Made by a program: the position numbers and the translations under genes
The notes under the pieces: model-generated
What the model was told of the DNA's origin: nothing
The model's input: only the letters and a program-made list of their open reading frames with translations
Databases searched by the model: none
Assembly: GCA_963678705.1 (NCBI GenBank)
Contig: OY783219.1
Span: 8,308,001-8,372,000, forward strand
Source of the DNA: Panorpa germanica
Taxonomy: Eukaryota; Arthropoda; Insecta; Mecoptera; Panorpidae
DNA length: 64,000 nt
Direction: 5' to 3'
Shown here: in pieces, positions 1 through 64,000 of the stretch
Position numbering within the stretch: the stretch's first letter is position 1
Layout of the letters: each line of letters starts with the position of its first letter

Positions 1-795
1 ATATATGTTATATACAGTTAATATAAACATGTATTAAAAACCTATATAATATGTGACAAATATTTGAGTCATAAGAAAAGTTTCTGTTCTTTTTAATTGT
101 TTTCTATTTTATTTTATGAATTTGTCAATACTTTTTTTTAAAATCATATATTAACATTTTATATTAGAAGTATGTTATATATTAAATGCTATAATTCTCA
201 TTATTGAAGAGAAAATAAAAATATTTATTCATTTTCATTTATATTATCTCAAGTTTTGTTTTATTTTGTTTTGTTTCAATGTTTCACAAAATTAATTTTC
301 TCTATTTTATTTTTAAAATTATACATGCTGTTATATCTATTACAAATCATTAATAATGGTAATTCATAAATATTGAAGGTACATGACTCTTCGACAAGTG
401 AAAATTTCCTAAGGGAGGTAGTTTATCCGACACTGGTTTAAAATTTGTGTTGAATGTAATTTCTAGCCTCGGTCGAAGTGCTTGTGAGAATTTCGACCTA
501 AGTAACACACTTTTCTATGCGAAGATATGACCATGGTTCTTCGTAATTTAAGAAAATTGAGTTAATATTTCACAAACACTTTGACCATTTGGGTCTAAAT
601 TTATAATGATGAATTCTAAAAGTCGTATGTGTTAAATGTTATAAAATTTCTATGTTAAATGTTGCCATAATGCATTTTTCACATATATAATATGAAGTAG
701 AACTGAATAAGTTTTCATGAAATCGCAAAATGCGCGGTATTTGAAGTGAAACTTATTCAGCTATATTTTATTTATGTTATTTATTTATATGAGTT
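1..795. other. AT-rich spacer, no gene seen
   Basis: No open frame, splice-bounded exon or recognisable repeat was found. Bases 370-545 are a little richer in G+C than the surroundings but show no coding pattern in any frame. Confidence 0.5.
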
Positions 796-964
796 CAGTT
801 AGAACGCGTTCACTGTATACAATTTAAATATAGTGTATTGTTATGTCATTTTCATAATCTACTTGTTGGTGAACTTGTAATTCTTTGTAACAGTGTACAA
901 TGTTCTTTAACTAAGTAAACCTTGGCAAATATTATTATTAACTCAGTGAACGCATTCTGTTATG
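796..964. mobile_element. possible short MITE with inverted ends
   Basis: The segment starts with CAGTTAGAACGCGTTCACTG and ends with the approximate reverse complement (CAGTGAACGCATTCTGTTA), about 17 of 20 positions pairing. The interior is AT-rich and non-coding. Inverted ends and about 170 bp fit a non-autonomous DNA transposon. No second copy was noticed, so the call rests on the inverted ends alone. Confidence 0.35.
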
Positions 965-2297
965 TGCAACAAAGAAACACTAAATATGCACTAAATTTGT
1001 TGAGTATTTTATTTTAAAAATAATAGCTTTTTAGATAGTTTGCTATTTAAAGAAGGTATTATATTTCTTGTATATGTATTATTAAAGAAATTATAATTTT
1101 GAAGATGCATTTAAGGTGTTTTTTTTCTCAAAATATTAATTATTGGAAGTATATATATTTTAGCTATTTATTGATAGATTCAAATTCAAATTCAAAAAGG
1201 TCACATACACCTAAATTGTATATGGCCTTCTTGTTTATAATGTTTTGAATCTTACGTCATTGAAACTCTCACGTTCATTAGGAATTGTGACTAGACATAA
1301 TTGGATTCAGCGCTAATTCCACTTGTATTTTTACATGATAAGAGTGTCGATAATATGTAATAAGACATTTGAATTTATGTATTCCCTGTTAATATGGTTT
1401 TTAATAATAATTTAGACACTAATTTTCTATCTATTAACAAGTTACAAATACAAATAGGTTTAAATATTTGATGGGATCAGTTCCTCCATCTATTGTGTAA
1501 ATCCTTTATCAATGTTAGTTCCTCTACTGACTGCTAGATGAGAAGTGTAGTGAAGTAAGAATTGTTGCAGCATTTCAGGAACTAATTTACAACAAAAACT
1601 TCAAGGTATTTTTTGTTTCGTACTTTGAATTAATTTCTTCGTATATTATAGTTACTTATACAGCTATATATTGCTGTTACTTATAACAGCTATATATTTG
1701 TTAAAATGGAAAATATGAATACGTTTTTAATTTATTTGCAGAAGTATTCAGTCAACTGTATTAAACACTACAACAAACAACAAAATGAAGAAAGCAAAAC
1801 AAGAACGATAAAGTTAAATTTAGTTGTGTAAATTATTTATGAAATCAAATCTCTATTAACTAGTTAGCAAATATTATTAATTAATTTTTCAAAGGATACT
1901 GTTTAACAATAATTAACATATAATACGTCATCTATTAAACAATAGGTATGACAAACAAAGTTAATGATTTGTCCCATAGATGGCACTCCCAATAAATTGC
2001 AACGCCTGATCAGTTTGCAACCATATTAACTTACATATTATTTTTTTGAAAATTATACAACCTTTTTTAAGCCCATATTTTTCCTTAAATTATTATATTT
2101 TCTATTTTTAAAAGGTCTTGATAGGATTATGTTCACTACTGGTTATTCATCATAAAAAACAAAACATTGTGTTTATTTTGAATAAGTATGAAGACACAAG
2201 AAAATATAATACTCCTCTTACTTTTCATAGACATTATAAAAAGAAAATTAATTAAATTTTTATAACGGTTTTAAAATTAATGAAATGTAGTATTTTT
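965..2297. other. AT-rich spacer, no gene seen
   Basis: No coding signal. A short direct repeat of TTCAAA units at about 1187-1198 may be an old LINE tail. Otherwise nothing was recognised. Confidence 0.5.
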
Positions 2298-5200
2298 CAA
2301 TTTTAGCAAAAGTAAGATTTTCTGCATTTCTTCAGATGTTTTGTTTCAAAAGTTGTTATAGTCGAGATGTACGAAGGTTATACTCTTGTTAAATTGATAA
2401 AAAAGTTGAATCTTTAACTTTATCAAAAATGAGATTTTCTCAATTCCTCGAGATGTAAGAAGGTTATACTCTTGTTAAAATTGATAAAAAAGTTGAATTT
2501 TTAACTTTATCAAAAATGAAATTTTCTTCATTTCTCGTGATGTAAGAAGGTTATACTCTTGTTAAAATTGATAAAAAAGTTGAATTTTTAACATTATCAA
2601 CAATAAGATTTTTTTAATGCCTCGAGATGTAAGAAGGTTATACTCTTGTTAAAATTGATAAAAAAGTTGAATTTTTAACTTTATCAAAAATGAGTTTTTC
2701 TCAATTCCTCGAGATGTAAGAAGGTTATACTCTTGTTAAAATTGATAAAAAAGTTGAATTTTTAACTTTATCAAAAATGAGATTTTCTTAATTTCTCGAG
2801 ATGTAAGAAGGTTATACTCTTGTTAAAATTGATAAAATAGTTTAATTTTTAGCTTTATCAAAAATGAGTCTTTCTCAATTCCTCGAGATGTAAGAAGGTT
2901 ATACTCTTGTTAAAATTGATAAAAAAGTTGAATTTTTAACTTTATCAAAAATGAGATTTTCTTAATTTCTCGAGATGTAAGAAGGTTATACTCTTGTTAA
3001 AATTGATAAAAAAGTTGAATTTTTAACTTTATCAAAAATGAGTTTTTCTCAATTCCTCGAGATGTAAGAAGGTTATACTCTTGTTAAAATTGATAAAAAA
3101 GTTGAATTTTTAACATTATCAAAAATGAAATTTTCTTCATTTCTCGAGATGTAAGAAGGTTATACTCTTGTTAAAATTGATAAAATAGTTTAATTTTTAG
3201 CTTTATCAAAAATGAGTCTTTCTCAATTCCTCGAGATGTAAGAAGGTTATACTCTTGTTAAAATTGATAAAAAAGTTGAATTTTTAACTTTATCAAAAAT
3301 GAGATTTTCTTAATTTCTCGAGATGTAAGAAGGTTATACTCTTGTTAAAATTGATAAAAAAGTTGAATTTTTAACTTTATCAAAAATGAGTTTTTCTCAA
3401 TTCCTCGAGATGTAAGAAGGTTATACTCTTGTTAAAATTGATAAAAAAGTTGAATTTTTAACATTATCAACAATAAGATTTTTTTAATTCCTCGAGATGT
3501 AAGAAGGTTATACTCTTGTTAAAATTGATAAAAAAGTTGAATTTTTAACTTTATCAAAAATGAGTTTTTCTCAATTCCTCGAGATGTAAGAAGGTTATAC
3601 TCTTGTTAAAATTGATAAAAAAGTTGAATTTTTAACTTTTTCAAAAATGAAATTTTCTTCATTTCTCGTGATGTAAGAAGGTTATACTCTTGTTAAAATT
3701 GATAAAAAAGTTGAATTTTTAACTTTATCAAAAATGAGTTTTTCTGAATTCCTCGAGATGTAAGAAGGTTATACTCTTGTTAAAATTGATAAAAAAGTTG
3801 AATTTTTAACTTTTTCAAAAATGAAATTTTCTTCATTTCTCGTGATGTAAGAAGGTTATACTCTTGTTAAAATTGATAAAAAAAAGTTGAATTTTTAACA
3901 TTATCAACAATAAGATTTTTTTAATTCCTCGAGATGTAAGAAGGTTATACTCTTGTTAAAATTGATAAAAAAGTTGAATTTTTAACTTTATCAAAAATGA
4001 GTTTTTCTGAATTCCTCGAGATGTAAGAAGGTTATACTCTTGTTAAAATTGATAAAAAAGTTGAATTTTTAACTTTATCAAAAATGAGTTTTTCTGAATT
4101 CCTCGAGATGTAAGAAGGTTATACTCTTGTTAAAATTGATAAAAAAGTTGAATTTTTAACTTTATCAAAAATGAGTTTTTCTCAATTCCTCGAGATGTAA
4201 GAAGGTTATACTCTTGTTAAAATTGATAAAAAAGTTGAATTTTTAACTTTATCAAAAATGAGTTTTTCTCAATTCCTCGAGATGTAAGAAGGTTATACTC
4301 TTGTTAAAATTGATAAAAAAGTTGAATTTTTAACATTATTAATAAGATTTTTTTAATTCTTTGAGCTGTAAGAAGGTTATACTCTTGTTAAAATTGATAA
4401 AAAAGTTGAATTTTTAACTTTATCAAAAATGAGTTTTTCTGAATTCCTCGAGATGTAAGAAGGTTATACTCTTGTTAAAATTGATAAAAATGTTGAATTT
4501 TTAACTTTATCAAAAATGAGTTTTTCTCAATTCCTCGAGATGTAAGAAGGTTATACTCTTGTTAAAATTGATAAAAAAGTTGAATTTTTAACTTTATCAA
4601 AAATGAGTTTTTCTCAATTCCTCGAGATGTAAGAAGGATACTCTTGTTAAAATTGATAAAAAAGTTGAATTTTTAACATTATTAATAAGATTTTTTTAAT
4701 TCCTCGAGCTGTAAGAAGGTTATACTCTTGTTAAAATTGATAAAAAAGTTGAATTTTTAACTTTATCAAAAATGAGTTTTTCTCAATTCCTCGAGATGTA
4801 AGAAGGTTATACTCTTGTTAAAATTGATAAAATAGTTTAATTTTTAGCTTTATCAAAAATGAGTTTTTCTCAATTCCTCGAGATGTAAGAAGGTTATACT
4901 CTTGTTAAAATTGATAAAATAGTTTAATTTTTAGCTTTATCAAAAATGAGTTTTTCTCAATTCCTCGAGATGTAAGAAGGTTACACTCTTGTTAAAATTG
5001 ATAAAAAAGTTGAATTTTTAACTTTATCAAAAATGAGTTTTTCTCAATTCCTCGAGATGTAAGAAGGTTACACTCTTGTTAAAATTGATAAAATAGTTTA
5101 ATTTTTAGCTTTATCAAAAATGAGTTTTTCTCAATTCCTCGAGATGTAAGAAGGTTATACTCTTGTTAAAATTGATAAAATAGTTTAATTTTTAGCTTTA

Positions 5201-6230
5201 TCAAAAATGAGTTTTTCTGAATTCCTCGAGATGTAAGAAGGTTATACTCTTGTTAAAATTGATAAAAAAGTTGAATTTTTAACATTATCAACAATGAGAT
5301 TTTTTTAATTCCTCGAGATGTAAGAAGGTTATACTCTTGTTAAAATTGATAAAATAGTTTAATTTTTAGCTTTATCAAAAATGAGTTTTTCTCAATTCCT
5401 CGAGATGTAAGAAGGTTATACTCTTGTTAAAATTGATAAAATAGTTTAATTTTTAGCTTTATCAAAAATGAGTTTTTCTCAATTCCTCGAGATGTAAGAA
5501 GGTTACACTCTTGTTAAAATTGATAAAAAAGTTGAATTTTTAACTTTATCAAAAATGAGTTTTTCTCAATTCCTCGAGATGTAAGAAGGTTATACTCTTG
5601 TTAAAATTGATAAAAAAGTTGAATTTTTAACATTATCAACAATAAGATTTTTTTAATTCCTCGAGATGTAAGAAGGTTATACTCTTGTTAAAATTGATAA
5701 AATAGTTTAATTTTTAGCTTTATCAAAAATGAGTTTTTCTCAATTCCTCGAGATGTAAGAAGGTTATACTCTTGTTAAAATTGATAAAAAAGTTGAATTT
5801 TTAACATTATCAACAATAAGATTTTTTTAATTCCTCGAGATGTAAGAAGGTTATACTCTTGTTAAAATTGATAAAATAGTTTAATTTTTAGCTTTATCAA
5901 AAATGAGTTTTTCTCAATTCCTCGAGATGTAAGAAGGTTATACTCTTGTTAAAATTGATAAAAAAGTTGAATTTTTAACATTATCAACAATAAGATTTTT
6001 TTAATTCCTCGAGATGTAAGAAGGTTATACTCTTGTTAAAATTGATAAAATAGTTTGATTTTTAGCTTTATCAAAAATGAGTTTTTCTCAATTCCTCGAG
6101 ATGTAAGAAGGTTATACTCTTGTTAAAATTGATAAAAAAGTTGAATTTTTAACATTATCAACAATGAGATTTTCCTAATTTCTCGAGATGTAAGAAGGTT
6201 ATACTCTTGTTAAAATTGATAAAAAAGTAT
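2298..6230. repeat. 87-bp satellite array, about 45 units
   Basis: A head-to-tail array with a period of 87 bp: the core GATGTAAGAAGGTTATACTC recurs at 2452, 2539, 2626 and onward to 6187. The first unit (2366) is diverged and the last breaks off at 6230. Units fall into at least three types by their middle segment: AAGTTGAATTTTTAACTTTATC, written here as type A; TAGTTTAATTTTTAGC (type B); and AACATTATCAACAATAAG (type C). Each unit holds an inverted repeat TTGATAAA ... TTTATCAA, so single strands could form a small hairpin. In the last kilobase B and C units alternate, giving a 174-bp higher-order period. A few units lost bases, for example near 4637 and 4334. It is non-coding in all frames and is not a CRISPR array, because there are no variable spacers. 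Confidence 0.95.
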
Positions 6231-8698
6231 TTGAAGTAATCCCAAAATGATTTGATGTTGGTAGTGGAAGGTATTGATTAGAAATTAATTGATTCTGAAG
6301 TTTTTATTATCTAGTATTTAAATAAAAGATATGCAGTTTGTTAGAGTAATTTTATTCTTATATCAAATTTAAAGTTTTACATTAAATTATATACATATAG
6401 ATATTTATCAATTCATTTCTTAAATATTATTTTAATTTATTTAAATTTGGTATATTTTCATTTATAAAGCTGTGGTTTCATAATAAAAATCTTGAATCTT
6501 GTAAAATGTTCTTATTTCGTTTTTGAAGTTCATGGCAGCTGCTGACGAATAGGCAGGAAGCACTTTTTTGACCAGACAACAAATGAAGAACTGAAAACAA
6601 AGAAATAAGTATTATTGATTTAATATTATAGACCAAATACACAGTTGAATTTTATACATTGAATGCTAAAAGAATGAAAAACTGTTAGCCGAAGAAAAGC
6701 TGTATATTTATTTTACATTAAATACTTATAAACTTGAAGAGTTTTTTGTTGGTAGAAATAATATTTTATAGAATAAACTAGATTTAAATATCAATAAAAT
6801 TAAATTTATAATTCTTTGCGCCTGAAATACTGCAACATCTTTTACACCTATTCTCCCTACCTCTAGTGGTGAATAGATAAACTAAGTTTAGTTTCTCTAT
6901 AATTTAATAGATGGCGAATTTGTTGGAAACATTTTCAAACAGTTAACTTTTAATTATGTGTCCATAGATGGCCGGTAAAATTATCAAAGTGTTAATCCAC
7001 TTTTTTTAATTATTTCTATTAATATTATAAATAAAAATAGTTTTAATTTAACTGTGTTAAAAATACAGAATTCATAATTACTATACATAATGTATCTAGT
7101 AAATGTTTTGTACATGTTGTATATTTTGTGCAGTAATACCAAACAGGTTTTGAAGTGCAAGTTCATGATAATATGAAGTGCCATTGACCATAGGTTATTA
7201 TTATTTTGCACAGGAAATAAATAAATAAATATGAAAAAGCGCTTCAAGATTTAATAAAATGATGCATTTATTATAGCTATGTATCAATAATAATTAGTTG
7301 AAACTACATATTTGATATATGTATATACCAGTAGAAACTGGTTTGTGCTGAGTTTTAGTACAAGCTGTTACAATAACAAATCTCATTAAATGTTAAAAGA
7401 AAATACCTATTAAGAAATACAAATATTTGAAGGTTGTGTTATTATAATAGTATATTTATTAGGCGCTTTGGGTTTATTTCTTTTGAGTGTTTTAGTATAA
7501 TGGTGCTTCTTTAAGAACATCTATACATATAAAAATATATAAAACCTCTCTTACAGTATGAAAGTTTTCTGGTTTTAAGACAAACTTGAATAATCTTGAA
7601 CAAGTCAAGCCATGGGCTATATCCAAATTGTTTAAAAATAAAAAATAATAACAAAAAAAAACCAATATTTCAGAATGTATGCCCATCATACTCTTAGTGT
7701 GTCCAACAAAAAAGTTGAAAATTCAAAATGGCACATTTCCTGCAAAGAAGTTTAAAATCGATATACGGATAATAAATAGATTTTGTTTATAATGCCATTT
7801 AATTTATTTTGAACAAAATATAACATTACCTGATTATGTAAATCAATTTTTTTAAATATAAAGGTAAGGTAAGCATAGAATTTATCGTACGAAAGCGGGA
7901 GGGTAGGCCTATGCACGGAATGGTTCCTCGTGCGCTCTCCACAACGCACGTAGCTGCTCAATATAACTACTATGGAATATGCGACACATAGCCTAGGGCG
8001 TGAGACAGAAGATACTCAGTGCAAACTATATGAAGAATCTGGCGTTGATTCGTGCACCACACGAGACTGGAGATTACCGGGGCTTGCTGAAATAACATGA
8101 CATGATCATTGACCATTTCGCCGCGGTAAAAGTCGTCGGATTGATTTAATATATAAAGAGTAAAGTTATTAATAAGAAAATGTCGTTTTATTGCACTTTA
8201 AGTAATAATTCTCTATAAGCTAGTAAAGTGCACTCACTAGCAATTTTCAAAGCCAGCAGCCGTCCCTGGTTATACCAAATATCAGTCCTTTACAGTAATG
8301 TACTTTTGCTATTTTCATTTTATGCTCTAGTCTCTGGTCTCTAGTGTATATGCTGCCGGAAGTGAAATGGATGACTGCACTGGTAATATTTAAATGGACA
8401 GCTGGAGTAATGCATAAAACAAGGGTGACGAACCTTTTTATATGTTTAATCGTTCAAATGATCCCTTCTTTATAGGTCCCAAGTCAAATTCATAACCGTT
8501 AAATTTTTATGGGTACCAGCTGTAGCACGCGTGCAATAAGTTCGCCATCCCTGGATTAGAGCATCGCAACAGTACCGCGCACATGTAAATGCCAGGGCAG
8601 TGACTAGACAGGTAAGCCAGACCAGACCAATCCAGACCAAAACTGTTTTTAGAATAGAAACAAAACAAGGGGCACAAAGCCTGTAAATTGAAATGATG
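6231..8698. other. spacer, no convincing gene
   Basis: Mostly AT-rich. Bases 7865-8115 are distinctly richer in G+C, with several CpGs, and could be a promoter or first exon, but I found no reading frame with credible splice sites there. The remaining open frames are short, AT-rich and of random-looking composition. Confidence 0.4.
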
Positions 8699-8900
8699 TA
8701 TAGTTCAATTTATGAGAGTTCGGCGGTGAAATTTTGGGTCGAGTAAATCTACGACACGATGGTAAATTTTATATCTTGAGCTCTCCTATAGAAATTATAG
8801 TAATATGAAGCAGAATGTGCTTTTTTATTGTGTCGTAGATTTAACCGAGTCAACTTTTATAAATTATGAGTCATAACTATCTCTTATAAATTGAACTATA
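8699..8900. mobile_element. foldback MITE
   Basis: About 200 bp that folds back on itself. The left end TATAGTTCAATTTATGAGAG is mirrored by CTCTTATAAATTGAACTATA on the right, and an inner block TAAATCTACGACAC is mirrored by GTGTCGTAGATTTA. Two separate paired blocks make chance unlikely. There is no coding capacity, which is typical of a non-autonomous DNA transposon with long inverted ends. Confidence 0.65.
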
Positions 8901-9043
8901 TCTACGTGAAATTCCAATGCTAATACTATACTCATTATAGCAAAAAAGCTTTTTGTATGCAACATAATTAAATTAAAAGCACAAGAGCCCGCATAAAAAA
9001 TATAATGAATTATGAATTATAGGAATGAAGAGCATTGATACTT

Positions 9044-9222
9044 GACTCTGACTGCTGTGTGTTTGGTTGTTATCAAGTTAAATTGATTATGTATATACAT
9101 AATCCTAATTTGTTTAGGTAGCGGTGATGTTCACATATAAGAGGCCATAACATTACAAAATAGTGATAGTACTCAGCATCGGAAATAGACTAACGTTAAA
9201 TAAATTTAAAAAAATTATAATA
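9044..9222 (+). mobile_element. SINE fragment, 5' truncated
   Basis: It shares the body of the SINE at 11535-11757: the ATTGATTATGTATATACATAATC-like block, the GTAGCGGTG block, a CCATAACA block and a GTTAAATAAAT tail, in the same order and orientation. The tRNA-like head with its B box is missing. Confidence 0.55.
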
Positions 9223-9230
9223 TAAAGCCT

Positions 9231-9666
9231 CATTCACTGTTTTGATATTTAATTTACTAATTTTATTTAACATTGTAATCTAGATTTCACGTTCTCGTTT
9301 AAGCATTCCTTTTCACATTTGTGTTTTAATTTAAGTTTAATTAATTTAGTTGGTGCGTATGCATCGACAAAATTGCAAAAATTTCATTTCTATACTTAAA
9401 AAAAACTGACATTAAACTTCTTTTAAAAGTAAATCCTACTGCATTTTGACAGATTGTCACATTTCGAAGGTTATATTATAATATAGTTTTTCTTAATTTA
9501 ACATTTTTAATTTAAACCATTAAACCTTGTAAGGTTCTGAAAAAACTAAGAAAACTTAAAAAATAAATTAAATTAAAAATGGTACTGTGAATGACTACGC
9601 GTATTGCCATATGCTAAAAAATTTAAATTAAATACAAAATAAAATTAAAGCAGTGAGTGGGAATGA
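9231..9666 (-). mobile_element. interspersed repeat I, most complete copy
   Basis: The reverse complement matches 59131-59580 over nearly the whole length and 37050-37362 over its first part. Shared landmarks include CATATGGCAATACGCGTAGT and GTGACAATCTGTCAAAATGC. The ends, CATTCACTGTTTTGAT on the left and (inverted) CATTCCCACTCACTGC on the right, are loosely inverted, so a MITE is likely. No coding capacity was recognised. Confidence 0.55.
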
Positions 9667-10165
9667 TACTTTCTCATTATAAGTATACTAATACGCGAAA
9701 GGGTACATTAGTTTTTCAAATAGTGGTCAAATAGGTCACAAAACGTGGTACAGTAAGTAAAATCGTTTATGTAATAGGACACTGTTGTTACATTGGAAAA
9801 ACCTCAAATACACGTAATTGTCCCAGAGGATCGCTCCTTCGAAATGGTATTAAAAAAGTTTGTGATGACATTCGTCGTCATAGCATTTTATTTTAGAAAT
9901 CAATACAGAAATATTTGGGGTTGATAATGAAAAATGCACCTGTCGAATAAAATGAAACGGAAATAATATGCATAAGTTTGATGTTAAGGCTATTTGGGGT
10001 AGTTAACCCTCTTAATCGACCTCCGGTTTTAGTTGAAATTAAAATTTAAGTGAATCAAAATTTGTACTATATTAAAAACAGAAATATTAAACAACGAGCC
10101 TCTTTATCAAATTACATTTTATCTAGTGCGAATTGAATACAAACTTATCACAAATTTATTAATTT

Positions 10166-10521
10166 TTGTTATTGTTGATTGAACTTGATTTTAATAAATG
10201 TGTATTGGCGTGTCTATTTTATTAAATATCTAAATGTTGACGGAGATATAGCATTTAAAAATTCGAATTGTAGTTTTAGCGCTAGAAATGGTCGGCCATA
10301 TTTATGACGTAACATGTCTGTACTATTAAGAGTAGGTTAGTTATTTTTTCTATGGGTAAGAGTTCTGTGATAAATATGCTATCTCTTTTACGCTCTGTTG
10401 TATAAAAGAGGTAGCAACTTAACGGATGTGTTGTCACATGTCTTGGAATGTTCTATAACGTTGAATCCCTTTAATAATAAATTTTTTTTATAGAAATTAA
10501 GACATAGGACACAAGCCCATT
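10166..10521 (+). mobile_element. MITE family A, left end missing
   Basis: It matches the full copy at 39929-40572 from the ATTGTTGATTGAA block onward. A large internal deletion follows, and it then rejoins at CTATAACGTTGAATCCC and runs to the right terminus AGGACACAAGCCCATT. The outer left end is absent. Confidence 0.7.
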
Positions 10522-11534
10522 TATAGAAATCATGTAAATTTCGCTTTCCATATTAATCCTCTAACATCTACAGACAGTTTTCTAAAAATTTGTAATATAT
10601 AGTGGTTTCCTGAACGTAGTGTGGTATTAACCGGATACAGAATTATTTAAATACATTAAATTATAAAGCGGAAATTAAATTGAATCTATAAATATTCAAA
10701 TCAGTTCATTTATAATATCAAATATAAATTAGTTCATAATTTTTATTTTAATTCTCAACAAATTTAAGTTTTAGTATCAATTTTATGTGTGTGGTAAAAA
10801 ATGTAATAGAACAAGTCCATCCACCTGACCGGTTGCGATCATCGAACCGCGTCAGAAACAAAGTATGCCTTAACATTACACGACATATATATTCACGTAT
10901 ATTAAACCTATACAAACTGTATAGAAACACGCGTGTGTTATGTTCACGGTATAGTTGTTTGTCAGTTATACCTTTCTATATTACTCTGTTCTTCAGTTTG
11001 AACAAGCCTAGCACAATGAACGGTTTAAAATATTGTTAAAAGTAACTTATTAGTTATTATTTTGTTTATTACAAACTATTACCCAATTTTCGTTTATAAC
11101 CTCAAAAATATATCAAATATAACCTCAAAAAAGTTATTAAACGAATAAAACCGTTGATTTAAAAGAATTCAAACAAAGGACATTTGTTGTGTGTTGTTGA
11201 TATTTTGTGAAAATGAGTGCAATATTAATAACTATGATAATTAAATATCATTTATGACTTAATTGTAATTTAGAATACAAAAAATACTGTTATAAAAAAG
11301 TTAACCTATAAATTTAAAGTGAAAAAGACAAATATAATGTTGAAATATAAATGTATGTTTGAAATATATTATTTATTTAATACAGCTGTGCTACAATAAG
11401 AAGTTTTGTAACAAATTATAAACAATTGTTAAACAAATAGCTGCAAAACCAGTAAGTAATTATTCACTTGTATAACTTTTTTAAGGTTAGAATTGTCATC
11501 TTGTATTGTTTATCGTTATTTGAACTGATGTAAA
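10522..11534. other. AT-rich spacer, no gene seen
   Basis: Open frames overlap on both strands at 10748-11039 around a small G+C-richer patch (10815-10860), but neither has a recognisable domain, signal peptide or credible splice sites. Nothing else was found. Confidence 0.4.
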
Positions 11535-11757
11535 AGAGGAGCTACGGTAGTCGAGGGTGATAATGCTTACGCCAGACTGCTGTGGTTTCCGGTTCGATCC
11601 CCAGACCAGCGTTGCACGTTTTGAGTTTGGTTGCTATATTTATTAAATTGATTATATGCTCACATAATCATAGTTTTATTAGGCAGCGGTGTTTTTCATA
11701 TATATGAAGCCACAACACCATAAAAACTGCAGAGGTTAAATAAATGAAATAAAGTCA
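11535..11757 (+). mobile_element. tRNA-derived SINE
   Basis: The head resembles a tRNA gene. An A-box-like TAGTCGAGGGT at about 11549 is followed, about 40 bp later, by a canonical B box GGTTCGATCC at 11591-11600; together these form an internal RNA polymerase III promoter. A non-tRNA body follows and ends in GTTAAATAAATGAAAT. The body recurs at 9044-9222 and, inverted, at 20098-20250 and 16017-16090, so this is a dispersed family. SINEs rely on a partner LINE for mobility, and the partner is not evident here. Confidence 0.75.
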
Positions 11758-12269
11758 AAACGGATAGAACTATATAGTCGTCCAAAAATATCTTTTTTAG
11801 AACATTGGTGCACCATATCTGGTTGAAAAGAGAAAATGTTTCCGAAAACTCAAATAACATTTAAATTGTTTTTCATTTATCTAATTCGTATGGAGAATAT
11901 AGTCATAAATATAAAAAATATGTACTATATACGAAAAATAAGCCGTAGGAAATTAAAAAAATGATTAAATATTATTAAACAAATGGCCGGTTCGGTTGTG
12001 CTAAATTAGAATTTGTACACAATTGTACAAATAAATGTAACAAGCAAAACCTGGTAATATTTAATCATAAAGAATATGTAGATTAGGATATTTTATTGCC
12101 AATTAATTCATGAAAATGACTTTTTAAGATTCTACAGTTCTTAAAAGGGTATACTTAAGAGGTTTTGTGTAAAAATAGCAGTAAAATTTTAGGTAACATT
12201 TTTTCCATAACAGGTAACATTTGTTATGTTAAATAAAAACTAAGTGTGAAAAAAACGTGTTAATATATT

Positions 12270-12420
12270 TTTAAAGAAACCAGATCGGAGAGGTGAAGAC
12301 TTAAAACTCTATATCTCCGACAATTTTACTCCAATCGACTTCAAATTTTCACACAATAAACTTAATATATTGTACACTATTATAAATAAATTAAATAAAT
12401 GGAAAAAAATTCCATTCTTT
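12270..12420 (-). repeat. interspersed repeat F, end fragment
   Basis: It shares the blocks CCAATCGACTTCAAATTTTC and ACACAATAAACTTAATAT with 35215-35400 and, inverted, with 24225-24330. It is a fragment of the same non-coding dispersed repeat. Confidence 0.55.
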
Positions 12421-13419
12421 CGTTCTTAATTTTAATACAAATTTAATAGACAAATACGTATTAAAATGAATGGTTATTATAATTTTTTTAAATATATTTT
12501 AGTCTGAATTTGTTAAATAATTCTTTCAAAATGCATTGTATGAAAATTAATATACTGGATCTGAATTTCTTTTAATACCTGGTTCAAAAATATACTTTAG
12601 TTTTCTTTAAGAGTGTATATTAGTGTATTCAACCTACAACTGGTGGGGTATATTTTCTATCATCTATGTACTTAATTATTAACATTATTAGAGCCAGTAA
12701 TTTGAGTCACGCTAATTAATAAAGGAAGTACCAGCATTACGGTCTGCCCGTTATCTCGGTACGGCTTCAACGGAAAAGCACCCTTGTTTATAAAACAAAC
12801 AATAAAATGAGTCATCCGATACTTGACAATGATAAAAATAGACGTAAACACCTGACTATTTTTATAAGATACAGGGTGTCCCCAAACACAGGTTGACAAT
12901 AACACAAATAAATAATTATTCTTAATTTTTTATATATAAGTTTTGCTGAATAAAATGTCTTTTTTAATGCTATTTTTTATGTTCACTTTATGCACATTTT
13001 TGCGCGGACTGTACCACATGCATCGGAATTTAAAATAATGACTTGAATTGGCCAAATTAACTCTCAAAACCTCTAGAACATTAAACAGTATGTGCCAGAT
13101 ATTTTTAAAAAATTTAATTATTTTGATATGTAGGACTCTGTCTAACTGGCTATTATTTAAGAAAGTTTTCAAATTACTTATTAAATATTGTTTTTGAATT
13201 ATTTTTACCAAATTCCAAAGATTCTGTTTGTTTTTTTACATATAGTATAATTAAAAGATATATTAATATTACATAAAAAAATAGTTACATTTTGAAATTT
13301 GTAACATTTCCACTAGAATTACATTTTTGTAATTGTTCTTCCTTCCCAGTGAACAATTTGGTGAAGTGCAGATACCTGCTGAAACTTATCAACTAATGAA
13401 ATCATTTTGATTTTTCAGT
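12421..13419. other. AT-rich spacer
   Basis: No gene. The text ACAGGGTGTCCCC at 12871 and the end-like sequence CCCAGTGAACAATTTGG at 13347 resemble transposon termini. The second matches the ends of the elements at 37871-38125 and 62606-63455, but no complete element can be delimited here. Confidence 0.35.
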
Positions 13420-13625
13420 GATGAGTTATGAGTGGCACCGCAAAGAAACTTTTCGCAGTCAATGCCTCATTTCTTGATATTTACTTATGAAAATATCACA
13501 AACTATTCTTTAAATGTTATTGAATCATGTTGTAATTATAGAAATATTTTTATGTTAACTGTGTTGTCAAAAAACATTATCGAAAATATGCTTCGTTTGT
13601 ATCGATTTGACCTTACCCCCTTTGA
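13420..13625 (+). repeat. interspersed repeat F, fragment
   Basis: It matches 24650-24870 (same strand) and 34775-35000 (opposite strand). Shared blocks include GTGATGAGTTATGAGTGGCA and AAAACATTATCGAAAATATG. The reading frame crossing it is not conserved between copies, so it is a repeat rather than a gene. Confidence 0.65.
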
Positions 13626-14439
13626 GATTTTCTTAAACTGAAGGTCTTTTTAAGGATTTCTGAGTCGATCGTTATTTTTGCTAGTCATTCATAATCTAAA
13701 AATTATGAACATATGCTGAATCAAAACAGCTGATGCTGAAATGAATAATCCATACTAGATAACAATATCTAACATGTGCTTCGGCTTTGATTTAATTGGA
13801 AAATTGACGGAATTTTCCGTTATTGTTTAGTGCTACTTATACATTAAGTAAAAAGCTTTGTTTTATGATTAAAATAAATGCAATAAAACATTTCTTAATA
13901 ACAGAATGTGAACCACAATTAAATGATGTAAATATGAACATGCTGCATATCAGAAGAAAAATAAATATTCTGTTCAAATAGGTATTTAAACTTTTTTATA
14001 ACTTTTGATCCTTTTAATGATTAACGTGAAACGATACTTGGCCATTTTTGATTCGCGAAATATAGATGGCGATACTATACAGCAGGTTAAATTTTGTCAA
14101 AAAAAACTATATTTTTTTTATGTTTAAATCGTTTTATGAAAGTAACTATAAAATGTAAAGCTGCAATTAGTTAGATGAATAACGTATCTACATTTTAAGC
14201 TTTCTTCCATTGACTTTTAATGAGTTGAAACCGCAAAAATAAGTTTTGAAAGTGAATTTCTAGGTAAATTCCAATTTTTATATGACTGGTAACATTTCTA
14301 AGGGTTTGTCATAAATTTTATAACCTTTATTATGGTTCTCAATCTTACGCTTAAGACTTAAAAATATATAGAGTATTCGATAATATTTCAGTCATATATT
14401 TATATAGTGAATTCATAATGTAAAACAAATAAACACAAA

Positions 14440-14640
14440 AAAATAGAGCGTAAATTTGAAACATGTTTAAATTTTGAATTGAAGTGCCCTACTTAGCAGT
14501 GACATAGCTCCGTCCCTGTAAGACACACAAAAAAGTATTGTATACAAAACTTGTAGGGAATTAAGTCTTCTACAAGTTTTATAATAACTATTTTTGTCAT
14601 AAGAGGCACTAGTAACGAGATATTTCCAGTAAACCGTTTT
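14440..14640. repeat. interspersed repeat G
   Basis: It matches 35600-35800 in the same orientation. Both carry TCCGTCCCTGTAAGA, TGTATACAAAACTTGTAGGG and a TAATAACTATTTTT block in order. Non-coding, and only two copies were noticed. Confidence 0.6.
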
Positions 14641-15329
14641 TAAAGCCCTAACTTTAAAACATATCCAAAAATTAAAACTACCGGCCCTAATGTCAGGTAA
14701 AAGTGTAAAGTTCCCGGGCTATTAACCTAAGAAAAAGGCGTTTCAATCACTTTTCGACCAACCCATGCGGTTGTACTTTAAACGTATTATCTACATAAAT
14801 GTTATCTTCTTATTAATCCGGATTACCGGACAAGACAACGGATATTAGTGGGAAGCATTTAAATAAAGTTCACTACATATTTTAATTCTAAAAAAAAACC
14901 AATCTTTATTGATTTCCTGTGTTAACTTCCAGATATAATAATATTTATGTTTATTTGTTGTAATATTTGTAATTAACAAGGAATTACCCTCCTACCCGCG
15001 TGCCCTCCCCTCACGCGTTGTATTGCCTCAAGTATTTTATGATTTTTTTTTTATTATTATAATTATATACACAATTTATTTAATAGAGAGTTTTTAATAA
15101 GTCGTCAGTGAACTTGAAACTATGTGGAACAGAAGAAGAAAAACTGGCTAGCAAAGACGTTCAACAAGATTACTAGAGGCTGAGACTAACTTAGTAGTAT
15201 ATACACTTGAAATATGGTAAAGAAAGAAAAGAGAATATAGAATTTACGATTGTGTGAAAGAGATGAACAAAAAAAATCGAAATAAATAATTATTTTATGT
15301 GAATTTTTCCTAATAAATTGCAATGCTTT

Positions 15330-15530
15330 ATCAACACACGAAATTCTGATTTTTCCATTGTTTTGAAAATTACAAAAATGTAGCGTCACTAAAACTAGTG
15401 TAACTCTTAAACTAATGGTCCGAATGTTGTGAAATTTTAACACATATCGCTTGAAGGTTGGTACTATCTAATCACTTATGTGATTTGTCATCTATATGTC
15501 AGCCTACAAAGTTATTGAGTGATTTGTTAC
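15330..15530. repeat. interspersed repeat H
   Basis: It matches 32760-32945 in the same orientation. Both carry TAGCGTCACTAAAACTA, a GTGAAATTTT/ATAAAATTTT block, GAAG(G/A)TTGGT and a GTCAT(C)...CCTAC block. Non-coding. Confidence 0.55.
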
Positions 15531-17512
15531 TAATCAAAACTCTAGTATGATGAAATATTAATCAAAGGCCGGCACTATCGATGTATTTCATTATTTCTAT
15601 TAGCTACTGAGCTACAAGAACTCTTTTAATAATAATTAAACAAATTAACATATTCTATAATATTTATAAGTAATGTATGTCAGTCACTGATAGTATTTGT
15701 ATTTTCCTATGGACATAAGATGTATAGGTAACTTTCTGCGTACGCCTGTAGTGTACATTTTTACCTATATACACACACACACTCACACAATTATATCCAT
15801 TTCCCATTATAGACAATGCCATACCACTTTTTATAATAATAACTACATGGTGAAAATTAAACAAGTTTATACAGGCCTTTCCAGGTACTTTGTTCTGATT
15901 TCTACATCACTCCTGGTTACCATGGTAACCATCTGCAACTTGGCAGAGACAACAGGTATTTCATTACTAAGATATTTAAATTTCAATTAGATCGTGTATC
16001 AAAAGGTGTCTTCTTTTTTTTATTTTATTTATTTAACGTTGGCCTATTTTTGATGCTAAGTCCTATCAACGAAGATTACCAGAGATGTGTACAAATGCTT
16101 TTCAAAAGCATTTAAATACAAAATGCAAATACCTATTTCAAATACAAAATAAAAAATAAATTTCATGTTAGTATTTTAAAAAATACTTTTGAGAAAATAG
16201 AATACTCTTTATGTTACTAATATAAATGTTATTCTTTTAATAATTATGAAAATTCTCTTTAATTTTTTTAAAATAGCAAAAGTGAGATTAGTGTCGCATG
16301 TTTATGTCGCACTAGTCTGTACGTTAAAAGTACAACACATTTAGTACACTCATGCCTAAATAATGTCAACTTATGAATGAAAATATATAAACGTTGGATG
16401 TCGCATGTGAGGGTAGTAAATATAATGATATATATTTATGTATATATATTTCAGTAAGGAAAGTGGTGGAGTGATTGTCTTGTAGTAAAACAAATAATGA
16501 ATGAGAAAATATGATAAACAAATTTAGGTAAACGAAAATCAAATGTCTTATGGTGGGGGTAACAGGAAGCATAATAAAATAATAGGCACATCTATCATTT
16601 TAAATTAGAATTATTAAGACAATTGTGCAAATACTTTTAGATCATAGATGGTGCTAATGTTGGTGGGGTTTTAAGTTTATATTCAAAAAATAATGTTTAC
16701 TGATTAACACTATGAAGTAACAAAAACGAAAAAAGTATTTTGTATTTTCCAAATAGGAAATAGGTTTGTAAAAGCTTTCAAATAAAATATAAAATTCTAT
16801 AGTCTTAAAAGATATTTAAATACACAATAGAAAATAGGTATTTAATAATTTGTATTTGCATTTTGAGTATATGTATTTGAAAAACGCACATATCTTGACT
16901 TAAAACATTCATAATTTTGTTTAAACAAGTAAACCTAATGAATAATTTTCGCTTAATGAATAAATACAAAACATAATTAAAAAGTGAACTTCATCAAACA
17001 TAAATTTAAGTAAAACCGACAAAATGAAATAAAAGTGAATTTTCTGTTCCCACAAAAAGTAAGTGTAAAAACTTTTTAATATAAATAATTAATCAAGTAA
17101 TTAATAATAAAAATTATGTTAACTAATCATACAAATATAATTAAAACAAAGAAAATATTTCTCCCATGCTCGTATTTTTCATTAGCAATTATCATTCGGA
17201 AGTCAGAGTCGGAGGATACAAAAGTTTAATTCAATGTTAATTTCATTATGTTAATTTATCACAAACTTTTTCATTAATTTTAAATAATTTCTATATTAAT
17301 ATTACGTTTTTATTAGATATTGTTTTAATTATTTAAGTTTGCAAGGTGTTTAAGAAAATATTAAGTCCGACCTACAGCCTCATAGATAAAATGTATTTTC
17401 AAGTTACATAAATTGATTTCGCATTAAGTAATCACTGGTAAAAATGTTCTTAATTTTAATACAAATTTAATAGACAAATGCGTATTATTATAAAGTTAAT
17501 AATTTTTTTTAA

Positions 17513-17950
17513 GGAGGTACAGGACGTTAACGTAAATGATGAAAACGTTGTGAAATTTGGAGGGTCGATACAAATAGTTAAAATACATGCTGTCTCAAAA
17601 TTTTAGAGACCTAGGGTTCATAGTTTTCTTTTTATACATGATTAAAAATAGTCATTTTCCATACAAATCATAATTTTTAGCCCAATTTCACCACATAATA
17701 TAACTTTTAACTATGAAAAAATGGTGACACGGCTTTCAAAAACTAAGTGTATATAAAAGAATCTTTTCTGTAACTATTGCAAAAAGAAAATTATCAAAAG
17801 GATACCTATATACGAAAATATTTAAATAAAACCAGTAAGAAACAGTAAGTGTAGGTTATAAGCCGGCAACGTTGCAAATCCTAATTTGAGCGGGAAATTC
17901 AAAATCAGAATAAATATTTTATGAAATATAACAATTTATTTGTCAAAGAA
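17513..17950 (+). mobile_element. TTAA-flanked element, 3' truncated
   Basis: It begins GGAGGTACAGGACGT directly after a TTAA and then matches the first about 430 bp of the complete element at 22449-23208, including the TGTAGGTTATAAGCCGGCAA block. Homology stops at 17950 without a right end. Only remnants of a non-autonomous DNA element are present. Confidence 0.7.
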
Positions 17951-18484
17951 TTTCGAGATTATTTCCGTCTTTTCATATAGAAATTATCTTGCATTGCACG
18001 TCTCCATACTTACTACCTTACTACTAGCTAATTTCAAACGATAATTAGTTTAGTAACACCTTGTAGATTAGAAATGATTCAAACTTTCTCATATATATTC
18101 GTAGCATATATTAAGTGCGTAATCAACTAAATATAGTAGAAAAGGTGTGGACTAATAGAATTTGGAACAGAGAGAATGTCTTAAGGCTGATATCTTACTT
18201 CTTTAGTCGGTCAATAAACTAATAAAGTGAACTGCGCCGAGTGCGGTTTGCGTCTGCGTTTGCTATACTACATACAGACAGAACCATGCAGAAAGCTATA
18301 GGCACATTTTTTATTAATGAGTTCTTAAATAATCTTAAGCAAGTTGATGAAATATTTTTATTAATTTGCAAATGTTCTTTTAATGGCTGGAATTTATATA
18401 ATCGTAATAGATGGTAGAGCGAGTATGTTTATAATACGGTTACGATTTGACATTGACATTGGTACTACTTTTGCTGGATACCAG

Positions 18485-18492
<8 letters not shown>

Positions 18493-18554
<62 letters not shown>
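18493..18554. repeat. (TA)n microsatellite
   Basis: About 60 bp of uninterrupted TA directly abutting the 3' end of the minus-strand LINE fragment. Confidence 0.95.
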
Positions 18555-18557
<3 letters not shown>

Positions 18558-19194
18558 AATTGTTGTTTATTGTTCGCCTTTCGGCTTTACAATCTACATT
18601 CTTAATACATTTTATATACTTCAACTTACAATTAAATTTAAACTATTCTAGACCTTTTTATTTCCAAAAGTACTTTCTGCTTCTTCTTCTCTTGACCCTC
18701 TTCCTTCATTTTTCCCTAGTCTTCCTTCTGGACTGGTCTATTCCCTAGTCTATTTTTCTGGACTGAAGTTTAACTGTTTCCTCGCTACTTCTTTCTTTCT
18801 CCTGCTTCCCTTCACTGCCTCTTTTAGTACTTCCTCTCTCTTCCTGTTCCTTGTGCAACCCAGCCATCAGCTTATTTATTGTCCTGTTTTTCCTTTCCTT
18901 TTTACTATTTCCGCCATCCACCTCTTTCCTTCACTGCCTCCCTTTAATAGCTGGCCAATATTCCTTTCGCTCGCTACTTTTTCCTTACACTCAAACTTAA
19001 TGTGCTCCAGTGTTTCGTCCTCCGCTCCGCACACTCTACATTTTCTTTCCTCACTACTTTCCCAGTATCTGTTTCCTTTTTCCTCATTTCCCAATCTAAA
19101 CCTTGCTGTCCTTCTTATGTGTTTTATATCTTTTTCTATAAGGCACTGAGGCACATTATTTTCCCATAACCTTTTATGTCTTGTGTTGTAGTTG

Positions 19195-19198
<4 letters not shown>
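18555..19198 (-). mobile_element. LINE fragment: ORF2 C-terminus and 3' UTR
   Basis: On the minus strand, an open frame from the TA tract down to a TAA at 18876-18878 encodes the end of a non-LTR retrotransposon ORF2. It contains a RFRLGNEEKGNRYW block followed by the zinc-knuckle-like CRVCGAEDETLEHIKFEC (C-x2-C-x8-H-x4-C), which typically follows the reverse transcriptase in Jockey/R1-type LINEs. About 320 bp of 3' UTR follows. The reverse transcriptase itself is missing, so the copy is 5' truncated and dead. Related 3' ends lie at 61566-61898 and 27920-28080. It is unusual in having TA tracts at both edges instead of a poly(A) tail. Confidence 0.8.

Positions 19199-19229
<31 letters not shown>
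19199..19229. repeat. (TA)n microsatellite
   Basis: A TA run at the 5' edge of the LINE fragment, matching the longer TA run at its other edge. Confidence 0.9.
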
Positions 19230-19231
<2 letters not shown>

Positions 19232-20743
19232 TTATAGTGGTATTTTTATTACAGAAACACAAGTATTAACAAGTATTAACCAGTATGTTTGAAGTATTTT
19301 TTTACGGAAACTTTAATTAAAGGTAAACGTTCACAGGTCCGCACTGCTTGCACGAAACGTTTTGTTTTTATTGAATAGAACTGATCTCATGTAAAAATTG
19401 TCTTCTGTGTAATTTCAAGATTGCTACAAGCTAATTACAAGGTTTATTTTTTACCTGTCGCATAGAAATTGTATTGCAGTGTTAGATAAAAATAAATATA
19501 TATATGTCTGAGTTTTTGTGGCACAGAGAATTCCATCTTTCGGTAGTCTGTATTTGATTTTGAAGGAGAGGCTATCGTGTGTGTATTGTCCATGATATTT
19601 TATTAGTGAACTGTGGTGAGTTTTTATATTGTTGTAAAATTTTTGTTTATTGTTTTATGTAGTCATGTTTGCTTAAGTGTCTTAGACTTCTTAAATTAAA
19701 GAATTCCATTTCCACCAATAAAATTTATAATCACCAATTGAGAAACGAAATTTTTTTTAAAGATGCAAATTATCTTAGTTAATAAAATTATCTTTTTAAT
19801 CTTTTTTTAACTTTGTGTAAATTTGTTTAATCTACTTCGTATGGAACTTGGGAACAATAATCAGTGCATGGTAATTAGCATACAGCTGTTAAAAAGTATA
19901 GTTAACCCCGTGCACCGCTGTAACGTGTTTCACAGAAAAACGTGACTCTAATGTATTGCTGTGTCGATGTTTAATTGCTGCGTTATCAATATTTGTATAG
20001 GTAATTAATGCGAGGTCATGAAACTTTGTGAATAAATTGTGAGTTTACATGATACAGGTATATTAGGAGTTTTCAAACTGTTAGTTTTATCAGTGTAATT
20101 TTATTTATTTAACGTGGGCCTATTTCTGATGTTGAATCCTACCACTAACGACCTACTACAATGTTGGAAGTTATTGTGGTATCGTGGCCCTAAATATGTG
20201 GGCTACACCGCAGCCTAATAAGTTTATGATTATGCATATAAAAGGTCCTACAACAAGAGCGATCATTTTATGAATGTTTAAATAAGAGCGGTAATTTAAA
20301 TCTATTGAAAAACGCAATATTTTGGTGAAATTTGGTAGATCTTATGTTATGTTTCATTACTCACATCAGAGTTTGTCCTTTAGATTAAATTAAAAATATC
20401 ATCACTTTTCACAGAAATATTGGGTAGAAATATTTACTTTTTTAGTTACTAAACAAATATTACCAATTTTGTTTTATTTATAACTAAAAGAGTTCACAGG
20501 CAAAATAATAGTAGCATGTGTTTACAAAGAGTAAGGATTTTTATGGTTAACTTTAACATTATTGTCTTTAACCAGCTACTACAATAACTGACTTAAAGAC
20601 ACATTTCTAAGATTTGTGAGTAGACTAAAAGAAGGCTTGAGAAGTAGTGATATAATCATTTGAAAAACATAAAAATTAACAAAAATATTTACATACGAAT
20701 CGTGAATTAATAATAAAGAGAAACACATCCATGTAAGACTTAC
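19230..20743. other. spacer, no gene seen
   Basis: Holds a degenerate copy of the CCCAGGTAGAAAAT-type repeat at about 19375-19470 and an inverted SINE at 20098-20250. No coding signal. Confidence 0.4.
20098..20250 (-). mobile_element. SINE fragment
   Basis: The reverse complement of the SINE 3' body: the tail pairs with TTATTTATTTAACG, followed by a GGCCTATTTCTGATG block and, farther in, GCAGCCTAATAAGTTTATGATTAT, corresponding to the CATAATC...GGCAGCGG part of 11535-11757. Confidence 0.5.
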
Positions 20744-20861
20744 CAACACGTGATTCATGCGTCAATGGTAAAGCTGATGGAACACGTTCTCCACAATCAC
20801 ATGTAAACATCGCCGTGCAGATGGTGCACCGTACAGGTAGTGGAAGCACAGCATGATGAAG
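20744..20861 (-). CDS. possible isolated coding exon, unknown
   Basis: I do not recognise this. On the minus strand a 118-bp open stretch lies between an acceptor-like CTTCTACTAG and a donor TTG|GTAAGT. In one frame it reads with a Cys pattern CTICTAMFTCDCG (C-x2-C-x5-C-x-C) and a mixed, non-AT-biased codon content that stands out from the surroundings. In-frame stops lie upstream of the proposed acceptor. No partner exon was found nearby, so it may be an exon of a gene with large introns, a captured fragment, or chance. Confidence 0.22.
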
Positions 20862-22448
20862 CTAGTAGAAGCGATAAGACTGTGTGATCCGCGTCGTCTA
20901 GAACAAGAAACGGAGTAAGTAAGAATTGTGCAAGTCGTTAGGCAAGGACAGAGACAAGTAAATTGGTCCACACCTACTTATAATCGTGTTATGAGAAATA
21001 GAAAATTATTTGTTCGGAATGTTTTCATGATTTGTTAATATCACTTGGCTACTATGTACCTTTAATTCTTGCCTTATATTCTAAAATATTTAATCAGAAT
21101 TTGAAGTTTCTACTAGACAGTCTGTATCTGGAATTATGGAAAGTGTCCCGGTTTTTGAGATATCGGTGGTGTTGCTATTTTCTCTAACGCGATAATTAAA
21201 GTATTTTAGAGTTTCCCAGTCAAATGTCTTTGAAGTGTTACAACAAGATGAAAATTTCTTAAGACGAATTCCAACAAAATTTTATTAACAATTTATGCGT
21301 TTGTTTTAGAGAATCACTGATTGTATTATTGATTGATAATATTGTTCAAATGTGTCGTATAGATTAACCAACTATTAAAAATACCTAAAACATGGGCGCC
21401 TGAAGAAATTTTCTAAATCTCTAAATGATAAAATTTTTGTAAAATTCCAAAATGTATTCTTTTTGTGATCATTTGTGTTAAAATGGGGGGGAGGTGTATT
21501 TGTATTTGTGCAACAGCATACATTAAATTACAATACAATTTCCATTTTTATATTAATTTTTAAACACACATATTTAAATATAAATAAAAAAGTACTGGTA
21601 TAAAATATCTGTAAAGTGAAAAATTATATTTATGGTCAAGGTGCTTGTACATGGGTCGACTGATTGCAAACACAATCCCCGAATCTGCCCGAACCGAATG
21701 AGAACGCAACTGTGTTGTTAGTGAGAGAACGTACATGTATACGAGTGAGAGAACGCACAAGCTCGAATGAAAATACTTTCAAAAGTATTTAAATACATAC
21801 GTACATACAAATACCTCAGAATACGACACAATAATATCCCCTATTATGATATTGTTCAAAATTCTATAGAATCACGAAACACGGCTCGACATGGCTCGTT
21901 TTTTCGTTGGAAATTTCGTTGCGCGACTAGAAATATTGCGTTTTTCTATTGATTTAAAATGACTGCTCTTCTTGAAAGACCCTTTACAAATAAAACGAAA
22001 TAATATTTTGTTATTAAATACCATAAAAATAATTCTCTTTGTTTACTATTTACAGCCGTTAAATTTACGTCACTATTTATTATGACATTTATAATTACGA
22101 CTTCGCCTAATTTACCGCGAATGAAAAAATATTTTATTTCTTAACAATAATTCTTTTAAAGTTTTGAATGTTACATTTTTTCTGTATTTATATTGTATCA
22201 ATGTAGAGCGAAAGTGTAGATTATTACGCATTAAATCAGGGGTGTCCAAATATTATCTAAATGGAGCCTGATAATTAAATGACAAATTAATGCTAATAAT
22301 GAAAAACTAAGCATTCCAATTCAAAAGAACTCGGGAAAACTTGCTATAGGTTAAAAACTACGAAACTTTTATAACTTCTTGGTTATGTGAAAGATCTACG
22401 CATTGTTCTAGTTAATTCTAAAGTTTTGGTAGTTATTATCAGTCTTAA
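20862..22448. other. spacer, no gene seen
   Basis: The 130 bp beyond the possible exon remain relatively G+C-rich (to about 20990). The rest is AT-rich with only random-looking open frames. Confidence 0.4.
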
Positions 22449-23208
22449 GGAGATACAGGACGTAAACGTAAATGATGAAAACGTCGTGAAATTTAGAGGG
22501 TCGATACAAATAGTTAAAATACATGCTGGCTCAAAATTTTAAAGATCTAGGGTTCCTAGTATTCTTTTTATACATGATTAAAAATAGTCATTTTCCATAC
22601 AAATCATAATTTTTAGCTCAATTTCACCACATAATATAACTCTTAACTATAAAAAAATGGTGACACGGCTTTCAAAAACTAGGTGTATATAAAATAATCT
22701 TTTCTGTAACTAGTTTCTGTAAAAGAAAATTATCAAAAGGATACCTATTTACGAAAATATTTAAATAAAACCTTTAAGAAACAGTAAATGTAGGTTATAA
22801 GCCGGCAACGTTGCAAATGCCAATTTGAGCGGGAAATTCAAAATCGGAATAAATGTTATATAAAATATAACAATTTATTGGTCAAAGAACCAAATCACGC
22901 ATGCGTCAACACACGTAAAATTACAGCGCTGCAAAATTTATTATTCTTTTTTCAAAATATTTAATTTGTATTTAAATTGAATTTATATAAATTTGATATT
23001 AATTATAGGTAATTTTTAATTTATTAAACTATTATATGCATAAAAAATCATTTTAACAAGCAAAAAGCAGTTTAATAGGGAATTGAAAAAATTATTTTCA
23101 AAGGTACAGTCCCAATATTTATTTGCTTGTCCCTCATGTACTTCGCATTTTGCATTTCGTATTACCGAGAGATAAACTTTTTGCATTGACGGTACGTCCT
23201 GTACCTCC
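22449..23208 (+). mobile_element. complete non-autonomous TTAA-flanked DNA transposon
   Basis: The element is 760 bp. It begins GGAGATACAGGACGT and ends ACGTCCTGTACCTCC, an inverted pair with one mismatch, and is flanked on both sides by TTAA (22445-22448 and 23209-23212). A duplicated TTAA target is the signature of piggyBac-type transposition. It has no coding capacity. The truncated relative at 17513-17950 confirms it is a dispersed family. The superfamily assignment rests on the target site only. Confidence 0.75.
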
Positions 23209-23212
23209 TTAA

Positions 23213-24224
23213 GAGAAAAAAGGCATTATACAAGAATAACTACACCTGTTCACACCGGACTCTGGCTTCCACTTGAAACTATGATATCATAATCCAATTG
23301 CAAACTAATTCAGTTACGCCCACTAACTTATCCCCACTACAACCTTGATATAATTTTACAGCTCCACTTCAAAATTACTCACTACTAATTATTCTAATTA
23401 CTACTCAAACTTTTCATGTTCCTTACATATCTCTCTTTGAAATAAATTATATTTTATCTTCAAAACAAGATGGACCTTGGATCTTAGGCTTTGTATATTT
23501 AGGGGATATTGATTTTAAAGTGCATACTAGTGTATTAATCCACGTACCGCAGCTTAAACACCTCTGTTACAAAACAAACAAGCCAGAATGGTGTCGTCGA
23601 TGGTTCTGTCTATCCCAGACAATTAAAATAATGAATAAATCTGATTTAATTACAGCGCAGACTCATGTACACGCAAGGCATTGTTGTCACACGGATTGTG
23701 AAATATTTAATGCTCATTGTACTGAAAATGGAAATAAATAAAAACAAACAAGTTATAATGCTATAATAACTATGATAATTTCTTTACTTTTTGTATTTTT
23801 ATTAAGTCATAATAATAGGAGTGTAGAAAACAATGGATTGGTATCATAATTACAGCTAGTTTTTATATAAAATGTGAACTGCTAAAAAGGTGATAAAAAA
23901 CACTTTCTTTTGAAAAATTTATCTGAAGTTACGTATAGTGAAAGACGAGAAAGCAAGATTGATAAGTTTGACTAAGTATGCAACCGATTAGAGGGCTAAA
24001 TCATACAAGAGTACCTTAGCCCATAACCTGTTATTCGAGAAAAGTATTGAAGTTGGAGTTGCAGTATAAAATAGAATTAGAAGAAGAAAACATGTACATA
24101 TTATAGGTGTACTTACTAAACTAAGTCAGTTATTCTATTAACCTGTTTTTAATGTCATCATTTGTTTTAATTTAAGAAGGGTGGGGGGGGGGGGTGGTGA
24201 TTAGGTTTCAACTTTTTTTAAAAT
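23213..24224. other. AT-rich spacer, no gene seen
   Basis: An open frame at 23520-23741 has no recognisable domain and ordinary AT-rich composition. A G run (24183-24194) lies at the far end. Nothing else was found. Confidence 0.4.
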
Positions 24225-24870
24225 TTATTTATATTAATTTACATTAAGTTTATTGTGTGAAAATTTGAAAGCGATTGGAGTAAAACTGTCGGAGATATAG
24301 AGTTTTAAGTCTGCACCTCTCTGGTCTGGTTTCGTCTTACTTTTAAACTTTTAAATGCGTTTTTCTCACACATAGCTTTGCCCTCTCTAGCTCAAAATCT
24401 ACTGCACCGATTCCTTTAAAATTTTGCACACTCTGTCTTTACATAAAAGCCGAGTTAACGCTGTCGAGTTTTTTTTAAATTTTTAAATTTTAACGTATTT
24501 TAAAATAACAAAGTTTCTGATATTATTCATGAAAAATCGATATTTTGAATTAAAAGTGCTGTAAAAAATTGAAAAGTCAATAAAAAGAAAAAACCTTGAC
24601 TATTACCTTATAACTATTGAAATCAATTTGGTTTTTCAATTTCAGAAAATCCAGTGATGAGTTATGAGTGGCACAGCAATGTTACTTATTTTTGTGACGT
24701 CTGCGGAGATTCGCTGTCAATGTTTCATTTCTTGACATTTATTTATGAAAATTTCACAAAGTATTCTTCAAATGTTATTTTATCATGTAGTAATTATAGA
24801 AATAATTATATATTAACTGTGTCGTCAAAAAACATTATCGAAAATATGCTTCTTTTTTATCGTTTTGGCA
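24225..24870 (+). mobile_element. interspersed repeat F, longest plus copy
   Basis: It matches the reverse complement of 34775-35400 along most of its length: the TGAAAGCGATTGGAGTAAAAC-like block, an AAAAATCGATATTT block, CAGTGATGAGTTATGAGTGG and a CATTATCGAAAATATG block, all in the same order. Fragments occur at 12270-12420 and 13420-13625. No transposase or reverse transcriptase remains and the ends are not defined. Confidence 0.6.
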
Positions 24871-26459
24871 GTTTTTGTGTGTACGTATACCACACTGCTG
24901 TCTAATAAGTTTATGATTCTGTATGTACGTAATCAATTTTACTTGATCTCCAGCGATCTAATCCGAAGACATAGCAGTCTAAATGTCGACTATTCGTTGT
25001 TATCACTTTCCTCCCAAAATAGGCCTGTGTTTCTTCAAATAGATACATCAATATAAATGAATGAAAACTAATGCAATAGAAATATGTTCTAATCATAAAT
25101 GTGAAATAACATGTTAGACAAAGCACTTCATTTCATAGGAAAACGACCTCTAAGTTGTGAACTAGATGCCTATGATGCGTTGTAGTGTAATTTATGTTAT
25201 ACGTAACACCGGCTTACGTAATTATAGAACATTCCAGAAGTATATTCTAAGCCGAAGCCAGTGACGTAGTTTAGAAGAGGTATTCTCAAACAAAGCTAAT
25301 ATGTCGCCCGGATGCGAATATTCAGGAGATGCGCTTAAAAAGTAAGAGTATATTATATACTAAGATGGATATACAATAAATAAAGGTATATGTTTTTGAA
25401 AATGTATTTACATCATATTTTGATAGTGGTAAACTGTAATATTATTCTCAGTTGCGAAAAATTACTTTTGATTTGCTCGCTATACAATCAGAAACACATC
25501 AGGTTGAAAGTGTAATACAATATACGACTTAATTTAGCTCTTAGTAAGCTAGTAAGTGTGAAACTAGCATTGAACGACAATTTCTATATGAGATGTAGAA
25601 AATAAACTTTGTAATTAGTTTATAGCAAGCTAGTAATACTACAAGACAATTTTCTACCTGGGACCAAACATATCACTCGGAATATGAACATAATAACTCA
25701 CATTGGCTTAGATTGAACGGTTTACCTGATAGTTTTGACAGAACAGTCTACATTTACAGGTATATCGGAGCATGTATGTGATAAAACTGTACGATATTTC
25801 ATACATTCACCGACTGTTCCGTTAAAACTGTCCGGTAAATCGTTATGTGTATATCCAGCATAAAAAGGATTAAAAAAAGATTCTATAATCCTCAAAATAT
25901 TTTACTTAAAAGGTTTTATAGTTATGTTAATGGTTAAAAAGGTAGCTTTATTTAGCAAAAAGCGTTATAAATTAAGTAACAGGTAACTTTTGTTATGATA
26001 GATAAACCTTAAATGCACGTAACTATGTTTAGTGGTTCTGCGTAGCACTTTTGGACTAGATAGAGTGTCCTGCGTCATGCTTGATTGTCGGTGTTAATTT
26101 TAATTTATAGAATAATCTTTCTTCAGTAATGTTATAGTTGAATTAGTCATATTCAATAAGACTATGCATAAGATCTCCTATTTTAATAATCTTCAGTACG
26201 CCACTATTTCTTATTAGAAACACAGCAAGCCTCTGAAGTGTGTATAATATAATATTTTTTGTAAAACAAAGGTAATTATTATTATTATTAAACTGAATAG
26301 TGAACATTGAACTGGATGAACGAACTAATCTGTTTTGCATAAATTAAATGGACGTTGGCTGGTGTGTAGTAGTCGTGGTTGGTATCCCTGTTAGATAACA
26401 TCTTGCAGACTTGTTAAATGATGTGCAAGTATATGCAGAGTGTAAGTTATATATAAGCA
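24871..26459. other. spacer with a dispersed repeat copy
   Basis: Includes a CCCAGGTAGAAAAT-type repeat ending in TTTTCTACCTGGG at about 25500-25662. No gene was recognised. Confidence 0.4.
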
Positions 26460-26774
26460 CTAGCTGTCCCGGCCACGCGTTGCTGTGTCTAACGTTTTTG
26501 TCATATTACATTACATAGCGCCATCTATTGAATATTTACTCAATCTAGTCAACAGATGTCGCCATCTTTTAAAATCGTTTGGAGCTAACAGATAATTAAT
26601 AGACAAATAATTTGCAATAAGATAATATTGCAATCATAAATTGAGATGTAAGCTATCCTATCTTTCAAGTTGGATCAAACTGCACACGGTGTACAAATTT
26701 GATTAAAATCGGTTAAGTAGTTTAGGAGTCCATCGCAGAGGAACAACGTGACACGTAATTTATATATATTAAGA
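26460..26774 (-). mobile_element. non-autonomous Helitron, copy 1
   Basis: Read on the minus strand, the element starts TCTTAATATATATAAATTAC after an A and ends GGGACAGCTAG before a T, with a GC-rich hairpin-forming stretch (GCAACGCGTGGCC) just inside the end. TC at the start, CTAG at the end, a terminal hairpin and insertion between A and T are the classic Helitron signature. Length 315 bp, no coding capacity. It is nearly identical to the inverted copy at 36682-36995. Confidence 0.85.
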
Positions 26775-27919
26775 TAGCTCGATTTGATTTTTCGTAATAA
26801 AATTGGAAGAGAAAAATAACGTGAAGGAATATGTTTGATGGGAGTCATCCGGATTTGATGATGCTTACCTTTTTACAACACGATTTGACGTATATTTCTA
26901 CCGATATTTTATAACGCGATTTTAAACAATGCGTTTTATGCGAACCGTGTTATACGAGTCCTATATATCTAATGTCATTATCCAACTTGAATTACTTTTA
27001 TTAATTACGAATTTAATTAACAATTCAAATTGTATTAACGTAATTAACTCACGCTGTTATGCACTATTAATTTAATAATTAACATCAATGAAATATATTA
27101 CGGTTGTTCTTTAATTGGATGGATTTATGGTATTGTTATTAATTAATAATTAAACAAATATTATATTCGTGATTCATAGAGTTTGTTTTTATTTATAACT
27201 TCATCAAAAATTAATTTCTTTTTATAAAACAAATATTTAGTTTATCATCGGATAATAACTTTCGTAGATTTTTATGAAGTTAGCAGTCTTTTATAGCAGT
27301 CTGATCAAAATTATATATATTGTCAATACTATGAATTACTATCGGTATTAGTTATCTCTCTTCTAGATTCGCATGGTAGTATAATTTTAATCATTGTTTC
27401 AATTTGATATCATGAAACTCTTTTATCGCCATCTTGGATCATATAATTCTTAACCGGTTTATTTTTGCGTTAAAGGTACCTTCACACCAACCACTACGAC
27501 GCGCTACTTAGTGTCACCGCAAGCCCATTCGAATCTGTTTCAAATGAGCGACTTTTGAAACCAGAAAAAGTGGTCGCGATGTGAAGGGGCCTTTCTCAAT
27601 ACGTTTTAACACTTCTGTAACTTATATTTGTATAGATATACTCATGTATAATATATACATGAAACTATTCATTGAAGATTTTTTGTATACATCTTTTTTT
27701 GAGTGAATGAGCAAGCTAGTTTTTGATATTAACAGGTACCGAGTATCATACATACAATCAATGTAAAAACTACTGTGTATAAGGTGTTAGCTACATCGAT
27801 GTCAATATGAAAGGTTGATTATGTAAATAAAGAATTTGGTCATCAAGCTTCTAAAGGGGTTTTGTAATTTTCTTTACACATATCAAATTCTTTATGCAAT
27901 GTTTAATAAGTGTAGTGAT

Positions 27920-28080
27920 TGCACACCTTGCTCTCTATTTTTCCAGTATCTGCTGTCTTTCTCTTTGTTTCCCAATCTAAATCTTTTTTAAGCGATTTTT
28001 CTATATTCCTTGTCTCTTTTTCTTAAATGTATTTCGGTATATCTCTCTCCCAAATCCTCTTGTATCTTTCATTATATTTG
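27920..28080 (-). mobile_element. LINE ORF2 relic
   Basis: A decayed relative of the LINE at 18555-19198. The plus-strand text CCAGTATCTG ... TTTCCCAATCTAAATC matches that element's region encoding RLGNEEKGNRYW, and a later CAAATCCTCTTGTATCTTTC block corresponds to the region further 5'. Frames are broken. Confidence 0.5.
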
Positions 28081-28123
28081 CTATTACGATTTACATTTGT
28101 GTAATCATCGTCATACATTTAAA

Positions 28124-28340
28124 CATTCAGCCTGCGTATATTTTGTGTTCGCTAAACTCGAAATTTAGTCGGTCGATTGACTTGAAATTTTGACACAACG
28201 TTGCATTCGAATACGCGCGTGTGTAGAAAATCTAATTCATTTCTTTCGTTTCTTTCCAATTGATTGCTATCTGTGTTTATGTGTGCGTGTCTTTTGTTTA
28301 TTTCCCCATTTATTTTATATCAGACTGAGCCACAGTTTTT
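28124..28340 (+). mobile_element. Helitron-like fragment
   Basis: It matches the Helitron-like element at 41236-41459 through TTAGTCGGTCGATTGA, TTTTGACACAACGTTGCATT and CGAATACGCGCG, but lacks a clean TC start and CTAG end. Confidence 0.45.
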
Positions 28341-30601
28341 AACAAAATAAATTAGTTTTTATGTACTTTACATATTGTGTATTTGATATACAAAAATATA
28401 TATCAATAAAAACCTCATTTAAATTGAAGAAACAAAGATTAACATTAATGTACCTAACACCTTGTATATTCAAGTAGAATGAATGAATCACATCAAAGAT
28501 CTGCTATTATCTCAAACCGTGGGAGCGCCCAGAATCTGCACATGTTTCTTTTGAATAGTTTTTTTTATCGGAATCAATTATTTAAAGACCGTTTGCTTCT
28601 TGTTGATGTTAGATTATTATGATTAGTTGTATGTACACAGGGTGTCTCTTAAAAAATGATTTTTTGATATTCGATACGCATAACCTGTAGCTTGACCTTC
28701 AGTCTTAGTGGAATATAGTTCAGAAACATAAATCAAAAATATTTCTTTATGTAAAAGGTACTTAAGTAGAAAATGAACCTTGTGCCAAGTTATAAAGTGT
28801 GAACCTTGCATTGCAAGACATTTACTACGTGAAAAGTAGAAAATTAACCTGTGAATTAGCTTGTGGCAAGCTACCAAGTATAATACTTGTTATTACTTTT
28901 AAAATTTATTTATCCGGTTTATATACAGAATATTATTCCAATAATTCGATATAAAATCAAACGGTATTTTTTGCAACATAAAAAACTCATAAAAGTAATT
29001 AATAATATATATTTTTTATTGTTTAATACTTTATAGGTTATAAAAGAAGTACGCAACCTTTTTATTGATAACATTTATTTTATAATTTATTTTGTGTAAC
29101 GTCAGCTTATGCCCGATATTAATCTTATTATTATTAACAAATTTCTCATCAGCATAATCCGTTCCATTCTGCCAAAACCTTATGGGCGTGGCTTCACTCC
29201 GTTCCAGTTCATGCATACACGGACGTAAGAAGGACAATCATCAGTTCATTCTTCAATTGCATATAAAGAGTAGATGGCCAAAAAATAAAAGGAAAGTGAT
29301 TGAAACCACAATGTGTCTTTTTCAAATTTAAAAGCAGAATGATATTTCACACTCACTTAAAGAATGGAATGATGGAATGGCACGATTGTAATCCTTTTGC
29401 ATAAACTTATGACATTCCAAATTTAAATATATATATATTAATAATACCATTTATATGTGGAAAATGTTTCAATACTCCTTGCGGTACGAGATTTTTAGAT
29501 ATTGGCTGTTAAAATTTACATCTCTCATCAATTAAATCTATGTTAAAACGGATGTTTTGTGATATTACAATGGTAATTTTCTTACGATTGTTTTAAAAAA
29601 GTTAGAATCATTAATTGTGAATATGAAAATCGTGAAATTTTAAGCAAGCGATATTCGTTTGTTTATAAAATATGTTTAAAGTGAGCTACTTTTGATTTGA
29701 CTCACGTATCGATGTTTGATTTTCGATGTTTCTCATGGACAGGACGAAAGAGAGAATTATAGGTTGAGCACGACTGCTCCTTGTAAACGTCCTTAAACCT
29801 CAACAAGTTGTTACACGTTTTTGGAGTGCTGTTTTTAAGAATGGCAGAATGAAACGACCGACTTTATATATAAAAAATGAAAGGAGTTAATTTGTATTAA
29901 ATTGTTTCACTACCCTGTCGTTGTTCATGCGTCTACTGTATACTTTGTAGTCTGCTTTATAAATGTATCTTGTACATAAACAGAGAACCGTTGTTATTTT
30001 AAATATCCTATTGTCAAACCAGAAATGTTTCTTGTAATTCACAACAGCGGTAAAAATGTTAATAATGTCGTATAGAATAACAGAAACATATGTGGAAAAA
30101 TAGAACAATCAAAGAAATGTTAAAACATGGAAATAAAATAAGGAAATTGCTACGTAGAAAAGTATTTTATAATACAACAAAGTAGATAAGAACTGTACAA
30201 GAAATGCGCAAATAAAATCATTTTTGATTGTTATAAGATTGAAGATAAGATGGAGTGGATATGGAATTAACAAATCATTAATTCCGTATTCATTTAAGAT
30301 ATTCAAATGCATTAAGTATTATATGTATATTACATAATAATTTATAACAAGTTATAACACATTTAAAAAATAGTCGATGTGTAGGTAACTATAATGTAAC
30401 TCAATGTAATCCTTTAATTAGCTTGTAGTACGCTGGCCAACGTGAAATTGAAAATAAGTACGAAACGAGTCTTGCAGTCAATTTGTAACAAGCTAGCAAG
30501 TGTGTAATGTCACTGCAAGACAATTTTCTACCTGGGTGTGAGCAAAACTTCCCTTTTGTAACTTTCTTTTTGATAAAATTAGACTATTTGAGTTTCCTCC
30601 T

Positions 30602-30911
30602 AAGAGACAGTTTTGAAAACAGTTTTGTTTTATTTTAAAACAGTTATGTTTTTCGACAACAGACTGTTCACACTGAACAGACTGGTTTTGTTTTTAATGT
30701 TTTTCTGTATTTCTTATAAAAATTATAAACATGATGAACAAAAACTGACAAGCGCAAATGTTCACAAAAAACAAAACTGCGTGTTCAAACAAAGCAGACT
30801 AAAAAATAACAACAAACGTGTTTTCCTTTGATCTTACCGACTCCAGATGGAAATGTGTTTTGTTTACTAAAACAACAACAAAAGACAAAAATGTTTTAAG
30901 AACTGTCTCTT
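30602..30911. mobile_element. MITE with AAGAGACAGTT ends
   Basis: A 310-bp segment beginning AAGAGACAGTTTTGAAAACA and ending with the inverse, TGTTTTAAGAACTGTCTCTT. The ends pair over about 20 bp with few mismatches. An open frame inside (30613-30831) is AT-rich with no recognisable domain. Target duplication is unclear, so the superfamily is not assigned. Confidence 0.6.
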
Positions 30912-33493
30912 TGGTGTAAACATTGGTATATTGGTATTACTTGTTCAGAATAACAAGTTTTTGTTCGTGTTTTATTGAACTGTCTGGTGTGAATCCGACA
31001 TTAGCCAAAAAATAGTTTTACGCTGAAACTTCTTTAAGATAGACGGTTCTGCTTTGTTTTTCATTACATAATGCGTACATTTTGTGATATAATATTAGGT
31101 TCTATTAAACAAAAATGTAACTCAACTAATATTTATTTATTAAATAAACATTGTGTTAAGCGAATTGTATTGTCCTAGGCTTACATCCTGTTATATCATG
31201 TTCCGGTCACACACACACACACACATACACACTGATACAACATATATAAAACAGCTTGTAGCTTCTATTACCTAGTCTAAATCCAAATATGATGACTAAA
31301 CAAATTGAAGTTAATTTTGGCCAAACAATTCAATGCAAAAAAGTATCTAAGTAAAAAAATGGATTCTAAGAAGATTTAGTATAAAGAAAAGCAATTTGTG
31401 AATGTTATTGGAATCACCAGACTACGGTGACGCAGCAGATTCATTTGAAGGAACAAATAAAACATTTGGAAGTTGACGTAGTCCATTATATATTTGCTTA
31501 TGGTAAATAATTGCACAGTTTGTTGACTTCCTTTAAACAAAAGTGTTAAATTGTTAAATAATAAATCTGGTTTGATGTGGACGTTGTAATTTTGTGATAA
31601 GCACTACATTTTATTTTATTAAACACATTTTTAATATAATACAAAGAATTACTTAATTTATTTATTATTATTTTGCAAATACAATAGAAATTATTTACTT
31701 CTTTAATTTGCTTTTAATTTGTTATTTAGTTGTTAGCTATTTGAGTTAGAACCGGCAAAAAATCGTTCAAAACTAAACTAAATAATTACAAAACAAATAG
31801 AGAAATAGATTAAATAAATATTTAAAACAATACAATACTTTTTGTTAGATCAAAATTAAAAATAGACAAAAAACTGCCCTTCACAAATTAACATTAACAA
31901 TAATTTTAACTGTTTTTGTCCTTTAACAAAATAATTCATATTCAACTACAACTTTTTGGGTATAAAAGTAGTGAATTTTGAGAATATCATGTGAAAAATC
32001 TTCATTCATTTAGTTTTTTTCTTTTTAAATATTTATTTGAGTGAATCAACTATCGAAAGTTATTAGCACTTAAAACAATATATACATTTATAAACTTTTG
32101 TAATACTTAATTTATAATTTATAAATACGAGTATAGGTATTCAAAATATAGAGATTAAATTAGATTCATTGATAAAGTCAATAAGATTTTTAAGACTTTC
32201 TCTGCTTTAAAATATCTGCTATAGTATTCAGAAATATTACAGATATGTCTGTGTGATGACTACTTGCACCATTGATGAATAATATGCTTTACAGTTAGTG
32301 GGATATTACATTGTTTACATATTGGTTTACATAAATTTTTAATTTTTTACCTCTCGTTTTTTGGCCATAACTCGGAACAGAATCAAAAAGTCCACGCGTT
32401 TTCTTCTACGAGTTGTAAAACTAACGTATATTAACATATTTATAAGTTAGAAAACAAAACACTTTTCATAAAATTTTTTCAAAAAAACGTGAAAAAACGT
32501 AGACGGACCTATTTCGACTTAGCCTATTTCCAGACCGTTCGGTGCACGTTTTTTTTAAAAATAGTATAAATTTTTTCACCGTACGGAAAAAATGAATAGT
32601 ACGTAAAATGTAGAGAGTTTAAATGGGTTCATTTGTTTGTTAATATTGGAAAATATAATTGTAGTGAAAATGTAACTTGAGGTTAAGCTTTTATTTATAT
32701 ATTTAAACCAATATTAACACTAGTTCAATTTGTCAAAGAAAAAGTTACTAAATAAGGCTCTACTCACACGAAATTTAGATTTTTCTATTATTTTGAAAAT
32801 TATAAAAGTAGCGTCACTAAAACTACTGCATCTCGGAAACTAATGGTTGGAACGTTATAAAATTTTGGCACACATAGTTTGAAGATTGGTGCTATCTTAA
32901 GATCATAGTATATGTCATCCTACGAACTTATTGAGTTATGTGATATTTGGTACAATTTTATCGAAGTTATGACTAAGAAAGTGTACCCAATTCTCAGGTC
33001 AATATTATTAATTCTACGCGTCAGTATTGTGGTATATTGGTGTTGAATAAGAGTTAAGAAATAACCTGTTCTACACCAGTTGGTGCAGAGTCAATGTTCC
33101 TGTTCTCATGAAGTTGCTAATGAACAAATCTCAAGCCGGTAACATTGACATTGATGTTGGGGACCGGTACAACCACCCGACAAACGACAAACGACACCGG
33201 ACAGTGGTGGACAGTGTCGTCGATAATTAATATTCCTTCGAAGTGAAAGCTGTACCATAGTCAGCGTGTATGCTAATGTAGTGTATATGTGTTAATCAAA
33301 TGATTGACTTGACTTACTAGCAGATCGTAGTAGACCCAATGTCTGGGATAAATATCAGATTTCTATTTGGTTAAAATACAAGTGTAACTGTTAAACAATG
33401 ATAATTTTGAGGTTATATGTTTTGTTTATGTTGTTCTCACTAGGTGGAAGTCCGGACAGTTGCGTACAAAACTAAAGAGTTTTTAGAATTTAG
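30912..33493. other. spacer, no gene seen
   Basis: Contains a CA microsatellite (31207-31226) and repeat H (32760-32945). Bases 33145-33250 are G+C-richer, with ACAAACGAC repeats, but not recognisably coding. Confidence 0.4.
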
Positions 33494-33972
33494 AATGGGC
33501 TTGCGTCCTCATTTTTTAGTGGTCGATTTTTCAATTGTTGATTGAAATTGATGTTAATAAATGTGTATTGGCGTGTCTATTTTATTAAATATCTAAATGT
33601 TGACGGAGATATAGCAATTAAAAGTTTGAATTGTAGTTTTAGCGCTAGAAATGATCGGCCATATTTGTATGACGTGAAATGCATTTTACCGTCATTTATT
33701 TGTTGAGTAGGTCACTGCTGTGGTAATGTTCTGTAGCTGTTGGTAGTCAAATAATCAAGTCAAGTCAAAGAATAATAAGTTTTTATTTTATTTAACCCTG
33801 TTACGGTAGACATAATATTGAAATTTGATTATTCCCTGAAATAACAGTAAATAATATTTGATATTTTGATATATAAATACATATAGCAGAGATTTATGAG
33901 CTGTAAGGTTGGTAACCTTACACAAGGATTGTGATGTCACATGCACTTGGAATGTGTATAACGTTGAATCCC
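33494..33972 (+). mobile_element. MITE family A, right end missing
   Basis: It starts AATGGGCTTGCGTCCT and follows the full copy at 39929-40572 closely, including GTTGACGGAGATATAGCAAT and GGTTGGTAACCTTACACAAG, until ACGTTGAATCCC, where homology ends. Confidence 0.8.
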
Positions 33973-36681
33973 GAGAATTGTATTCGAAGCTATGCTATAT
34001 TTCTACCGGACGCTTCTCGCTTTATAGCTCGTCAAAATATATAAGATTTTGTAATTAAACTTTATAAAATTCTGTAGAAAGTTATATAGAAAAAGTCTGT
34101 TTAAGAAGTTTTGAAATTCCGTTATATAGAATTTAATTTAACACCGCATAAAAATGGATACACTTATGATGTTATCTTAGTAGACGTGTCACTTAAGATA
34201 AAACTAAGCTTGTTTGATAATAAAGATACCAAGACTAGTGTTCTTGTAAATCTTACATGCCACGCTTTAAGAGTTCACGACCTGTTCATTTTCCAAAACA
34301 CTTTCTTCCTTCATCTCATACAAGTAGATGCTTTATTTAATGTCAGAATATAAATTTAATGTATAATTGACGAAAGTGAAACGTATCTACAATAAACATT
34401 GCTTTAATGTCTAAGCATTAAAACTTTGATTAGAATTTAATGCGGAGTGAAGACCATGAAAGTCAAGTGAGCCGACGACGACGCTGAGTGCTGCATTCAA
34501 GCACTGATTTATGTTTTCATTTAATATAATTTTGTGAATTGCGTAAAACAAGTGTTGTTGTTGTTTGATGTTGAATTGTCATAAAGGAATTAAATTAAAA
34601 ATGATCAGAAATAAATGGAGATGCAGATATAAGTCTCAGGTCATTGCATATAGTAAAATCTGGTTCATTTTAGGAAACAGCCATGTTACACACTAGTCCA
34701 TTATTGAGATTAAATGATGGAAATTGACGGAAAAGATGGATACAAATTTTTCTACTTAACTTGGGTGTACCAACGTCAAGTTTAAGTATCGATAAAAAAA
34801 AAGCATATTTTCCATAATGTTTTTTGACGACACTGTTAATATATAACTATTTCTATAATTAATACATGATCAATTAACATTTAAAGAATACGTTGTGAAA
34901 TTTTCATAAATAAATATCAAGAAATGAGGCATTGACAACGAATCTCCGCAAACGTCACCAAAAAAAGTTGCGTTGCGGTGTCCCTCATAACTCATCACTG
35001 GATTATTTGAAAACAAAAAACCAAAATGACTTCATTAGTTGATAAGTTTCTGCAGGTGTTTTTTTTATTTTATTGATTTTTCAATTTTTTACAACACTTA
35101 GAAGTAAAAATATCGATTTTTCATGAAAAAAATCAGATAGTCATTTATGTAAAGAAAGAGTATGCAACATTTCAAAAGGATCGGTGCAGTAGATATTGAG
35201 CTAGACAGGACACCGACTCTGAAAGCGATAATTGGAAGAAAAAGCGTTTAAAAGTTTCAAAGAAACACGAAATCACACCAGAGAGGTGAACACTTAAAAC
35301 TCTGTTTCTTTGACAGTTTTACTGCAATCGACTTCAAATTTTCACACAATAAACTTAATATGTTTTACATTAATATAAATAAATTAAAAAAAATGAAGAA
35401 AAAAAACTCCCTCCTTAATGAACACCCCAAGTGTATGAAAATATGACTTAGTGTAGGACTATTTGAGCTAAAGCAAGATCAGTAAGCAATGCCTGTGCAG
35501 TAAACAGTTTTCTGTATATATAGTTAATATAATATTCATTTCTTTTATAACAGTAAATTTATAATCTTTAACAAATAAACATTGAGACAAAAACACAAAA
35601 TTGAGCTTAAAACTAAAATATTTTTAAATTTTCATTGATGCGCCCTACTTTGTAATGACGTAACTCCGTCCCTGTAAGATGTACACAAAAATATTGTATA
35701 CAAAACTTGTAGGGAATTGAGTTCTCTATAAGTTTGATAATAACTATTTTTATCATAGGACACTTTAGTAATGAGATATTGCCAATAAACCATCTTTAGT
35801 CGCCATTTTTCCAAGATTAAAACCTGTTCAAAAACTTATGTTGAGTGTTGATTAACTCGAATATGTAATTTGCTTTGAGATTATTTGACTGTATTAAGGT
35901 AGTACTTAGGTCATAAGCAAAAGCAGGAACTAAATAAGGTCCGTAAATCTTTTATCACATTTCTTAAAGCTGTACAAATTTCTATTTGATTTTATAATTT
36001 TATTAATGATGTTTCTCTTATGGTAAGCATCTTCAACTGATAATATCTCGATGACCTACTGCATACGCATTCATTTGAATGTATAAAAAATCAACTTGGT
36101 GTAGGACATCTCCGTTAAAACAATGTTAGTCAATAAATAAATAAATACCTGTACCGCAAGTCGCAACCTATGGCAACCTAACTCGAACTCGAACTCGAAG
36201 TTGAAGTAGGTAGGACATTACATTACCGATGACCTATTGATCTTGTGACCCTTTAAAAGATGTAATAAGAAATTTTATGTGTCAGATATTTGTATTCAAT
36301 AAATTGTTTTGGTTTTGTCTGTTACTTTTGTTGTAATACCGCTTCACACGTGAATTAGTGAAATTATATAATAAAAGAATTATGACTACAACAGTTCATT
36401 TAAAGGTCAGTTTTTATTGCTTTTAAATTATTTCTTGTGATTATCGTATATGTTTTCGACAAGTTTATCTGCATTATAATTTTGTTTGGTTGCTTTTATG
36501 AGTTATTTGAGTATTGAATTAAATAGAGGGTACACTTTTACATTAACGCCCAATTACCACCCATAGAGTTTTAGTGTTAATTTAGGGTCTTAACCTAAAA
36601 CGTAAGTTTCAGCTTGTAAATAAAACTAATTATATTAAATACAATAAGTAATATTAAATAAAGATAGTTGTTATTACATAA
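33973..36681. other. spacer with repeats F and G, no gene
   Basis: Repeat F lies on the minus strand at 34775-35400 and repeat G at 35600-35800. An open frame at 34111-34353 is AT-rich without a recognisable domain. A short direct repeat of GAACTC units occurs at about 36183-36198. Confidence 0.4.
34775..35400 (-). mobile_element. interspersed repeat F, minus copy
   Basis: The reverse complement parallels 24225-24870. The region pairing with CATCACTGGATTATTTGAAA joins the same blocks in the same order. No coding function was recognised. Confidence 0.6.
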
Positions 36682-36995
36682 TCTAATATATATAAATTAC
36701 GTGTCACGTTGTTCGTCCGCGATGGACTCCTAAACTACTTAACCGATTTTAATCAAATTTGTACACCGTGTGCAGTTTGATCCAACTGGAAAGATAGGAT
36801 AGCTTACATCTCAATTTATGATTGCAATATTATCTTATTGCAAATTATTTGTCTATTAATTATCTGTTAGCTCCAAACGATTTTAAAAGATGGCGACATC
36901 TGTTGACTAGATTGAGTAAATATTCAATAGATGGCGCTATGTAATGTAATATGACAAAAACGTTAGCCACAGCAACGCGTGGCCGGGACAGCTAG
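36682..36995 (+). mobile_element. non-autonomous Helitron, copy 2
   Basis: Starts TCTAATATATATAAATTACG after an A and ends GGGACAGCTAG before a T, with GCAACGCGTGGCC inside the 3' end. Length 314 bp. It is the near-identical reverse complement of 26460-26774; the few differences include TTCGTCC against the copy-1 version at the 5' hairpin region. No Rep/helicase gene is present, so mobility would need an autonomous partner. Confidence 0.85.
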
Positions 36996-37049
36996 TAATA
37001 TATATTAGTGACGTATAAAGCATGCTTATACAAGTTCTAAAATACATTT

Positions 37050-37362
37050 AAGTATCATTCCCACTAACTGTTTTAATTTAATTTTGTATTTTGTATTTAA
37101 TTTAAATTGTTTAGCATATGGCAATACGCGTAGTCATTCACAGTACCATTTTTAATTTAATTTATTTTTTAAGTTTTCTTAGTTTTTTTAGAACCTTACA
37201 AAGCTCAATGTCTTCAATTAAAAATATTAAATTAAGAAAAACTTTATTAAATTATAACCTCCAAAATGTGACAATCTGTCAAAATGCAGTAGAATTTACT
37301 TTTAAAAGGAGTTTAACGTCACTTTTTGAAAAATCTAGAAGTGAAAATTATTTCTATCAGTA
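37050..37362 (+). mobile_element. interspersed repeat I, truncated copy
   Basis: It matches the first about 310 bp of 59131-59580 and the reverse complement of 9231-9666, from ATCATTCCCACT through GTGACAATCTGTCAAAATGC to GAAAAATCTAGAAGTGAAAA. It stops where the other copies continue. Confidence 0.6.
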
Positions 37363-37870
37363 ATTTTAATTGGTAATGAATATATATATATATATATCCA
37401 TCACCAAACTAAACATAACACTTAATTATAATCGGGTAACACACATTTTAAAATAGCTAATAAATTGACACAATTATTTCCCACGCAAAGTGATATTTTA
37501 TGTTAGTTTTTTTTATGTCACCTGCCTGGTTGTCACTAATTTGACAATTTGGTCATTCATTCACTTGACATTGACCACATTTATAGATAGTTTCACTATT
37601 AAACCGATAAATTAATATCTAACTTGTTTTTTTCATTTATTTTTTATGTTTTTTTTAATAATAAATAAGTTTCTCTCAATGTACAGTTAGAATTTTATGA
37701 AAATTATAAATATAAAATTGGTATATTGTCGGAATATTGCCGATGTTGAATGTTCTCAGTTAATATCTCCTACTATGTTGGCAGTTTTTGTGGTATCTTA
37801 TCCTAATATATGTGTACTATAGCCTATTTCGTGAAATATGAAATCGTGCAACATTCGGACAATATGCCAT

Positions 37871-38125
37871 CACAGTAAACATTTTGGAATCACTTTGCTA
37901 TCATATTGAAGATGCGCATGATTTTCTTGTCATTAAAGAGTTCATTTAATTTTTAAAGTTTTTCACAGTCGTTCATATGAAATGTCTATTTTATCGGCTA
38001 CAACTGGCGAAACCACTCCACGTGTCGGAATACAAATAAAGATAAAGTTGATGCGAACTACAATTGAAGTGCAAAAGTGATAGAAACGTCACAAGAAGGG
38101 ATACTTCACCAAATTGTTTACTGGG
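37871..38125. mobile_element. CCCAGTAAACA-ended element, short copy
   Basis: A 255-bp segment with inverted ends: CACAGTAAACATTTTGGAAT at left and CTTCACCAAATTGTTTACTG at right. It shares both ends and a CAGTCGTTCATA block with the 850-bp element inside the second astacin gene (62606-63455). Confidence 0.6.
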
Positions 38126-39216
38126 ATGTGTTATAAATTAGGTCCGCAACTTTTTAAACGACATTCGTCCCGCTAAACACAGTTACATAAATTTAAGATA
38201 TATTTAACATAAAAAAGTTTACCTGTGCATAACAATTTTAGGTTAATATAATATAAGGTTATGTAACAATTTAGGCATAAATTTTAATGTCCTTTACTTT
38301 ATTACGTTAACGATAAATAAAAAATCTTATGTTTAGAGAGGCAAATATGACTTTATATACACCATAAGAAATATTTCAAAACTTTTTAAATTTAACGCAT
38401 TTTATTTGTAACTATGGTTCATTATACATCTGTCCTAACTATTTAGGTTATGTAAACATTACGTGTTTTTGACATTCGTGTTGTATTTACACACAAACGT
38501 TGTTCTAGATTACATTTCTAATTACAAAGTTGTGTCAAAACAAAGACTTATTAGATAATCGATTTGTGTTTGTGATAAGTGATAACAAAATACAAACTAC
38601 TAATTACAGAATGGACTTTGTTCAAATTCAATAATACGTTAAACGTTACAGCGTCGATCTGGTTTATCGATACAAATACATCTGGATCGAGTTTATGGCT
38701 AATATAGACTGGCATCGAAAACCTCTAGGAGTGGAGGGAAAATCAACTTATATTTACTGCACACAATCGCATTTGGCTACCAGTACGTGCTAGGGATGGG
38801 TGTTGCTTAACACACATTTTTTATAAATTTTCAAACAATAATATCTACAATAAAAGATCTTAGAATATTCATTAAGAATGCAATTATAATTCGAAAGCAA
38901 ACCTTCTACTTTCATTTCTGTAAATCGTAAATCCAAATACAACAAATTCTGAACAAAAATCAATTAGTTTGATTCATTAACAATAATAACTTGAGCAAAT
39001 GGTAAGATCATAATTTTAGAAATTATAGTTTGAATTAGATATGAATGAAGTAGACCTAGAGTAGATACTGACTTCTAAACACGCAACTTTCACCAAATTT
39101 TTAGTTTAATTCAACATTTAAATAAGTTTTATTATCCGATAGTCAATGGACACTACTTTTAATTATGTGCAAACCAGTTCTAATTGTGTAATTCATATTT
39201 ATATAATTTATTAATG

Positions 39217-39332
39217 TCCAGGTGATAAATTAACCTTGTAACAAGCTAGTGTTAAACTTACATTGCAAGACCATTTTTATATAAGCTTGTTGTAAGCTAA
39301 TAAGTATGTTTAAAGACAATTTTCTACCTGGA
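39217..39332. repeat. CCAGGTAGAAAAT-type palindromic repeat
   Basis: It runs from CCAGGTGATAAATTAACCTT to AGACAATTTTCTACCTGG. It contains the near-palindromic TAACAAGCTAG and GCTTGTTGTAAGCTAATA blocks seen in the other copies (about 25500-25662, 28740-28890, 30413-30536, 42378-42470 and the tandem array at 43870-44463). Confidence 0.5.
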
Positions 39333-39928
39333 TATTATTTAACTACTTTTTTCTATGTTTGTTTACACTTTGTAGAAAGAATGAAATCTTAAAAAAGTTT
39401 CTCTCAGCGCTAAATCATTTCAAAGTGTTCACAGTAATCATTAAACCTTGACCTCACTTGACATATACATATTTTCTTATTTTAACAACTCAACCATTGC
39501 TACGGTACGGTGTTAGTTAAAGTGTTAGAGCTAGACTTCATCTGTATCTTCAGCTATTATCTTTTTCTTCGTGGTTTAAAATGTCTGTGGTCAAACACGC
39601 ACGCGTAACAACATCACAATTCTCATCTCCATCCTCACCATGTGAAACTGTTTGCATCGTCTTATACCTTTATAAATCTGCTTGTATTCTATTTGTAGAG
39701 CAGATGGAAGCAACCTTGTGCGTATGTAAGAAATTAAATAACAGTTAGTTGTGTCTATATAAATGTTTCCCCCAATTTCGCATCAAAAAAGCATTCAAAT
39801 GAACATAGTCGAAGCCCGAAAAAATTTAACCAACTATATTCTGTTTCTCACGCTCAAAGTTTCGCTCGGAGAACAGAGATTGTCATTGAACCGAATTCAC
39901 GATTCGGGATGAAAAACCTAGTGCCTTC

Positions 39929-40572
39929 AATGGGCTTGTGTCCTCCTTTTTTAGTGGTTGATTTTTCAATTGTTGATTGAAATTGATGTTAATAAATGTG
40001 TATTGGCATGTCTATTTTATTAAATATCTAAATATTGACGGAGATATAGCAATTAAAAGTTTGAATTGTAGTTTTAGCGTTAGAAATGGTCGGCCATATT
40101 TTTATGGCGTGAAATGCATTTTAACGTCAGTTATTTGTTGAGTAGGTAAGTGCTGTGGTAATGTTCTGTAGCTGTTGGTAGTCAAATAATTAAGTCAAAT
40201 CAAAGAATAATAAGTTTTTATTTTATTTAACCCTGCTAAGACAGACATAGTATTGAAATTTGAATGTTCCTTGAAATAGCTGTAAATAATATTTGATATT
40301 TTGATATATAAATACATATAGCAGAGAATTATGAGCTGTAAGGTTGGTAACCTTACACAAGGATTGTGATGTCACATGCACTTGGAATTTGTACAACGTT
40401 GAATCCCTTTAATACCCTTTAATAATTAAAGAGACAAAATTACTTTTTTAATTGTTAATATCTCTTAACATATAATAAGGAGTTATTAAAAAATAATTAG
40501 ACATTTGAGGTTCTTGTAACCCAGTTTATAAAACACTTTTATAGAAATTAAGACATAGGACACAAGCCCATT
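39929..40572 (+). mobile_element. MITE family A, complete copy
   Basis: A 644-bp element with perfect 16-bp inverted ends, AATGGGCTTGTGTCCT and AGGACACAAGCCCATT. No coding capacity. The other copies are 45743-46441 (complete, inverted), 33494-33972 and 10166-10521. Target duplications could not be read with confidence. Confidence 0.85.
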
Positions 40573-43029
40573 GGTTTGAAGTCAAAGAGAAAAGTGCAGA
40601 TGAAGCTCATCACACTTGTTTGAAGTTGTTCATACTTTCGTGGAACATATTTCAACGAAAGATTATTGTCGGTGTCTGCAAATTTTTGCAACAAGCTTAG
40701 ATCGAAATTGGGAGATAATCTCTTAATATTTTGGTGTTTCTTATATATCTAAAAATTACATACAATTATTATGTAATAATAACTCTTTAAAAAAATGTAT
40801 ATACTTGAAAAAGCAAATGAATTAAACTAAAATGTGAAATAAATGTAATAAAGATTAGTGATACATATTCAAAAACTCAATAATTTTAAACAATTTATTA
40901 ATTTTGAATCCTAAACGACCCGGATTCGAGAGGTTTTAATAAACCTCTAAGTTTTACTATATCTCGAAATACAAAGTGTCAATCCATAATGGATTCGATT
41001 ACACATTAATTAAAATATGAGGTATTTTAAACGGTTAATTAAAATTCAATTAAAAACAATCAAGGATGAAGAAATATATATTCGAATATTAGTCATACTA
41101 TTAGATTGAATTATTTTCTAATTAAAACGTTGAAAGTTTCTATTAATAGAAATTATGTACCAATACGAGTTGACTACTTTAAAATTAATGGCATTTGTCA
41201 CAAGAGCATCTATGGCATTTGAAACACATGACATATCTTCTTCTTTATATATAAAAGTTCAGGCTACATATGTTTGTGCCCGCAATATTCAAAAAGTAGT
41301 CGGTCGATCGATTTAAAATTTTGACACAACTTTGCATTCGAATACGCGCGTCTTTTAGAAAATCGAATCGAGTTTATCATCGTCTGTATTTGTGTGTGTG
41401 TCTTTTATTTACTTTTACATTTATTTCATAACAGGCCGAGACACGCTGGATTTAGCTAGTGTAGTATAGAAACAATGAATCTTCTTCTTTCAAAAATTTT
41501 CGTAAAAGTGAAGTCAATCCTAAGATAGAAAACTATGAACCTTCGTGCTCATATGTAGCTTAATAACAACGAAGTGCGTTGTCTATTACCCGACGACAAA
41601 AAGTTTCACACACATGTTTTATGAATCCACTTGTATTCTCTTTGTAAATCATACACCTTGACAGGAAGAGGTTAATGGCATAATGAACACAACTCTGCTG
41701 ACTCCTGATTGGTTACTTATATTTAATTAGTCTATTTTAAATCGAAACGTTTATATTTGTATTCTCTTCTCTTACTCTACTCTACTCTACTTAATAGTTC
41801 TTTAATGCGTAATAATTAATCATTGTGTTTTTTTTTGTTTATTTATTATTTTATGGAAATATGTTGTAATGTTAAACTGACAGTTAGACGTTCATACTTC
41901 GTATAACTAATAGTTAACTGATTCTTAAGATAGCTAGAATGATGCATTATATATGATGGCTACAATCTATATAGTGCCTCTTATAGAAAAATAGAATAAC
42001 AAGCCTGTGACAATTGATATATTTGAAATTCTTTCCTCGGATTTAGAATCATTAATTGAGAATATGGCAAATATAGATCTGCAAAGGAAATAACAGCAAA
42101 CGGTAATCATTTTTTTATAAAATATATTGAAAGTTTTCGACTAGAAGATCGCAACTTGTCAATGTCGCATCACGCGAGAAGTTCAAAACACTAAAACTCA
42201 ACGTAAGCAAGTCGTATTTTGGTCAGTGTATAAATGTACCATTGCCAGATCTGAAAAACGACCTTGGGAACGTTCTTAAAATTTAAAACACATCAAATTC
42301 TATATCAAAAATTATTTTATAGGGCCCCAAATATGTCCCTATATATACGACATTGGTTATATAAATATTTCTTAACCCAGGTAAAAAATGTAAGCTTTAA
42401 TTAGCTTATAATTACCTCGCAGTTTAATCGTAGCATATGTGTAATTTACATGCGAGAAACTGTTTTATACCATATTGAATGGTCTTTTATCTAACAATAT
42501 ATAATTGAATTTCTATTTCTGTTTATCTTATAAGAATAATAGTTCGTACAACAACTGGAGTACTTTTACTTGGTTGTTGATATTGTTATCACGCGATTCA
42601 TGATCAATAAAGCTTATTGCTACACATTGAAGAGAAATTATTGTACCATTGTTTGCAGAGAATCATTATCACTTTCTTAAAAGAAAATATATTCATAATT
42701 GTGTTTGTTACAATTTATATACAGATAGTAGCTATCAAATCTGTTTACAACGACTGGTATATCACGATTTATATTTATATTGATTATTGTAGAACGCTTG
42801 TTTGAAAATTTATTGGCCTAATATCAGTGTTGGCATAACGACGTATGCGATTTAGAGTAGAAAATATAAAAGATAATTTATATTAAAATATAAATAACAT
42901 CAACAAATTACAGCAATTCAAAAATTAATATACATAACTTTTAATTTAACAATTGCAACATTAATAATCTAATTTATTAATTATGTAAAACATTATCAAG
43001 AACATTTAATAATGCGATAAATATTGAAA
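40573..43029. other. spacer, no gene seen
   Basis: Contains a Helitron-like element (41236-41459) and a degenerate CCCAGGTAGAAAAT-type repeat at about 42378-42470. The remaining sequence is AT-rich. An open frame at 42617-42805 has no recognisable domain. Confidence 0.4.
41236..41459 (+). mobile_element. Helitron-like element
   Basis: About 224 bp starting TCTTCTTCTTTATATATA after an A and ending GATTTAGCTAG before a T, which fits the TC...CTAG, A|T insertion rule. The interior matches 28124-28340. A GC-rich terminal hairpin is weak, so this is less certain than the pair at 26460 and 36682. Confidence 0.5.
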
Positions 43030-43560
43030 AAAATTTAAATGTAATGCATCAATTTAATACAAATATTACAAAAATAATATATACAGATGTATCCATTGAT
43101 TTAGAAAGAAATAAAGCAGGATTTGCTATATATGAACAAATAAATTTAAGATATGATAAATTTAAATTAAGTAACAAAGTTTGCTCTTATACTGGTGAAA
43201 AATTAGCATTATTAAAAGCAATGAAAATTAATGAAAATATGAACAATAATAAAATTATAATAATAACGGATTCTTTAAGTGTTTTAAAAAATTTAAATTC
43301 TAATGATAACAAATCAAATAATGAAGTTTTGACATGCAAAATTAAGGAGCTGTATTTCAATATAATAAATAAGTTTTCCTTTATAATAAACAACTTTTCC
43401 TGTTAATACTAAATTTTTGTTAAGTAATTCAAAATGAATTAGTGAATTATTGAAATATTTAGATATTTGTAAAATTGAATTATAAATTATAAAAGTTGTA
43501 TAAAAATGTTTGATGGTGACTATGACAAATAAAAGTCAAGGCAAATAAATAAATAAATAT
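43030..43560 (+). mobile_element. LINE fragment with RNase H domain
   Basis: A 120-codon open frame (43044-43406) reads as an RNase HI domain of the type found at the end of LINE ORF2 in the I/R1-like groups: IYTDVSIDLERNKAGFAIYE (first Asp), a TGEKLALLKA block (Glu) and IIIITDSLSVLKNL (next Asp). The reverse transcriptase is absent (5' truncation). After the RNase H domain the copy jumps into the C-terminal tail region shared with 57000-57345, so the zinc-finger part has been deleted. The shared 3' UTR holds TATGACAAATAAAAGTCAAG and ends AAATAAATAAATA plus poly(A). It is a dead copy and not a host gene. Confidence 0.75.
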
Positions 43561-43869
43561 AAAAAAAAAAAAATTATGTAAAGTTCGTCCAATTAATACA
43601 CATAAATCAGGTTCCAGTGGACCACCCTGTATCCATTAAAGTAATCATTTTACTATAAAAGAACACATAATGTTATATACGTAATGCATTTGATAATGCT
43701 ATCGAGTGCCTCAGGTGCAATGTAACATATCAGTTTTCATATTAAATAAACACAACAACAGAATAAATTAAATTCATGCATTTGATATTATTAAAGTAAT
43801 ACTTCCTGGTTATGGTTGTTACTACCTTGGAGTAGCGCGTCTACTGCAACAGCATCCATTGTTTTACTG

Positions 43870-44463
43870 CCCAGGTAGAAAATAGTCTTGTTCATACTTC
43901 GTACCTTTCTACAAGCTAATTTCAAGGTTCATTTTTAACCTGGGCCCAGATAGAAAATTATCTTCCAGTAATTGTAACCAGGTACATATTTGTTAGCTTA
44001 TTGCTAACTAATTCCAAGGTTTATTTCTTACTTTTCATACAGAAATTGTTTTGCCATGCAAGGTTCATGCTTGCTTACTTGCTATAAGCTAATTTAAAGG
44101 TTCATTTTCTACCTGGACTCAGATAGAAAATTGTCTTCCAGTAATTGTAAACAGGTTCATACCTGTTAACTTACTGTAAACTAATTCTAAGGTTTATTTC
44201 TTACTTTTCATATAGAAATTGTCTTGCCATGCAAGGTTCATGCTTGCTTACTTGCTATAAGCTAATTTAAAGGTTCATTTTCTACCTGGGTTCAGATAGA
44301 AAATTGTCTTCCAGTAATTGTAACCAGGTACATATTTGTTAGCTTATTGCTAACTAATTCCAAGGTTTATTCCTTACTTTTCATATAGAAATTGTCTTGT
44401 CATGCAAGGTTCATACTTGCTTACTTGCTATAAGCTAATTTAAAGGTTCATTTTCTACCTGGG
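43870..44463. repeat. 172-bp tandem repeat with inverted ends
   Basis: The array begins CCCAGGTAGAAAAT and ends with its exact inverse, ATTTTCTACCTGGG. Inside, the block AGATAGAAAATT recurs at 43949, 44121 and 44294, giving a period of 172-173 bp and about 3.4 units. Each unit contains near-palindromic GCTATAAGCTAATT and CTTGCCATGCAAGG segments. Single units of the same family are dispersed in both orientations elsewhere in the window, so the array probably grew from a MITE-like element. Non-coding. Confidence 0.8.
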
Positions 44464-45742
44464 TATGAATATTAATATTTTGTTATCAACTTTTCACTTT
44501 ACGACCAATTATATCTGTCTTTTACATAATTTATTTAAAAGTTTGTTATTAACAGAAAGGTTACTGATTTAAGAAACAAATAACATATCATTTTTACATC
44601 GTAAAAAGTGTTATGAATCGAAAACACGAATAAATATGTAAAACAAATTTAAAATTAATGCAAATAGCGACATAAATAAGAGAAATCATGATTTCATTAG
44701 CGTTTTAAAACACAGCTGTTAAACCTACAATGTCAATATCATTCAACTAATTTATTTTGTGAACTATGGAATATTTTTTATTATCTTTAAAGAGATTAAT
44801 AAATAATGTATATGAGTATGGTATACGACATTTTCACTATGCATAATTTAGAAAGTTATGTAAATGTTAATACTGTAGAAGTGTACCAGGTTTCAACCAG
44901 AAATTCTTGAAGAGAATATTATCAAAACCCTGAGGGGTCGTCCAAAAAATACATCGACTGGTTAGTAAGGGGAGTGGTTTGATAAAAAGTTATATGGAGC
45001 TATAGGGGTACGTAATTGCACACACATTTTGCGTTTTTTATTTCAAGGAGAGAAATTAAGTTCCACCTCAGAGGTAGGGCATGGTAAAGAGAGGGATACG
45101 GTTCTAAAGGGCACAAAATGAAGCTATCTAGTTTATCGACTGCTCCTTATAGTTCTAGATTCGACTGCGTGTTTACTACGTGCATCTACTTTTTAATCAA
45201 AATATATTTTTTCTAGATAACTATATTAATAGAGGAAAACAGTTCTGCCGGCTTGCCTATCAAATATGGCCGCAAGTACTGTTGCGTCTTACATAAACCC
45301 TAATAAACAATTTAGACTATTCAAATATACAACCGGGTAATTTTAATTTATGCACCAGACATAACCCATTTATTGTATTTATTATTTTTATGGTCTACAT
45401 TTATTGGGTGTTTAGGTGGTAAAGTAATTTAAATAAGTGAACTAAAATGCATTAAATATTGTGAATTTAAAACAGAAAATATCATTCTGGTCCAACGACA
45501 GCGTCAATGACCAATAATGATTAATACGTGTATTTTATGTGATACGATTTAGATTCGGATTCGAACTCTCCGATTATTGTATGTGTAAATTTGATGATTG
45601 ATGATAGAACTTAAATAAATATCTATTTTTAATACCTACTTACTTTTCATTGTGTTTTTATAACTGTAAAATACTTGCGCTTCCCCCAAAATAATGCATT
45701 TTTGTGTCACCGTTCCGTTTTTATTCAAAACTGTTTCAAGAC
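44464..45742. other. AT-rich spacer, no gene seen
   Basis: Bases 44930-45130 are somewhat richer in G+C and include GAGGGGTCGTCCAAAAAAT, which resembles a transposon end, but no inverted partner was found. Confidence 0.4.
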
Positions 45743-46441
45743 AATGGGCTTGTGTCCTATGCCTTAATTTCTACAAAAGTGTACTATATATTGATAAAGT
45801 GGGTTACTAGAACTTCAAATGTTCAATTATTTTTTAATAAATCCTTATATGTTAAGAGATATTAACAATTAAAAAAGTCTTTTTGTCTCTTTAATTATTA
45901 AAGGGATTCAACGTTGTACACATTCCAAGTGCATGTGACATCATAATCCTTGTGTAAGGTTACCAACCTTACAGATCATAAGTATCTGCTATATGTATTA
46001 TATATATATTATATATATATATATAATATATATATATATATTATATTATATATATATATTATATATCAAAATATCAAATATTATTTACAGCTATTTCAAG
46101 GAACAAATAAATTTCAGTATTATGTCTGCCTTAGCAGGGTTAAATAAAATAAAAACTTATTATTCTTTGACTTGACTTGATTATTTGACTACCAACAGCT
46201 ACAGAACATTACCACAGCACTGACCTACTCAACAAATAACTGACGTTAAAATGCATTTCATGTCATACAAATATGTCCGACCATTTCCAGCGCTAAAACT
46301 ACAATTCAAACTTTTAATTGCTATATCTCCGTCAACATTTAGATATTTAATAAAATAGACACGCCAATACACATTTATTAACATCAATTTCAATTAACAA
46401 TTGAAAAATCGACCACTAAAAAATGAGGACACAAGCCCATT
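45743..46441 (-). mobile_element. MITE family A, complete copy with TA expansion
   Basis: An inverted copy of 39929-40572 with the same perfect ends (AATGGGCTTGTGTCCT ... AGGACACAAGCCCATT). It is 699 bp, longer than its relative because the GATATATAAATACATATAGCAG region has expanded into an irregular TA tract at about 45998-46065. Short frames rich in Ile and Tyr come only from that tract. Confidence 0.85.
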
Positions 46442-47733
46442 AATTGAAAAAAATGAAAGTTATTAGTTTTGAGGGGTACCTTCGCCTTAATGTTAATAAA
46501 TACATAAACTCAATTTTTCTTATAACACCACAACCAATACCAAATACTTCAAATACATAATATCTAAATCTCAATCTCATAAAACAAATGAAGCGTTTCA
46601 GACGACTACAACTGATAGATCGATTTTATGATTGTCCTTTTGATTCTAGTTCAGTTCCATTGCGGTCCAATTATTTTAAATGAATAAAACCATCAACAAA
46701 TAAACCAATAAAAAGTCACAACTTTAATCTCGCTGTTATCTCGGTCTTTGCAGTAATGGTTTTGTTTTTTTTTCTCTTAAGCGTTGTGAAATAAACGTTA
46801 CTTTCTAAGTCATCTCAGTCGCACAGATGCTGGGATACATTTTATTGTTAGATGTAGTCAATGCTCACGTACTATTGTTTTGTGTCAATTATTTTTTAAG
46901 CTTTGTGCACTATTTAACAGTTCTAGGTTTATGTTTATCATTAAAAAAGTGAAAACTTATTTTATTGTAACAATATACAACGATTTAAAGGTGTGGTCGA
47001 TTATTTTACTATTTTTTACAGTAATGTATGTTCATATACGCTCCATAATGTGAAAATAATATCCTGTATATACATTGCACATACATGAAATGAATAAATA
47101 TGACAGTACATACTATGTACATGCAAAAATGTTTATATATGCACATACCTCTGCATTTGCATATAAATATGACATATACAGTTATGTAAAATGTTACAAC
47201 TTTGATTATTTAATTATTTGTAGTAATTATAAGATTATTATATTATAAATACAAGAAAGGGGGCCACTTTATATTAACAAATACAGCACATACTTTTATA
47301 AAACAAATTGGTTCACTTGTTGAGAGTGCAAAAGAGATAGTTTTCGTTTTATTGCATCTGCGGTTGAACCAGTCTCATATTTAAAGAGTCTGGTTAGAAA
47401 ATACAAGCCGCGAGATCGAAAGATCATCAGCAAACCACGGTTTACGGTCCATGGAGATGGAGATGGAGATACAAGAACTTGAAAGACTTTCCTGGAATTC
47501 GCATGAGCTCCAGCGCTCCAGCATACTCGTATGGTAGACATTATTCGTTGTCGGTCATATCGGCCTCATTTGTTTTTATTATATTGTATATTATATACAC
47601 ATGCTAGTATACTTATAGTATATATATGTATTTATAAACATTTATTCAATTTTTTGTATCGGTAGGTATGTTAAACAGGTATTTTGTATGTAGTTTGCAA
47701 TTATTCAAGTATTATATACGAAATATAACATAC
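46442..47733. other. spacer left of the LTR retrotransposon
   Basis: AT-rich apart from 47305-47565, a G+C-richer patch with a GGAGAT triplet repeat at 47455-47470. Open frames cross it on both strands; neither has a recognisable domain or clear splice sites. It might be an exon or first-exon region of an unseen gene, but I cannot support that. Confidence 0.35.
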
Positions 47734-47935
47734 TGTTACGAATTTGCGGGCGTCTGAGGATACAAAAATTATAGTTATAAACTAATTAGCAGAAAAGGTT
47801 ACGCATCCCTGCACAAATATCTAGACGTTTCGATAACGAGGCTGTTTACTAGTTGGCGCATAACTTGATACGCGTGTGTGTTCCTGGAAATGAATATAAA
47901 CAACTGCATACCAACTGGTGTTATTGTTTACATGT

Positions 47936-48036
47936 GAATATTCTAGAATCAAATACTACGCGTATGGACAGGAACGTCATAGAAATAGTCGGAAGGTCAA
48001 ACAGCGTATTTGAGTAAATATAGGAATGTTCTGGAA
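47936..48036 (+). promoter_or_regulatory. two heat-shock elements in U3
   Basis: GAAtaTTCtaGAA at 47936-47948 and GAAtgTTCtgGAA at 48024-48036. Each has three alternating nGAAn units at exact 5-bp spacing, the minimal functional binding site for the heat-shock factor trimer. They sit about 136 and 48 bp upstream of the TATA box, a normal distance for transcriptional activation. Both recur in the 3' LTR (54182-54194, 54270-54282). Heat or stress induction is inferred from this. Confidence 0.65.
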
Positions 48037-48083
48037 AGTCAAAAGTGTCGAGACCAGGGGAATTGTACTGCGTAAACCGCTAA

Positions 48084-48120
48084 TATAAAAAGGAGCAAAG
48101 CATTGCGTCGCGAGTCAGTT
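48084..48120 (+). promoter_or_regulatory. LTR core promoter (TATA plus initiator)
   Basis: TATAAAA at 48084-48090 and TCAGTT, matching the arthropod initiator TCAKTY, at 48115-48120. The spacing from the TATA start to the initiator A (48117) is 33 bp, right for RNA polymerase II. Confidence 0.7.
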
Positions 48121-48381
48121 TTTACAACAGCAGTCAGACCGCAAGAAAACATCAGCCAGTAAAACTAATAAGTAAAATAATTAACCGTAATAATTGTAAA
48201 GTAGTTGTAATTGTTTTTGTGTTAATAAATAAAGTTTATAAAAGTGTCAATCCTTCTTTTAATTTGAATTGTGGCTATTTTTAAATATAAGTTACAACGC
48301 GACTAAATAGTGTAAACAATTGCTTCCGCTCGGCAATCAACTAAAAAGAACCCCGTCGTCGCCAAGTAAAATTGTAACATT

Positions 48382-48399
48382 TGGTGTCAGAAGTGGGAT
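48382..48399 (+). promoter_or_regulatory. primer binding site, tRNA-Leu
   Basis: TGGTGTCAGAAGTGGGAT, two bases after the LTR, is complementary to the CCA-ending 3' end of a leucine tRNA of the ...ATCCCACTTCTGACA type. It would prime minus-strand DNA synthesis. The tRNA identity comes from memory of the conserved tRNA-Leu acceptor and T-arm sequence. Confidence 0.8.
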
Positions 48400-48476
48400 A
48401 GCTACAGTTAAGGGCGCTGCAGAGAGAATTCCAAGAAGAAAGACGGAGGAGTCTGAAACTACGTTTCCGAAGAGAC

Positions 48477-48602
48477 TTCCAGAAACTTCTAGTGGGGATT
48501 TGCAGCAGGAAGGATTTTCAGACGAGGAAGGCTCGAGAAAAACGGTAATAATAATTTCAAATAAACTCTAGAAATTCCAGAACTTTCCAGAAACTTCTAG
48601 AA
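48477..48602 (+). promoter_or_regulatory. heat-shock element array in the leader
   Basis: A six-unit array at 48575-48602 reads TTCcaGAActTTCcaGAA then acTTCtaGAA, every unit at exact 5-bp spacing. A three-unit site lies at 48477-48489 (TTCcaGAAacTTC). Six perfect units in tandem would be a very strong heat-shock factor site. The array lies in the transcribed leader about 40 bp upstream of the gag start, so it would act as a downstream enhancer, or it may be a captured host promoter fragment. Confidence 0.7.
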
Positions 48603-48642
48603 AGTAGTTTTAAAACAATTTACAACGCAACACACAACAAAA

Positions 48643-49908
48643 ATGGAGGCAGACTTATTAAAAGAACTTAGAGAAATGATGCTAGTGCAAGCTGCAAAGG
48701 CCGAAAAGTCTAAAGAAGAGATGTTCGAGAAATTTCAAGAACAGGCTGAAAAGTCTAAAGAAGAAAATGTTGAAATAAGAAAAATAATTCAAGAACAGAC
48801 AGAACGGTCTAAAGAAGACATATTCGAGAAGTTTCAAGAACAGACAGATGCATTACAAAAACAGAATTTAGCGTTCCAAATGCAGTTGCAAGCTGTAGAA
48901 GAAGCTTGCAGAGGATCCAGAAAGGAGTTAGAAACGCGTATAAATGAAATAGAGGATAGTGTGACACAAAGTCTCCAATCGGTTACAATACGACAGGAGC
49001 TGACGGAGACGAAAATTCAGGAGATAGAAGAACGCGTAGAACTCGTCCAGAAAAATGGGAAGCAACTAGCAGGAGCGCAGTTAACACAACTTGCCGATAG
49101 AGTGCAAGTTTTAGAAAACTCTCAAGGTTGCGGCAACCCTACGATTGCGAAAACCAGCACTATCAAGCCAGCCCCCTACGATGGAACAATCTCTTGGCAG
49201 GAATATGAGGTGCAATTCACAGCCATAGCGGAATTCAATGGCTGGAGTGACAGGGATTGTGCAGGCCAGTTAGCGGCCATGCTACGGGGTTCGGCTCTAA
49301 TCGCTTTCCAAAATATGAACCCGGACGAGCGGCGTAGCTATACGGCTCTTAAAGCAATGCTAAGCCAGCGGTATGGGGAAGAAAGTCTCGCACCTCTGTA
49401 CTGGGCGCAGCTGGTGAACAGGAGACAAGCTCCGGGAGAAAGGCTAGCAGACCTGGCGACAGATATCGAACGATTAGTAAACCGTGCTGCAGGAAAAGCC
49501 CCCAGAGAAACACTAGGAAATTGGGAGGTACAATACTTCGCTAACGCTGTCCGAGAGCGCAGAATAAAGGAGGCCATTTTATTGGCTAAGCCGAAGAACA
49601 TAAACGAGGCCCTGGCCGCTGCGCTTCAAATGGAAACTGTCAGCCATATTCCCGATGTGAGCCGTATAAGGAGCGCCACTACATCTCCCTCTCATACCAC
49701 CCCTGCTATGGACGAGGTGTTTCGGCGATTGGCGGATCTCGAAGAACGAAACCGGCACCGCTATAATCCAGGAATTTCAAGAGGTCGGCAATGGACTTAC
49801 AACAGGGGAAGAAACCCACCTGTGAATGGTACAAGCTCGGAAAGAAGACCCTCGACATCGGCTGTCAATGTGAATCGGCAGTCGGGAAACGAGTCGCAGG
49901 CAGCCTAA
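48643..49908 (+). CDS. gag: Gag polyprotein
   Basis: A 421-residue structural protein that would form the virus-like particle. Residues 1-160 are charged and strongly coiled-coil in character, with a repeated EKSKEEMFEKFQEQ-like segment (21-34, 36-52, 54-67). Residues 178-335 form a capsid-type retrotransposon Gag domain (PYDGTISWQEYEVQF, then CAGQLAAMLRGSAL, QRYGEESL). Residues 370-396 are Arg/Gly/Asn-rich and probably bind RNA. No CCHC zinc knuckle is present in this frame, which is unusual. The start is the first Met of the frame, 40 bp after the heat-shock array. The frame ends at a TAA (49906-49908) just after a -1 frameshift site that leads into pol. Confidence 0.9.
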   Translation: MEADLLKELREMMLVQAAKAEKSKEEMFEKFQEQAEKSKEENVEIRKIIQEQTERSKEDIFEKFQEQTDALQKQNLAFQMQLQAVEEACRGSRKELETRINEIEDSVTQSLQSVTIRQELTETKIQEIEERVELVQKNGKQLAGAQLTQLADRVQVLENSQGCGNPTIAKTSTIKPAPYDGTISWQEYEVQFTAIAEFNGWSDRDCAGQLAAMLRGSALIAFQNMNPDERRSYTALKAMLSQRYGEESLAPLYWAQLVNRRQAPGERLADLATDIERLVNRAAGKAPRETLGNWEVQYFANAVRERRIKEAILLAKPKNINEALAAALQMETVSHIPDVSRIRSATTSPSHTTPAMDEVFRRLADLEERNRHRYNPGISRGRQWTYNRGRNPPVNGTSSERRPSTSAVNVNRQSGNESQAA

Positions 49909-52900
49909 TGGGGACAACTCTGCCTGCTGTTCCGATCAAGAGTCCCCACATTACAGCAGTCGGAACAATAGGAGGAGTAAATAGGGGACCAATTGTGATG
50001 GGATATATGGAAGACCGGCCATGCAAATTTTTGATTGATACTGGTGCTACGCAATCACTAGTCGGATTGGAATTCATTAGACGACAAGAATTTACGAAGC
50101 AGATCATCGCACCAGCAGCTCCCATTGTATTGCGAGCAATTACTGGAGATACGGCACCCGTTTGCGGAAAAATTAAATTAAAGATCAGGTTGGGCCACAT
50201 GATCCAAAACTTTGTATTCCTCGTAGCACCAATAGAGGAAGAATGTGTTCTGGGTTACGATTGGATGTCCTCAATAAACTGTACAATTTTTCCAAGAGCT
50301 AAAATTATACAAATAGGAAGAGACCAGCTTGAGCTGCTAAAAGATGACACTGAAGAAACTCTAAATATCAGAACGAGTATTACAAAAGACATACAGCCCT
50401 CAGATGATAAAGAAGTGACCCTTCCGAACCACCTACAGGACGTCTATGAGAAGTCAAATAAAAACTTAACTCTTGAAGAATCTCATGACCTGAAGATGGT
50501 ACTACAAGACAACCAGGACATTTTTTCATCGGGAATAGAAGACGTGGGACACACGACATTAGTGCAACACCCAATAAAGGTAGGAGACGCTAGACCAATT
50601 AAACAACCTGCACGAAGACTGCCATGGGGACAAGAAGAGGAAGTGGACGCCATGGTGGATCAAATGCTGCGAGACGGAATAATAGAACCCTCAACAAGTC
50701 CGTGGGCATCGCCGATAGTACTAGTAAAGAAAAAAGACGGAACGAAGCGATTCTGCGTGGACTACAGGAGACTGAACGATGTCACGCTAAAGGATGCATA
50801 CCCGTTGCCTCGTATCGATAGCCTTTTTAGTGTATTAAACGGGTCTAAATACTTCTCCACTCTTGATCTCCGGAGCGGATATTGGCAAGTAGAAGTAAAA
50901 CAAGAAGATAGGGAGAAAACAGCGTTCACGACCGGGAAAGGTCTGTGGCAGTTTCGAGTAATGCCTTTTGGTCTATGTAATGCCCCCGCAACATTTGAAC
51001 GATTAATGGATAGCGTCTTAAAAGACTTACCTCCGGGAACATGCCTCGTGTATCTGGACGACATAGTGGTGCTTGGCAAAGATGCTAGAAGCCAAATAGA
51101 TAATTTGAAAATTGTATTTCAACGATTACGAACAGCAAACCTTAAATTAAACCCAAAGAAATGCAACCTTTGTGCCGAGCAAATAAGATATCTGGGACAT
51201 GTCGTCACTAGAAATGGAGTATCTACGGACCCGGAAAAAGTGAAAGCTATTCAGACCTGGCCGACACCCACCAACCTGTCGGAAGTGCGAAGTTTCCTTG
51301 GGTTATGTGCTTATTACAGAAAATTTGTTTCAAACTTTGCGAAGATTGCAAAACCGCTGTATGAACTTACGGAGAAACCAACTACGAAGAGGCGACCCAT
51401 TGTGTGGACACCATCATGTGAAGACTCGTTCAACCAATTAAAGGGAAAGCTTACAAATGCACCGATCCTTGCTTTTCCCCAACGTGTAGGCGAATTTATA
51501 TTGGATACGGATGCATCGCATACCGGAATGGGAGCAGTACTCTCACAAATACAACAAGGCGAAGAATGTGTAATAGAATACTTCAGTAGGGTATTCTCGA
51601 AGGCCGAACAGAATTACTGTGTTACTCGAAAGGAACTACTGGCAGTCGTTAAAGCTCTAAAACAGTTTAGACACTATTTGTGGGGCCAGCCATTTCGAAT
51701 TCGTACCGACCACGCTTCGTTAACCTGGTTAACAAATTTTAAGGAGCCTGAGGGACAACTAGCACGTTGGCTACAACAGATAAGCGAATACCAGTATAAA
51801 ATCGAGTACCGGCCAGGACGTCAACACGCAAATGCAGATGCATTGTCTAGAAGACCATGTGCAACCAATGGATGTGACCACTGTGAACGTAAGGAGGCTA
51901 AACAGGAGCCCGAATGCGTACCCGATGAGGCAATACTTATACGACATACTCAAGTCTATTTACAAAACGGTCGATTACCTCTTAACTATGATGATGCCGA
52001 AAAATGGGATCCCGACACATTAGTAAAAGCAGAAATCAAAATGAACATGGAATACATCAGGGATGACCTATTCTTAGCACCCTCCGAATACTCGTTAGCC
52101 CATTGTGTCGCCGAAGACCTGCACATGAGTAAAGGTATTGCAGTAACATTCAAGGAGAAATTCGGAGATCTGAGAAAGCTTCGAGAACAACAGAGAAAGG
52201 TAGGAGAAGTTGCAGTTCTAGAAAAGGATGGAAGATTTATTTATTATCTGATTACAAAACGGAGGAGTTCCGGAAAACCAACGTACCATGATCTATGGCA
52301 ATCATTGGTATCACTACGAGAACACATCCTGCAGCAACAAGTAAAGAAGTTAGCCATTCCGCAAATAGGTTGCGGACACGATCATTTGACGTGGGCACAT
52401 GTAGAGCGTCTGCTGAGATACGTGTTCTACGATTTGGAGCTCAACATTCAGGTTTATATACCAGAACCGGTAGCAACCGTTCCCATAAGATACTTGACGC
52501 GGGCGAAAGCTAAAACCGAAGAAACTCAAGTAACAGAGAATAATGATTCGCCTCCACCTGCAGATAACTCGATTCAAACGACTGATCAAGCAGAAGATGA
52601 ACTGGGTGACATCGTAGGTGAAGCACAGAAAGAAGATGAAGATCTGGCACTCATTGCGGCATGGAAAAAGACAGGAATTAGACCTCAATGGCCAGAGGTA
52701 TCAGCCTATAGTCCTCGTGTAAAAGAATATTGGTCTATGTGGAACTGTTTAGAACTTCACGACGGAAGGCTATATCGGTTGTGGCATTTTGTAGACGACA
52801 GGCCACCCATTCGACAACTGATAGTACCTAATAAACTAGTCCCGGATATATTGAAACAAGTACACGATAGTTTCTCAGGTGGACATTTCGGGGTGCATAA

Positions 52901-53936
52901 AACACTAGAGAAGATACGGCAAAGGTGGTACTGGCCCCGTTGCGGAGCCTCAGTAAATCGTTGGTGTCGAAATTGTGACACTTGTACGGCCAGTAAAGGA
53001 CCCCGGCAGAGAAATCGAGGACCTATGCATACCTACACGGTGGGAGCACCGTTCGAAAGAGTTGGAATGGACATTTTAGGACCACTGCCACGGAGCCGAA
53101 CCGGCAATAAATATGTGTTGATCGTGGTGGATTACTTCACTAAATGGCCTGAAATACTACCTATTCCGAATCAAGAAGCGATCACAGTTGCAAAAGTCTT
53201 TGTGCAAGAAGTAGTATCGCGTTATGGAGTTCCCCGAGAGCTACATTCGGATCAAGGAAGAAATTTTGAAGCCGCCGTATTCCAACAGATTTCGAAACTT
53301 CTAGGCATGAATAAAACCCGAACTACACCATTACATCCGCAGTCGAACGGCATGGTTGAAAGACTAAATCGGACGATAGAGGAATACCTGTCGAAATTTG
53401 TCCATACTAACCAAGACAATTGGGACGAGTTGATACCTCTGTTTCTACTGGCATATCGGTCAGCGGTGCACGAAGCAACACGGCAGACTCCAGCCGCTAT
53501 GCTAATGGGACGTGAACTCAGGTTACCCTGTGACCTGATGTACGGACCTCCTCCCGAAAGAAAGTTTAGTGGCAACGAAGAATACTGCGAAACCCTAGCG
53601 CAAGAATTAGAAAAAATCCACAAACTTGCGAGAGAACGCCTTCAGTTAGCGACGGATCGCTCGAAAACGCGTTATGATTGTGGAAAACAAAGTCAGCGTT
53701 TTTCCAGAGGTGATGCGGTATGGCTCTACTATCCTAAGAAGAAGATAGGACGAAGCCCTAAACTACAAGCCAAATGGGAAGGACCGTATTTAATATCGGC
53801 TGTCATTTCGGACGTGGTCTACAAAGTGCAGAGATCAGCCCGAGGAAAATGCATGATTGTTCACCGAGACCGACTCGCAAAGTACGAGGGTGAAAATGCT
53901 CCGGACTGGGAGTTAACGGAATCAGCCGCCCGATGA
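49791..53936 (+). CDS. pol: Pol polyprotein with embedded macrodomain
   Basis: Residue numbers count from the Met at 49791, but translation probably enters by -1 frameshift near residue 34; the frame is open from 49767. Domains in order: aspartic protease (DTGA, 83-86); reverse transcriptase from about 277 (YLDD, 421-424); RNase H (D574, E615, D640); a macrodomain (751-890); an acidic Pro-containing linker (about 905-945); integrase zinc finger (H1025, H1032, C1062, C1065); integrase core D1094, D1154, E1190 (D-D-35-E); and a GPY motif at 1331. All key catalytic residues are present and there are no internal stops. The RNase H-to-integrase gap of about 335 residues is much longer than usual because of the macrodomain. 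The frame ends at a TGA (53934-53936), 30 bp before the polypurine tract. No env follows. Confidence 0.96.
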   Translation: MDLQQGKKPTCEWYKLGKKTLDIGCQCESAVGKRVAGSLMGTTLPAVPIKSPHITAVGTIGGVNRGPIVMGYMEDRPCKFLIDTGATQSLVGLEFIRRQEFTKQIIAPAAPIVLRAITGDTAPVCGKIKLKIRLGHMIQNFVFLVAPIEEECVLGYDWMSSINCTIFPRAKIIQIGRDQLELLKDDTEETLNIRTSITKDIQPSDDKEVTLPNHLQDVYEKSNKNLTLEESHDLKMVLQDNQDIFSSGIEDVGHTTLVQHPIKVGDARPIKQPARRLPWGQEEEVDAMVDQMLRDGIIEPSTSPWASPIVLVKKKDGTKRFCVDYRRLNDVTLKDAYPLPRIDSLFSVLNGSKYFSTLDLRSGYWQVEVKQEDREKTAFTTGKGLWQFRVMPFGLCNAPATFERLMDSVLKDLPPGTCLVYLDDIVVLGKDARSQIDNLKIVFQRLRTANLKLNPKKCNLCAEQIRYLGHVVTRNGVSTDPEKVKAIQTWPTPTNLSEVRSFLGLCAYYRKFVSNFAKIAKPLYELTEKPTTKRRPIVWTPSCEDSFNQLKGKLTNAPILAFPQRVGEFILDTDASHTGMGAVLSQIQQGEECVIEYFSRVFSKAEQNYCVTRKELLAVVKALKQFRHYLWGQPFRIRTDHASLTWLTNFKEPEGQLARWLQQISEYQYKIEYRPGRQHANADALSRRPCATNGCDHCERKEAKQEPECVPDEAILIRHTQVYLQNGRLPLNYDDAEKWDPDTLVKAEIKMNMEYIRDDLFLAPSEYSLAHCVAEDLHMSKGIAVTFKEKFGDLRKLREQQRKVGEVAVLEKDGRFIYYLITKRRSSGKPTYHDLWQSLVSLREHILQQQVKKLAIPQIGCGHDHLTWAHVERLLRYVFYDLELNIQVYIPEPVATVPIRYLTRAKAKTEETQVTENNDSPPPADNSIQTTDQAEDELGDIVGEAQKEDEDLALIAAWKKTGIRPQWPEVSAYSPRVKEYWSMWNCLELHDGRLYRLWHFVDDRPPIRQLIVPNKLVPDILKQVHDSFSGGHFGVHKTLEKIRQRWYWPRCGASVNRWCRNCDTCTASKGPRQRNRGPMHTYTVGAPFERVGMDILGPLPRSRTGNKYVLIVVDYFTKWPEILPIPNQEAITVAKVFVQEVVSRYGVPRELHSDQGRNFEAAVFQQISKLLGMNKTRTTPLHPQSNGMVERLNRTIEEYLSKFVHTNQDNWDELIPLFLLAYRSAVHEATRQTPAAMLMGRELRLPCDLMYGPPPERKFSGNEEYCETLAQELEKIHKLARERLQLATDRSKTRYDCGKQSQRFSRGDAVWLYYPKKKIGRSPKLQAKWEGPYLISAVISDVVYKVQRSARGKCMIVHRDRLAKYEGENAPDWELTESAAR
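49884..49948 (+). promoter_or_regulatory. -1 ribosomal frameshift signal with pseudoknot
   Basis: The heptamer G GGA AAC (49884-49890) is in the correct gag phase for a -1 slip (X XXY YYZ) and lies 15 bases before the gag stop codon. After a 5-base spacer, GCAGGCAG (49896-49903) pairs perfectly with CTGCCTGC (49920-49927). The loop sequence TGGGGAC (49909-49915) pairs perfectly with GTCCCCA (49942-49948), making an H-type pseudoknot with 8-bp and 7-bp stems. The same heptamer is used by several retroviruses. Slippage would join Gag through Asn416 to the pol frame at Arg34 of the open frame that starts at 49791. Confidence 0.85.
52041..52463 (+). other. TARG1/OARD1-type macrodomain within Pol
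   Basis: Residues 751-890 of the pol frame align end to end with the small macrodomain hydrolase OARD1 (TARG1/C6orf130): EYIRDDLFLAPSEYSLAHC, then GIAVTFKEKFG, YYLITKRRSSGKPTY, IPQIGCGHDHLTW, and a final IQVYIP strand. The family's nucleophilic lysine (human K84) corresponds to K823 and its catalytic aspartate (human D125) to D864. TARG1 removes ADP-ribose from glutamate/aspartate and deacylates O-acetyl-ADP-ribose. The length of about 140 residues equals the free-standing enzyme. It is inferred to be an active hydrolase captured from a host gene; its role in the element is unknown. Other macrodomain classes fit less well because the K...GCGxD pattern is specific to this one. Confidence 0.9.
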
Positions 53937-53966
53937 AAATTATAAGCCCTCGGGACGAGCGCTTTT

Positions 53967-53979
53967 AAGAGGGGGAAAG
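53967..53979 (+). promoter_or_regulatory. polypurine tract
   Basis: AAGAGGGGGAAAG immediately upstream of the 3' LTR, the primer for plus-strand DNA synthesis. Confidence 0.9.
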
Positions 53980-54625
53980 TGTTACGAATTTGCGGGCGTC
54001 TGAGGATACAAAAATTATAGTTATAAACTAATTAGCAGAAAAGGTTACGCATCCCTGCACAAATATCTAGACGTTTCGATAACGAGGCTGTTTACTAGTT
54101 GGCGCATAACTTGATACGCGTGTGTGTTCCTGGAAATGAATATAAACAACTGCATACCAACTGGTGTTATTGTTTACATGTGAATATTCTAGAATCAAAT
54201 ACTACGCGTATGGACAGGAACGTCATAGAAATAGTCGGAAGGTCAAACAGCGTATTTGAGTAAATATAGGAATGTTCTGGAAAGTCAAAAGTGTCGAGAC
54301 CAGGGGAATTGTACTGCGTAAACCGCTAATATAAAAAGGAGCAAAGCATTGCGTCGCGAGTCAGTTTTTACAACAGCAGTCAGACCGCAAGAAAACATCA
54401 GCCAGTAAAACTAATAAGTAAAATAATTAACCGTAATAATTGTAAAGTAGTTGTAATTGTTTTTGTGTTAATAAATAAAGTTTATAAAAGTGTCAATCCT
54501 TCTTTTAATTTGAATTGTGGCTATTTTTAAATATAAGTTACAACGCGACTAAATAGTGTAAACAATTGCTTCCGCTCGGCAATCAACTAAAAAGAACCCC
54601 GTCGTCGCCAAGTAAAATTGTAACA
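53980..54625 (+). repeat. 3' LTR
   Basis: 646 bp, matching 47734-48379 base for base as far as I could read. It carries the same TATA box, heat-shock elements and AATAAA signals (about 54470-54479), where the element's RNA would be polyadenylated. Confidence 0.96.
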
Positions 54626-56176
54626 TTTATTTAAGAGGTATACGGGGGGCAAACCAGGGTACTTGCCCAGGGTGACCAATTCATGGGGGACTAAAAAAAT
54701 CCTATATTATAATGCTCCAAGTGTTTATTTATATTTTTATGTGTTTATATGTTTGGTTCCAATTTTGTATGGCATCTCGACAACGGTTTAAGGGAAGTTT
54801 TTGAAAATTTCCTATTTCGTAGAGAAAAAAATTCTAAGACTTTTGGCGTCCCCCGATTTTTTCCTGAATTTCCTGGAAACCCGTAATTTTGGAAAAATAG
54901 AAATAAAGTGAGCTCTTTTTGCTGTATTACTTTTAATTCGTAAAAGATAGAAAGTTGAAATTTTGCATGTGTATTAAGGTAGTTAATGCTGACATTTCTC
55001 ACAAATTAGAAATTCAAAAATTGAAAAAGGTTGAAGAAATTCGAAGGCCCGGAGTAAAAATTGTGCTAGAAAGTTGAAATTGTGTATATAGGCTAACCTT
55101 GGTAACTTATTTACGAATCGAAAAAAAAAATCCCAAATTTTGAAAAAAAAGTTGGTAAAATAACGCATAAATTATTTTGATAAATTGAAAAATTATTTTA
55201 TTGTGCGAGTTTATTATTTCAATTTAAAAAAAAGAAACTCTAGTTGTTTATAAAATTTAAATATAAATGATAAATTGTTCAAGGTAAATGATCCTTTTTT
55301 TTATTATTATTTTTATTTTAATGTTTTTGTTATTAGGCACTACATTCTTCTGCCTTAAATCATTAAATTACATTTCATTGTGATTAATTATATTTTATAT
55401 GTGTTCCTTATTGCATTCTCTCTCCTTCCAAAAGGAGAATAAAAAGTAAAAATAAACTTAAACCCCTACTGCTTCTGCTACTCTGCCCTTCAGTATTTTT
55501 CTTCGCTCATCTTCTCTACTTCGCTACCTCTTACCTTCAATACTTCCACAATCTTCTTTTTACTTTCTACTCTTTTCTCACATGAATACTTTTCTTTTAG
55601 TTTTTAGATATGCAATATCTCGACAATGGTTAATTATACAAAAAAATACATAAGATCAAATTTGTAGAGAATTTTACGATCTTTAAGTTTCATTATAACA
55701 CCTAACGACATATTATAAATAGGAAAAGAGTTATTTGCAAAAGAACGGATTTTTGTGACCCTTGACCTTGAACATCTTCTTAGCTAGTCTTTAGAACATT
55801 AAAACAAAAGTCTACACAAAATTTCAGCTTGTTATCTTTCAGGTATGCCACTCCTTCCACCTTATATTACTGACGTATGAAATACATATTTCTTCGATAT
55901 AATGGTATTTTGATAAACATTAAAGTAAAATTTCTTATAACACTTCTTTAAACACTTTTCTATGAAATACTGATACTGATATCGATCAGTGCGATTACAA
56001 TAATAAATAAACGCAATTATTTTAATCAAAATAAAAACATTTCATTTAAATTCATAATGTATATATATATAATTTTTAAATCATGTTTTAAAACGAAACA
56101 AAACTTGTAATAAATACTCACCAATAACAAAACCGGTGCAAATATTATATTTAAAATAACATAATAATTAATAATC
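54626..56176. other. spacer between retrotransposon and astacin gene 1
   Basis: 54640-54680 is G+C-richer (GGGGGGCAAACCAGGG). The block GGTTGAAGAAATTCGAAGGC (about 55028) and AGTAAAAATTGTGCTAGAAA recur in intron 4 of the second astacin gene (60769, 60905), so they belong to a dispersed repeat. 55300-55580 resembles a decayed pyrimidine-rich LINE 3' end. A donor-like TTG|GTGAGT at 56122 on the minus strand is conserved after both astacin stop codons. Confidence 0.4.
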
Positions 56177-58437
56177 TTAATTTCCTCTCGAGTCACATTC
56201 CTTTTTGTACCTTCTTTGTATCTTAAGTATATCAGTTTTGGTTATTTCTTGGCCTCCTAATTCAATTCCAGGTTTCTAAAGAACATATATTTGTTAAAGT
56301 TAGTTTACATTTTGTGTAAACATTATTTTAATGGATGTGGTCAGGACCGGATTAACCTATAAATCTATAATTACCAACGGTGTGATCGTAGGGTTTCCAT
56401 TTTTTGACAATGCTGTAGCAGAATAATGCATTATGCTCTTATAATCATATTCGGTGCCCAAATTAGTCACCTCGGAGGCCGAATATTTTTTAAAACTAGA
56501 TTCTCTTCCTGTAATTTAGCATTTGAACTTGTTTAATAAACATTGCTATTAAAGTTGCTGAAAGTTGGTGAGCCGGCAAATTAGTGAATTGTGTAAAGGT
56601 TGAGTACAGGACGGTGTAGATAAATGGAGATACGTTAATATGGATAAAGACAGAAAAAAAGACTATTAAAAAAACAAAATTAATAATTTACACTTTTTAC
56701 CTTCCAATATATTTTCCCAGTGTATCTTTACATAATCATCACGATTGTGGGTAGATTGTTGGTGATAGAATCCCAATGCATGGATAAGTTCATGAACAAT
56801 AATATGTTTAAGCATACAAATTTCTGTATTTAAATTAAGTACTTGCCCTCCAAGCTTATGGCCTACTAGTGACCAACATCCAGATCCATTACTGCGAAAC
56901 TAAATAGAATATGTACCTAATTAAAATATATTTTTTTGTTTTAAAGATGTAAGAAGTATTGCATTATTTCTAGGCGTTAATTTTTATTATAATTTTTTAA
57001 TATTATTATTATTAAGTTATTATTGTAATTGAAATTAACTGTACAAAATTAATATTAAATCTGACGATAGATGTCAATGTGATGAAGAAGGAACTTTGGA
57101 TCATATTATATTTGAATGCATAAATTATAGTTTAAAAAGATCAAAATTGAATAGTGAAATATTAGATGTGATTAAAACTTTTCCCGTTAATACTAAATTC
57201 TTGTTAAGTGATTCAAAATTAATTAGTGAATTATTTAAAAATTTGGACAATTGAATTATAAATTATAAAACATGTATAAAAAATGTTTAATGGTGGCTAT
57301 GACGAATAAAAGTCAAAGCAAATAAATAAATAAATTTAAAAAAAATTAATCTTTTAAATGACAATTAAATTCCATTAAAAAACTTACAACAATATAACTA
57401 CTATCTAGTTCTTGATAATCCCTGAAACGTATACAGGTGTTTTTGCTAATAGTTGACATAGCTTCCTTTATTACTTTAACATCTTCAGGAGCTAAAAATA
57501 AAAATGTATTAAGACTATACTAATAAAATCTAAAATACAGTGATGCCTCGGGTTACGAACGCAGTTTTCGATTAAATTTTAATTCGAGTTATATATAATA
57601 TCACGGGATACGAACTCACAAACATTGCTTGACGCCTCCGCAATATTCCACCACTAAGTCATAGTTTTAGTACGTTATCATGTATATATGACATACTTTT
57701 TGTATTAAGTTAAGTCTCATTACGGTTTCCAGGAATGTTAAAAATGTTAGGGACGATAATGGATGGTGGAAGAACCCTAAATGCATTATTACAGCAAAAA
57801 CAATAACGAAAATAATACCTAAACATGAAAATGGTGTTCGTATTTATGTTCGTAGTACGATTTGTACTATATTAAAAAAGTAAGATGTTATCAAATCAAA
57901 GATCTTAAGTGTTAGAAGAAGTAGAAAAATTATTGTTAGTTGAGATAGTGTTAGCGTTTCTTTTGCTCGGTGATTTAATGACGAAATCATCGAATTCAAG
58001 TGACAGAACCACTTAAATTCGTAACCCGAGGGACCACTGTAATATCTCACAAAATGAATTCTTCTCTAAGCGATACGGTACGATTCCTTTCGGCCATTTG
58101 GTACTCGGATTCCACATTCCATTTTTGATTGTCATTGCTACATCCATATCAATTTCGTCTTCATCTTTATATATCATTATATCCCCTTCTAACTGCCCGC
58201 TATTTTCCCAAGCGTTACCTCCTGTCCTTACTGATAATATTAGAAACATCAAATTATTTGTGAATCTATCTCATTACAATGTAGCTAAAGAAATATGAAT
58301 GTTAAAAATTTACCTAGCTTTCTTTGAGATATTGTATCCTTAACATATCCTACGTATGCTGGTTGCGGATAATCTCGAGAAGGTAATAGAAATACTGTGG
58401 GCCCAAATAAACTCAGCAGGAATATAATACTATACAT
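56177..58437 (-). CDS. astacin-family zinc metalloprotease, gene 1
   Basis: Six exons: 58437-58314, 58230-58051, 57491-57388, 56899-56701, 56508-56375, 56275-56177. All introns are GT-AG and the spliced frame is open for 279 residues. Exon 1 encodes a signal peptide (MYSIIFLLSLFGPTVFLL), so it is secreted. The propeptide has LEGD (55-58), the aspartate switch that blocks zinc; activation is probably by cleavage near residue 77. The catalytic domain (about 78-279) has HELIHALGFYH (H172, E173, H176, H182), the Met-turn SIMHYS (227-232) and the four conserved cysteines (121, 144, 164, 274). There are no CUB or EGF domains. Gln183 replaces the usual Glu after the third zinc histidine. A pogo-like MITE sits in intron 2 and a LINE tail in intron 3. 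The substrate is unknown; digestive, hatching, seminal and venom roles are all known in this family. Confidence 0.9.
57000..57345 (+). mobile_element. LINE tail in intron 3 of astacin gene 1
   Basis: A 5'-truncated LINE. An open frame (57039-57254) contains a C-terminal zinc-knuckle motif RCQCDEEGTLDHIIFEC, then a TKFLLSDSKLISELF-type end. The 3' UTR (TATGACGAATAAAAGTCAAA, AAATAAATAAAT, poly(A)) matches that of the RNase H-bearing copy at 43030-43560, so the two fragments belong to one family. The equivalent intron of gene 2 lacks it. Confidence 0.75.
57538..58039. mobile_element. pogo/Tigger-like MITE in intron 2
   Basis: 502 bp between TA dinucleotides (57536-57537, 58040-58041). The ends are CAGTGATGCCTCGGGTTACG and, inverted, CAGTGGTCCCTCGGGTTACG. 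CAG tips with a TA target duplication are typical of the pogo branch of Tc1/mariner. It ends only 10 bp from the splice donor of exon 2. A deleted copy occupies the same intron of gene 2. Confidence 0.8.
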
Positions 58438-59130
58438 TGTTTTTCACAATATTCTCTCTCTAAAAAAATGAACCCTTCTTGGTCTGGTTCTTAGGGATTT
58501 AGTTATAGAAATGGTGATTTCTTACTCTACTATAGTACACAACAAAACTGGAAATTTATTTTTTATCTTTAAGTTTATTGGATATTTTTATTTAAATATG
58601 ATTGATTTATAATCTAAATGATACCAGCATAATTTATTTCCTATACTCCAATTTAAACATTAGATTTCTACAACAATGATTCAGCCGACAATTTCACGCG
58701 TCATCATTTAATCAGCTCAGTTGTGCAGCAACTGCCAGACGCAAATAACAGTACATCATCTCCTAGTAACCTGCTCACAATATCAAACTCAACGAACAAA
58801 GGATAGTCTTTCAGACAATCCAGAAGAAACTCAAAAAGTGCTCCAATTTCTTACTGATATATAATTCATAAATCAAATTTAACTAAAATAAAATAACTTG
58901 ACTTGATTTTTTTCAACGTTCAAATTTATTTTTTATCTTAAATTTTATTGAATATATTTATTTAAATGTGATTGATTTATAATCTGGATGATACCAGCAT
59001 AATTTCTTTCGTGTTGTATTTTCTATAGTCCAATTTAAACATCAGATTGCTACAACAATAGTCCAAGATCCTAGTGTCTCCAAATCTACGTCATTTTAGA
59101 AAAGTTGACATTTTGAGAATAAATTGTGTT
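58438..59130. other. shared 5' flank of the astacin genes
   Basis: 58438-58860 is closely similar to 63607-64000, the region upstream of gene 2, including AACCAGACCAAGAAGGG near the start codon and a TATAACT at 58507-58501 (minus strand), about 65 bp upstream of the ATG, which may be the TATA box. Part of it (GATACCAGCATAATTT and neighbours) is repeated again at 58915-59060. Conservation fits a promoter inside the duplicated block. Confidence 0.45.
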
Positions 59131-59580
59131 AAGTATCATTCCCACTCACTGCTTTAATTTAATTTTGTATTTTGTATTTAATTTAAATTGTTTAGCATAT
59201 GGCAATACGCGTAGTCATTCATAGTACCATTTTTAATTTAATTTATTTTTTAAGTTTTCTAAGTTTTTTTAGAACCTTACAAGATCCAATGTCATAAATT
59301 AAAAATATTAAATTAAGAAAAACTGTATCATATTATAACCTTCAAAATGTGACAATCTGTCAAAATGCAGTAGGATTTACTTTTAAAAGAAGTTTAATGT
59401 CAGTTTTTGAAAAATATAGAAGTGAAAACAATTTTAAAGTTAATAAAAACAAATATAACAAAATATTCTCATACAATTTTGTCGAACTGTCAAAATTTAT
59501 ATTACTAACGATGCATACGCACCAACTAAATTAACTAAACTTAAATTAAAACACAAATGTAAAAAGGAATGCTTAAACAA
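59131..59580 (+). mobile_element. interspersed repeat I
   Basis: It matches the reverse complement of 9231-9666 nearly throughout: CATATGGCAATACGCGTAGT, GTGACAATCTGTCAAAATGC, GATGCATACGCACCAACTAA, AAAAAGGAATGCTTAAAC. The frame across 59349-59534 is not preserved in the other copies. Confidence 0.6.
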
Positions 59581-59585
59581 AAACC

Positions 59586-59764
59586 TGTCAGATGCAAATA
59601 ACAGTCCATCATCTACTAGTAACCTGCCCACAATATAAAACTCAACGAACAAAACACAACATCAGTGGTGAACTAAAGGACATGCTTTCAGACAATCCAG
59701 AAGAAATACAAAAAGTGCTCGAATTCCTTACTGATAAAAACTCAATTTTAACTAAAATAAATTA
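59586..59764 (+). pseudogene. broken coding-like fragment, repeated
   Basis: Protein-like text on the plus strand. One frame reads LSDANNSPSSTSNLPTI and, after a stop and a shift, another reads ISGELKDMLSDNPEEIQKVL to a TAA. The same stretch recurs at 58735-58870 and at 63920-64000, where the first part stays open. I do not recognise the family. The amino-acid make-up and repetition suggest a transposon ORF remnant rather than a host exon. Confidence 0.35.
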
Positions 59765-59998
59765 ACTTTAGGCGAACATGACCTTGACGTTAAAATCGCC
59801 GCAAAAGACTATGAAATATACGGATACTGATAAGCATCTCTGCAATGACAATCATAATGAAATACACTTAGTTCAAATAATAACATTTCATTTATTTCAT
59901 AATATGTGTATATCATTTTTTGAAATGAAGTAAAACTTGCAATAAAGACTCACCAATAACAAACCCGTGCAAATATTATTTTTAAAATAACAGAATAA

Positions 59999-62900
59999 TT
60001 AATAATCTGAATTTTCTCTCGATTCACATTCTTTTTTGTACCTTCTTCGTATCTTAACTATATCAGTTTTGGTTAAGACTTTGCCACCTAGTTCAATTCC
60101 AGGTTTCTAAAGAACATATACTTGTTAAAGTTAGTTTACATATTGTGCAAACATTATTTTAATGGATGTGGTCAGGGCCTGATTAACGAATAAATCTATA
60201 TTTACCAATGGTGTGATAGTATCTTTTCCATTCATTGACAATGCTTTAGGAGAATAATGCATTATGCTCTTGTAATCATATTTGGTGCCCAAATTAGACA
60301 CCATGAATTCTGAATATCTTTTAAAATTTTGTCTTTCGTCTGTAATTTAGAATTTGAACTTCTTTAGTAAACATTGCTATTAAAGTTGCTGAAAGTTGGT
60401 GAGGTGGCAGTTTGTAAAATATGTGAAGGTTGAGTACAGGACAAATAGTAAATAAATAAAAGGAAGAAGATAGACAAGTGTTGGAAAAAGGTATAAACAA
60501 AGAAGAGAAGCAGAAGAGGTCTAGAATGTAAAGTAGGAATGAGGTCAAGAAAAGAAGACAAACAAAATTGAAAAAATGAGAAAAATAAAATATGGTGTAG
60601 AAAGAAGTCACCGAACAAGTATAGGTTTAAAAGAGGAGAAGTAGTAATAGGAATGGAAGAGTATCATAACTGATTGTTAGTTTAAAGTGGTATATATGCA
60701 GTTAAAAACATGAAGTGGTAGAAGTACAATAAACATCCTGATATTTAATAAATATGGGGGTGGGGGGGTTGAAGAAATTCGGAGGCCCGGTAGAGAACTT
60801 TGGAGAAAGTTCATATTCTGGATTCTAGAATAATTAAGTATATTATTAATAAAATAAAATTCAAAATTTCAAAATTTTATTTGGGGGCACGGGGCAGAAT
60901 TTGCCGAGAGTAAAAATTGTGCTAGAAAGTTGAAATTTTGTATATACGCTAACCTTGGCAACTAACGCTAACTTTGGCAATTTATAAATAGAGTTAAATA
61001 TGAAATGTAATTACGAATTATTTTATTGGATTCAAATGATACACGCCAAAAAGACATGAGCAATATATCATCAAAAAATTGAAATTTTGATTTGAGTATC
61101 TAATTTAATATACAGATAACTCATAAATGTAAATGTGTAAAGAAAAAATGATGCGACAAATAACCTGTCGAACGCTTGCAACTCTAATATGGTTTTTGTC
61201 GTTGCCTGGAGACTCAATATTTCGAATTAACCCATTAATGAACTGTTTACTTTTTACCTTTATCTATATTTTCCCAGTGTATCTTTATAAAATCATTACG
61301 ATTGTAGGTAGAATGTTGGTGAAAGAATCCCAATGCATGGAGAAGTTCATGCACAATAATAGGTTTGCGTATACAATACGGTCTATTTAAATTAAGCACT
61401 TGCCCTCCAGGTCTACGTCCTATTGATGACCAACATCCAGAATCATTACTCCGAAACTAAACAGAAAATATACCTAATTAAAATTATTTTTTCTGTTTTA
61501 AAGATGTAAGAAGTATTGCATTATTTTCAGGCGTTAATTTGTGTTTTAATTTCTTAATGACAATTTTTTTTTTTTTTTTTTTATAAATTAATTGTGTATG
61601 CCTTTCGGCTTTACAATCTACAGTATTATATTTCTAATACATTTCATTCCTATATACATTCCAAACTTAAAAAACTAAACTTAAAATAAACTTAAAATCT
61701 TCTCGACTTTTACTACTTCCAAAAGTGCTTTCTGCTTCTTCTTCTTTTGACCCTCTCTATTATTCTCCACCAGATTATTTATTCTCCTGTTTTTCCTTTT
61801 CTTCTTACTATTTCCGCCATCCACCTCTTTCCTTCACTGCCTCCCTTTAATAGCTGTCCAATATTCCTTTCGCTTGCTACTTTTTCCTTACACTCAAATC
61901 TTAATGACAATTAAATTGTATTGAAAAACTTACAACAATAAAACTACGATCTAGACTTTTAAATTTCCTGAATATTATACAAGTCTGATTGCTAATAGTT
62001 GACATAGATTCCTTTATTAATTCAGCATCTTTAGCAGCTAAAAATTAAAATTTATTAAGACATTATTTATTGAATACTTATCATTTTTAAATTTTATTTC
62101 TACACTAATAAAACCTAAAATATTGTGATGCCTCGGGTTACGAACGTAGTTTTCGAATAAATTTTAATTCGAGTTGCATATAAAATCTCAAGATACAAAT
62201 TCACAAACATGGCTTTGATGCCTCTGCAATATTTCAGCAATGTTGAAATATTGCTGAGTTGAGATAGCGTTAGCGTTACTTTTGCTCGGTGATTTTCTTG
62301 ACGAAATTCAATAATCGAATTACGAATTAAGTTCGTAACCCGAGGGACCACTCTAATATCTTACAAAATTCCTTCTTCACTATGCGATAGGGTACAATTC
62401 CTTTCTTGAATTTACTTTGGCTATTAATCATACTATTTTTGATTAGCCTTTTTACATTCATATCACGTTCGTCTTTATTTTTATAGATCATTATATCCCC
62501 TTCAAACTGTCCGCTATTTTCCCAAGCGTAATCTCCTGCACTTGCTGATAATGTTAAGAAATCATATCAAGTATTTATAAATCTATCCCATTACAATGTA
62601 GCTAACCCAGTAAACATTTTGGAGTAAATTCTACTTAATTTCTATTACACATCATGAATTTTTTGTCTGGAACGTGTTCGTTTTCTATTCAGTCGTTCAT
62701 AGGAAAGGCCCTTTTTATGAGCTACAGACATTGCAACGACGGTTCACTGCTGAATTAAAAGCGGAGTCGGTTTATAATTTATGACCGGAGTTATAAACTT
62801 GAAACTAGCAGGGGTATAAAACTTAATGGAATTCTACTTTTTTGAGTCTGCAAAATATAAATATTTAAATGAAGAAATAAATAGATGTAATCTTTAGTAC

Positions 62901-63606
62901 GGATCGTGATTTTTTTAATGAATATTAATTATCTTCAACAATACTCGTTATATTAGTTTTTTACATTGTTTTGGTGATTCAAAAATCCACGATCGGCAGG
63001 TCTGCGTTAGGTTTAAAACCTCTGTCTTACCATCGCTAGGTACTATCTTCGTTTATATACATTCTATTCGGGGATTGAGGGAGATAGCGTCTGTCTATTA
63101 CCATTAAAGAAATATTTGTTGAAAAAGGATAGCATATACTTTAAACATCTGTACTGAACGAAATATTATACAAGTATACAAGTGTAACGGTGAATAATAT
63201 ATTTTACTTGTCTAACGCATCTCGTTTCTCTCTCACTTTGGAATAAATGAGATGAAAGTGAACTTAAAAAAAATATATCCATGTGGGAAAGAAACAGAAA
63301 TACTTAATGAATGATGTTGGAAAAAGAAAGAATACTAGAAAGAATAATTAACACAAAATCTGTGACAGGTAGAGAACTTGTAAAGCGTTAGAATAGAATT
63401 GTACGAGTGACTCGAACTTCACCAAATAGGGCACTTCACCAAATTGTTTACTGGGATATGAACATGAATGTTAGAAACTTACCTAGCTTGTTGTCAGATA
63501 CTGTACCCTTAACATAACCTACAAATTTTGGTTTCGGTTTATGTCCAGAAGCTAATAGAAATACTGTGGTCCCAAATAAACTCAGCAGGAATATAATAAT
63601 AGACAT
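59999..63606 (-). CDS. astacin-family zinc metalloprotease, gene 2
   Basis: Six exons: 63606-63483, 62544-62365, 62037-61934, 61456-61258, 60339-60206, 60106-59999. All introns are GT-AG and the spliced frame is open for 282 residues. The first five exons have exactly the lengths and phases of gene 1; the last is 9 bp longer, adding Ser-Asp-Tyr. It has a signal peptide (MSIIIFLLSLFGTTVFLL), an aspartate switch FEGD (55-58), zinc site HELLHALGFFH (H172, E173, H176, H182), Met-turn SIMHYS (227-232) and cysteines 121, 144, 164 and 274. Gln183 again replaces the usual Glu. Differences spread along the protein point to a fairly old duplication with the active site retained. Introns 1 and 3 hold a TIR element and a LINE tail absent from gene 1. 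A minus-strand AATAAA at 59896-59891 may be the poly(A) signal. Confidence 0.9.
61566..61898 (-). mobile_element. LINE 3' end in intron 3 of astacin gene 2
   Basis: A 333-bp, 5'-truncated LINE of the same family as 18555-19198 (shared GCCTTTCGGCTTTACAATCT and TCCGCCATCCACCTCTTTCC blocks). It has a poly(A) tail (poly-T at 61566-61582) and an exact 14-bp target duplication TCTTAATGACAATT at 61552-61565 and 61899-61912. The paralogous site in gene 1 (about 57350-57375) lacks it. Confidence 0.9.
62123..62353. mobile_element. pogo/Tigger-like MITE, deleted copy
   Basis: It lies at the same place in intron 2 as the MITE of gene 1, with ends TTGTGATGCCTCGGGTTACG and TTCGTAACCCGAGGGACCAC, but is only 231 bp owing to internal loss. 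The shared position means the insertion came before the gene duplication. Confidence 0.8.
62606..63455. mobile_element. CCCAGTAAACA-ended element in intron 1
   Basis: 850 bp with inverted ends CCCAGTAAACATTTTGG and CCAAATTGTTTACTGGG (16 of 17 pair). Removing it leaves an intron of 88 bp, close to the 83 bp of the uninterrupted gene 1 intron, so the insertion followed the duplication. A 255-bp relative lies at 37871-38125. No transposase was recognised. Confidence 0.8.
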
Positions 63607-64000
63607 TGTTTTACACAATATTCTATCTTTAATAAAACAACCCCTTCTTGGTCTGGTTCTTAGGGATTTAGTTATAGAAATGGTGATTTGTTACTCTACT
63701 ATAGTACACAACAAAATTGGAAATTTATTTTTAATATTTAAGTTTATTGGATATATTTATTTAAATGTGATTGAATTATAATCTAAATGATACCAGCATA
63801 ATTTATTTCTTATAGTCCTATTTAAATATTAGATTGCTATAACAATGGTTTAGCCGACAATTTGTAGAAGCCATCTTTAGACTACGTAGATAACGCATCA
63901 ACATTTAATGAGTAAAACAGCAGCAACTGTCAGACGCAAATAACAGTCCATCTCCTAGTAACCTGCCCACAATATCAAACTCAACGAACAAAACACAACA
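63607..64000. other. 5' flank of astacin gene 2
   Basis: Closely similar to 58438-58860. Ends in the coding-like text (QQLSDANNSPSPSNLPTI), which runs off the window. Confidence 0.5.

What the first reader, a model, noticed from the sequence alone, without database searches (positions are those of the whole stretch)
52041..52463. Ty3/Gypsy retrotransposon carrying a TARG1-type macrodomain in Pol
Between RNase H and integrase, the single open pol frame encodes a full-length macrodomain of the OARD1/TARG1 class, with the nucleophilic Lys (K823) and catalytic Asp (D864) in place. Seen: the motifs LAHC, GIAVTFKEKFG, LITKRRSSGKPTY, IGCGHDHLTW in order and correct spacing. Known: TARG1 reverses glutamate/aspartate ADP-ribosylation, and macrodomains in some RNA viruses oppose host PARP defences. 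Inference: the element captured a host hydrolase and may use it to undo ADP-ribosylation of its own particle, its integrase or chromatin at integration. I cannot say whether such elements have been reported.
Basis: partly seen in the sequence, partly recalled or inferred. Interest (0 to 1): 0.95.

Follow-up and report, generated by a model that had tools for sequence, protein, structure and literature searches.

The report
Jumping gene carrying an ADP-ribose eraser
A recently active jumping gene in an unnamed animal genome carries, inside its copying machinery, an intact enzyme domain of the kind that erases ADP-ribose tags, and other jumping genes carry the same kind of domain at other places, which suggests that it was taken more than once and is useful to them.

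Summary

It is no one-off. 38 genome matches are at least 97% identical without stops. In 21 copies read, K and D never vary; pN/pS is 0.21 (integrase 0.15).

Other Gypsy elements carry TARG1: one Pol from elsewhere at the same place; 18 Pols of another clade after integrase; family B of this genome between protease and RT; family C1, with an env ORF, between RNase H and integrase. An abundant family, C4, has a TARG1-derived spacer there without the catalytic Asp (five copies read). The Pol tree disfavours one clade of carriers (AU p 0.011 and 0.0017).

Best reading: Gypsy elements gained an ADP-ribosyl hydrolase, probably more than once, and deliver it with Pol to undo ADP-ribosylation that restricts them. 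Activity and target are inferred. In the search listings I saw, no paper reports this in Gypsy Pol; macrodomain ORFs in fish epsilon ERVs are the nearest precedent.

The parts
47734..48379 (+). 5' LTR, 646 bp, TGTT...AACA
   Evidence: 0 of 646 differences from the 3' LTR
48382..48399 (+). primer binding site TGGTGTCAGAAGTGGGAT (tRNA-Leu type, name recalled)
   Evidence: two bases after the 5' LTR; same position in the 20 other copies, with base changes in some
48643..49908 (+). gag ORF, 421 aa
   Evidence: no Pfam hit
49884..49890 (+). GGGAAAC, likely -1 frameshift heptamer in gag phase, joining gag to pol
   Evidence: at the matching place in 18 of 20 other copies (L040 differs by one base, L026 lacks the stretch)
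49791..53936 (+). pol ORF, 1381 aa: protease, RT, RNase H, TARG1 macrodomain, integrase
52026..52466 (+). TARG1/OARD1-class macrodomain (pol about 746-892), K823 and D864
52467..52625 (+). linker between macrodomain and integrase part (pol about 893-945), poorly conserved
   Evidence: pN/pS 0.62 (0.28-1.48), against 0.21 (0.09-0.46) in the macrodomain
53965..53979 (+). polypurine tract TTAAGAGGGGGAAAG
53980..54625 (+). 3' LTR, 646 bp
   Evidence: 43 bp between the end of pol (53936) and this LTR

Best explanation
The element is a recently active Ty3/Gypsy LTR retrotransposon whose Pol contains a captured, intact TARG1-type ADP-ribosyl hydrolase. Shown: domain identity, predicted fold, catalytic Lys and Asp, purifying selection, many young copies, and recurrence in other Gypsy elements at other positions in Pol. 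Inferred: the domain is made as part of Gag-Pol, packed into the particle and carried with reverse transcriptase and integrase into the nucleus. There it removes ester-linked ADP-ribose that host writers (PARPs, perhaps a sirtuin) put on the element's proteins, on the ends of its DNA or RNA, or on silencing proteins at the element, so that copies escape repression. The target is the least certain step.
For: TARG1 identity by sequence, fold and active-site residues. K and D are invariant in 21 of 21 copies read, and pN/pS is 0.205 (0.092-0.455), against integrase 0.154 and the adjoining linker 0.621. LTR pairs are identical in 11 of 21 copies and differ by at most 2 substitutions in 18 of 21. 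Other carriers: P0011 at the same place; 18 Pols with the domain after integrase (of 17 readable, 16 keep K and 15 keep D); family B between protease and RT; family C1 with an env ORF, and C2 and C3. The host has ten PARP catalytic-domain exon matches on four contigs. Published links, passages seen only: mobile elements tended to go up in parp-1 null Drosophila (five of eight significant ones; nine of ten further ones were gypsy-superfamily but below significance) (PMC7712786); SIRT6 mono-ADP-ribosylation of KAP1 silences L1 in mammals (PMC4695847); TARG1 acts on acidic-residue esters and on nucleic-acid ends (PMC7050489).
Against: No activity was measured. Family C4 has lost the catalytic Asp (Thr in three, Ser in two of five copies read), yet 150 C4 matches were scored, about 95 of them in 1652-codon open frames by my count; so the domain can persist without that residue. 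Some C1 copies are decayed: L053 has lost the Lys and L054-L056 are broken after the GCG loop. Insects lack most vertebrate PARPs, and macrodomains of insect-specific alphaviruses are inactive (PMC10221186, passages), which argues against a plain copy of the RNA-virus story. The pN/pS interval of the macrodomain is wide and overlaps those of all neighbours. PMC7712786 says the parp-1 effect may be indirect.
Confidence: 0.63

Rival explanations
1. ADP-ribose reader, not eraser: the domain tethers Pol or integrase to ADP-ribosylated chromatin, histones or PARP1 and so guides integration or nuclear retention; catalysis is incidental.
For: The domain lies next to integrase in A, P0011 and C1, and on its other side in the C-terminal group. 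C4 keeps the domain without the catalytic Asp. Recalled: chromodomains in some Gypsy integrases are a comparable tether.
Against: In A, P0011, B, C1 (L042) and C2, and in most of the C-terminal group, both catalytic residues are kept. In family B the domain lies before RT, far from integrase.
Confidence: 0.22
2. Structural spacer: a captured domain that only serves as a folding or cleavage spacer in Pol.
For: C4 lacks the catalytic Asp yet is abundant; Pol tolerates the domain at three positions.
Against: The same domain family occurs at three positions in four Pol contexts, with the active site mostly kept; a spacer has no reason to keep K and D.
Confidence: 0.08
3. Artefact: a host TARG1 retrocopy dropped into one element copy, or misassembly.
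For: None found.
Against: Copies lie on many contigs, no codon of the domain is missing in 21 of 21, and an unrelated record has the same architecture (P0011).
Confidence: 0.01
4. On the number of captures only (compatible with any function above): one or few captures from a host, followed by exchange of the domain between Gypsy elements.
For: The macrodomain tree alone does not reject one retroelement clade: AU p 0.333 for all, 0.126 for mid plus C-terminal, 0.12 for mid plus C; 0.144 in the smaller set. In the larger macrodomain tree the domains of C1-C3 group with those of the C-terminal Pols (97/81), although their Pols are far apart; that may be exchange or long-branch attraction.
Against: The Pol tree disfavours one clade of carriers: AU p 0.0114 for window, P0011, ten C-terminal Pols and P0078; p 0.0017 with B and C added, and 4e-5 for window, P0011 and C1. 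Positions differ. In the smaller macrodomain tree the C-terminal domains stand apart at 98/99 and the window's pairs with a standalone protein at 87/80.
Confidence: 0.35

Closest known systems
Human TARG1/OARD1/C6orf130 (ALC1-like macrodomain hydrolase)
   Same: Same domain, about 50% identical; K84 and residue-125 equivalents present; predicted fold at 1.1 A
   Different: Cellular protein; here the domain is embedded in a retrotransposon Pol and its activity is untested
DarG antitoxin macrodomain
   Different: 24-26% identical; bacterial toxin-antitoxin partner
Macro-domain ORFs of fish epsilon-like endogenous retroviruses (Basta et al. 2009, cited in PMC4977317)
   Same: A retroelement that carries a macro domain (one passage seen)
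   Different: Described there as additional ORFs of retroviruses; class of macro domain not stated in the passage; not in Gypsy Pol. The 2009 paper itself was not seen
Macrodomains of alphaviruses and coronaviruses
   Same: Viral macrodomains that counter host ADP-ribosylation (starts of abstracts)
Gypsy Pols without the domain (e.g. annotated 'transposon 412')
   Same: Core Pol up to 60% identical to the window's
   Different: 101 of the 120 listed Pols give no macrodomain match

Membership tests
TARG1-class macrodomain | sequence homology over the full domain | tested here: met
   E 6.2e-43 over 138 residues
TARG1-class macrodomain | macrodomain fold closest to TARG1 | tested here: met
TARG1-class macrodomain | catalytic Lys (K84 of human) | tested here: met
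   K823 in the window and 20 of 20 other copies read
TARG1-class macrodomain | catalytic acidic residue 125 of human (Asp in the PDB sequence; PMC7050489 prints Glu125) | tested here: met
   D864 in the window and 20 of 20 other copies read
TARG1-class macrodomain | removal of ester-linked ADP-ribose | not testable with these tools
   needs an enzyme assay
Ty3/Gypsy LTR retrotransposon | order protease, RT, RNase H, integrase | tested here: met
Ty3/Gypsy LTR retrotransposon | LTRs with TG..CA ends, primer binding site, polypurine tract | tested here: met
Ty3/Gypsy LTR retrotransposon | target-site duplication | tested here: inconclusive
   4 bp matched in 16 of 21 copies (13 of these ATAT), but not in the window copy
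env-bearing Gypsy (errantivirus type) | env ORF | tested here: not met
   window element: 43 bp between pol and 3' LTR. Family C1 L042 has a Baculo_F ORF, E 9e-50
PARP-countering viral macrodomain system (works like) | relieves ADP-ribosylation-based restriction | not testable with these tools
   inference only

The most novel reading that the evidence does not exclude
Gypsy retrotransposons have gained TARG1 repeatedly, in at least three and probably four Pol contexts: RNase H-macro-integrase in the window's line, integrase-macro (with a CCCH finger in 10 of 18) in another clade, protease-macro-RT in family B, and RNase H-macro-integrase in family C, which includes an env-bearing element. In the abundant family C4 the RNase H-integrase spacer is a TARG1 without its catalytic Asp. 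ADP-ribosylation would then be a general host brake on LTR elements in these animals, and Pol-borne erasers, some later turned into tethers, the answer to it.
Probability: 0.55. Interest if true: 0.92.

Novelty: new variant of a known kind. Interest (0 to 1): 0.85.

Why it matters
Macrodomains are known as counter-defence in some RNA viruses. An intact eraser built into retrotransposon Pol, and found in several Gypsy lineages, would make ADP-ribosylation a candidate restriction of LTR elements. It turns the question of why loss of PARP-1 tends to release mobile elements in flies into direct tests: assay the domain, find its substrate, and compare families with an intact (A, B) and a lost (C4) active site within one genome.

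Tried and rejected
Protein search with the macrodomain part of Pol found nothing among 216 candidates, although Pols with the domain exist; a null of that search is weak. Five scans of viral contigs found no relative. A scan of genome contigs gave 8 loci in records titled as bacteria, not examined further. Phage records: 13 with a TARG1-like match. The macrodomain trees do not fix the number of captures; C4 has a very long branch there. A first AU test of one carrier clade (p 1.9e-71) was badly posed: it left P0078 out of the held group although P0078 sits inside the C-terminal clade. AU groups were named after seeing the data. The Pol trees hold no non-carrier relatives of B and C, so their being separate gains rests on position. 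Clustered short B-type frames on C98 and C1 looked like possible domesticated genes; the two read (L068, L069) are shortened family B copies. The C4 model has pLDDT 72.7 with a similar order of strands and helices; its PDB fold search did not complete. env was looked for in L042 only, not in C2-C4.

Full report

Copies in the same genome. The window lies in a 464-Mb assembly without a name. A search with the domain gave 151 matches from 150 scored candidates, a lower bound. By my reading of that table 38 rows are at least 97% identical without a stop in the domain, and 18 rows lie in a 1389-codon open frame. I fetched 20 further copies, chosen from the best matches. All 20 have two LTRs; with the window, LTR pairs are identical in 11 of 21 copies and differ by at most 2 substitutions in 18 of 21 (L033 3, L040 5, L039 26). 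A matching 4-bp target duplication is seen in 16 of 21, mostly ATAT in AT-rich surroundings, and not in the window copy. L026 is internally deleted. K823, D864 and the nearby motif residues tested are invariant in 21 of 21, and no copy lacks a codon of the domain. Over 20 copies (L030 left out) pN/pS with codon bootstrap is: RT 0.081 (0.040-0.156), RNase H 0.096 (0.037-0.210), macrodomain 0.205 (0.092-0.455), integrase 0.154 (0.084-0.262), protease 0.312 (0.144-0.801), the linker before the domain 0.189 (0.082-0.438), the linker after it 0.621 (0.284-1.482). The choice of copies by match to the domain favours intact ones, and the linker before the domain is no less constrained than the domain itself.

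Carriers elsewhere. A search with Pol 280-1381 returned 5961 proteins, of which the best 120 are listed. Of these 120, 19 give a macrodomain match. The ranking favours carriers because the query holds the domain. In P0011 it lies between RNase H and integrase, as here. In the other 18 it lies after integrase, and 10 of the 18 have a CCCH-type motif near their end (Pfam agrees for the 3 of the 5 C-terminal Pols scanned that have it). Pfam's Macro model reaches its cut-off in 4 of those 5 and not in P0019, nor in P0011. P0031 is cut off inside the domain; of the 17 readable ones 16 keep the Lys and 15 keep the Asp. P0078 sits in that clade without the domain and ends just where it would begin, so a loss and a truncation cannot be told apart. 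A first search with the domain part alone had found nothing.

Tree of Pol without the macrodomain columns. In a FastTree of 117 rows (four long rows P0009, P0010, P0012, P0023 dropped) the window and P0011 form one clade (100), and the 18 form one clade with P0078 (100); other Pols without the domain lie between. An IQ-TREE of 38 chosen rows (10 of the 18) agrees. The AU test wrongly left P0078 out of the held group; the corrected test gives p 0.0114 against one clade of both groups. That is evidence for two gains, not proof.

More carriers in this genome. Family B (L041; roughly fifty rows at 40-49% identity, nine of them in frames of 1571-1638 codons) has the domain between protease and RT. 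Family C1 (L042) has it between RNase H and integrase, and carries a Baculo_F env ORF at E 9e-50. Some C1 copies are decayed in the domain (L053-L056). C2 (44% domain identity) and C3 (about 39%) are further members; C3 has lost the GCG loop but keeps Lys and Asp. C4 is 24-26% identical to C1 in this region, yet its spacer matches human TARG1 at E 2.8e-14 over the whole domain. In five copies read it keeps the Lys and has Thr or Ser for the Asp. 150 C4 matches were scored, a capped list, about 95 of them in 1652-codon frames by my count. The C4 model has lower confidence, 72.7. env was not looked for in C2-C4. With B and C1 added to the Pol tree, the AU test disfavours window, P0011 and C1 as one clade (p 4e-5) and all sampled carriers plus P0078 as one clade (p 0.0017); C1 has an odd amino-acid make-up there, and non-carrier relatives of B and C were not sampled. 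RNase H and integrase pieces group C1-C4 weakly, 76/78.

Donor and number of captures. The genome has a TARG1 gene on C19, matched in pieces with two intron-like gaps. The element domain has no such gap, which fits capture through RNA (inference). The nearest standalone sequence to the window's domain is P0001 (57% identity, support 87/80), of unnamed origin. The macrodomain trees do not decide between repeated capture from hosts and exchange between elements: AU p 0.12-0.33, 0.144 and 0.152. In the larger tree the domains of C1-C3 fall with those of the C-terminal Pols (97/81) although their Pols are distant, which speaks for exchange or for long-branch attraction.

How it may work. Established: TARG1 removes ADP-ribose from acidic residues and nucleic-acid ends (PMC7050489, passages). 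In Drosophila, mobile elements tended to go up without PARP-1, perhaps indirectly, and most of the gypsy-superfamily cases were below significance (PMC7712786, passages). In mammals SIRT6 silences L1 through mono-ADP-ribosylation of KAP1 (PMC4695847, passages). The host here has ten PARP catalytic-domain exon matches on four contigs. My reading is that Pol delivers an eraser where the cDNA is made and integrated. The link from ADP-ribosylation to repression in this animal is inference. The main doubt is C4, which is abundant without the catalytic Asp, and the fact that macrodomains of insect-specific alphaviruses are inactive (PMC10221186, passages). A tether function, original or secondary, fits C4 better.

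Prior reports. Ten searches of the open library listed no paper that describes a macrodomain in a Gypsy Pol by title or start of abstract. The lists were complete (2, 2, 1 and 1 papers); the others were cut (for instance 25 of 12,803 and 20 of 37). One review mentions macro domain proteins in fish epsilon-like ERVs (PMC4977317, one passage). Subscription papers and repeat databases were not searched, so such elements may be catalogued somewhere.

Noticed in passing
G000 C5:16712077, C8:1964447 and further rows; L063-L065, L070, L071: An abundant, recently spread Gypsy family (C4) whose RNase H-integrase spacer is a TARG1-derived domain without its catalytic Asp in the five copies read.
   Followed up: partly
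window 47734 and 54625: The window copy lacks a target-site duplication although 16 of 21 copies have one; its left flank ACATAC equals that of L027, which also lacks one.
   Followed up: no
phage records such as AY682195.1 15903-16340 and JN638751.1 350133-350558: TARG1-like macrodomain matches in 13 of 50,697 phage records; five are listed, annotated as hypothetical or by number only.
   Followed up: no
G000 C21:34.9-39.8 Mb: Five PARP catalytic-domain matches on one contig, four of them in open frames of 361-521 codons; the host may have an enlarged PARP set.
   Followed up: no
P0003: Standalone TARG1-like protein with a basic, leucine-rich N-terminal stretch that looks like a bZIP (by eye, not tested).
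   Followed up: no
P0028, P0032: Carrier Pols filed under Klebsiella pneumoniae and Erysiphe pulchra, probably foreign DNA in those assemblies (inference).
   Followed up: no
window about 56.6-62.6 kb, - strand: Exon-like frames that look like astacin metalloproteases, more than one copy (by eye, not tested).
   Followed up: no
C3 copies L060-L062: After the macrodomain comes a second stretch before integrase (ISDEIVNNKKNQLIF...) that recalls a spacer of known env-bearing Gypsy elements (from memory, not tested).
   Followed up: no
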